NCBI RefSeq assembly: GCF_030160455.1
Contig: NZ_BSOJ01000017.1
Span: forward strand, 1-37,656
DNA length: 37,656 bases
Reading direction: 5' to 3'
DNA from: Limnobacter litoralis
GTDB lineage: Bacteria > Pseudomonadota > Gammaproteobacteria > Burkholderiales > Burkholderiaceae_B
A model generated the notes under the pieces. That model made no database searches and was not told the origin of the DNA. It saw only the letters and a list, made by a program, of their open reading frames with translations. Positions 1 through 37,656 of this stretch are shown here, piece after piece. The translations under genes and the position numbers were made by a program. The stretch's first letter is position 1. Each line of letters starts with the position of its first letter.

Positions 1-131
1 TCTCCAAGCAGTTTGTTTGTTTCATCTGGACGCTGCTGATTGCGCGTCCTATGACTGCTTTACGCCACTGAAAAATGAAACTTGAGGGCAAGGTGTGAAA
101 AAAGTTCTGGCCATACAAAGTCTCTATAAAT

Positions 132-156
132 AGATTCATTTCAATTGAATCTTTTT
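132..156 (+). terminator. Possible weak terminator upstream of flhDC
   Basis: A 7-bp stem (AGATTCA / TGAATCT) with a 7-nt loop is followed directly by a short T-run. It could end a gene lying left of the window. The stem is AT-rich, so confidence is low. Confidence 0.3.
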
Positions 157-386
157 CGCCAGATTTCACAATTGTTGACTTTATCTTTCACTAGAACGAG
201 TCGTTAAGGACACATGGGGTAGCTACTTTTGGGGGGGGTTAGCCGTATTGGTTAAGCCCGTGTAAGGGGCTCCCTCATGCTGGTACTGTTGAGCGCTCCT
301 CGATATCCACACAATGGCTTCGTGTCATCCAAAGACCTACTTTTAAAGCAGCAAACGGATGACCGAAGGAATGGATTTAGGCCGCT

Positions 387-413
387 TAAAGATTTTGGGT
401 GACAAGCCGAAAA
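387..413 (+). promoter_or_regulatory. Sigma-28 (FliA) promoter upstream of flhD
   Basis: TAAAGATT at 387-394, an 11-bp spacer, and GCCGAAAA at 406-413 match the enterobacterial sigma-28 consensus TAAAGTTT-N11-GCCGATAA at 7 of 8 positions in each element. It lies about 80 bp before the flhD start. It would let FliA, encoded at 16104, activate the master operon. The sequence match is direct; function is inferred. Confidence 0.6.
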
Positions 414-491
414 TTCGTTCAAGGGGATTGTCGCTCTGCGGCAAACAGATTTGTGGTGCAGGGCATGCACAAATAGACGGAGGAACTGAAA

Positions 492-815
492 ATGAAAGGC
501 ACACGTTTACTGGATGAAATTCGCGAAACCAACCTGTCTTATCTGTTGCTGGCTCAGCAACTGATTCGTGAAGATCGCGCTGAAGCCACTTTTCGCTTGG
601 GCATCTCGGATGAGGTGGCTGATTTGATCGAATCGCTGACAACAGCACAGGTGCTGCGCATCGCCGCCAGCAACATGTTGATGTGTCGATTCCGGTTCGA
701 CGATGAAGTGGTCTGGAACCTGTTGACGAGTCACTCCAAAGACCGTTCAGTCTCTGGCATGCACGCCGCCATTCTGATGAGTGGCAAAGCAGCCGACGCA
801 AGCGCCTCAGTTTAA
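492..815 (+). CDS. flhD: Flagellar transcriptional activator FlhD
   Basis: FlhD is the DNA-complex partner of FlhC. The FlhD4C2 heterohexamer activates class II flagellar promoters with sigma-70. The 107-aa product aligns along its length with enterobacterial FlhD (about 116 aa), including the NLSYLLLAQ block near residue 14, the FRLGI block near 36 and the CRFRFDD block near 65. The start follows GGAGG with a 8-nt gap. flhC follows 37 bp downstream, so the two form the usual operon. The C-terminus is slightly shorter than in E. coli. Expression is probably driven from the long leader, including the sigma-28-like site at 387-413. Confidence 0.96.
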   Translation: MKGTRLLDEIRETNLSYLLLAQQLIREDRAEATFRLGISDEVADLIESLTTAQVLRIAASNMLMCRFRFDDEVVWNLLTSHSKDRSVSGMHAAILMSGKAADASASV

Positions 816-852
816 GGTCTTGCCAAACCAGTAAGAACGCCGGAGAACAATC

Positions 853-1416
853 ATGGCCAAAGTCAAATCAATCGTTTCAGAAGCTGCGCAAATTCAGTTG
901 GCTACAGAGCTGATCAATCTGGATGCACGCCTTCAGGTTCTGGAAAGTGAAACGCAGTTGTCTCGCGAACGTCTTCTCAAGCTGTACAAAGAGTTGAAAC
1001 ACAAGTCGCCACCCAAGGGCATGTTGCCCTTTTCAACCGACTGGTTTATGACCTGGCAGCCCAACATCCATTCTTCATTGTTCGTGAATATTTATCAGAC
1101 GCTGATTAAAAGCACCGACATTGAAGACATTGATGCCATCATCAAGGCTTACAAAATGTACCTTGAGCAGATCAATCAATTGGGCCTGCCTGATGTGCTC
1201 TCACTGACCCGCGCCTGGAGACTGGTGAAGTTTTTTGACGCCGGCATGCTGACAACTACTGGATGTGTAAAGTGCGATGGAAAATTTGTTGTGCACACCT
1301 TCGAGTTGGTGAATGATTACGTGTGTGGCCTGTGCAATATGCCATCACGCGCCGGTAAAACCCGGCAATCGCCCGCAGAGCGTTTCTTCAACGAAGAAGC
1401 CGCCTTGCACGAGTGA
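853..1416 (+). CDS. flhC: Flagellar transcriptional activator FlhC
   Basis: FlhC is the DNA-contacting, zinc-binding subunit of the FlhD4C2 master activator. The 187-aa length is typical. Four cysteines at about residues 138, 141, 158 and 161 form the conserved CxxC...CxxC zinc site, matching C137/C140/C157/C160 of E. coli. The central FSTDWFMTWQPNIHSSLF block is also characteristic. GGAG precedes the ATG. The gene is the last of the flhDC operon and is followed by a long hairpin and an intrinsic terminator. Confidence 0.96.
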   Translation: MAKVKSIVSEAAQIQLATELINLDARLQVLESETQLSRERLLKLYKELKHKSPPKGMLPFSTDWFMTWQPNIHSSLFVNIYQTLIKSTDIEDIDAIIKAYKMYLEQINQLGLPDVLSLTRAWRLVKFFDAGMLTTTGCVKCDGKFVVHTFELVNDYVCGLCNMPSRAGKTRQSPAERFFNEEAALHE

Positions 1417-1423
1417 AAGGTTT

Positions 1424-1495
1424 GCTCTCGTTGCGATAAAAAAGGTCCGGTAGCATCCTCCCACCCTCTGTCTCTTCCGGGTCTGCAACGAGAGC
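1424..1495 (+). other. Long hairpin in the 3' UTR of flhC
   Basis: GCTCTCGTTGC (1424-1434) pairs perfectly with GCAACGAGAGC (1485-1495), an 11-bp outer stem starting 8 bp after the flhC stop codon. An inner pairing of GGTCCGG with CCGGGTC (with wobbles) extends it. It lies just before the true terminator, so the flhDC transcript would carry a stable 72-nt 3' structure. It has no T-run of its own. No known RNA family was recognised. Confidence 0.5.
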
Positions 1496-1505
1496 TTCTT
1501 GATTT

Positions 1506-1540
1506 AAAAACGGCCAGCACACATTGCTGGCCGTTTTTTT
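1506..1540 (+). terminator. Rho-independent terminator of flhDC
   Basis: A perfect 10-bp stem, ACGGCCAGCA (1510-1519) with TGCTGGCCGT (1525-1534), has a 5-nt loop and is followed by a run of T to 1540. An A-run precedes the stem, so it could also act on the other strand. It separates flhDC from motAB. Confidence 0.9.
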
Positions 1541-1597
1541 CATCTCTACACCCCGTCCATTTCTCGAAGTCGCCCATAAAACACACTTTATTCAAGC

Positions 1598-1624
1598 AAA
1601 AGATTTTTCAGCTTTTGCCGACAA
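1598..1624 (+). promoter_or_regulatory. Sigma-28 (FliA) promoter of the motA-che operon
   Basis: AAAAGATT (1598-1605), an 11-bp spacer and GCCGACAA (1617-1624) match the sigma-28 consensus at 6/8 and 7/8 positions. The site lies 46 bp before the motA start and after the flhC terminator. mot and che operons are classic class III (FliA-dependent) genes, which supports the call. Confidence 0.65.
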
Positions 1625-1669
1625 TAAGAGTGTGGAAATTATCCTTTGCACTAGACAGAGACTCATCAC

Positions 1670-2533
1670 ATGTTCGTCATCATTGGTTATGTATTGGTAG
1701 TTGGCAGTGTGCTCGGCGGATTCGCAATGGCGGGTGGCCATCTGCATGTGCTGTTTCAGCCAGTCGAACTGATCATCATCGCGGGTGCAGCAACAGGCTC
1801 GTTGGTTGTTGGTAACACACCCAAGGTTTTGAAGGCCATTGGCAAGGCTTTGGGCTCGTGCTTTAAAAACACGGCTGTCACCAAAGCGTTTTACATGTCA
1901 CTGATGGCCCTGATGTTTGAGGTACTGACCAAGGTGCGCAAAGAAGGTTTGATGTCGATTGAATCCGACGTGGAAGAGCCTGAGCAAAGTACGATTTTTC
2001 AAAAATACCCCGAGGTACTGGCAGATCATCACATTGTTGAGTTTTTGACAGACTACCTGCGCTTGATGGTCAGCGGTAACTTGAATCCCATGGAAATCGA
2101 AAACCTGATGGATGGTGAACTTGAAACCCACCACCAGGAGGCCCATGTGCCTGCAGCTTCAGTCCAGACCATTGCCGATGGCCTGCCAGCCTTCGGTATT
2201 GTGGCAGCGGTGATGGGGGTGGTGCACGTGATGGGTTCAGTGGGGCAGGTCAGCAACGCCGAGCTGGGCAACATGATTGCTGCGGCGTTGGTGGGTACCT
2301 TCTTGGGCATTTTGCTGTCCTACGGGTTTATTGGCCCGCTGGCCTCATTGCTCAACCACAAAACCAACGAGAGTTCCAAGCCCTTCGAGTGCGTCAAGAC
2401 CACGCTGCTTGCAAGCTTGAATGGTTACTCCCCGGCTTTGGCCGTGGAGTTTGGTCGCAAAGTGCTTTATTCGACCGAACGCCCTTCTTTCATCGAGCTC
2501 GAAGAGCACGTGAAGAGCACGAAAGGGAAGTAA
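1670..2533 (+). CDS. motA: Flagellar motor stator protein MotA
   Basis: MotA is the inner-membrane stator subunit that couples proton flow through the MotA5B2 channel to torque on the rotor. The 287-aa product has four membrane segments: near residues 2-22, 33-51, about 170-190 and 200-222. A large cytoplasmic loop between segments 2 and 3 contains the conserved LMALMFEVLTKVRKEG block with the basic and acidic residues that contact FliG. The ELGNMIAAALVGTFLGILL motif near 200 is diagnostic. motB begins 3 bp after its stop, so the two are translationally coupled. Confidence 0.96.
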   Translation: MFVIIGYVLVVGSVLGGFAMAGGHLHVLFQPVELIIIAGAATGSLVVGNTPKVLKAIGKALGSCFKNTAVTKAFYMSLMALMFEVLTKVRKEGLMSIESDVEEPEQSTIFQKYPEVLADHHIVEFLTDYLRLMVSGNLNPMEIENLMDGELETHHQEAHVPAASVQTIADGLPAFGIVAAVMGVVHVMGSVGQVSNAELGNMIAAALVGTFLGILLSYGFIGPLASLLNHKTNESSKPFECVKTTLLASLNGYSPALAVEFGRKVLYSTERPSFIELEEHVKSTKGK

Positions 2534-2536
2534 GCC

Positions 2537-3514
2537 ATGGCCAAGGCAGAAGAGCAACGCCCGATCATCGTTGTCAAGAAGATCAAGAAGGGTGGTCATG
2601 GCCATCATGGCGGCGCCTGGAAGATTGCCTATGCCGATTTTGTGACTGCGATGATGGCTTTCTTTCTGTTGATGTGGCTGCTGGGCTCCACTTCGGAAGG
2701 GGACTTGAAAGGCATTTCGGATTACTTCAACTCGCCCCTTAAGGTTGCCTTGATGGGGGGAAGCGGATCAGGCACTGCTACCAGTGTAATAAACGCAGGT
2801 GGAACCGATTTGTCGAGGTCGGTTGGGCAGATTCAGCGGGGCAGAAATGACAGTGACAAATCCTACAAAGACACGTCACAGCCTTCGACCAACGCCAGCA
2901 AAGAGGCCTATGAAAAGGCCGAGGCAGCACGCTTAAATGAATTAAAGCAGGAAATAGAGCAGTTAATCGACAAATCGACTTTGATGAAAGCGTTTAAAAA
3001 TCAGATCAAGCTGGACATTACGCCAGAAGGTTTGAGGATTCAGATTGTGGATGCACAGAATCGGCCGATGTTTGATTCCGGCAGTGCGGCGCTGAAGGAC
3101 TACATGAAGGACATTCTGAAAAGCTTGACCAAAGTGTTGCTGGAAGTGCCCAACAGTTTGACGATTTCAGGGCACACCGACTCGGCCCCGTATGCCAACG
3201 GTGCCATGGGTTACAGCAACTGGGAATTGTCGGCTGATCGGGCCAATTCATGCCGCCGGGAAATGATGCACGACGGCATGCCTGAGGCCAAGGTGTTGCG
3301 AGTGGTTGGTTTAGCGTCGTCCGTGCCGATGGATGCCAAAGATCCAGCTGCAGCAGTGAATCGCCGGATCGCGATTGTAGTGATGAACAAACGTGCCGAG
3401 GACGCAGTAAGGGCCTCTGCCGAGGGTGGTGACACCAGCAAACCCCAAGTGGATTTGCCAGCCATCCCCCAATTGCAAAAATTGCCATTCGACAAGAATG
3501 GTTTGAACAAATGA
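2537..3514 (+). CDS. motB: Flagellar motor stator protein MotB
   Basis: MotB anchors the stator to peptidoglycan and carries the essential proton-binding aspartate. The 325-aa product has a basic cytoplasmic N-terminus rich in Lys, His and Gly, then one membrane helix (about 30-50). The invariant Asp is D34 in AYADFVTAMMAFFLLMWLL. A periplasmic plug and linker rich in Ser and Asn follow. An OmpA-like peptidoglycan-binding domain (about 150-285) includes SGHTDSAPYANG. Length and layout are normal for MotB. GGGAAG precedes the ATG. Confidence 0.96.
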   Translation: MAKAEEQRPIIVVKKIKKGGHGHHGGAWKIAYADFVTAMMAFFLLMWLLGSTSEGDLKGISDYFNSPLKVALMGGSGSGTATSVINAGGTDLSRSVGQIQRGRNDSDKSYKDTSQPSTNASKEAYEKAEAARLNELKQEIEQLIDKSTLMKAFKNQIKLDITPEGLRIQIVDAQNRPMFDSGSAALKDYMKDILKSLTKVLLEVPNSLTISGHTDSAPYANGAMGYSNWELSADRANSCRREMMHDGMPEAKVLRVVGLASSVPMDAKDPAAAVNRRIAIVVMNKRAEDAVRASAEGGDTSKPQVDLPAIPQLQKLPFDKNGLNK

Positions 3515-3533
3515 CTGTTAGGAGCAGCGAAAA

Positions 3534-4460
3534 ATGGACAACGATTACCGCTTGATGAACATGATCGACGAGAAGGCCAGACTGGCGGGTTCTAACAAAA
3601 TGGAACTGCTGCTGTTCTCGCTCGGCTCGACAGAGGTGTTCGGCATCAACGTGTTCAAGGTCAGGGAGGTGTGTGAAACGCTGCCCATTACCCGTACCCC
3701 GAACATGCCTGCGGGGGTCGAGGGCATTATTTCACTGCGCGGAAGCATCTTGCCGGTGATTGATCTGGCCTGCTGCTTGCGCATGGACAACGATCAACCC
3801 AAGACAAAGCTCATCATCACTGAGTTTTCATCACACACCCAGGCTTTTCTGGTTGAAGACGTTGACCGAATCGTCAGGGTGGACTGGGAGCAGGTGAAGT
3901 CGCCCCAATCGATTGGCCAATCTCAAAGCGCCATGATTACCGCGCTGACGGAGCTGGCCGAGGGCAAGCTGGTGTCAATTCTTGACGTTGAGCAGATTCT
4001 GGCCGAGGTCATCGGCGAGAGCGATGTCCCCGAAATGGAAAACCTGCGCTCAGACCATCCACACCCAGTCTTCTTTGCGGACGATTCCAACATGGCCCGC
4101 AAGAAGATCACCGAAGTGCTGGATCGCCTGCATCTGCCACACCAGTCAGCAACCAATGGCCGCGAAGCCTGGGAAAAGCTCAAAACCATCGCCAGCCGTG
4201 CTGAACAGGAACACCGTGACATCAAGGAAATCGTGTCACTGATTCTGGTGGATGCCGAGATGCCTGAAATGGACGGATATGTGTTGACACGCCACATCAA
4301 GGAAGACCCCCGATTCAAGGGCATTCCGGTTGTGATGCATTCCTCACTGTCTTCAGTCGCCAATAAAAAGCTGGGTCAACAAGTGGGCGTTGACGCCTAT
4401 GTTGGCAAGTTTCACCCCGAGGATCTCGCCGGCATGGTGACCTCGATGCTGCCCGCTTAA
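3534..4460 (+). CDS. cheV: Chemotaxis coupling protein CheV (CheW-receiver fusion)
   Basis: CheV couples chemoreceptors to CheA like CheW and carries its own receiver domain for phosphorylation-dependent adaptation. The 308-aa product has an N-terminal CheW domain (about 20-165; [11 protein letters not shown] and [13 protein letters not shown] motifs). A receiver domain follows (about 178-305), with acidic residues near the ADDSN motif and the phosphoacceptor D240 in [13 protein letters not shown]. It is the only CheW-type coupler encoded in the window and sits where cheW is expected, so it may be the main coupler of this cluster. A GGAG ribosome binding site supports the start. Confidence 0.93.
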
Positions 4461-4471
4461 AGGAGCAATTC

Positions 4472-4861
4472 ATGAACCCCGAAGATTTGAAAATCCTGAT
4501 TGTTGACGACTTCTCGACCATGCGTCGAATTGTTCGCAACCTGCTCAAGGAGATCGGCTACAACAACGCCGATGAAGCCGAAGACGGTGCTGTGGCCCTG
4601 AGCAAGCTCAGGAACGGCAACTTTAATTTCGTGGTCAGCGACATCAACATGCCCAACATGACTGGGTTTGAGCTGTTGCAGGCCATTCGGTCGGATGCCG
4701 GGCTGAAGCATTTGCCAGTGTTGCTGGTTACTGCTGAGGCCAAAAAAGAAGACATTGTGTTGGCCGCTCAGATGGGCGCCAGTGGCTACATTGTGAAGCC
4801 ATTTACCAAAGCAACGCTTGAAGAGAAATTCAACAAGATCGTTGCCAAGATGTCTGTTTAA
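4472..4861 (+). CDS. cheY: Chemotaxis response regulator CheY
   Basis: CheY is the single-domain response regulator that, once phosphorylated by CheA, binds FliM and switches rotation. The 129-aa product keeps all active-site residues at E. coli numbering: D12, D13, phosphoacceptor D57 ([10 protein letters not shown]), T87 and K109 (YIVKPF). It begins 11 bp after cheV and lies directly upstream of cheZ, the standard cheYZ pairing. Confidence 0.96.
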
Positions 4862-4885
4862 AACCAATACAGTGAGGTCCAAAGG

Positions 4886-5698
4886 ATGAACCCTGAAAAC
4901 CTGAAAAGCGGCGACACCGACGATCTGGAAGCTTTGTTTGATCAAATCGCAGAGCAAAAAATCTGGGAGCAAGGCGATGACGAGCCTGCGCCAGCCACAG
5001 TACAAACCGCCGCACCCGCACCCGTTGCAGAGTCTGGCGGCGAGACACCCGTACGCACCGATTTGGGCGAAATGATCGCCAAAGGGTCTGAGGATCCTCT
5101 GGACGTGTTCCAGCGTGTGGGCATGCTGACCCGCAAACTGCACGATGCCTTGCGTGAGCTGGGCTATGACAAAAACGTTGAAACCGCCATCAATGGCTTG
5201 CCCGATGCCCGTGCCCGTTTGGCCTACATTGCCAACGTCACTGGCCAGGCTGCGGAGAAGGTGCTGAGTGCGGTTGAATCGAGCCAGAACCTGACCGACC
5301 AGATTTCAGAGCGTGCCGCCAAGCTGGATGCCCAGTGGGACAAGCTCTACAACCATCAGATGACCTTGGAAGAGTTCAAGGTACACACCCGCGAGAATCG
5401 TGAATTCATTCGCGATCTCACCCAGAAAAGTGGTGCCATCAATTCACACCTGACGGACATCATGATTGCGCAAGACTTCCACGACCTGACAGGTCAGGTG
5501 GTCAAGAAGATTGCAACCATGGCGCAAAATCTGGAAGAACAGCTGGTGCAGTTGCTGCTGGACACTACGCCGTCCGATCAGCGCAAACAGGTGCAGGACA
5601 CCTGGTTGAATGGACCGGTCATCAACCCCGAGGGTCGCAGCGACGTGTGCTCGAATCAAGGGCAGGTTGACGATCTACTGGAAAGCCTGGGCTTCTGA
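4886..5698 (+). CDS. cheZ: CheY-P phosphatase CheZ
   Basis: CheZ speeds dephosphorylation of CheY-P. The catalytic helix motif QDFHDLTGQVVKK lies at about 196-208, with D200 and Q204 equivalent to the catalytic D143 and Q147 of E. coli CheZ. The C-terminal CheY-binding helix QVDDLLESLGF is fully conserved. At 270 aa the protein is longer than E. coli CheZ (214 aa). The extra length is an Ala/Pro-rich N-terminal stretch (about 30-55) and extra sequence between the catalytic helix and the C-terminal peptide. Confidence 0.94.
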   Translation: MNPENLKSGDTDDLEALFDQIAEQKIWEQGDDEPAPATVQTAAPAPVAESGGETPVRTDLGEMIAKGSEDPLDVFQRVGMLTRKLHDALRELGYDKNVETAINGLPDARARLAYIANVTGQAAEKVLSAVESSQNLTDQISERAAKLDAQWDKLYNHQMTLEEFKVHTRENREFIRDLTQKSGAINSHLTDIMIAQDFHDLTGQVVKKIATMAQNLEEQLVQLLLDTTPSDQRKQVQDTWLNGPVINPEGRSDVCSNQGQVDDLLESLGF

Positions 5699-5727
5699 TA
5701 CAAGCACCGAACAAGCAGGAGCAAAAC

Positions 5728-7608
5728 ATGAGTGCATTCAGTGATGTCGAGTTGTTGCAGGATTTCCTGACAGAGGCAGGGGACTTGCTCGAAGACGTGG
5801 ACAGCAAACTGGTGGAGCTAGAACAAAGCCCCGAAGACGCCGATTTGTTGGCCACCGTGTTTCGCGGCTTTCACACCATCAAGGGCGGTGCAGGCTTTCT
5901 GGAAGCCACACACCTGGTGGAGTTGTGTCACAAAACCGAAAACCTGTTCGACAAGTTGCGCTCACGGGCGCTGGTGCTGAACGCCGACATGATGGACGTC
6001 ATTCTGGCCGCCACGGGTGAAGTACACCGCATGTTCGGCGAAATGCGCAACGGCCATCAGCCGGATGCTGCCCCCCAGGATCTGCTGGATAATCTGGAGC
6101 TGGCCATTGAAGGCCGCTACACCGGAGGAGGCTCGGACAGCCAAAACGCGCAATCGCCTGAGGTGGCTGAACCTGCGGCCACTCAGCCTGCAGTGGAATC
6201 AGAAAAACCCTCGCTTGCGCATTACGATGCCTCTGACATTCCTGTGGGCGAAGACGGAGACCTTGACTGGCCCGCGCTTTATGAAGCAGCCCTTGGAGAA
6301 CCGCCGCGTGAGCTTGAACAGGCCCGTTTGAGCGCTGAAATGGCCACCACTGCCGTGGCCAAACAATCGGCTGCTGCGGTGCGTCCAAAACCGGTCGACA
6401 AAAAGCCGAAGCCTGCGCCTGCGGCTGCCAGTGGCCCCGCCAAAGACGCCACCATTCGTGTAGACACAGCCCGCTTTGACCAAATTTTGAACCTCAGTGG
6501 TGAGATCGGCCTGACCAAAAACCGATTGAATTGCCTGTTTGAGTCCATCTCACGCGGCAATCCGTCTGAAGACACCATCAAGTCACTGGACACCGTGGTC
6601 AATCAGCTGGACATGTTGGTGTCTGATCTTCAGGCCGCCGTGATGAAAGCGCGTATGCAGCCTGTTGGCCGGGTGTTCCAGAAGTACAGCCGTTTGGCCC
6701 GTGACGTGGCCCGTCAGCTCGGCAAAGACGTGGAACTGGTTATTGAGGGTGCAGAAACCGAAGTCGACAAAACCATTCTTGAAGAATTGAACGACCCATT
6801 GGTGCACCTGGTGCGCAACGCGGTTGATCACGGCATTGAGACCATTGAGCACCGTCGCGAATGCAACAAAAACCCCAAGGGCACCGTGCATTTGTCGGCT
6901 CGTCAGACCGGCGACCACATTGTGATCGAGATCAAGGACGATGGCCGCGGCATGAACGCCGAGGTGCTCCGTCAAAAGGCTATGGACAAAGGCCTGATCA
7001 GCATGGAAGAAGCCAGCCAGCTGACTCCGAAAGAGTGTCTGATGCTGATTTTCCTGCCTGGTTTCTCCACCAAAGACCAGATCTCCGACATTTCTGGACG
7101 CGGCGTGGGCATGGACGTGGTGAAAACCAACATTCAGCGTCTGAACGGTCGAATCGACATTGAATCTGAGCTGGATCAAGGCTCGAGAATCACCATTTCA
7201 CTGCCATTGACCCTGGCCATTTTGCCGGTGTTGATGCTGAAACTGGAAGAGCAGATTTATTCACTGCCGCTGTCCTGTGTTCGCGAAATCATTCCAATTG
7301 AAGAAGACAAGATTCAAAAAGTCAGTGGCAAACCCAATCTCGTGGTTCGTGGTGAAGTGATTCCCCTGCTCGACCTGGCCACATTGATTGGCCGGCCAAC
7401 CAGCCCCGGCCCGAAGGTAGGCGTGTTGACCCTGAGCGGTAACAAAGCCTGCATTCTTGCGGTGGACACTCTGGTGGGCCAAGACGAAGTCATGATCAAA
7501 CCCCTGGAAGGGGTCAAACCAAAAGGCGTGGCGGGCGCAACCCTGTCAGGCGAAGGTTTATTGGTGTTGGTGCTTGAAATCCGGGAGCTGCTGGAAGGCG
7601 TGATTTGA
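5728..7608 (+). CDS. cheA: Chemotaxis histidine kinase CheA
   Basis: CheA is the receptor-controlled kinase that phosphorylates CheY, CheV and CheB. The 626-aa product has an HPt domain (about 1-105) with phospho-His H49 in FRGFHTIKGGAGF. A low-complexity Ala/Pro-rich linker follows (about 130-235), then the dimerisation domain from about 240 (RVDTARFDQILNLSGEIG). The HATPase domain includes the N-box VRNAVDHGIE near 358 and the G boxes DDGRGM and SGRGVGMDVV. A C-terminal CheW-like domain runs from about 495. I could not see a clear P2 (CheY/CheB-docking) domain in the linker. Confidence 0.96.
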   Translation: MSAFSDVELLQDFLTEAGDLLEDVDSKLVELEQSPEDADLLATVFRGFHTIKGGAGFLEATHLVELCHKTENLFDKLRSRALVLNADMMDVILAATGEVHRMFGEMRNGHQPDAAPQDLLDNLELAIEGRYTGGGSDSQNAQSPEVAEPAATQPAVESEKPSLAHYDASDIPVGEDGDLDWPALYEAALGEPPRELEQARLSAEMATTAVAKQSAAAVRPKPVDKKPKPAPAAASGPAKDATIRVDTARFDQILNLSGEIGLTKNRLNCLFESISRGNPSEDTIKSLDTVVNQLDMLVSDLQAAVMKARMQPVGRVFQKYSRLARDVARQLGKDVELVIEGAETEVDKTILEELNDPLVHLVRNAVDHGIETIEHRRECNKNPKGTVHLSARQTGDHIVIEIKDDGRGMNAEVLRQKAMDKGLISMEEASQLTPKECLMLIFLPGFSTKDQISDISGRGVGMDVVKTNIQRLNGRIDIESELDQGSRITISLPLTLAILPVLMLKLEEQIYSLPLSCVREIIPIEEDKIQKVSGKPNLVVRGEVIPLLDLATLIGRPTSPGPKVGVLTLSGNKACILAVDTLVGQDEVMIKPLEGVKPKGVAGATLSGEGLLVLVLEIRELLEGVI

Positions 7609-7694
7609 AGACAAGCGTTGTTTGAACGACCGGGAGCCCACAAAGAGGGGCCCTGGACACAAAGAACCCGAGAGGTTCTGGATTGGAGAATAAA

Positions 7695-9470
7695 ATGAAG
7701 CATCTGTATGAGGCAGTCGAGAAGGGCGTGTTCAATACCCTTTCGAAAAAAATTCTGGGCAACGTTGCCACGCCAGTGCTGGTCGCGGCAGGTGGCCTCG
7801 GTGGGATGTATTACTGGGGTCAAAGTCTTCTCCAGAGTTTGCCCGCTGCCAATGCTGCGCTGGTTGCTCAAAAAACCAGCGAGCTGCAATGGATCGTGGG
7901 AACGTCGGCAGGCTTGACTTTGTTGGGTGGCGTCGGTGCATTTCTCTATCTGCGTCATCTGGTTGTGCGCCCTGTGCACACCCTGCGCGACAGAATGGCT
8001 GAGCTTGCGTCCGGTCGTGGCGATTTGTCCGTTGATTTGCCCCAAACCACACACGATGAATTGCGTGAGTTGGCAAAGCATTACAATGCGTTCATGGAAA
8101 ATCTGCGCAACATCGTGCATGAAATTCGCCGCATGACGGCTCAGGTCTCCATGGAGTCCATGCAGGTCGAGGGGGGTCTGAAAGATGCCAGCAAAGCGGC
8201 CGAATCGCAGGGCATGATGACTCGGGAAATTTACGACGCGGCCACACAGGCCAGCGAGGCCATGAGCCGAGTTGCCGACAATGCCAGTTACTTGGCGCAA
8301 GCCACCGATGAACACCTGAAAACGGTCAACGGCAGCTACAGCGAATTGCTGAATGTGACTCAGGAAATGTCGGTGGCCACAGACAGCCTGGCCCGGTTTG
8401 AACACACCGTCAAAGCACTGGCAGACAATGGCAAAGGCATTGAAAGCATTGTTCGCTTGATCAGCGAAATTTCAGACCAGACCAATTTGCTGGCCCTGAA
8501 TGCTGCCATCGAGGCAGCCCGTGCAGGAGAGCAGGGTCGAGGGTTTGCAGTGGTGGCCGATGAGGTGCGTGGTTTGGCTGAACGCGTGAAACAGGCGACG
8601 GGTAACATTCGCACCAACATTGATTCCATGTTGAAGCTGGTTGACAAAACCGAAGATGAAACCCAGACCATTCACAACAACATTGCCCAAAGTCAAAAGA
8701 CAGTGTTGAGTTCGGCCGAGCGCTTTGCTGCAATGGTTCAAAGTTTCGAGCAGATGAACCATCAAATCAGTGACGTCAGCCAACAGGTGGGAACAGTCCG
8801 TTCAGTCAACGATGAGGTGTCCTCCAAGGTTTCTGTCATTCGAGAGACTGCAAGCTCCGTGATTGCCCGCACCGTTGAATCTGAAAAATCGAGCAATGAA
8901 TTGGGCGTGGCCACCGAGCGCATTAAAGAGATGGTCGCCAAATTCAAGATTGGTCGTGGCACTTACGAGCGCATTGTCAGCCGCGCCAAATCAGCCGCGG
9001 AGGAGTTGGCCGAGGTGTTGGCTCAGGCCCAACAACAGGGCCTGAACGTGTTTGATGACAATTACCGGCCAATCCCCAACACCAATCCACCCAAATTCAA
9101 CACCGTGTACGACAAACAGGTGGAATCCGGCATGCAGCGGGTTTTCGACAAGGTGCTTGAAACTGCGCCTGGCGTGGTTTACACACTGGCTGTGGATCAC
9201 AACGGTTATGCGCCCGCGCACAACACGAAATTCTCCAAACCAGTCACTGGCGATTTGAAAAGAGACATTCTTGAAAGCCGCAACAAACGCAAATTCACAG
9301 ACACCGTGGGTTTACGTGCCGGAAAAAGTGAAGACGAATGGTTGCTTCAAACTTACCGGCGTGACACAGGGGAAGTGCTCAACGATTTGTCGGTTCCTGT
9401 TTGGGTGAACGGCCGCCACTGGGGTGGTATTCGCCTCGGCTTCAGCCCCAATCTGTTGATCAATGACTGA
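7695..9470 (+). CDS. Methyl-accepting chemotaxis protein with C-terminal sensor domain
   Basis: This is a chemoreceptor that controls CheA. I take the ATG at 7695 rather than an in-frame TTG at 7683, because GGAG lies 6 bp before this ATG. Two membrane segments (about 24-43 and 66-88) are separated by only a ~22-residue outer loop, so there is no periplasmic ligand domain. A HAMP domain follows (about 88-140), then a signalling domain with the conserved tip ([21 protein letters not shown], about 257-277). After it a further ~150 residues (about 440-592), ending in a TYRRDTGEV ... [15 protein letters not shown] stretch, resemble cytoplasmic PAS/Cache-like sensor modules seen after the signalling domain of other receptors. 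No NWETF-type CheR tether is present. The signal sensed is unknown. Confidence 0.9.
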
Positions 9471-9556
9471 CCTTATTTTCAGCCAAATGGCTTGCCCGTG
9501 CTGCAGGAAACATTCACACTAATGTGGTTGGTTTTTTAACGCCGGGCATTTGAAAC

Positions 9557-10687
9557 GTGGCACAGGAAGACGATCAAGAACGCGAATTACCCGCGTCGGA
9601 ACAGAAAATACGCAAGGCGCGCGAAGAGGGCAACGTTCCCCGTTCGCGTGAGCTGGGTGGCGGGCTGGTATTGCTCAGTGGCATCGCCTTGCTCTATGTG
9701 ATGGGTTCCGAACTGGTTTCCCAAAGTGAAAAGCTGCTGCGTTTTGGCCTGACGGTTGATCGGGCACAGGCTTTTGACACCAAGCACATGGGCATCAAAT
9801 GGGTGGCCATGCTGCAAGACAGCCTGTTGATCTTGCTGCCCCTTTTCCTGATTGTGGTGGTGGCAGCCATCGGCGCCAACGTGGCCCTGGGTGGATTCAA
9901 CTGGTCCACCAAACCCCTTGAACCCAAATTCAGCAAGCTCAACCCGATCACCGGGTTAAAAAATATTTTCTCAATCAACGGGCTGGCTGAACTGTTCAAA
10001 GCCATCCTGAAATCGGTGGCTTTGGGTGGGGTGGGTTACCTGTTGATCAAGAAAGACATGCCCGAATTCACGCAGTTGGGCGCCATGCCACTGGACGCCG
10101 CCATGACGGAGACCGCGCGAATTGCCATGAAGGACGCCTTGATACTGGCCGCGGTTTACATGGTGATTGTTGCAATGGATGTGCCGTATCAGCTTTGGCG
10201 CTACTACAAAGGTTTGCGCATGAATCTGGAAGAACTCAAGCGTGAATCCAAAGAATCCGAAGGTGATCCACACCTGAAAGCCAAAGTACGAAGTTTGCAG
10301 CGTGAGGCTGCTCGCAAGCGGATGATGGCCTCTGTGCCGACCGCCGATGTGGTGGTGACCAACCCAACCCATTATGCGGTTGCCCTGAAATACAAGAAAG
10401 ACGGCAGTGGCGCGCCCCAGGTGGTGGCCAAGGGCATGGGCGAAGTGGCTGCAAAAATTCGTGAACTGGCCCGTGAAAGCAAAGTGCCATTGGTGGAAGC
10501 ACCGCCACTGGCCCGTGCCCTTTACGCCAACGTTGAACTGGAGCGTGAAATTCCCGCTGCGCTTTACACGGCAGTCGCCAAGCTTTTGGCGTATGTGTAT
10601 GCATTGGCTGATGGCATGCAGCACAAGGTGGATTTGCCGACCGACAAAGACATTCCGCAGGGGCTTGATCCTGGGGCTGGCGCTTGA
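9557..10687 (+). CDS. flhB: Flagellar export apparatus protein FlhB
   Basis: FlhB is the switch protein of the flagellar type III export gate and controls the change from rod/hook to filament substrates. The 376-aa product has a charged N-terminus, four membrane helices (about 30-50, 85-110, 140-160, 185-205) and a cytoplasmic domain. That domain carries the autocleavage site NPTH at 269-272. The start is a GTG at 9557 with only weak upstream Shine-Dalgarno signal. flhA would normally follow directly but is displaced about 1.1 kb by the inverted-repeat element. Confidence 0.96.
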   Translation: MAQEDDQERELPASEQKIRKAREEGNVPRSRELGGGLVLLSGIALLYVMGSELVSQSEKLLRFGLTVDRAQAFDTKHMGIKWVAMLQDSLLILLPLFLIVVVAAIGANVALGGFNWSTKPLEPKFSKLNPITGLKNIFSINGLAELFKAILKSVALGGVGYLLIKKDMPEFTQLGAMPLDAAMTETARIAMKDALILAAVYMVIVAMDVPYQLWRYYKGLRMNLEELKRESKESEGDPHLKAKVRSLQREAARKRMMASVPTADVVVTNPTHYAVALKYKKDGSGAPQVVAKGMGEVAAKIRELARESKVPLVEAPPLARALYANVELEREIPAALYTAVAKLLAYVYALADGMQHKVDLPTDKDIPQGLDPGAGA

Positions 10688-10692
10688 TCTGC

Positions 10693-10971
10693 CCCAAATT
10701 TCGGCGGGTTTCACCCACCCCCACCGCTGAAGCACCCCAAATTACTGCGGGTTTCACCCACCCCCACCACTGAAGCACCCCGAATTGCCCTTTTGACTTG
10801 AACGGCACACTGGCTTTGGAAGCCCGAGCCGGAACTCGCCCTCGCGAGCCGTTGGCTTGCTCGAAGCTCACACATCCGGCACGTCGGGCGCCGCCGAGGC
10901 GGCGATTCCAAAGCGGCGTGTGCCCTTCAAGGGGCAATTCAGATTGGGGCGCTTCAGTGATGGGGATGGGT
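10693..10971 (+). repeat. Left inverted-repeat arm (~280 bp)
   Basis: This arm begins 6 bp after the flhB stop codon. It contains two 43-bp tandem copies (10696-10738 and 10739-10781) with the core GGGTTTCACCCACCCCCACC, and an internal GC hairpin CGCCGCC-GA-GGCGGCG near 10890-10905. It ends in GATGGGGATGGGT. Its reverse complement recurs at 11405-11683 with few mismatches. The open frames that cross it are low-complexity and differ between strands, so they are not taken as genes. Confidence 0.9.
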
Positions 10972-10996
10972 GAGTAGTGACTGACGATATTGGTGA

Positions 10997-11290
10997 TTAA
11001 TCGTCGTTGAAAAATCGCCGTTTCAACCACGCAATCGACGTCAAAACTGCTGTGCAAAGTAGATCGGCGAGCAAAAGCTCAAATGGCCATAAATTGTGCG
11101 AGGTGGGGTCTACCGATGTATCGACGATGATTTGAATTACGATAAAAGCCAGGTTCGCAAGAAGCAAAACAGGCATCAGTAGCCATATCCCGCTCCAATA
11201 TTTGATTGCACGCCAGCATGCGAAAACGGACCATGCCGTTCCACCGAACACAACAAACAGGAACAGCAACATCGCCGCAATTGCAGTCAT
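10997..11290 (-). CDS. Small multi-pass membrane protein of unknown function (repeat-element cargo)
   Basis: I do not recognise this 97-aa protein. It has about three hydrophobic segments: residues 4-25 (AAMLLFLFVVFGGTAWSVFA), 33-56 and about 70-88. It ends in a basic/acidic tail, KRRFFNDD. A hydrophilic stretch DTSVDPTSHNLWPFELL lies between segments 2 and 3. The ribosome binding site is weak. It is the only plausible gene between the two inverted arms and runs opposite to flhB and flhA, which points to a separate origin. It could be a small toxin or immunity protein, or an unrelated hypothetical membrane protein; nothing in the sequence decides. Confidence 0.55.
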   Translation of the reverse strand: MTAIAAMLLFLFVVFGGTAWSVFACWRAIKYWSGIWLLMPVLLLANLAFIVIQIIVDTSVDPTSHNLWPFELLLADLLCTAVLTSIAWLKRRFFNDD

Positions 11291-11404
11291 TTGGAAATCT
11301 CAGTTGGTCTTTTCGCCATCCTCCATCATTCCGATTCGATTTGCGCAGATCCACCCCCTGCTTGCGGTAGTCACCGCTGGCTCAATCGCCGCCAGCGATC
11401 TTGA

Positions 11405-11683
11405 ACCCATCCCCATCACTGAAGCGCCCCAATCTGAATTGCCCCTTGAAGGGCACACGCCGCTTTGGAACCGCCGCCTTGGCGGCGCCCGACGTGCCGG
11501 ATGTGTGAGCTTCGAGCAAGCCAACGGCTTGCGAGGGCGAGTTCCGGCTCGGGCTTCCAAAGCCAGTGTGCCGTTCAAGTCAAAAGGGCAATTCGGGGTG
11601 CTTCAGTGGTGGGGGTGGGTGAAACCCGCTGCAATTCGGGGTGCTTCAGCGGTGGGGGTGGGTGAAACCCGCAGTAATTCGGG
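11405..11683 (-). repeat. Right inverted-repeat arm (~280 bp)
   Basis: This is the reverse-complement copy of 10693-10971. The 43-bp unit is seen from 11590, from 11633, and again in part from 11676. The internal hairpin CGCCGCC-TT-GGCGGCG lies near 11471-11486. Differences from the left arm are scattered single bases, which suggests duplication some time ago or recent gene conversion. Confidence 0.9.
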
Positions 11684-11739
11684 TTGACCAAGCCGCAATA
11701 GGCCCATAAATCACCCTCATTTCATGGTTTAAATAATCC

Positions 11740-11766
11740 TAAAGTTTTCCATAATGAAGCCGTTAA
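11740..11766 (+). promoter_or_regulatory. Sigma-28 (FliA) promoter of flhA
   Basis: A perfect TAAAGTTT -35 (11740-11747), an 11-bp spacer and GCCGTTAA (11759-11766, 7/8) form one of the best sigma-28 matches in the window. It lies 19 bp before the GTG of flhA and just beyond the right repeat arm. It could keep flhA-flhF-flhG-fliA transcribed despite the insertion. Confidence 0.72.
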
Positions 11767-11785
11767 CCCTTTGATGAGCTGAATT

Positions 11786-13888
11786 GTGGCCAACCCTGCC
11801 TTCTCTCTGGACTTCGTAAAAGCAAGCCTTTCTGGCGGCAAGGCCAAGACATTGGGTGCGCCAGCGTTCATCGTGTTGATCCTCAGCATGATGATTCTTC
11901 CTCTGCCAGCCATGGCACTGGACATGCTCTTCTCCTTCAACATCGCACTCAGCCTGATGGTGCTGGTTTCCAGCCTGTACACCAAAAAGCCGCTTGATTT
12001 CGCTTCTTTCCCCACCGTGTTGCTGATGACCACGCTGATGCGCCTCAGCTTGAACGTGGCTTCCACCCGTGTGGTACTCATCCATGGTCACGAAGGCCCG
12101 GATGCCGCAGGCAAGGTCATTGAGGCTTTCGGCAACTTTCTGGTGGGTGGCAATCTGGCGGTTGGTCTTGTGGTGTTCGCCATTTTGATGGTCATCAACT
12201 TTGTGGTGATCACCAAAGGCGCCGGCCGGATTGCAGAGGTGTCAGCCCGTTTTACCCTGGACGCCATGCCCGGCAAGCAGATGGCAATTGACGCTGACCT
12301 GAACGCCGGCCTGATCAATGAAGACGAGGCCAAACGCCGTCGTCTGGAAGTCAGTCAGGAAGCCGAGTTTTTTGGTTCCATGGACGGTGCCAGCAAGTTC
12401 GTTCGCGGCGACGCGGTTGCCGGTATCCTGATTCTCGCGATCAACATCATCGGTGGCTTGATCATTGGTGTGGCCCAACACGACCTCAGCTTCGCCGATG
12501 CAGGCACCAAATACGTCATGTTGGCCATCGGTGATGGTCTGGTTGCTCAAATCCCGGCCCTGGTGATTTCAATTGCCGCCGGTTTGATTGTGGCCCGTGT
12601 GGGTCAAGGGCAAGACATCGGCAGCCAGCTGGCTGGCCAGTTGCTCAATTCCCCTCAGGCGATTGCAATCACCTCCGGCATTCTGGCGTTGATGGGCATG
12701 ATCCCTGGCATGCCCAACTTTGCGTTTTTGACGCTGTCTGGCGCCTTTGGCTATTTGGCCTATCGCATGGCCACCAAACAGTCCGAGCCTGTGTCTGACG
12801 TGGCTTTGCAAGAAGCCGAAAAAATCAAGTCTGCCACCACTGAAGCGCAGGAGGCCACTTGGGACGACCTGGTGCCAGTGGACACTGTTGCGCTGGAAGT
12901 GGGTTACCGTTTGATCAGCCTGGTCGACAACAAACAAGACGGCGACCTGTTGAAACGCATCAAGGCCATTCGCAAGAAGTTCGCACAGGAAATCGGCTTT
13001 TTGCCACCCGCAGTGCATTTGCGTGACAACCTCGAATTGCGCCCCACCGTGTATCGCATTCTCTTGAAAGGCGTTTGCATGGGCGAGGGCGAAGTTTTCC
13101 CAACGCAGGTGCTGGCCATTAACCCTGGCCGCGTCACCATGCAGCTGCCTGGTCCACAAACCAAAGACCCGGCGTTTGGCTTGCCCGCCATCTGGATCAA
13201 TGAGGACCAGAAGGAAAAAGCCAACGCCGCCGGTTACACCGTGGTGGATGCTTCCACCGTGGTCGCCACGCACCTTAGTCACATTCTGCAAACTGCCGCT
13301 TCACAGCTGCTGGGCCGCACTGAAACCCAGCAATTGCTGGAACATTGCGCCAAAACTTCACCCAAAGTGGTCGAAGACCTTACACCCAAGTTGCTGGACG
13401 TGGCTGTTATCCAGAAAGTGCTGCAAAACCTGCTGGACGAAAGTGTTCACATCCGCGATTTGCGCACCATTTTTGAAACCTTACTGGACATCGGCAGCCG
13501 CACCAAAAACCCGCTGGAGCTGACTGCCGCAGTGCGCGTGGCCCTGGGGCGTGCCATTGTTCAGGGCTTGTCGGGTCACACCGATGACTTGAACGTGCTG
13601 GTGCTGGAGCCCCGTCTTGAGCAGATGATCAACCAGGCCCATCAAGGGCAGGAGCAGATTGGCATGGACCCCAACCTGGCTGAAAACCTGGCCCGCCAAA
13701 CGTCAGATGCCGCCAATCGCCAAGAGCAATTGGGCCAGACCCCAGTGCTGCTCGTTCCCGACACACTGCGCCTTGGCATGGCGCGCTTGTTGAAACGCGC
13801 GGCACCCAATTTGCGGGTGTTGTCGCACAGTGAAATTCCCGAAAACCGCACCATTCGTGTTGCCCAAGTTGTTGGAGCCAAATCATGA
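11786..13888 (+). CDS. flhA: Flagellar export gate protein FlhA
   Basis: FlhA is the major export-gate subunit of the flagellar type III system. It forms a nonameric ring and uses the proton motive force. The 700-aa length is typical. The N-terminal half has about eight membrane helices (roughly 25-330) and the FHIPEP-family block RGDAVAGILILAINIIGG near 209-226. The C-terminal cytoplasmic domain (about 365-700) binds chaperone-substrate complexes. The start is a GTG at 11786 with weak Shine-Dalgarno. The 3' end overlaps flhF by 4 bp (ATGA), so the two are translationally coupled. Confidence 0.97.
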   Translation: MANPAFSLDFVKASLSGGKAKTLGAPAFIVLILSMMILPLPAMALDMLFSFNIALSLMVLVSSLYTKKPLDFASFPTVLLMTTLMRLSLNVASTRVVLIHGHEGPDAAGKVIEAFGNFLVGGNLAVGLVVFAILMVINFVVITKGAGRIAEVSARFTLDAMPGKQMAIDADLNAGLINEDEAKRRRLEVSQEAEFFGSMDGASKFVRGDAVAGILILAINIIGGLIIGVAQHDLSFADAGTKYVMLAIGDGLVAQIPALVISIAAGLIVARVGQGQDIGSQLAGQLLNSPQAIAITSGILALMGMIPGMPNFAFLTLSGAFGYLAYRMATKQSEPVSDVALQEAEKIKSATTEAQEATWDDLVPVDTVALEVGYRLISLVDNKQDGDLLKRIKAIRKKFAQEIGFLPPAVHLRDNLELRPTVYRILLKGVCMGEGEVFPTQVLAINPGRVTMQLPGPQTKDPAFGLPAIWINEDQKEKANAAGYTVVDASTVVATHLSHILQTAASQLLGRTETQQLLEHCAKTSPKVVEDLTPKLLDVAVIQKVLQNLLDESVHIRDLRTIFETLLDIGSRTKNPLELTAAVRVALGRAIVQGLSGHTDDLNVLVLEPRLEQMINQAHQGQEQIGMDPNLAENLARQTSDAANRQEQLGQTPVLLVPDTLRLGMARLLKRAAPNLRVLSHSEIPENRTIRVAQVVGAKS

Positions 13889-15276
13889 AGCTCAAGAAAT
13901 TCATCGCCCCCACCACCCGCGAAGCCCTTCAAAAACTGCGCAGCGAACTGGGCGACGACGCCATCATTCTGTCGACCAAGCAGACCGCGGCGGGCACCGA
14001 AGTGTTGGCGGCTTCCTCTGAAGAAATCGATTCTGTAACCAGTCCTGCCCAGGCAGCAACAGGCAAGCTGCAAGACGCTCCGCCATCCTGGAAAAAAGAG
14101 GACCGTATTGCCTTTCAAAAGCCATCAGCACCCGCACTGGCCCAAGCGCCGGTCAATCGAGTGGCTGAAGCCCGCCGGGATGCAGTGGCTGCACAGCTGG
14201 AGGCCCAGCGCGCCATGACCCAATACGGCGATCAATCTGAACCGTTTGCGCCTGTTCGCCTGCCATCGGCCGCGCCCGAGCGCGTCAACCCTGTGCAGGA
14301 AGAAATGCTCAACAGCGTGGGCCAACACCGCGCCCGCGCCGCCAGCGAAACCATGATGGCCGAGCAAGCTGAAGTGCTGGCCGAGATCAAACAGATGCGC
14401 CAGTTGTTGAAAGACCAGATGAACATGTTGCAGTGGCGCGATTCGCTGGAGAAAAACCCCCAGCGTGCAGAGCTGTGGAATCATTTGACCCAATCCGGCT
14501 TCTCGCCCCTGTTTGCACGCACGGTCGTTGACAAGCTGCCCGATGGCTACAGCGACACCCAAGTGCACGACTGGGTCAGCACGGTGCTGATGCGCAACCT
14601 GCCTGTGACACCTGCGTCCAATGACATCGTCGAGCAGGGCGGCTTGTACGCACTGGTCGGGCCCACCGGTGTTGGCAAAACCACCACCACAGCCAAGCTT
14701 GCTGCGCGATGTGTGGTCAAGTACGGCGCAGATTCACTGGGCTTGATCACCACGGACAGCTACCGGGTGGGTGCGCAAGATCAGTTGCGCATCTACGGCA
14801 AAATTCTGGGCGTGCAGGTGTACACCGCACAAACCAATGAAGACCTGCAACAGCTTCGAAACAGCATGCAGCGCAAGCGCCTGATTCTGATCGACACGGT
14901 CGGTATGGGCCAGCGCGACCGTCGTGTGGGTGAGCAATCACAAATGCTGATCGACAGCCATGCCAAGCGTGTGATTTTGTTGAATGCCACCAGCCAGCCT
15001 GAAACGCTGGACGATGTGGTTCGCCATTACAAAAACCGCGGTCTGGATGGCGCCATCCTGACCAAGCTGGACGAAGCCATCAAGTTGGGTGGCGTGCTGG
15101 ACGTTGTGATGCGTCACAAGCTGAATCTGCACTACATTGCCACCGGCCAGCGCGTGCCCGAAGACCTGTTTGCCGCCGATCCCAAGGTGCTTGTGCATCG
15201 CGCGCTGAAGGTCAAGCCTACGCAGGCTTTTCAGGCGTCAGATGAAGAAATGAAGTGGAAAATGACCCAAGTCTGA
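13885..15276 (+). CDS. flhF: Flagellar biosynthesis GTPase FlhF
   Basis: FlhF is an SRP-family GTPase that sets flagellar position and number, usually with FlhG. The 463-aa product has a short conserved N-terminus (KKFIAPTTREALQKLRSELG) and a variable basic/acidic region (about 50-180). An N-G GTPase core follows, with the P-loop GPTGVGKT at 259-266, TTDSYRVGAQDQL, the G3 motif DTVGMGQRD and the G4 motif TKLDEA. Its expected partner FlhG is encoded next but is degenerate in its ATPase site. Confidence 0.95.
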   Translation: MKLKKFIAPTTREALQKLRSELGDDAIILSTKQTAAGTEVLAASSEEIDSVTSPAQAATGKLQDAPPSWKKEDRIAFQKPSAPALAQAPVNRVAEARRDAVAAQLEAQRAMTQYGDQSEPFAPVRLPSAAPERVNPVQEEMLNSVGQHRARAASETMMAEQAEVLAEIKQMRQLLKDQMNMLQWRDSLEKNPQRAELWNHLTQSGFSPLFARTVVDKLPDGYSDTQVHDWVSTVLMRNLPVTPASNDIVEQGGLYALVGPTGVGKTTTTAKLAARCVVKYGADSLGLITTDSYRVGAQDQLRIYGKILGVQVYTAQTNEDLQQLRNSMQRKRLILIDTVGMGQRDRRVGEQSQMLIDSHAKRVILLNATSQPETLDDVVRHYKNRGLDGAILTKLDEAIKLGGVLDVVMRHKLNLHYIATGQRVPEDLFAADPKVLVHRALKVKPTQAFQASDEEMKWKMTQV

Positions 15277-15313
15277 TTGATCGCTTTGAGGCAAATGCCA
15301 GTACACTAAGAAC

Positions 15314-16072
15314 ATGGATCAAGCCAAAACTCTCAGAAAGCTGCTCGGTCAGGCCCGCCCTGTCATCACCCCGATTCTGGGTGATTTGCAACAGGATTAT
15401 GCCGCCTGCATGGGGCGCTTTATTCTTGAACAACAGGCACGTCTGGGTGCAAACAGCCTGCTGCTTGACGGGTCTGAACGTGGTTTGAATGCTTTGGTTG
15501 ATGCTGGGCCACACCAAGACCTGCTCGGCTTCTTGCAGGGCCGTCGCAATCTGGAAGACCTTGCGGTCTTGCTGGCCAAAAAACAACATCTGGTGCCCGC
15601 ACGGCAGGGTTTGGCCGCGCTGACCAACGCGCCTGCCCAAGCCCCCAATCTGTTGGGCAAATTACATCGATTACCCGTTACCTGCGACCATCTTTACGCC
15701 ACTCTGGACTATCGTGCGTTCTTGCTCGCCAGTGAATTTTCAGCAGAGGGCGAGTGGTTGTGGATTGTGCAACCGACGGCACAGTCAGTGACGCAGGCTT
15801 ACAGCGCGATTCGTTCCTCTGGTGGGGTATCCGAATTTGTGCAGCATCGTGTTATTGTTGCAGGCGTGCGCTCTGTCAATGAAGCTGACCATGTATTTGC
15901 CAACCTGCAGGACACCACTGCGCGATTTTTAGGCAAACCCCTGCAATACGGCGGTCACCTGCCCACACTGAAAGCTGGGCAACCCCTGAGCGAGGCAGGC
16001 AGAGACATGATTGCCGCCGGTCGACGCGTGGCCAAGGCGGTGTGCACCGCGGAAGACCAGGCGTATGCCTGA
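15314..16072 (+). CDS. flhG: Degenerate FlhG (MinD/ParA-like) protein lacking Walker A
   Basis: The position between flhF and fliA is that of flhG (fleN, ylxH). The 252-aa product starts MDQAKTLRKLLG, matching the DQAxxLR motif by which FlhG stimulates FlhF GTPase. The MinD-type fold remains recognisable: LGANSLLLDGSERGLN resembles the strand-2 LLLDxDxGLxN block, and IVQPTAQSVTQAYSAIR resembles the late PxxxSITDAYALIK block. The P-loop KGGxGKT, expected near residues 18-28, is absent, and the Walker B Asp is not evident. The frame is intact with no stop or frameshift. It is best read as a pseudo-ATPase FlhG. The symbol rests on context plus partial similarity. Confidence 0.75.
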   Translation: MDQAKTLRKLLGQARPVITPILGDLQQDYAACMGRFILEQQARLGANSLLLDGSERGLNALVDAGPHQDLLGFLQGRRNLEDLAVLLAKKQHLVPARQGLAALTNAPAQAPNLLGKLHRLPVTCDHLYATLDYRAFLLASEFSAEGEWLWIVQPTAQSVTQAYSAIRSSGGVSEFVQHRVIVAGVRSVNEADHVFANLQDTTARFLGKPLQYGGHLPTLKAGQPLSEAGRDMIAAGRRVAKAVCTAEDQAYA

Positions 16073-16103
16073 AAAAGACAGAACAATGGGACAGAGTCGA
16101 CAT

Positions 16104-16820
16104 ATGTATACAGCGCAGGGCACTTTAGACAACACCAGGCAAATTGACCAGTACGTTCCGCTGGTGCGTCGCCTTGCACACCATCTGATCGCCAAACTGC
16201 CCGCTTCGGTTCACATCGACGATCTTATTCAGGCTGGTCTGATTGGTTTGATGGACGCCATTACCCGCTTTGAAGAGGGGCAGGGCGCTCAATTTGAAAC
16301 CTACGCCAGCCAGCGCATTCGCGGTGCCATGCTGGATGAACTGCGTCAGGCCGACTGGATGCCACGTGGTGTTCGCCAAGGCCAGCGCAAAATTGAAGCC
16401 GCCATCACCAAGGCCGAGCAGCAACTGGGCCGAACCCCGATTGAATCTGAAGTGGCCAAAATCATGGGCGTCAGTCTTGAAGAGTATCAGGACTTGCTGT
16501 TTGAATCGCGTGGTGCCCAACTGGTGTTCTACGACGATTACGCGGAAGATGGCGACGGCGAAGGGTATCTGGACCGGCAAATGGATGGCGACGAAGACGC
16601 CGATCCACTGTCCATGCTGGACGACCAGCGCTTCCGGCAGTCTTTGGTTAGCGCCATTGAAAACCTGCCCGAGCGTGAAAAAATGCTGATGGGTTTGTAC
16701 TACGAGCAGGAATTGAACTTCCGCGAAATCGCTGCCATTCTTGGCGTGACTGAATCTCGGGTGTGTCAGCTGCATACACAAGCGGTTACGCGCTTGCGCA
16801 GCAAGATGAAAGATTTCTGA
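16104..16820 (+). CDS. fliA: Flagellar sigma factor FliA (sigma-28)
   Basis: FliA directs RNA polymerase to late flagellar and chemotaxis promoters and is held by FlgM until the hook is complete. From the ATG at 16104 the protein is 238 aa and begins MYTAQG, matching the family N-terminus. In-frame ATGs at 16086 and 16065 add only unconserved residues. Region 2 includes VPLVRRLAHHL and DDLIQAGLIGLMDAI, followed by RIRGAMLDELR. Region 3 and region 4 (ENLPEREKMLMGLYYEQELNF, then the helix-turn-helix IAAILGVTESRVCQL) follow. Matching promoters are listed separately. Confidence 0.96.
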   Translation: MYTAQGTLDNTRQIDQYVPLVRRLAHHLIAKLPASVHIDDLIQAGLIGLMDAITRFEEGQGAQFETYASQRIRGAMLDELRQADWMPRGVRQGQRKIEAAITKAEQQLGRTPIESEVAKIMGVSLEEYQDLLFESRGAQLVFYDDYAEDGDGEGYLDRQMDGDEDADPLSMLDDQRFRQSLVSAIENLPEREKMLMGLYYEQELNFREIAAILGVTESRVCQLHTQAVTRLRSKMKDF

Positions 16821-16871
16821 ATCACGAAAATCCGGTAGACTAGGCTATCCACATAGCCGGCACGCAAACTC

Positions 16872-18791
16872 ATGCCAGTGACAGACACTCCAGGTATCAC
16901 TGAAGCACTACAACACACCAAAAAGCGGATGAGCCGATCGGTCTGGATCATCCTGTTCACCGGTCTCGCACCGGTTTCCCTGGCGGCACTTGCAGTGGCC
17001 GCCGCCGCCCCCGACCCCGCTTCATGGCAGCTCGTTGTGCTCGCGTCGGTTGCTGTCGGTCTGGTGGGTGCGCTGTTCATGAGCAACAAGCTCAGCAGCA
17101 CCATCGTCAAGGTCATTGAAGCCCAATCCCGCTCTGAACAACGACTGCGTCGGCTCATGGAGCTCTCGGGCGATTGGTACTGGCGTCAGGACAAACACCA
17201 GGTGATTCGTCGAATTGTCTACAGGGGGCGAGATCAGACCTCAGCAGCCACCGCCGTTGAATTGCCTTTTGTGGACAAAACACGATCCGAGGTTGAAGAC
17301 CTCAAGTTGATCGACAAGCGCTTCAATTGGGACACCTTTCGTCAATTGATGAATGAACAGTTGCCCTTCGACAAAGTCGAGTTTGAATACTGGCCCAAGG
17401 GGCGCACCCGGCTGATCTTTGAATCCACGGGTCGCCCCTTGTTCAGTGAAAAGGGCGAGTTTGAAGGGTACACAGGGGTTTCCAGCAACGTCACCCAGAA
17501 GCGTTTGAATGAACAGCTCTTGTCTCTCCAGCGTTTTTTGTTGCAGGGGGTTTTGCTGTCTGCACCCATTTCCGAGTTGGCTGGGTCGTATGCACGTGGC
17601 CTGAAAAACTGCCTGTGTGTACACGCAGACGTGCTGGTGGGTTACCGCGCGCACAGCGGCATGGAATCCTGGCGGGTGCGCAGCAGTGCGGGTGATTTGC
17701 GAATTCCAGACGAGATGGGTGAAGCTGTCTGGAACTCGCCTGAGGAATACTGCGAACCCTTGCGCGGGCACGATCGTCAGAGCCTGATCTGGTTGGGCCG
17801 CATGAAGCAAAACCATTTCGCTCAACACTGGTCCGAGCAGGGCGTTACCAGCGTCTGGCTGGGCATGAAAAAATCCATTGAACCCAACCAGCCTGAATAT
17901 TGGGTCATGGTGGCTCAACGTGATTTTGAAGAGCCGCTCGATGACGATGTCATTCGCATCTTGATGGCCATTCGCCTGTTGGGCCTGTGTGTTGAACGGC
18001 GTGTGTTTGAAGACGAATTGCAGAACGTCAACAGTCATCTGGAAACCCGGATCCAGCAACGCACGGCCGAGCTGATGCGCAGCAATTCCGAACTGGAAGC
18101 CTTTACGTACACGGTGTCCCATGATTTGCGTGCACCCCTGCGTGCCATTGACGGCTTTTCCAGCATTTTGCGTGAAGACTACAAAGACGATCTGCCGGAG
18201 GACGCCTTCGGGCTGCTAGATCGAATCAGCAACAATGCCCGTCACATGGGTGGGCTGATTGATGGATTGCTTGATTTTTCCCGATTGCTGCGCACCGAGT
18301 TGACCTGTGTTGAAATTCACCTCAACGACATGCTTGAAAAGGTCATGGATCAACTCGACGCCAGAAACAGGGCCACCATCGAGTTGCCGAGTTTGCCGGT
18401 GGTGTACGCCGATCCGGTGCTGTTGCAACAGGTCTTGATGAATCTGGTGGACAACGCCTTGAAGTTTTCTGCCAAAACGAGCGAGCCGCGTGTACAGGTC
18501 ATTTTTGAAGACCAGCCCGACTTCTGGTGTTTCTCGGTGAAAGACAACGGCGCTGGCTTTGACATGAAATACGTGGACAAACTGTTCAATGTGTTCGAAC
18601 GATTGCACCACAAAAAAGATTTTGATGGCACCGGTGTCGGCTTGGCCATCGTCAAACGCATTATAGAAAGACACGGTGGCGAAATTTGGGCCAAGGGCGA
18701 AGTGGGCAAGGGTGCTGAAATCGGTTTCAGCCTGTCTAAGGCACTGGCCGCTCAAGCCGCGGTCAACTCATCGGACGGAACAGAGAAATGA
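16872..18791 (+). CDS. Membrane sensor histidine kinase (PAS, GAF-like, HisKA, HATPase)
   Basis: This sensor kinase of 639 aa has two N-terminal membrane helices (about 22-44 and 49-72) with almost no periplasmic loop. A PAS-like domain follows (about 90-215; LMELSGDWYWRQD and GYTGVSSNVTQ motifs). Next come a GAF-like region (about 230-375), a coiled coil (about 375-405), HisKA with phospho-His H417 (VSHDLRAPLRAIDGFSSIL), and HATPase with DNALKFS, DNGAGFD and GTGVGLAIVKRI. The kinase half resembles bacteriophytochrome-type kinases. It lies 51 bp after fliA and overlaps the next response regulator by 4 bp, so they form a two-component pair possibly co-transcribed with fliA. The signal is unknown. 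Confidence 0.9.
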   Translation: MPVTDTPGITEALQHTKKRMSRSVWIILFTGLAPVSLAALAVAAAAPDPASWQLVVLASVAVGLVGALFMSNKLSSTIVKVIEAQSRSEQRLRRLMELSGDWYWRQDKHQVIRRIVYRGRDQTSAATAVELPFVDKTRSEVEDLKLIDKRFNWDTFRQLMNEQLPFDKVEFEYWPKGRTRLIFESTGRPLFSEKGEFEGYTGVSSNVTQKRLNEQLLSLQRFLLQGVLLSAPISELAGSYARGLKNCLCVHADVLVGYRAHSGMESWRVRSSAGDLRIPDEMGEAVWNSPEEYCEPLRGHDRQSLIWLGRMKQNHFAQHWSEQGVTSVWLGMKKSIEPNQPEYWVMVAQRDFEEPLDDDVIRILMAIRLLGLCVERRVFEDELQNVNSHLETRIQQRTAELMRSNSELEAFTYTVSHDLRAPLRAIDGFSSILREDYKDDLPEDAFGLLDRISNNARHMGGLIDGLLDFSRLLRTELTCVEIHLNDMLEKVMDQLDARNRATIELPSLPVVYADPVLLQQVLMNLVDNALKFSAKTSEPRVQVIFEDQPDFWCFSVKDNGAGFDMKYVDKLFNVFERLHHKKDFDGTGVGLAIVKRIIERHGGEIWAKGEVGKGAEIGFSLSKALAAQAAVNSSDGTEK

Positions 18792-19225
18792 CAGACGTAG
18801 TGTTAGTAGACGACAACTCCAATGACGCCGATCTCGCCTTGCGCGTGGTGCGAAAAACGGCGTCCAATTCCTCCACGGTTTTGTTGGAGGATGGTGAAAG
18901 GGCCATCGAATATTTCCGGCAGCTGATGGACAGCCAGACCGACGAGGTCGGGCCCAATTTGCCCAAGTTGCTTTTGCTGGATTTGAAGCTGCCCAAACTG
19001 GACGGGCTGGAGGTACTGCGGTTTTTACGGTCTCACGAGGTATTCAACACCATGCCCATCGTGGTGCTGTCATCCTCTCGTGAAATCAGCGATGTCCGAA
19101 AAGCCTATGAGCTTGGGGTCAACAGTTTCGCGGTGAAGCCAGTGCAGTTCGACCAGTACCTGACACGCATTTCGGCACTGGTTTCTTACTGGTTGACGAT
19201 CAACGAATTACCGCGCGGGGCGTAG
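18788..19225 (+). CDS. Single-domain response regulator (Rcp1-like)
   Basis: This 145-aa receiver-only protein has acidic residues at the DD site (D8, D9), phosphoacceptor D65 (LLLLDLKLPKLDG), a conserved Ser block (VVLSSSRE) and Lys in FAVKPVQF. The extended loop before the phosphorylation site and the SYWLTIN end are typical of Rcp1-like partners of phytochrome-type kinases. There is no output domain, so it acts by protein contact or phosphorelay. It overlaps the kinase gene by 4 bp (ATGA). Its 3' end overlaps the convergent flgN gene by 26 bp. Confidence 0.9.
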   Translation: MTDVVLVDDNSNDADLALRVVRKTASNSSTVLLEDGERAIEYFRQLMDSQTDEVGPNLPKLLLLDLKLPKLDGLEVLRFLRSHEVFNTMPIVVLSSSREISDVRKAYELGVNSFAVKPVQFDQYLTRISALVSYWLTINELPRGA

Positions 19226-19715
19226 TGCCTGCATTGCCTGATTTGTTCAAGGCACCCTGCGGGCCGTAGGTGTTTGCGGCCGGGCTGGCGCCGGTGTTGC
19301 CGATGGCTGCCGCGGTCAGAATGCTGATGCGCTCTTGCAGGCCGGCCATTTGCTCAGCCACAATGTTGCCATTGGCCTCATTCAGGTGTTTGGCCTGTTG
19401 CAGGGTGGTTTTCAGGGTTTCGAAAGTGCTGTTGAGCCGCTTTTCGCGGTGTGAAAGGTTGTCTACCCACCGGGCCAAGCCCTCAAAGTCGGGGCTGTAG
19501 CCCTCAGCACGCGCCATCTGTAGATTGTTCAAATAACGCTTTTCCAGCTCAAGCATCATGGCTTCTTTTTTCAGGGCCAGTGCTTGCAGGCGATCCGTTT
19601 CAAACCGGATCAGGCAAGATTGTTCTTCGAAGAGAACATCCACCAAGGCCATGGCCATCTCGCATTCTTGCGCAAGGTGGCGGTACATATCTGCTGCTGA
19701 ACCAATGTGAGACAT
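19200..19715 (-). CDS. flgN: Flagellar export chaperone FlgN
   Basis: FlgN is the export chaperone for the hook-filament junction proteins FlgK and FlgL. The 171-aa product is a largely helical protein. It has FlgN-family features: an N-terminal helix with a run of acidic and hydrophobic residues (MALVDVLFEEQSCLIRFE), KKEAMMLELEKR near 49-60 and RWVDNLSHREKRL. A low-complexity Gly/Ala/Pro tail follows (about 140-171). It lies 67 bp after flgM, the standard flgMN pair. AGAGGA precedes the start. Confidence 0.87.
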   Translation of the reverse strand: MSHIGSAADMYRHLAQECEMAMALVDVLFEEQSCLIRFETDRLQALALKKEAMMLELEKRYLNNLQMARAEGYSPDFEGLARWVDNLSHREKRLNSTFETLKTTLQQAKHLNEANGNIVAEQMAGLQERISILTAAAIGNTGASPAANTYGPQGALNKSGNAGTTPRAVIR

Positions 19716-19782
19716 CGTTCCAATCCTCTATCTATACAGGCCTTGGATCTGGATTGGACAGCAAACAGACAATGAAGCCCGT

Positions 19783-20064
19783 TTAGCGCTGTCCGATCAA
19801 TTCCTTGGCGCTTTGAATAATTCCTGAAGCCACTGCGTCTGCATTGACTTCAAACTTGCCTTCACGAATCGCCTGCTGAATCGCTTCGACCCGAGTTTGG
19901 TTCACGGGCGGGGCGCTGAGTTCGTTCGTTTTGCCGGACAATTTGGCCACTGCGCTTTCAGCAGCGGCGTTTTCGCCTGCCTTTGTTTCTGCGGCCTTGG
20001 CGGTTCCTGTCGACTTGGACGGTTTGCCTATGGGTGCCGGTTCAAAATTGCTGTTAACTTTCAT
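19783..20064 (-). CDS. flgM: Anti-sigma-28 factor FlgM
   Basis: FlgM binds FliA and blocks late gene expression until it is exported through the finished hook-basal body. The 93-aa length is typical. The N-terminus is unstructured and Ala/Lys rich. The C-terminal sigma-binding half carries TRVEAIQQAIREGKFEVNADAVASGII, the conserved FlgM block. GGAGG precedes the ATG. It heads the minus-strand pair flgM-flgN behind a sigma-28-like promoter. Confidence 0.94.
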   Translation of the reverse strand: MKVNSNFEPAPIGKPSKSTGTAKAAETKAGENAAAESAVAKLSGKTNELSAPPVNQTRVEAIQQAIREGKFEVNADAVASGIIQSAKELIGQR

Positions 20065-20110
20065 GTTTTCCTCCGCAGGTGCAGAGCCAGTTTGATTGAT
20101 CTATGGCCTT

Positions 20111-20137
20111 ATTACGGTCACTGCAGCATTAACTTTA
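20111..20137 (-). promoter_or_regulatory. Probable sigma-28 promoter of flgMN
   Basis: On the minus strand, TAAAGTTA (20137-20130, 7/8) is followed by an 11-bp spacer and ACCGTAAT (20118-20111, 4/8 with the CCG core kept). It lies about 47 bp before the flgM start. flgMN is a FliA-dependent operon in other bacteria. The -10 match is modest. Confidence 0.45.
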
Positions 20138-20250
20138 ACGAATTCTTGCAAACTTGCCCAATTTTTTAAGGCCTTGTCCTGCATTAACGGCACCCAATTG
20201 AATGACTTAAGGGGGTAACCGCCCGTTTGTGTTAAGGCATGGCTCGATCT

Positions 20251-20991
20251 TTACAGGCTCACCTCCACCAAAAGAGGGTCTGTGGCCACACCGTTCAGGA
20301 TTTTCCCTTGCGGGGTCTTGATCCGGATTACGTCGCCTTTCTCACCCGTTTCCATGGCCACACCAGAACCGCCAATTGAAAACCCGGGGCCTTTCACAAT
20401 AATTTTTACGGTTTCGCCCACTTTAATCAGGGGCTGCCCTTTGAAATAGTCCTGCCGCAGCATCGTGCCGGGAAACAACTGCCGCGTGGCGGTCTTGTTG
20501 TCCAGACGGGCAATGTCATCCACCCAGCCATTTTGCAGTTGGGTCAAATCCATCGTTCGAAATTCCACTTCGTCGGGCCGAATGGCCTCGCCAGGTTGAA
20601 TGGTTTGCTTGACAACCAGCACGGGGGCCCACACCTTGATGTCAACGCCTACGAAAAAGGGCACTTGGTCTGAGCCCACGCATTGAACCTGAACAAAAGT
20701 GCGCCCCCACATGCGGTTAGATCTCGCATTTGAAAACAGGGCAGCCGGACACTGTCCATTGCTCAATCGCGGTTCCGCCTTGCTTAACTCCACTTGCACA
20801 GTGGCGTCTTTGGGAATCAGGGCGGGGTCCACTAGTTCAGCCAGGTGGTCTTGCGTAACCCATTGCCCGCTGGCCATGGTGGCCAGGGCAAAGGTTGGGG
20901 CGGACAAACACAACGTGGCCAGCAGGCGCATCGCCCGGCCAGTCCAGTTTGAAAATAGTCCTAAAGTTTTTTCCTGTTTGGTCGTAAACAT
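20251..20991 (-). CDS. flgA: Flagellar P-ring assembly chaperone FlgA
   Basis: FlgA is the periplasmic chaperone needed to assemble FlgI into the P ring. I take the ATG at 20991 (246 aa) because AGAGGC lies about 8 bp upstream. An ATG at 21018 has no ribosome binding site. An uncharged segment after a basic stretch (MRLLATLCLSAPTFALA, about 20-36) is the export signal. The C-terminal two thirds form the SAF/FlgA domain (VVKQTIQPGEAIRPDEVEFR, then GQPLIKVGETVKIIVKGPGF). It is divergent from flgB, as is usual. Confidence 0.92.
   Translation of the reverse strand: MFTTKQEKTLGLFSNWTGRAMRLLATLCLSAPTFALATMASGQWVTQDHLAELVDPALIPKDATVQVELSKAEPRLSNGQCPAALFSNARSNRMWGRTFVQVQCVGSDQVPFFVGVDIKVWAPVLVVKQTIQPGEAIRPDEVEFRTMDLTQLQNGWVDDIARLDNKTATRQLFPGTMLRQDYFKGQPLIKVGETVKIIVKGPGFSIGGSGVAMETGEKGDVIRIKTPQGKILNGVATDPLLVEVSL
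20962..20988 (+). promoter_or_regulatory. Possible sigma-28 promoter for the flgB operon, antisense within flgA
   Basis: A perfect TAAAGTTT (20962-20969), an 11-bp spacer and GTCGTAAA (20981-20988, 5/8) lie on the plus strand inside the first codons of flgA, about 160 bp before flgB. The -35 and spacing are exact but the -10 is partial. It could add late-stage transcription to the flgBCDEFGHIJ operon. I found no other convincing promoter in the flgA-flgB gap. Confidence 0.4.
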
Positions 20992-21146
20992 GAGAAAAGC
21001 CTCTTGTGATGACGACATCGTAGGGCGGCCCGGTCTGGTTTCGTATTTTGAATAGCGGGGGCTTTTTTGCCCTTATTGCGCATTTGAATTGACAGCACCT
21101 CCTCAATAATCGATCCATCAAAGAGTGTTTGAAGGGGTTCGATCCC

Positions 21147-21584
21147 ATGCTGGACAAATTGACTGAATCGTTTCGAGGGGCTGCCGACGCGCTGACGCTG
21201 CGCGCTCGCCGTCAGGAAGTGCTCACCTCCAACATCTCCAACGTAGACACACCCAATTACAAAGCAGTCGATTTCGACTTCAAGGCCGCGTTGCAGGCCG
21301 CTGAAAAGCCACATGGCCATTCAAGTGCAAACGATCTGCCTATGCAGGGTGGCCTGGCTGTCACCAGCGCAGGGCACATTGCGGGAAGCAACCCCAGCGG
21401 CATTTCAACCGCAGCCATGCTGCAGTACCGCCAAAGCGTGAACCCCTCACTGGACGACAACACCGTGGACATCGACCGCGAGCGTGCCGCCTTTTCCGAG
21501 AACACTGTGAAATACGAAGCCGCCCTGCGCGACATCAATCGACAGATTGCTGATCTCAAGCTGGCCATGGGCTCTGGCAACTAA
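21147..21584 (+). CDS. flgB: Flagellar proximal rod protein FlgB
   Basis: FlgB is a rod subunit of the basal body. The ATG at 21147 follows GAAGGGG by 9 bp. An in-frame TTG at 21129 adds six unconserved residues. The 145-aa product has the rod/hook N-terminal motif (RRQEVLTSNISNVDTPNYKAVDFDF) and a C-terminal helix with ENTVKYEAAL. It begins the flgB-flgJ operon on the plus strand. Confidence 0.95.
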   Translation: MLDKLTESFRGAADALTLRARRQEVLTSNISNVDTPNYKAVDFDFKAALQAAEKPHGHSSANDLPMQGGLAVTSAGHIAGSNPSGISTAAMLQYRQSVNPSLDDNTVDIDRERAAFSENTVKYEAALRDINRQIADLKLAMGSGN

Positions 21585-21603
21585 GGGCTGAAAGGAGAAG
21601 ACG

Positions 21604-22023
21604 ATGTCTTTATTTGACGCATTCAAACTGGCTGGCGGTGCCATGCAGGCGCAAACGAAACGCCTGAACGCTGTGGCCAGCAACCTGGCCAACGTGGACA
21701 CCGTGGCCAGCAGTCCGGATGAAGCCTACAAAGCGCGCAAAGTTGTGTTTGAGGCTGAGATGAACAAAGCCAGTGGCAGCAGCGCGCCCCTGGCCAACGA
21801 TGTACGTGTGAAACAAGTGGTGACGGACGACTCAGCACCGATCAAGGTGTATGACCCCAAACACCCCATGGCTGACAAAGATGGTTACATCTACAAGCCA
21901 AACGTCAATGCGGTTGAAGAAATGGTGGACATGATGGCCGCGTCCCGCAGTTATCAGACCGATGCGGAGGTGATGAACACCGCCAAGTCGCTGATGCTGA
22001 AAACTTTAAGTATCGGCCAGTAA
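21604..22023 (+). CDS. flgC: Flagellar proximal rod protein FlgC
   Basis: FlgC is a rod subunit that stacks between FlgB and FlgF/FlgG. The 139-aa length is normal. It has the rod N-terminal motif (QTKRLNAVASNLANVDTVASS), the KVYDPKHPMADKDGYIYKPNVN block and the C-terminal EEMVDMMAASRSYQTDAEVMNTAK helix. GGAG precedes the ATG, 19 bp after flgB. Confidence 0.96.
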   Translation: MSLFDAFKLAGGAMQAQTKRLNAVASNLANVDTVASSPDEAYKARKVVFEAEMNKASGSSAPLANDVRVKQVVTDDSAPIKVYDPKHPMADKDGYIYKPNVNAVEEMVDMMAASRSYQTDAEVMNTAKSLMLKTLSIGQ

Positions 22024-22045
22024 GGCCAACGTCGAGGAGAAATAA

Positions 22046-22729
22046 ATGACGGTCAATTCAACTTCGGTTCTGGGCGCAAATTCGGCCACAACCACCCCGT
22101 CCACCAAGAAGTCCAGTGGCACCACTGAAACCCCGCAGGAGATTCAGGATCGCTTCATGTCTTTGCTGGTTGCCCAGCTCAAAAACCAGGACCCGTTGCA
22201 GCCCATGGACAACGCGGCTGTGACCAGCCAGATGGCCCAGTTGAACACCGTGACAGGCATTAACAATCTGAACACCACCATGCAAAACATGGCTTCGTCG
22301 TTTGCGGCCAGTCAAACCGTGAATGCAACCAGCTTGCTGGGCCGCACCATCATGGTCAACGGCAATGACCTGACGCTCAGCGGTGGCAAGCCCGCCGATG
22401 GCGCGCTGGATGTTCAGCAGGCCACCGACGCGGTTTCTGTGGCGGTGCTCAATGGTGCGGGCAAGACAGTCAGAACCATGGACATGGGTGCCCTGGCGCA
22501 AGGCACGCACCAGTTCAGCTGGGACGGCAAAGACGACAGCGGCAACACCTTGCCAGACGGCCAATACACCTTTGCCGTGTCGGCCTCTGCCGCCGGTCAA
22601 AAAGCGGCGGTCAACACACTCGACATCACCTCAGTGGTGGGTTTGCAAAACGACCCCACCACCGGTTCAAAACTTTTGACAGCAGCCGGAACGCAAGTGG
22701 CTGTGTCTGACATCAAACAAATATTCTGA
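22046..22729 (+). CDS. flgD: Flagellar hook-cap protein FlgD
   Basis: FlgD forms the scaffold cap on which FlgE hook subunits polymerise, and is later shed. The 227-aa product has the N-terminal cap motif (QDRFMSLLVAQLKNQDPLQPMDNAA near 31-55) and a FlgD Ig-like/Tudor region. That region includes GTHQFSWDGKDDSGNTLPDG near 152-171. GAGG precedes the start. Confidence 0.95.
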   Translation: MTVNSTSVLGANSATTTPSTKKSSGTTETPQEIQDRFMSLLVAQLKNQDPLQPMDNAAVTSQMAQLNTVTGINNLNTTMQNMASSFAASQTVNATSLLGRTIMVNGNDLTLSGGKPADGALDVQQATDAVSVAVLNGAGKTVRTMDMGALAQGTHQFSWDGKDDSGNTLPDGQYTFAVSASAAGQKAAVNTLDITSVVGLQNDPTTGSKLLTAAGTQVAVSDIKQIF

Positions 22730-22744
22730 TTCAGGAGCGCAATC

Positions 22745-24052
22745 ATGGGATTTTCAAGCAGCTTTCAGCAGGGTTTAAGTGGTCTGACCGCAGCTCAGCG
22801 CGGTTTGGAGGTAATTGCCAACAACGTGTCCAACTCCAGCGTTGTCGGTTTCAAATCATCCACCGCCTCATTTGCTGACGTGTTTGCCCGCGCATTCAAC
22901 GGCGGCGACTCCATCAACAACATTGGTTTGGGTACCAGCCTGTCTGCGGTGACTCAAAACTTCAAGCAGGGCAACATCACCGTGACCGGCAGTCCACTGG
23001 ATCTGGCGATCAACGGCACCGGTTTTTTCAAGACCCAGGCACCCGACGGCAGCTTTCTGTACACGCGCAACGGTCAGTTCAATCTGGACAATTCCAACGT
23101 CATCGTGAACACCAATGGCGACAAGCTGACTGGTTACCCGATTGATCAAACCACCGGCAAAGTGACGGACGTGGCTGGCCCCATCACCGTGTCCAAGGCT
23201 GCGATTGAACCCTCAGCCTCAACCACCACCTCGCTGGAGACGAATCTGGATGCCCGTCAGGCCGCCATTTCACCGACAGTGACCTTTGACCCAGCCAACC
23301 TGAGCAGCTACAACAACTCCACGTCCATGACTGTGTACGATCAGTTGGGTAACAGCCACACCATGAGCATTTACCTGCGCAAAGAATCGACCAACAACTG
23401 GAGCGCGTATGCTGCATTGGACGGCACACAGGTCGACGTGGGTCTTTCCCCAGTGAAGCCAACCACTGCGCCTGCCCAGTCTGCTGCAGGCGCACTGAGC
23501 TTCACAGCCGATGGCGCGCTGGTGACACCCGCCAATGCCCGGTTTGAAGTGGATCTGTCCCGCTATGTCACTGCGGCTGGCGTGCCATTTTCATCGACTG
23601 GCAGCACCCCCAACAAGTTCACGTTTGACTTGAGCAAAACCACGCAATACGGCAGCTCATTTGCCATTCAGAACCTGAGCCAGAACGGTTATGCATCTTC
23701 GCCATTCGCCGGTTTTAATGTGGGTTCAGATGGTGTGTTGGCAATCAATTACGCCAACGGCCAAACCAAAAACATTGCCAAGGTCGGTCTGTACAAGTTC
23801 AACAACCCCGAGGCTTTGCAGCCCGTCGGCTCCAATGGCTGGAAAGCCACAGAAGCCGCTGGCCCTGAGCTGGTTTCACTGAGTGACGACACGGCTTTTG
23901 GCACGATTCAGTCTGGCGCGCTGGAAGAATCCAACGTCGATCTGACGGCCGAGCTGGTGGCCATGATCTCTGCACAGCGGGTCTATCAGGCCAACTCGCA
24001 AAGTATCAAAACACAAGACTCACTGTTGCAGACCATCACCAACCTGCGTTAA
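22745..24052 (+). CDS. flgE: Flagellar hook protein FlgE
   Basis: FlgE is the hook subunit. The 435-aa product starts with the axial-protein motif (FQQGLSGLTAAQRGLEVIANNVSNSSVVGFK). It has the LDLAINGTGFF block near 83, the central domain D2 with NSHTMSIYLRK, and the C-terminal motif ALEESNVDLTAELVAMISAQRVYQANSQ. The length is close to that of other betaproteobacterial hook proteins. GGAG precedes the ATG, 15 bp after flgD. Confidence 0.96.
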   Translation: MGFSSSFQQGLSGLTAAQRGLEVIANNVSNSSVVGFKSSTASFADVFARAFNGGDSINNIGLGTSLSAVTQNFKQGNITVTGSPLDLAINGTGFFKTQAPDGSFLYTRNGQFNLDNSNVIVNTNGDKLTGYPIDQTTGKVTDVAGPITVSKAAIEPSASTTTSLETNLDARQAAISPTVTFDPANLSSYNNSTSMTVYDQLGNSHTMSIYLRKESTNNWSAYAALDGTQVDVGLSPVKPTTAPAQSAAGALSFTADGALVTPANARFEVDLSRYVTAAGVPFSSTGSTPNKFTFDLSKTTQYGSSFAIQNLSQNGYASSPFAGFNVGSDGVLAINYANGQTKNIAKVGLYKFNNPEALQPVGSNGWKATEAAGPELVSLSDDTAFGTIQSGALEESNVDLTAELVAMISAQRVYQANSQSIKTQDSLLQTITNLR

Positions 24053-24072
24053 TTGATCGGGATTGAACCGGT

Positions 24073-24810
24073 ATGGACAAGCTGATATACCTCGCTGCAC
24101 AAGCCGCCAAAAGCACCATGGCCCGGCAAGACAACATTGCCAACAACCTGGCCAATGTCAGCACGCCCGGCTTTCGTGCGCAATTGATGGCTTTTCGCAG
24201 TGCACCGGTCGAAGGGCAGGGGCAGGGCGCACGCAATTACGACGTTGAATCCACCGTCGGCTTTGACGACACCCCGGGTCAGCTTCAATCCACGGGTCGC
24301 CCGCTGGACTTGGCTGTGCAGGGCAAGGGCTGGTTTGCAGTCACAGCACCCGACGGGTCCGAGGCCTATACCCGCGCGGGTTCCTTTCAGCTGGACGACG
24401 CGGGGCAACTGGTGACCAATGGCGGTTTACCAGTGCAGGGCACAGGCGGCCCCATCAGCGTGCCACCGGGCTACAGCATTTCAGTGGCAGACGATGGCAC
24501 CATGACCGGCACGCCTACCTCTGGAAAGGCCACCCCCATCCAGCTGGGCAAACTCAAACTGGTCAATCCGCCCAAGGACAACATGGAGCGGGGCGACGAC
24601 GGCCTGTTCCGTGTCAAAGGTGGAGGTGCAGCCGATGTGGATCCCAACGTCAAAATTGCATCCGGATACATCGAGACCAGCAACGTCAACCCGGTTGAGA
24701 TGCTGGTCGAGATGATCAGTGCCGCACGCTCTTTCGAAACCCAAATGAAAACAATCAGCAGCCAGCAACAAAACGGGCAGGCTGCCAACAACCTGTTCGG
24801 CTTGAACTAA
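24073..24810 (+). CDS. flgF: Flagellar proximal rod protein FlgF
   Basis: FlgF is a rod subunit. The 245-aa product has [35 protein letters not shown] at its N-terminus, [14 protein letters not shown] near 77, and [25 protein letters not shown] near the C-terminus. These blocks separate it from FlgG, which follows 16 bp downstream. Confidence 0.95.
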
Positions 24811-24826
24811 TGGAGATGACCACACC

Positions 24827-25609
24827 ATGATGCGCTCTTTGTGGATTGCCAAAACCGGCCTGGATGCCCAGCAAACCCAGCTGGACGTGATTACCAACAA
24901 CCTGGCCAATACATCAACCAACGGTTTCAAGCGTTCGCGCGCCGTGTTTGAAGATTTGTTGTATCAAACCATCCGCCAGCCGGGTGCCCAAACCTCGGAT
25001 CAAACACAGGTGCCATCTGGCTTGCAAATCGGTACCGGTGTGAAGCCCACCGCCACCGTCAAGAATTTCCAGCAGGGCAACCTGCAACAAACCAGCAACC
25101 CGCTGGATGTGGCCATCAACGGCAACGGCTTTTTCCAGGTGCAAATGCCGGATGGCACTACTTCATACACCCGCGATGGCAGTTTTCAGACGGATTCCAA
25201 CGGCACCCTGGTGACTTCCAACGGTTATCCAATCGTCGGTCCCATCACGGTTCCACCCACCACGCAAACATTGACCATCGCACCAGATGGCACGGTGTCC
25301 GCCTTGTTGGCTGGTCAGGTTCAGCCTCAGGCTTTGGGGCAGATCCAGATGGCCACTTTCGTGAACCCGGCTGGCTTGTCTTCACAAGGCGGCAACCTGT
25401 ACATCGAAACGGCGGCCTCTGGCACCCCAACGACCTCGCAGGCAGGCACCAATGGTGCGGGTTTGTTGTCGCAAGGGTATGTTGAAACGTCCAACGTCAA
25501 CGTGGTTGAAGAGTTGGTCAGCATGATTCAGGCGCAGCGTGCCTACGAAATCAATTCCAAGGCAATCACGACATCTGACCAGATGTTACAGCGCTTATCG
25601 CAGCTTTGA
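24827..25609 (+). CDS. flgG: Flagellar distal rod protein FlgG
   Basis: FlgG forms the distal rod that crosses the P and L rings. The 260-aa length is standard. It begins [20 protein letters not shown] with [23 protein letters not shown], has [33 protein letters not shown], and ends in [25 protein letters not shown]. All are diagnostic FlgG blocks. Confidence 0.97.
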
Positions 25610-25629
25610 TTTTTGAAAAAAGGGGGAGA

Positions 25630-25647
25630 CTGAGTGTGTTCACTCAG
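25630..25647 (+). other. Hairpin between flgG and flgH
   Basis: CTGAGTG and CACTCAG form a perfect 7-bp stem with a TGTT loop, ending just before the flgH ribosome binding site. It has no T-run. It may tune translation of flgH or mark mRNA processing between the rod and ring genes. Confidence 0.45.
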
Positions 25648-25658
25648 TGAGGCGGATC

Positions 25659-26342
25659 ATGTTTAAACCTATACTACGCGGTATAACGGCAGCTTTGGCA
25701 TTTACTTTAGGGGGATGTGCAAATATTTACACCCCCAAGGTGGACATGCCCAAAGAAACCACGGTGCAGCAGCCACAACCCAACCCCCAGTTGGCCATGG
25801 CCGCACCCACCGGTGGCATTTACAACGCATCCACCTACAACCCCCTGTTTGAGGACGTTCGCGCCCGTCACATTGGCGACATTCTGACCATTCAGATCAA
25901 TGAACAGATCGACGCCTCACAGAAAAACAAAACTGCGGCCAACCGGTCCGATTCTGCGTCGATCAAGCTGCCTGGCATTCCATTTGGCTTCGGTTCAACC
26001 AATCCTTTGAACAGTTCAGCCAGCAGCAGCAAGGCGTTTGCAGGTGACGGCACTTCCACAGCGGCCAATACCCTGACAGGCACCATCACCGTGACCGTGG
26101 CTGACGTATTGCCCAACGGCAATTTGCGTGTGGTGGGTGAAAAACAGATCGGCACCAATCGCGACGTCCAAGCCCTGAAATTCAGCGGCGTGGTGATGCC
26201 GACTTCCATTCAGGCTGGCAATGTGGTGGACAGCCGCAAAGTGGCTGATGCCCGGCTGGAATACAGCGGCAAGGGCGCCATTGATGCAGCCACCACCATG
26301 GGTTGGCTCAGCCGCTTTTTCTTAAGCGTTTTGCCTTTCTAA
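25659..26342 (+). CDS. flgH: Flagellar L-ring lipoprotein FlgH
   Basis: FlgH forms the outer-membrane L ring. I take the ATG at 25659, preceded by GAGGCGG. An upstream in-frame GTG at 25647 lies inside a hairpin. The 227-aa product has a lipoprotein signal with lipobox LGGC and lipidated C20. It has the family blocks FEDVRARHIGDILTIQINEQ and NGNLRVVGEKQI, and VVDSRKVADARLEYSGKGAID near the C-terminus. Confidence 0.95.
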   Translation: MFKPILRGITAALAFTLGGCANIYTPKVDMPKETTVQQPQPNPQLAMAAPTGGIYNASTYNPLFEDVRARHIGDILTIQINEQIDASQKNKTAANRSDSASIKLPGIPFGFGSTNPLNSSASSSKAFAGDGTSTAANTLTGTITVTVADVLPNGNLRVVGEKQIGTNRDVQALKFSGVVMPTSIQAGNVVDSRKVADARLEYSGKGAIDAATTMGWLSRFFLSVLPF

Positions 26343-26355
26343 CCGGAACAAGGCC

Positions 26356-27489
26356 ATGATCAAGATTCACTCCTTCTTCAAATCCGCTTTTGCCACGCTG
26401 GCCGTGGCAAGCAGCCTGTTGACGGCCATGCCCGCACAAGCCACTGCGCAAGTGCGCATTCGCGATCTGGCCTCGGTTCAGGGCGTGCGCTCAAACCCGT
26501 TGTACGGCTATGGCATTGTGGTCGGTCTGGACGGCACAGGTGACCAAACCACGCAGACGCCCTTTACCACACAAAGCATTATCTCCATGCTTCAGCAATC
26601 GGGTGTCAACCTGCCACCCGGCACCAACATGCAACTGAAAAACGTGGCCTCTGTCATGGTCACAGCCAATTTGCCCGCGTTTGCGCAGCCTGGCCAAACC
26701 GTGGACGTCACTGTGGCTTCGCTGGGTAACGCCAAAAGCCTGCGCGGTGGCCTGTTGCTGATGACACCCCTGAAGGGTGCAGACGGCAGGGTGTACGCGC
26801 TGGCTCAAGGCCAATTGGTTGTAGGTGGTGCTGGTGCATCCGCCTCCGGTTCAAAAACCCAGATCAACCATTTGTCGGCAGGCCGAATTCCCAATGGTGC
26901 GCAAATTGAACAGGCCGTGGCCTCGCCCTTTAACCTGGGTGACACCCTGACGCTTGAATTGAACAGCACAGACTTCAGCAACGCCACCCGGATGGTGGCT
27001 GCAATCAACAAGACCTTTGGCGACGGCACTGCCCAGGCGCTTGATGGCCGCACAGTGCGCGTGCGCGCTCCACAATCGCCCGACGATCGCGTGGCTTTCT
27101 TGTCTCGTGTTCAAGACCTCAGCATCAGCGAATCCATCGCGACAGCCAAGGTCATCATCAACGCCCGCACAGGCTCTGTGGTGATGAACCAGGCCGTGGC
27201 GCTTGAGCCCTGTGCCGTGGCCCACGGCAACCTGACCGTCAAGATTTCCACCACGCCCGTGGTTTCGCAGCCTGCGCCTTTTTCACAGGGGCAAACTGTC
27301 GTGACGCAGCAATCCAACGTGGAGGTTTCTCAGGCGGGGGGGCAATTGATTGAGTTGAAGGGTGGCGCGCAATTGTCAGACGTGGTGAAAGCCCTGAATG
27401 CGCTGGGCGCAACCCCTGCCGATTTGATTTCGATTCTGGAAGCCATGCAACAGGCGGGCAGTCTGAAGGCTGAACTGGAGGTGATTTGA
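26356..27489 (+). CDS. flgI: Flagellar P-ring protein FlgI
   Basis: FlgI forms the periplasmic P ring around the rod, assembled with help from FlgA. The 377-aa product has a cleavable signal peptide (about 1-30, ending MPAQATA) and the FlgI blocks RIRDLASVQGVRSNPLYGYG, GLDGTGDQTTQTPF, and ARTGSVVMNQAVAL. Its TGA stop overlaps the flgJ ATG (TGATG), so the two are translationally coupled. Confidence 0.96.
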   Translation: MIKIHSFFKSAFATLAVASSLLTAMPAQATAQVRIRDLASVQGVRSNPLYGYGIVVGLDGTGDQTTQTPFTTQSIISMLQQSGVNLPPGTNMQLKNVASVMVTANLPAFAQPGQTVDVTVASLGNAKSLRGGLLLMTPLKGADGRVYALAQGQLVVGGAGASASGSKTQINHLSAGRIPNGAQIEQAVASPFNLGDTLTLELNSTDFSNATRMVAAINKTFGDGTAQALDGRTVRVRAPQSPDDRVAFLSRVQDLSISESIATAKVIINARTGSVVMNQAVALEPCAVAHGNLTVKISTTPVVSQPAPFSQGQTVVTQQSNVEVSQAGGQLIELKGGAQLSDVVKALNALGATPADLISILEAMQQAGSLKAELEVI

Positions 27490-27899
27490 TGGTCAATCCA
27501 CTGGGAATCAACCCTGGCAATGTGTCGGGCTCGATCGATTCGAGCTTCGACTCACGTGCATTGAACAACCTGAAAAACGAAACCAAAGCCCAGAAAGGCA
27601 GCAAGGAATTCAACGACGCCATCGACAAGGCGTCGGTTCAGTTTGAATCCGTGTTTTTGCAGTGGGCCCTGAAAAGCATGCGACAGGCCACACCCGATGG
27701 TGGTTTGTTGGGCGACAACACCTCCAAGCAGTATCAGGCCATGTTTGATCAGCAAATTGTGCAGTCCATTTCAGGCAAGGGTTTGGGGCTGGCTGGCGAA
27801 ATTGCCAGGCAGTTGCGACAGGAAACTGCAGCGCCCACAGCCCATGCACCGTTGACTCCTTTCGATCAGGCCTCAACTTTGCGGAAATTCAGTCGTTAA
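27489..27899 (+). CDS. flgJ: Single-domain FlgJ rod-assembly protein
   Basis: FlgJ acts as the rod cap. In many proteobacteria it also carries a C-terminal peptidoglycan hydrolase that opens the wall. This 136-aa product has only the rod-binding domain (FESVFLQWALKSMRQATPDGG, then QYQAMFDQQIVQSISGKGLGLA near 75-96). It ends at a normal stop with no hydrolase remnant before flgK begins 30 bp downstream. The ATG at 27489 overlaps the flgI stop; a TTG one codon earlier is less likely. A separate lytic transglycosylase must supply the wall-opening activity. Confidence 0.9.
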   Translation: MVNPLGINPGNVSGSIDSSFDSRALNNLKNETKAQKGSKEFNDAIDKASVQFESVFLQWALKSMRQATPDGGLLGDNTSKQYQAMFDQQIVQSISGKGLGLAGEIARQLRQETAAPTAHAPLTPFDQASTLRKFSR

Positions 27900-27908
27900 G
27901 ACCGATAA
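27883..27908 (+). promoter_or_regulatory. Possible sigma-28 promoter of flgKL
   Basis: ACCGATAA at 27901-27908 matches the sigma-28 -10 element at 7/8. The -35 counterpart at the required distance (GAAATT around 27884-27889) is weak. It lies 22 bp before the flgK start, straddling the flgJ stop. flgKL has its own FliA promoter in E. coli, which supports the call. Confidence 0.45.
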
Positions 27909-27929
27909 GAGCGTACAGGACAACCGGTT

Positions 27930-29657
27930 ATGTCAAACTCGATTTACGGAATAGCACTGAGTGGGCTGAATGCCGCGCAAGCGGGTTTGGCCACCACGTC
28001 CAACAACATCAGCAACAGCAACACCGTGGGCTACACACGCCAGCAGGTGGTGCAGCAAGCGCGCGCGGCCACGTCCAACGGCGATGGCATTCTGGTGGGG
28101 CAAGGCGTGAATGTGCAAGAGGTAACCCGGATGTATTCCGATTACCTGAACAGCCAGTTGCAACAGGCCTCCTCGGACGCTGCATTCTACGATTCCAAGT
28201 CCACCATGATTGGCAAAATCGACGCCAGCGTTGGCGACACGTCGTCTGGCTTGTCGACTGCGCTCAGCGACTTTTTTGCAGCGTCACAGGCGGTGTCTGC
28301 CAATCCGGCCGACCTGTCTGCCCGCCAGAATTTTTTGTCCACTTCAGACGCCTTGGCCGCGCGGTTCAATTCTTTGAACAATGTGATGGACGGCATCCGC
28401 ACCGCCGTGAATCAGAGCGTGAACGACTCGGTCACCAAAATCAACGATGCAGTCAATCAGCTGGCCACACTGAACAAGCAGGTCGTGGCCGCGAAGAGCG
28501 CCTCATCCACCGGCAGCTCCCCGAATGACTTGATGGATCAGCGCGACAAGCTGATTTCGGACCTCGCCGGGCAAGTGCAGGTGACCCGGGTCAATCTGTC
28601 TGATGGCTCGGTCAATCTGTTTTTGTCCAACGGTCAACCCCTGGTCGTGAAGGAAACGCCGTTCAAGCTGGCCGCACAGGTTGACCCGTCAGATCCACAA
28701 AACCTGCTGGTGGGCTCGCTCGCGACCATCAATGGTCAGCAGCGCCTGATTACCTATGATTCCAACACCCTGGGTACGGGTGCACTGTCTGGCTTGCTGC
28801 AGTTTCGTGATCAGGAACTGGCGCAATATCAGAATACGCTGGGCACACTGGCCGCGCAGGTCGGCAATCAGGTGAATGCCGTGCAAGCGGCGGGCGTGGA
28901 TTTGAATAACGCTGCAGGTCAGCCCATTTTCTCGTTTGCGGGTTCCACCAATGGTTTGAGTAACATCGCCAAGGTGGTATCCAATCAATACAACAGCACC
29001 AGTAACCCGACAAACGCGTCCATTACGCAGGTGAATTACAGCAAGTTGACCGGTGTGGATTATGAGGTCCGAATCATTGGTGGCGCACCGCAATACCGTG
29101 AAGCAGGCTCAACACAGGCATTTCAGCCGGTGCCTGTGGTGGCGGGCAGCTATCAGATTCAGGACGCCAAGGGCGCAGCCATTCTGTCGTTTAATCTGTC
29201 CAATGCGGCTCCGTCTGAAGGTGACAGCTTTGTGTTGATGCCAAGCCGGGACGGCGCGGCCAACATTCAACTCAGTTTGAAAGACCCCTCTGCCATTGCC
29301 GCTTCATCGACCACCAACCCCAGCGTGGGCAACAACGAGAACATGCTGGCGATGAACAATCTGCAATCCACGCGGCTGTTGAATCAGGCCAACGGGGCCT
29401 CGGGTGTCTCCATCTCGGACGCCTTTAACCAACTGGTCAGCAAGGTGGGCAACAAGGTTCGGGAAATCAAGGTGGCAGGCGAGGCCAAAAACGCCGTGCT
29501 CAGCCAGATCACACAGCAAACCGACAGTTTGTCGGGTGTGAACATGGACGAAGAGGCCGCCAACCTGATCAAGTATCAGCAGGCGTATCAAGCCTCCAGC
29601 AAGGTGATTTCATTGTCGAAAGACCTGTTTAACCAGATTTTGAGCATCTTTAACTAA
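27930..29657 (+). CDS. flgK: Hook-filament junction protein FlgK (HAP1)
   Basis: FlgK joins hook to filament and is escorted by FlgN. The 575-aa product has the N-terminal axial motif (YGIALSGLNAAQAGLATTSNNISNSNTVGYTRQ) and LMDQRDKLISDLAGQVQV near 202-219. The C-terminal coiled segment is SGVNMDEEAANLIKYQQAYQASSKVI. Size and layout are standard. flgL follows 11 bp downstream. Confidence 0.96.
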   Translation: MSNSIYGIALSGLNAAQAGLATTSNNISNSNTVGYTRQQVVQQARAATSNGDGILVGQGVNVQEVTRMYSDYLNSQLQQASSDAAFYDSKSTMIGKIDASVGDTSSGLSTALSDFFAASQAVSANPADLSARQNFLSTSDALAARFNSLNNVMDGIRTAVNQSVNDSVTKINDAVNQLATLNKQVVAAKSASSTGSSPNDLMDQRDKLISDLAGQVQVTRVNLSDGSVNLFLSNGQPLVVKETPFKLAAQVDPSDPQNLLVGSLATINGQQRLITYDSNTLGTGALSGLLQFRDQELAQYQNTLGTLAAQVGNQVNAVQAAGVDLNNAAGQPIFSFAGSTNGLSNIAKVVSNQYNSTSNPTNASITQVNYSKLTGVDYEVRIIGGAPQYREAGSTQAFQPVPVVAGSYQIQDAKGAAILSFNLSNAAPSEGDSFVLMPSRDGAANIQLSLKDPSAIAASSTTNPSVGNNENMLAMNNLQSTRLLNQANGASGVSISDAFNQLVSKVGNKVREIKVAGEAKNAVLSQITQQTDSLSGVNMDEEAANLIKYQQAYQASSKVISLSKDLFNQILSIFN

Positions 29658-29668
29658 GGCACTGCGTC

Positions 29669-30646
29669 ATGAACATTCGAGTCAGCACCACTCAGTATTT
29701 CAAGACAACCACTCAACGGATGACAGACCAGCAAGCCGCATTGAGCAAGCTGCAAAGCCAGTTGTCCACCGGTGTGGGCGTGCAAAAGCCCTCCGATGAT
29801 CCGCTGGCGCTGGCCACTGCATTGGGTGCTCAGGCGGCTGTCAAAACAATCGATGCTTACCAAAACAATCTGAAATACGTGACCAATGACCTGACCCAGA
29901 TGGACACCACATTGGGCTCAGCGTCCAACGTCATGCAATCCATCAAAGACAGCATGATTCAGGCCGGCAATGCCTCATTGAGTGCGGCCGATCGCGAAGT
30001 GATTGCCAGAGATCTGGAAGGCCAGATCGACGAGTTGCGTGGTCTTGCCAACTCGCAGGACGCTGCCGGCAATTTTATTTTTTCAGGCACATACCAGGAC
30101 AAAAAACCGTTTAGCATGCCGGGTGACGCAGGCTACTCCACCGGCTCTTTTCTGGAGACCACTTCACAAGCTGCAGCGCAGGCCGTGACAGGCCGTTCCG
30201 TTCAAGTGTCCAATGGCAGAACGCTGGACACCAACATCACCGGCAACGACGCTTTTGTGAACTCCAAAACCGGCGAAGACATCTTCAAGACGCTGACCGA
30301 CGCAGTGGCCCTGTTGCGTGACCCTGGTTATCCAAATGGTCAGCAAGGTGCTACGCCCGCAGACACCTTCGCAGCGGCTTTCCGTCAAAAGGCAGGCGAT
30401 GTGGACCAGGTGTTCAACGACCTTCAGTTGGCCCGCACCAAGGTGGGTGTGCGCCTGCGTGAAGCCGATACGCTGAGTACCATCAATGACGCAGCCAGCA
30501 CACAGCAACAAACCGTGGCCACTGAGGCGGTCGGTCTGGATTATGCAAAAGCAATCAGTGAGTTGTCGCAGGGGCAGTTGCAACTACAGGCGTCGCAACA
30601 AAGCTTTGCAAGCACATCCAAGTTGAGTCTGTTCAATTATCTTTGA
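29669..30646 (+). CDS. flgL: Hook-filament junction protein FlgL (HAP3)
   Basis: FlgL links FlgK to the flagellin filament. The 325-aa product is flagellin-like. The N-terminus MNIRVSTTQYFKTTTQRM leads into LSKLQSQLSTGVGVQKPSDDPLALATAL. The C-terminus holds LDYAKAISELSQGQLQLQASQQSFA. It ends the flg block. Its chaperone FlgN is encoded at 19200-19715. Confidence 0.96.
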   Translation: MNIRVSTTQYFKTTTQRMTDQQAALSKLQSQLSTGVGVQKPSDDPLALATALGAQAAVKTIDAYQNNLKYVTNDLTQMDTTLGSASNVMQSIKDSMIQAGNASLSAADREVIARDLEGQIDELRGLANSQDAAGNFIFSGTYQDKKPFSMPGDAGYSTGSFLETTSQAAAQAVTGRSVQVSNGRTLDTNITGNDAFVNSKTGEDIFKTLTDAVALLRDPGYPNGQQGATPADTFAAAFRQKAGDVDQVFNDLQLARTKVGVRLREADTLSTINDAASTQQQTVATEAVGLDYAKAISELSQGQLQLQASQQSFASTSKLSLFNYL

Positions 30647-30664
30647 TCTGTATAGAACTCCCCG

Positions 30665-30690
30665 TTGAATGCTTAGCCCCGGTCATTCAA
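30665..30690. terminator. Possible hairpin terminator between flgL and merR
   Basis: TTGAATG (30665-30671) pairs with CATTCAA (30684-30690) across a 12-nt loop. It lies between the convergent ends of flgL and merR and overlaps the merR stop codon. There is no clear T-run, so this is tentative. Confidence 0.35.
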
Positions 30691-31090
30691 TGTTCACCAG
30701 AGCCTCAATAATCGGGCAACCGGTCGAATCGTCGCTTTCATTGCAACGTGTTACAAGCTGCAGCAAGGTGGTTTGCATTTTTTGCAGATCGCGAATGCGT
30801 GCTTCAATGGATTGAAGTTTGATCTGTGCCACCGTCCGGGTTTCCCGGCAAGCACTGGCACCGCTCAATGCCAGCAAGTCGGCCACCTCGGACAGGGTAA
30901 AACCGAGGGCTTGGGCACGCTTGATGAAATGAATCCGTTTCAAGTCGTTTTCGCTGTACCTGCGTGCACCCTGCACTGGTTTGTCAGGTTTTGCCAATAT
31001 GCCCACACGCTGGTAGTAGCGAATCGTTTCTATGTTCACGCCTGCTGCCCGGGCCAAACCACCTATGGTCAATGTGTGTTTGTGATTCAT
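30683..31090 (-). CDS. merR: Mercury-responsive regulator MerR
   Basis: MerR represses, and with Hg(II) activates, the mer promoter by untwisting its long spacer. The 135-aa product has the winged helix-turn-helix (TIGGLARAAGVNIETIRYYQRVG) and a long dimerisation helix. The three Hg-binding cysteines are C81, C116 and C125, matching C82, C117 and C126 of Tn501 MerR. This points to mercury rather than zinc, copper or redox sensing. It is divergent from merT, with a mer-type operator in the 69-bp gap. Confidence 0.9.
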   Translation of the reverse strand: MNHKHTLTIGGLARAAGVNIETIRYYQRVGILAKPDKPVQGARRYSENDLKRIHFIKRAQALGFTLSEVADLLALSGASACRETRTVAQIKLQSIEARIRDLQKMQTTLLQLVTRCNESDDSTGCPIIEALVNIE

Positions 31091-31095
31091 GCCTC

Positions 31096-31127
31096 TTGAC
31101 TCCGTACTAGGGTACGGCTTTCACAAT
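31096..31127 (+). promoter_or_regulatory. mer operator/promoter of merT
   Basis: TTGACT (-35, 31096-31101) is followed by the perfect dyad CCGTAC-TAGG-GTACGG (31102-31117) within a 19- to 20-bp spacer, then a weak -10 (around 31121-31127). This matches the known mer operator layout, where MerR bends an overlong spacer. The dyad sequence matches mer operators of the Tn501/Tn21 group. Confidence 0.85.
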
Positions 31128-31159
31128 ACCAGCCTCACCCTGCATTCAAAGAGTTCGAC

Positions 31160-31474
31160 ATGAAATCTGTTCAAAATACCGGCACCCTGATCGGCAGTGC
31201 GCTTGCTGCATTCGCTGCTTCCATTTGTTGCCTTGGCCCGCTCTTGTTGCTTGCAGTAGGTGTGGGCGGAAGTTCCTCGCTGAGCATTTTCGCGGCACTG
31301 GAACCTTATCGGCCCGCCTTTATCGTCATTACGCTCGGCTTGCTGGCGTTTGCTTATTACCGCATGTTCAAGCTCAGGTCTGATTGTGAGGCATGCAGCA
31401 AAGGCCAGAAAATGGCATTCTGGGGGATCGCCTTGCTTGCGCTGGTGATGCTTGCTACACCATGGTTTGTTTGA
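31160..31474 (+). CDS. merT: Mercuric ion membrane transporter MerT
   Basis: MerT brings Hg(II) across the inner membrane. The 104-aa product has three hydrophobic segments (about 8-33, 48-68, 84-103). The vicinal pair C23-C24 lies in SICCLGP of helix 1, and a cytoplasmic pair C76/C79 (CEAC) lies between helices 2 and 3, both typical MerT ligands. It is slightly shorter than Tn501 MerT (116 aa). No merP, merA or merB follows, so Hg(II) taken up here has no reductase in the cluster. Confidence 0.87.
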   Translation: MKSVQNTGTLIGSALAAFAASICCLGPLLLLAVGVGGSSSLSIFAALEPYRPAFIVITLGLLAFAYYRMFKLRSDCEACSKGQKMAFWGIALLALVMLATPWFV

Positions 31475-31493
31475 ATGTACAGGAGCCCAAGCC

Positions 31494-31703
31494 ATGAACA
31501 ACCTTATACTTGAATCGGTGCTGACGTGCCCGAATTGTGGTACAGCCACCGCTTGTAGTATGCCCACTGACGCATGTCAGTTTTTCTTCCAGTGCCCAGG
31601 CTGTAATGCCATGATCAAGCCCAAACCAGGCGATTGCTGTGTTTTTTGCTCGTATGGTTCGGTGAAATGTCCGCCCATTCAGCAAGACAGTTCCTGCTGC
31701 TAA
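31494..31703 (+). CDS. GDCCVxC-domain small cysteine-rich protein
   Basis: This 69-aa protein carries the block GDCCVFCSYGSVKCPP (46-61), the signature of the GDCCVxC (seleno)protein family often found beside merT. It has 12 cysteines, including three CxxC pairs (12/15, 34/37, 49/52) and a terminal CC. All are Cys here, with no in-frame TGA. The start at 31494 follows AGGAG. No signal peptide is seen, so it is probably cytoplasmic. Role in metal or Hg(II) handling is inferred from family context; no activity is established from sequence. Confidence 0.85.
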   Translation: MNNLILESVLTCPNCGTATACSMPTDACQFFFQCPGCNAMIKPKPGDCCVFCSYGSVKCPPIQQDSSCC

Positions 31704-31709
31704 TCCAGA

Positions 31710-31731
31710 ACCGGGCCCAGGCGGACCCGGT
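31710..31731. terminator. Possible bidirectional terminator after the mer module
   Basis: ACCGGG (31710-31715) pairs with CCCGGT (31726-31731), with an inner CC/GG extension. It sits between the convergent GDCCVxC gene and the cysteine-peptide gene. The following bases are not strongly T-rich. Confidence 0.4.
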
Positions 31732-31742
31732 CATTTAGTGAG

Positions 31743-31826
31743 TTATGAGCAGAGTGGGCAGGCTGCCATGGCAACGCTGACCAAGCCAAATAAACCAACT
31801 GCGGCTGCAAACAGCTTCACTTTCAT
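31743..31826 (-). CDS. Tiny Sec-targeted cysteine peptide (27 aa, ends ACPLCS)
   Basis: This 27-codon frame is preceded by an excellent AAGGAGAT ribosome binding site and a start ATG at 31826. It has a basic N-terminus (MKVK), a hydrophobic core (LFAAAVGLFGLVSVA) and a signal-peptidase-like AMA-A site, then only CPLCS before TAA. It would give either a six-residue periplasmic peptide with a CxxC pair, or, if uncleaved, a membrane anchor with a periplasmic CxxC. A MerR-type operator lies upstream and a MerR-family gene precedes it on the same strand. I know no family for it; it may be a metal or thiol ligand. Confidence 0.6.
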   Translation of the reverse strand: MKVKLFAAAVGLFGLVSVAMAACPLCS

Positions 31827-31868
31827 AAACGATCTCCTTCAAAGTATCGGGGAATATTCCCGCCTGTT

Positions 31869-31899
31869 ATGTTGAGCATTCCAGTGACTGGAATGTCAA
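31869..31899 (-). promoter_or_regulatory. MerR-type operator/promoter of the cysteine-peptide gene
   Basis: On the minus strand TTGACA (31899-31894) is followed by a 19-bp spacer and CAACAT (31874-31869, 3/6). A perfect 19-bp dyad, CATTCCAGT-N-ACTGGAATG (31877-31895), fills the spacer. This is the layout of promoters controlled by MerR-family regulators. The -35 overlaps the stop codon of the MerR-family gene upstream. Confidence 0.65.
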
Positions 31900-32369
31900 T
31901 CATTCTTTGATTCACCATCGGACAAAGGCAAGATATAGTCTGCGATCAGGAACTCGCCATGGGGTTCGTTTGGCGCATTATCAAATCGCGAAGCAATCGC
32001 TGCATTGTTACTGCGAATCTCAAGCAGTCTTTCTTCGAGATTCTTAAGGCCGTGCTGAAGTTCTCGCACCTCCTTGAGCTTGCGTTTCAACAACTCATCG
32101 ACCTTGCCTCGCGCTCCGCATCCACAGGAGGGGCCTTGATCATAATGTTCAAGTATGGACTGGATTTCCTTGATTGAAAAATCCAGTTCGCGGGCCTTCT
32201 TGACAAAATCCAGCCTGGACAAATCTTCTTGCCTGAACACGCGATTTTTGCCCTTGCTAAACCATGAACCAGAATCTGCGCGCTTCGGGGTTATCAATCC
32301 CTGATCCTCGTAAAACCGGATGGTTTTGGGGGTTAAGCCCAGTTGTTTGGCAACATCACTGATTTTCAT
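31896..32369 (-). CDS. MerR-family transcriptional regulator of unknown ligand
   Basis: This 157-aa MerR-family protein has a helix-turn-helix MKISDVAKQLGLTPKTIRFYE, a basic wing region (about 34-48), and a long dimerisation helix. A CxC pair (C82, C84 in PSCGCGARGKVDE) sits where MerR and ZntR place their first metal ligand. The downstream ligands of ZntR, CueR or mercury MerR are absent, and a ~35-residue acidic tail is unusual. It lies 17 bp after the response-regulator gene and directly precedes the operator and cysteine peptide, its most likely target. Inducer unknown. Confidence 0.87.
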   Translation of the reverse strand: MKISDVAKQLGLTPKTIRFYEDQGLITPKRADSGSWFSKGKNRVFRQEDLSRLDFVKKARELDFSIKEIQSILEHYDQGPSCGCGARGKVDELLKRKLKEVRELQHGLKNLEERLLEIRSNNAAIASRFDNAPNEPHGEFLIADYILPLSDGESKND

Positions 32370-32378
32370 GGAAAATGC

Positions 32379-32398
32379 CGGTTGATTTAGATCAACCG
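32379..32398 (-). terminator. Hairpin at the end of the response-regulator gene
   Basis: CGGTTGAT and ATCAACCG form a perfect 8-bp stem with a 4-nt loop across the response-regulator stop codon, followed on the minus strand by a short TTTT. It may be a weak terminator or attenuator between this gene and the MerR-family gene. Confidence 0.4.
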
Positions 32399-33019
32399 AT
32401 GCTCCAATGCATAGCGGGTAAGTTCCCCGTTGGTTTTCATTTTCATTTTATCGAGAATGCGCGCCCGGTAAACGCTGACCGTTTTCGGGCTGAGCGCCAT
32501 GGCCTCGGCAATTTCACTGAGTTTTTTGCCAGAGGCGATCATGCGGATGGTTTCGAACTCCCGGTCGCTGAGGGTGGAGTGCAACGGTTTGTCTGAGTCG
32601 TCTGTGAGGTGCGTTGCCAGCGATTCGGCCAGTTCTGGGGTGATGTATTTTCGGCCTGCAGCAATCACTTGGATGGCGTCCACCAGCTTTTCAGGTGCCG
32701 TGTTTTTGGTGAGATAACCAGACGCACCGGCCTTCAGTGCCCGCACCGCATACTGGTCTTCCGGATGCATGGAAAGCATCAAAATGCGCAGCTCTGAGCG
32801 TTTGTCCTTCAAGATTTTCACCACATCCACCCCGTTTTTACCGGGCATGCTGATGTCCAGAATGGCCAGCTCAATGGCCGGGTTGGAATTGATGGCCTTC
32901 ATGATTTCAGGGTAGTCGCCAGCCTGAGCCACCACTTCAATAAAACCAGTGTCTTCCAGCAGCTGCTTGAGGCTGCCGCGCAGCAAGGCATGGTCATCGG
33001 CCAGTAATACCTTAATCAT
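32387..33019 (-). CDS. NarL/FixJ-family response regulator (GacA/UvrY-like)
   Basis: This 210-aa two-domain regulator has a receiver domain (about 1-120; DD at 8-9, phosphoacceptor D55 in LAILDISMPGKNG, K in GYLTKNTAPEKL). A LuxR-type helix-turn-helix follows (about 147-205; LSDREFETIRMIASGKKLSEIAEAMALSPKTVSVYRARI). It resembles GacA/UvrY-type regulators in layout. Its start overlaps the end of the upstream hybrid-kinase gene by 8 bp, so the two are a translationally coupled pair. Targets are unknown. Confidence 0.92.
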   Translation of the reverse strand: MIKVLLADDHALLRGSLKQLLEDTGFIEVVAQAGDYPEIMKAINSNPAIELAILDISMPGKNGVDVVKILKDKRSELRILMLSMHPEDQYAVRALKAGASGYLTKNTAPEKLVDAIQVIAAGRKYITPELAESLATHLTDDSDKPLHSTLSDREFETIRMIASGKKLSEIAEAMALSPKTVSVYRARILDKMKMKTNGELTRYALEHRLI

Positions 33020-34550
33020 TGTCCCTGTCCCCTTCTTGTTGTTTCGGGATTCCGACCATCACCGTGGTGCCTGCGCCTTTCGCGCCCGACACATCCGCCC
33101 AGCCGTTGAAGGCGGACACCCTTTCCTGCATGCCACGCAAACCGAATGAGGTCTGCTTGAGCTTGTCGGCGTTGTCGATACCTACCCCGTTGTCCCGTAT
33201 TTCCAGCGTAATTTCGTCTTCAGTGACGAACAATTCTACATCGACTTCCGTGGCCTGCGCATGCTTGACGATGTTGGTCAGCGATTCCTGCAAGATGCGG
33301 AAGAGGGCGGTTTTTGCCTCGCCCTGCAGTGCCAGCTCATCCACATTGCACCGAAAGGCAGTCTTGGTCCCACTGCGTTTTTCAAAGTCATTGAGCAGCC
33401 ATTCCAGTGCGGCCACCAGCCCATAATCCAGAATGCCGGGCCTCAGGTCTTTCGCGATTCGCTGGCTGCTGGCCAGCAAGTGCTCCACCAGCTCCAGCAT
33501 GTCGTCCAGCTTTTCAACGCCCGCCGTATTCAGGGTTTCATTTTTGTGCATCCAGGCAATGTCGGCTTTCAGTTTGGTCAGCGACCCGCCCATGTCGTCG
33601 TGAATTTCACGGGCAATGGCACCGCGCTCCGCTTCCCGTCGTTTTTCAAATTCCGCACTCAAGCTTCGAATTTCAGCCTCGGACTGAATCAATGCCTTCT
33701 CGGCCATCTTTTTTTCAGTGATGTCCAGCAGCACGCCATCCCAGTGCGTCACTGTGTCAAATTTTCGACCCACTGCATTCAGCAAGACCCAACGTTCCGG
33801 CAATTTGCCGTGCGACTTCAATCGTCCTTCCCAGCTCAAAGTGCAGTTGTTTTGTTCGGCTTGCAGCAGCTCGTCGTGCAGCTTGGATGCGTCGTCGTCT
33901 TCAAATTGTTCGAAGAAGATGCGTGGGTTTTCAAGAAAGTTGCGCGGAGAAAGACCAAAAATCCGAAGTGCGCCCTCGCTGACGAAGGGCACTGTGGGTT
34001 TGCCAATCTGCGTCCCCGATTGCATTTGAAAAATGATGCCGGGAATGTTTTCTGCGATGGCGGCAAAACGTTGTTCACTGTCGCGCTGAGCCCGCTCGGC
34101 AGCAGCAAGACTGCGACGTTCATTGGCCGCCTTCAGCGACCGCTCGACCGCGGGCACCAGGCGGGCCAGCTTGTCTTTCATCAGGTAGTCGTCTGCCCCA
34201 GCGCGCATGGCCTCTACCGCCATGTCCTCTCCAATGCTGCCTGACACGATAATGAAGGGAATGTCCAGCCCGCTGTCGCGCACCAGCTTCAAGGCCTCTT
34301 CCGAACTGAAGCCGGGCAGCCGGTGATCTGAGATGACCACATCCCATTCCTCGTGTTCCAGCCGTTCGTGCAAGTCGAGGATGGTGTCCACTCGGGTGGC
34401 TGCCACTTTCAGACCGCCTTTTTTCAGGTTGCGGCACATCAGCTCGAAGTCGGATTCATTGTCCTCAACGAACAAGACCTTCAACCCCTCATGGATGTAG
34501 CCGCTCAGGTCCAGCAGCGATGCTGGAATGCCTCCTCTTGAGTCGCTCAT
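33012..34550 (-). CDS. Soluble receiver-PAS-HisKA_3 sensor kinase
   Basis: This 512-aa cytoplasmic kinase has no membrane segment. An N-terminal receiver (about 20-145; phosphoacceptor D75 in VVISDHRLPG, K near DYLMKDKL) precedes a coiled coil (about 145-162) and a PAS/PAC domain (about 163-285). A HisKA_3 domain follows, with phospho-His H317 (AREIHDDMGGSLTKLK), then HATPase_c (LQESLTNIVKHAQA, DNGVGI, GLRGMQERV). The HisKA_3 type pairs with NarL-family regulators, matching the gene downstream. The input receiver suggests it takes a phosphoryl signal from another kinase. Confidence 0.92.
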   Translation of the reverse strand: MSDSRGGIPASLLDLSGYIHEGLKVLFVEDNESDFELMCRNLKKGGLKVAATRVDTILDLHERLEHEEWDVVISDHRLPGFSSEEALKLVRDSGLDIPFIIVSGSIGEDMAVEAMRAGADDYLMKDKLARLVPAVERSLKAANERRSLAAAERAQRDSEQRFAAIAENIPGIIFQMQSGTQIGKPTVPFVSEGALRIFGLSPRNFLENPRIFFEQFEDDDASKLHDELLQAEQNNCTLSWEGRLKSHGKLPERWVLLNAVGRKFDTVTHWDGVLLDITEKKMAEKALIQSEAEIRSLSAEFEKRREAERGAIAREIHDDMGGSLTKLKADIAWMHKNETLNTAGVEKLDDMLELVEHLLASSQRIAKDLRPGILDYGLVAALEWLLNDFEKRSGTKTAFRCNVDELALQGEAKTALFRILQESLTNIVKHAQATEVDVELFVTEDEITLEIRDNGVGIDNADKLKQTSFGLRGMQERVSAFNGWADVSGAKGAGTTVMVGIPKQQEGDRDND

Positions 34551-34671
34551 TCAATGCCCTGTTTTCTAGTTATGTGTGCAAGGTAAACCCGAATATGGCG
34601 TACATAACGGCGTTTAATCCTTGCTTGTTAAATACGATCTTATCGGAACATGGAGGGTATAGGCAGACCTT

Positions 34672-34705
34672 CCCCCCAAACGGTGTCCTTGAACGAATTG
34701 GGGGG
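34672..34705 (+). other. Hairpin in the cheR leader
   Basis: CCCCCCAA (34672-34679) pairs perfectly with TTGGGGGG (34698-34705) over an 18-nt loop, ending 18 bp before the cheR start. It is a strong stem in an otherwise AT-rich 170-bp leader. It could block or regulate cheRDB translation. It is not followed by a T-run. Confidence 0.55.
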
Positions 34706-34723
34706 TACTTTCAGAGCGCAAAA

Positions 34724-35716
34724 ATGACCTCTTCATTGTTCAAGTCAGACCGGTATTCAGCCCTGTCCAACAGCGCGGTGGCCACAGCCCGTCAGGCGGT
34801 GGATCTTACACGCAAATCCCTGTTGTCCGACGATCACGTCGATCGAGAATTCCTGTTCACTGACAAGGATTTTCAGCGCGTGCGAGCCATGATTCTGTCG
34901 GTGGCCGGCATTTCACTGGCCCCCAGCAAACAAAGCATGGTGTACAGCCGTCTGGCCAAACGTTTGCGGGCCTGCCACAAACACAAATTTTCGGAATATC
35001 TGGATGCATTGGAAAACAGCACGTCCAATCCGGAGTGGGAACATTTCACAAACGCCTTGACGACCAATTTGACGTCGTTTTACCGCGAGGCACACCACTT
35101 TGATATTTTGGCGCGCCAGCTGACCTCATTGGCCAAGCGCGACAAAATTGAATTGTGGTGCAGCGCTGCGTCCACCGGTGAAGAGCCTTACACCATGGCC
35201 ATCACCGCGATGGAGGCCTTCAACAGCATGCGCCCACCAGTGCACATTCTGGCCACCGACATTGACACCAAGGTGCTGGAGCATGCGCGCAAAGGCGTGT
35301 ATCGCATGGACCAAGTCGAGAAAATTCCCGTCGAATTGCTGCGCAAGTATTTTCTGAAGGGCACGGGCGACAGCGAAGGCTTGATCCGTGTGCGCCCTGA
35401 AGTGCAGGCACTGATTACCTTCAGACGCCTGAACCTGCTGGAGAGCAACTGGGGTATTCGTGGTGGCTTTGACGCCATTTTTTGCAGAAACGTCATGATT
35501 TATTTTGAAAAGGACGTTCAATTTCAGATTCTCAAGCGCTTCGGCCCCTTGATGAATGAAGGCGGTTACCTGTATGCCGGTCACTCTGAAAACTTTGCCA
35601 TGGCGCGAGACTATTTCACCCTCAAAGGCAAAACCGTTTACACCGTGAACGCCGATCAGTCCTTTTCCAACCAGCCTGGCAATCGCATGTCAGCGTTTGG
35701 CGGTAGCCGGGGCTGA
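34724..35716 (+). CDS. cheR: Chemoreceptor methyltransferase CheR
   Basis: CheR uses S-adenosylmethionine to methylate glutamates on chemoreceptors, setting adaptation. I take the ATG at 34724, 330 aa. Upstream in-frame codons encode unconserved sequence and run through the leader hairpin. After a ~45-residue N-terminal extension comes the CheR_N all-alpha domain (about 52-105) and the methyltransferase domain with LWCSAASTGEEPYTMA, ILATDIDTKVLEHARKGVY and FDAIFCRNVMIYF, the family signatures. It heads cheR-cheD-cheB, separate from cheA and the receptor gene. Confidence 0.95.
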   Translation: MTSSLFKSDRYSALSNSAVATARQAVDLTRKSLLSDDHVDREFLFTDKDFQRVRAMILSVAGISLAPSKQSMVYSRLAKRLRACHKHKFSEYLDALENSTSNPEWEHFTNALTTNLTSFYREAHHFDILARQLTSLAKRDKIELWCSAASTGEEPYTMAITAMEAFNSMRPPVHILATDIDTKVLEHARKGVYRMDQVEKIPVELLRKYFLKGTGDSEGLIRVRPEVQALITFRRLNLLESNWGIRGGFDAIFCRNVMIYFEKDVQFQILKRFGPLMNEGGYLYAGHSENFAMARDYFTLKGKTVYTVNADQSFSNQPGNRMSAFGGSRG

Positions 35717-35718
35717 TT

Positions 35719-36312
35719 GTGTTTGCAGAGCGTTTGCGAGACCTGCTGGATCAGCCAGAGCCAGGCGTGAAACTGATCATGCCGGGCGAGTTTTATGTGT
35801 CTCGCAAACCTGTTGAAATTTGCACCCTGTTGGGTTCTTGTGTGTCCGCCTGCATCTGGGACAAAGCCTTGCACATCGGTGGCATGAATCACTTCATGTT
35901 GCCCGATGAACCCACCCACGCCAGCAATCTCGGGGATCAGACCAAGCCTTTGCGCTATGGCCTGTTTGCCATGGAGCGCGTAATCAACGACCTGATTGTG
36001 CTGGGCGCCAGGCGTGAAAACCTGGTGGCCAAGGTGTTCGGTGGCGCCAACATGACCGGCGTCATAACCCAGCAAAACGTGGGGCAGAGAAACAGCGAGT
36101 TCGTTATTGATTTTTTGAAGAGAGACCGCATCAAGCTGTTGGCCAGTGACCTGAATGGTTCACACAGCCGGCGGATCCGGTTCAACACAGGCACCGGGGC
36201 GGTGCGTGTCGAGAAAGTGGCCAAGGCCGATCTCGGCGTTGCAGCCCAGGAACAGAAATACAGCAGGCAACTGAAGGAACAGCCTGTGACGGGTGACATC
36301 ACCTTTTTTTGA
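35719..36312 (+). CDS. cheD: Chemoreceptor glutamine deamidase CheD
   Basis: CheD deamidates specific glutamines on chemoreceptors and can modulate adaptation. The 197-aa product starts at GTG 35719, 3 bp after the cheR stop. The catalytic residues are present: C41 in LLGSCVSACIWD and H58 in GGMNHFMLP. The KVFGGANM block is also conserved. The C-terminal tail is longer than in T. maritima CheD, as in many proteobacterial copies. Confidence 0.94.
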   Translation: MFAERLRDLLDQPEPGVKLIMPGEFYVSRKPVEICTLLGSCVSACIWDKALHIGGMNHFMLPDEPTHASNLGDQTKPLRYGLFAMERVINDLIVLGARRENLVAKVFGGANMTGVITQQNVGQRNSEFVIDFLKRDRIKLLASDLNGSHSRRIRFNTGTGAVRVEKVAKADLGVAAQEQKYSRQLKEQPVTGDITFF

Positions 36313-36324
36313 GGAGTTTGAGGC

Positions 36325-37437
36325 ATGGAGAAAATCAAAGTCATTGCGGTGGATGATTCAGCGTTGATCCGCAATTTGTTGACCAAGATCATCAATTCTC
36401 AGCCTGACATGGAAATGGTGGCCACAGCCCCAGACCCTCTGATTGCCCGTGATTTGATCATCAAACACAACCCCGACGTGATCACGCTGGACATTGAAAT
36501 GCCCAAAATGGATGGTCTGGAATTTCTGGAGCGCATCATGCGCCTTCGGCCTACCCCCGTGGTCATGGTGTCCACGCTGACCCAGCGCAATGCGGACGTC
36601 ACCTTCCGGTCGCTTGAGTTGGGAGCTGTGGATTTTGTCACCAAACCCAAACTCGACATTAGCCAGGGCATGATTGATTACGCCAATGACATCACCGACA
36701 AAATTCGCGCGGCGCATGCATCCCGTTACCGCCTGCGCCGCTTGACCAACCGCGTCGACCCCAACGAGGTGCGTGCCGCAGTGGCCGACGCGATTGACAA
36801 AAAGCAGACTGGCCTGGCCCTGGGTAACCGGTTTGCCGCCACAGAAAAGCTGGTGCTGATTGGTTCGTCCACGGGTGGAACCGAGGCTTTGCGGGCCATT
36901 CTGACTGAATTGCCCAAAGACATGCCCGCCATCATGATTACGCAACACATGCCTGCCGGATTTACGAAAAGTTTTGCCGACCGATTGAACCAGCTGTGCC
37001 AAATCACCGTGAAAGAGGCTGAGCAGGGCGAGCGCGTACTGCCGGGCCACGCTTACATCGCCCCGGGTGACAAACATCTGCAGCTTGCGCGCAGCGGCGC
37101 CAATTACATTTGCCATCTCAAGGACGGTGAGCCCGTTAACCGCCACAAACCGTCTGTTGAAGTGCTGTTCAAGTCAGGCACAGAAATCAGCGCGCGCAAC
37201 ATCATCGGCATCATGCTGACTGGCATGGGCAAAGACGGCGCGGTGGCCATGGCAGAAATGAAGAAGGCGGGTGCCTACAATATTTGTCAGGATGAGGCCA
37301 GCTCAGTTGTATTTGGCATGCCCCGCGAGGCGATTGCTTTGGGGGCTGCTGACGAGGTACTGCCTTTGAACCAGATCGCAAAGCATTTGGTGGATTATCT
37401 CTCCAAGATCGGTGGAAGGGCAGCCGTGCGGGTTTAA
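36325..37437 (+). CDS. cheB: Chemoreceptor methylesterase CheB
   Basis: CheB removes methyl groups from receptors and is activated by CheA phosphorylation. The 370-aa product has an N-terminal receiver (about 1-120; D10, D11, phosphoacceptor D56) and a C-terminal methylesterase domain. The catalytic triad is S182 ([13 protein letters not shown]), H208 (TQHMPAGFT) and D304 ([10 protein letters not shown]). It closes the cheRDB operon, and a convergent acs gene follows. Confidence 0.96.
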
Positions 37438-37457
37438 TCACCCGCTAACCGCTTTCT

Positions 37458-37656
37458 TCAGGCCGTTTTAGACAATTGATCCAGAATTGCCGGGTTTTCA
37501 AGGGTGGAGGTGTCCTGCGTGATGCTCTCGCCTTTGGCCAGGCTGCGCAGCAAACGCCGCATGATCTTGCCAGACCGGGTTTTTGGCAAATTGTCACCAA
37601 AGCGGATTTCCTTGGGCTTGGCGATCGGACCGATGTCCTTACCAACCCAGGCCCGC
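37458..37656 (-). CDS. acs: Acetyl-CoA synthetase, 3' end (partial)
   Basis: The last ~66 codons of acs enter from the right edge on the minus strand. The frame reads [19 protein letters not shown], then [20 protein letters not shown] and ends [15 protein letters not shown] before [14 protein letters not shown] is the Acs A10 motif whose lysine is controlled by acetylation. The 5' part lies outside the window. It is convergent with cheB and probably unrelated to motility. Confidence 0.93.

Follow-up and report, generated by a model that had tools for sequence, protein, structure and literature searches.

A predicted regulatory unit of a MerR-family protein and a 27-residue CPLC micropeptide in Limnobacter

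The window analyzed here, a stretch of 37,656 nucleotides from Limnobacter litoralis (contig NZ_BSOJ01000017.1), carries on its minus strand a gene for a MerR-family regulator (MerR2; 31896-32369), a promoter, an ORF of 27 amino acids (31743-31826) and a hairpin, in that order, and on its plus strand two genes that converge on this set. One of these (31494-31703) encodes a 69-residue GDCCVxC-domain protein (NF041374, 98.9 bits versus a cut-off of 40), and the other (31160-31474) a MerT-like membrane protein of 104 residues that passes the Pfam threshold (PF02411, 73.6 bits versus 32.9) and falls below the NCBIfam cut-off for MerT. Divergent from the MerT-like gene, on the minus strand, is merR1 (30683-31090), which encodes a mercury-type MerR (TIGR02051, 157.8 bits versus 150.85). 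An earlier note on this DNA had spoken of a mercury module; MerR1, the low-scoring MerT-like protein and the GDCCVxC protein bear out part of that description, but the locus falls short of a mer operon, which would combine merT, merP and merA under MerR, as no merA or merP frame was seen beside MerR1 and the MerT-like gene when the ORF list of the window was inspected by eye. Elsewhere in the same genome, on contig C15 (approximately 197560-202004), is another cluster in which both MerA and MerT exceed their cut-offs, accompanied by two MerR-family matches; no other contig of this genome has MerA above the cut-off.

MerR2 has the architecture of its superfamily, an N-terminal winged helix-turn-helix followed by a long dimer helix. 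It matches the Pfam families MerR_1 (E = 1.2e-18) and MerR-DNA-bind (E = 5.8e-13), and a structure model of moderate quality (mean pLDDT 73.4, pTM 0.53) places a helix at residues 84-130. As the earlier note had stated, the gene lies directly upstream of the small frame and encodes a CxC pair (C82-G-C84). The protein fails every named metal-sensor cut-off among the NCBIfam equivalogs, scoring 66.8 versus 151.45 for CadR-PbrR, 64.2 versus 150.85 for MerR, 59.6 versus 147.4 for CueR and 53.3 versus 167.95 for ZntR. C82 and C84, the latter aligning with the cysteine in the CGS of CadR, are the sole cysteines in the intact MerR2 copies of the genus; the cysteine pair of the C-terminal metal loop is absent from these copies in the alignment. 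Many of the nearest relatives outside the genus have cysteines at 111 and 119 that MerR2 lacks, suggesting that it may not sense a metal. The C-terminal tail of the protein is conserved in the genus, with GEFLIADYI(L/I)P invariant across the eight intact copies aligned.

The promoter directly behind merR2 comprises a -35 element, TTGACA (31894-31899, minus strand), a perfect 19-bp dyad, CATTCCAGTCACTGGAATG (31877-31895), and, assuming a 19-bp spacer, a -10-like hexamer, CAACAT (31869-31874, minus strand). A dyad operator within an over-long promoter spacer of 19-20 bp is typical of the MerR superfamily, and this layout is found here; the individual elements had been correctly noted, but the dyad does not lie wholly inside the spacer, as had been claimed, and takes in the final two bases of the -35 element. 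The perfect 19-bp symmetry is peculiar to the window, whereas all nine copies of the locus detected in the genus (see below) keep TTGAC(A/C)TTCCAGT-NNN-TGGAA, together with a -10-like CANNNT that was scored by a script with the spacer fixed at 19 bp. Searched without mismatch, the operator pattern TTGACNTTCCAGTNNNTGGAA, with its core TTCCAGT-NNN-TGGAA, occurs at nine sites in the 16 Limnobacter genomes, every one of them a peptide locus. This retention supports the original interpretation of the dyad as a MerR-type operator, and we propose it as the operator of MerR2.

Five weaker matches to the operator were also inspected. Three fall inside a single type of ORF, presumably encoding a single-strand-binding protein. 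A fourth, the near-match L049, lies 62 bp ahead of an ORF that, from its motif, we take to be a copper P-type ATPase, which hints that the operator could be of copper type. The fifth (L041), a site with two mismatches in the genome of the window (contig C27, 85462-85482), lies between two larger ORFs and under a mechanically called ORF of 105 residues; it is possibly another MerR-type promoter. Two further elements flank the small ORF. At the predicted transcript start is a second small dyad, GGGAATATTCCC (31850-31861), in which the GGG and TTCCC columns are invariant in all nine copies; it forms a 4-bp 5' hairpin in five of nine leader-only folds, and may guard the short mRNA as a 5' stem or serve as a second binding site. 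A strong hairpin (31710-31731) separates the peptide gene from the convergent GDCCVxC gene; it is probably a shared terminator, although its T-run is weak in the window; a strong hairpin follows the stop codon in all nine copies.

The small ORF itself (minus strand; MKVKLFAAAVGLFGLVSVAMAACPLCS) is preceded, as the earlier note had recognized, by a strong ribosome binding site, AAGGAGA (31833-31839), of which AGGAG is present in every copy (promoter-to-ORF gap at the peptide loci, ~52). Its product matches no Pfam or NCBIfam family. A profile of the peptide searched over 268 genomes of the family, 16 of them Limnobacter, recovered these nine at E < 1e-15, all in Limnobacter. Across the alignment K2, K4, A19, A21, C23, P24, L25 and C26 are invariant, and residue 22 varies (A, V or E). 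Variable sites in the gene are distributed 7/4/19 over codon positions 1/2/3, and the window copy differs from the other eight with pS of 0.60-0.93 and pN of 0.07-0.14. Four copies associated with transposon-type genes differ among themselves by zero to two nonsynonymous and no synonymous changes; being nearly identical, they add little and are uninformative on selection among themselves. The predominance of synonymous change between copies indicates that selection acts on the protein and that the peptide is translated; judged by this pattern, the ORF is a real gene encoding a peptide.

Regulator, operator, ribosome binding site and peptide occur together at nine loci in seven of the 16 Limnobacter genomes, with MerR2 adjacent to the peptide gene every time, including one instance in which MerR2 is frameshifted (G001, contig C6). 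This co-occurrence supports the claim that regulator and peptide form a pair, and by the conserved gene arrangement MerR2 and the peptide are a unit. Conservation of the peptide or the dyad in relatives was one of two points on which the earlier note had staked its case, and it was found at these loci; the underlying observation is thus confirmed, and the reading built on it is, as a whole, partly supported.

The pair appears to be confined to the genus. Among 60 relatives, MerR2 at 70-78% identity was found only in G001, G005, G007 (twice), G011, G012 and G013, all of the same genus, with a further broken copy in G001; some MerR2 match was obtained in 45 of the 60, and the remaining matches are distant MerR proteins. 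Behind each of the 70-78% copies, and behind the broken one, are the same promoter and peptide, which with the window gives the nine copies in seven genomes. Outside Limnobacter, nothing credible was found for the peptide in 399 genomes of the order and 268 of the family at E up to 0.01, the two weak matches (E = 0.002 and 0.008) both lying inside long frames, nor was it found in 369 genomes of the class at E up to 1e-4; these samples overlap and are incomplete. Searches of plasmids at E up to 1 did not yield the peptide, and the 1437 plasmid records matching MerR2 are all below 60% identity; neither protein was confirmed in viral contigs. An alignment scan for MerR2 over one genome per species (84,980 species), which depends on exact matches to short peptide patterns and can overlook some relatives, gave 137 relatives, of which 80 were kept: seven loci from Limnobacter and 73 distant ones. 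The CxC pair is present in the six intact genus copies among these and in one other locus (L117), there at 106/108. A rule-based scan for small ORFs found the peptide in the seven genus loci and, in the other 73, a single unrelated ORF (L107, with two starts). We found no description of the peptide or of the MerR2-peptide pair in the open-licence literature.

Among the companion genes, the peptide tracks GDCCVxC better than MerT or MerA. GDCCVxC is present in all seven genomes with the peptide and in one of the nine others (G004), or 8 of 16 in total; MerT is present in six of the seven, with no match in G012, and among the others in G004 and G014; and MerA exceeds its cut-off in three of the seven, plus G014. 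In G007 the only MerT match is a classical, high-scoring one. Because the genomes are related and the loci linked, these counts are not independent. GDCCVxC, on which we found no papers in the open-licence literature, is the convergent neighbor in five copies (the window, L034, L035, L036 and L039), lies 1.9 kb away in L037 and L038, and is not nearby in the second copies of G007 and G001 (L032 and L033). The latter two, together with the absence of a MerT match from G012, indicate that no neighbor is an obligatory partner.

The surroundings of the pair differ between copies. Loci L034-L036 are flanked by a radical SAM and DsbA-like gene pair and by a CDF transporter gene, with RND-type efflux genes (named by eye) farther along in L034 and L036; the gene order of L039 differs from these. 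In G004 the corresponding site contains a DsbA-like gene, GDCCVxC, the MerT-like gene, merR1 and the CDF gene but is missing the MerR2-peptide block, which in G007 spans approximately 775 bp within flanks about 97.5% identical to those in G004. In L032, L033, L037 and L038 the pair lies directly behind three genes. In L037 (178-5425), the sole set scanned, the first has a weak rve match, the second an AAA domain plus a sub-threshold TniB match, and the third no matches; the genes ahead of MerR2 in these four loci probably represent a Tn7/Tn5053-like element. The window copy has flagellar genes, named by eye, on one side and two-component genes on the other. A two-component partner was considered and rejected, since such genes are adjacent to the window copy alone among the nine mapped neighborhoods, barring two frames 0.5-1.9 kb downstream in L032 that by eye resemble a response regulator and a kinase. 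Likewise set aside was a radical SAM/RiPP role prompted by the B12-type radical SAM and DsbA-like genes that precede L034-L036: radical SAM is present in 14 of the 16 genus genomes, whether or not they have the peptide.

MerR proteins activate stretched promoters through DNA distortion. We favor, with roughly even confidence for and against, a self-contained two-gene stress cassette in which MerR2 drives a membrane CPLC peptide in response to a thiol-seeking stress. MerR2 would sit on the promoter with the stretched 19-bp spacer just behind its own gene and would likely sense its signal at C82-x-C84, where the long dimer helix begins; we infer that the inducer is a thiol-seeking signal, either a soft metal ion or an electrophile, read through the CxC. 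On meeting it, MerR2 would distort the promoter and give rise to one short transcript. The resulting peptide, for which we assume Sec export and topology from knowledge of such families, would insert in the inner membrane N-in/C-out, as expected from the positive-inside rule, and present CPLC(A/S) at the periplasmic face; trimming by signal peptidase after A21 may or may not occur. The cysteine pair would most likely bind or pass on a toxic ion, or exchange disulfides, acting beside a putative membrane partner or in the same response as the GDCCVxC protein. A bolder form of this explanation, which we advance tentatively and consider rather less likely to be right than wrong, is that MerR2 has this one membrane-inserted CPLC micropeptide as its whole regulon. 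The peptide would be a metal or thiol relay reduced to the minimum, with one helix and two cysteines in place of a folded chaperone, and the cassette would move intact between Tn7/Tn5053-like transposons and a metal-resistance island.

The peptide sequence also has the features of a Sec/signal peptidase I substrate, with a charged n-region, a hydrophobic h-region (residues 5-20, mean hydropathy 2.32) and A-x-A, and may be cleaved, in agreement with the Sec-like signal followed by a CPLC tail that had been described at the outset. An alternative, consistent with the invariance of A19, A21 and CPLC while residue 22 varies, is a free hexapeptide, (A/V/E)CPLC(A/S), that would be released by cleavage after A-x-A and serve, within the periplasm or beyond it, as a very small thiol chelator or metallophore. 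No export or modification gene accompanies all copies, however, radical SAM being part of the genus core. Signal peptides usually drift in sequence, and we therefore compared the N-termini of secreted candidates between the window genome and G007. The first 21 residues of the peptide are 86% and 81% identical to those of the two G007 copies, whereas seven strict control pairs average 41% (maximum 67%). A looser set of 33 pairs, drawn from 1015 reciprocal ORF pairs, has a median of 40%, with five pairs of at least 81% that look by eye like cytosolic enzymes; the loosest set of 59 has nine pairs at that level, which inspection by eye assigned to enzymes, internal starts or membrane anchors. The control is small and rule-based, without a signal-peptide predictor, and the pairs of at least 81% in the looser sets were set aside by eye. 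The anchor-like N-termini in the loosest set, two short hydrophobic ones at 0.81 and 0.86 and one at 0.97, are as conserved as the peptide, as would fit a membrane role. Since its signal part is conserved equally with its tail, unlike the strict controls, the comparison modestly favors a role in the membrane over simple export of the hexapeptide, an outcome that we regard as unlikely. Of the two fates initially offered for the product, a mature form of about six residues or a membrane-anchored CxxC, the free form is possible, and helix conservation leans toward the second.

Two further alternatives to the membrane peptide fare worse. Seven of the nine copies have LAAC or MAAC at the junction, as would a lipoprotein with a lipid-anchored CPLC pentapeptide, but MAVC in G012 and LAEC in the second G007 copy break the lipobox with A-x-A intact; we rejected assignment to the lipoprotein class, which calls for a conserved lipobox, and consider this reading quite improbable. 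More doubtful still is a regulatory leader or nascent-chain sensor, or a small RNA with an incidental ORF. The short transcript, the conserved leader dyad and the strong 3' hairpin would suit it, and there is a precedent in CutF of Rhodobacter capsulatus, an exported copper sensor that carries a periplasmic motif for binding copper, takes part in metal homeostasis and controls translation of the downstream cutO (PMC9973294). In contrast to CutF, no conserved same-strand gene follows the peptide in the mapped neighborhoods, a strong hairpin stands behind every stop codon, and synonymous sites vary freely. Finally, a frame of 27 residues is by itself ordinary, since many short frames occur (31500-32200 is overlapped by 20 ORFs of 20 amino acids or more), but a chance ORF with no product is scarcely credible: all nine copies are conserved, change between them is mostly synonymous, and every one has the operator and ribosome binding site.

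The membrane CPLC peptide can be compared with several known systems. MerP, acting with MerT, offers a periplasmic cysteine pair beside a MerT-type protein; the pair is shared, but our peptide has no folded domain, and its persistence in G012, where MerT has no match, weakens the idea of a miniature MerP for MerT. MgrB-type regulatory peptides of the membrane are small single-helix proteins whose two cysteines face the periplasm; by description the helix and cysteines are shared, but no sensor kinase accompanies the cassette. Bufferins are peptides that chelate excess copper and are modified by MNIO enzymes (PMC12452194). No MNIO enzyme was noticed among the scanned neighbor genes of the cassette.

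The nearest precedent is CadR-zrd of Pseudomonas aeruginosa PAO1, in which a MerR-family site between convergent genes exposed an unannotated small CxxC protein that is induced by Cd and Zn through CadR (PMC12301328). Zrd is described as a pair of zinc-ribbon sites (CXXC-N10-CXXC), the section on it makes no mention of a signal peptide, and CadR controls cadA as well (PMC12301328). The MerR-type site between convergent genes and the small CxxC product are alike in the two systems; here, the product is instead one hydrophobic helix with CPLC, and there is just one matching operator for the regulator. If our explanation is correct, the pair would represent a very small effector gene, so short that most annotation would miss it, with a one-component sensor dedicated to it, and would illustrate how little protein suffices to deal with a toxic ion at the membrane. 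With one promoter and one product, it is a readily testable system, and MerR-type operators that lack an annotated target could, as for CadR-zrd, be a route to other hidden small genes.

At the locus with the frameshifted MerR2 (L033; G001, C6:52635-53262), operator and peptide are intact. G001 contains a second, intact cassette, which might serve the frameshifted copy in trans.
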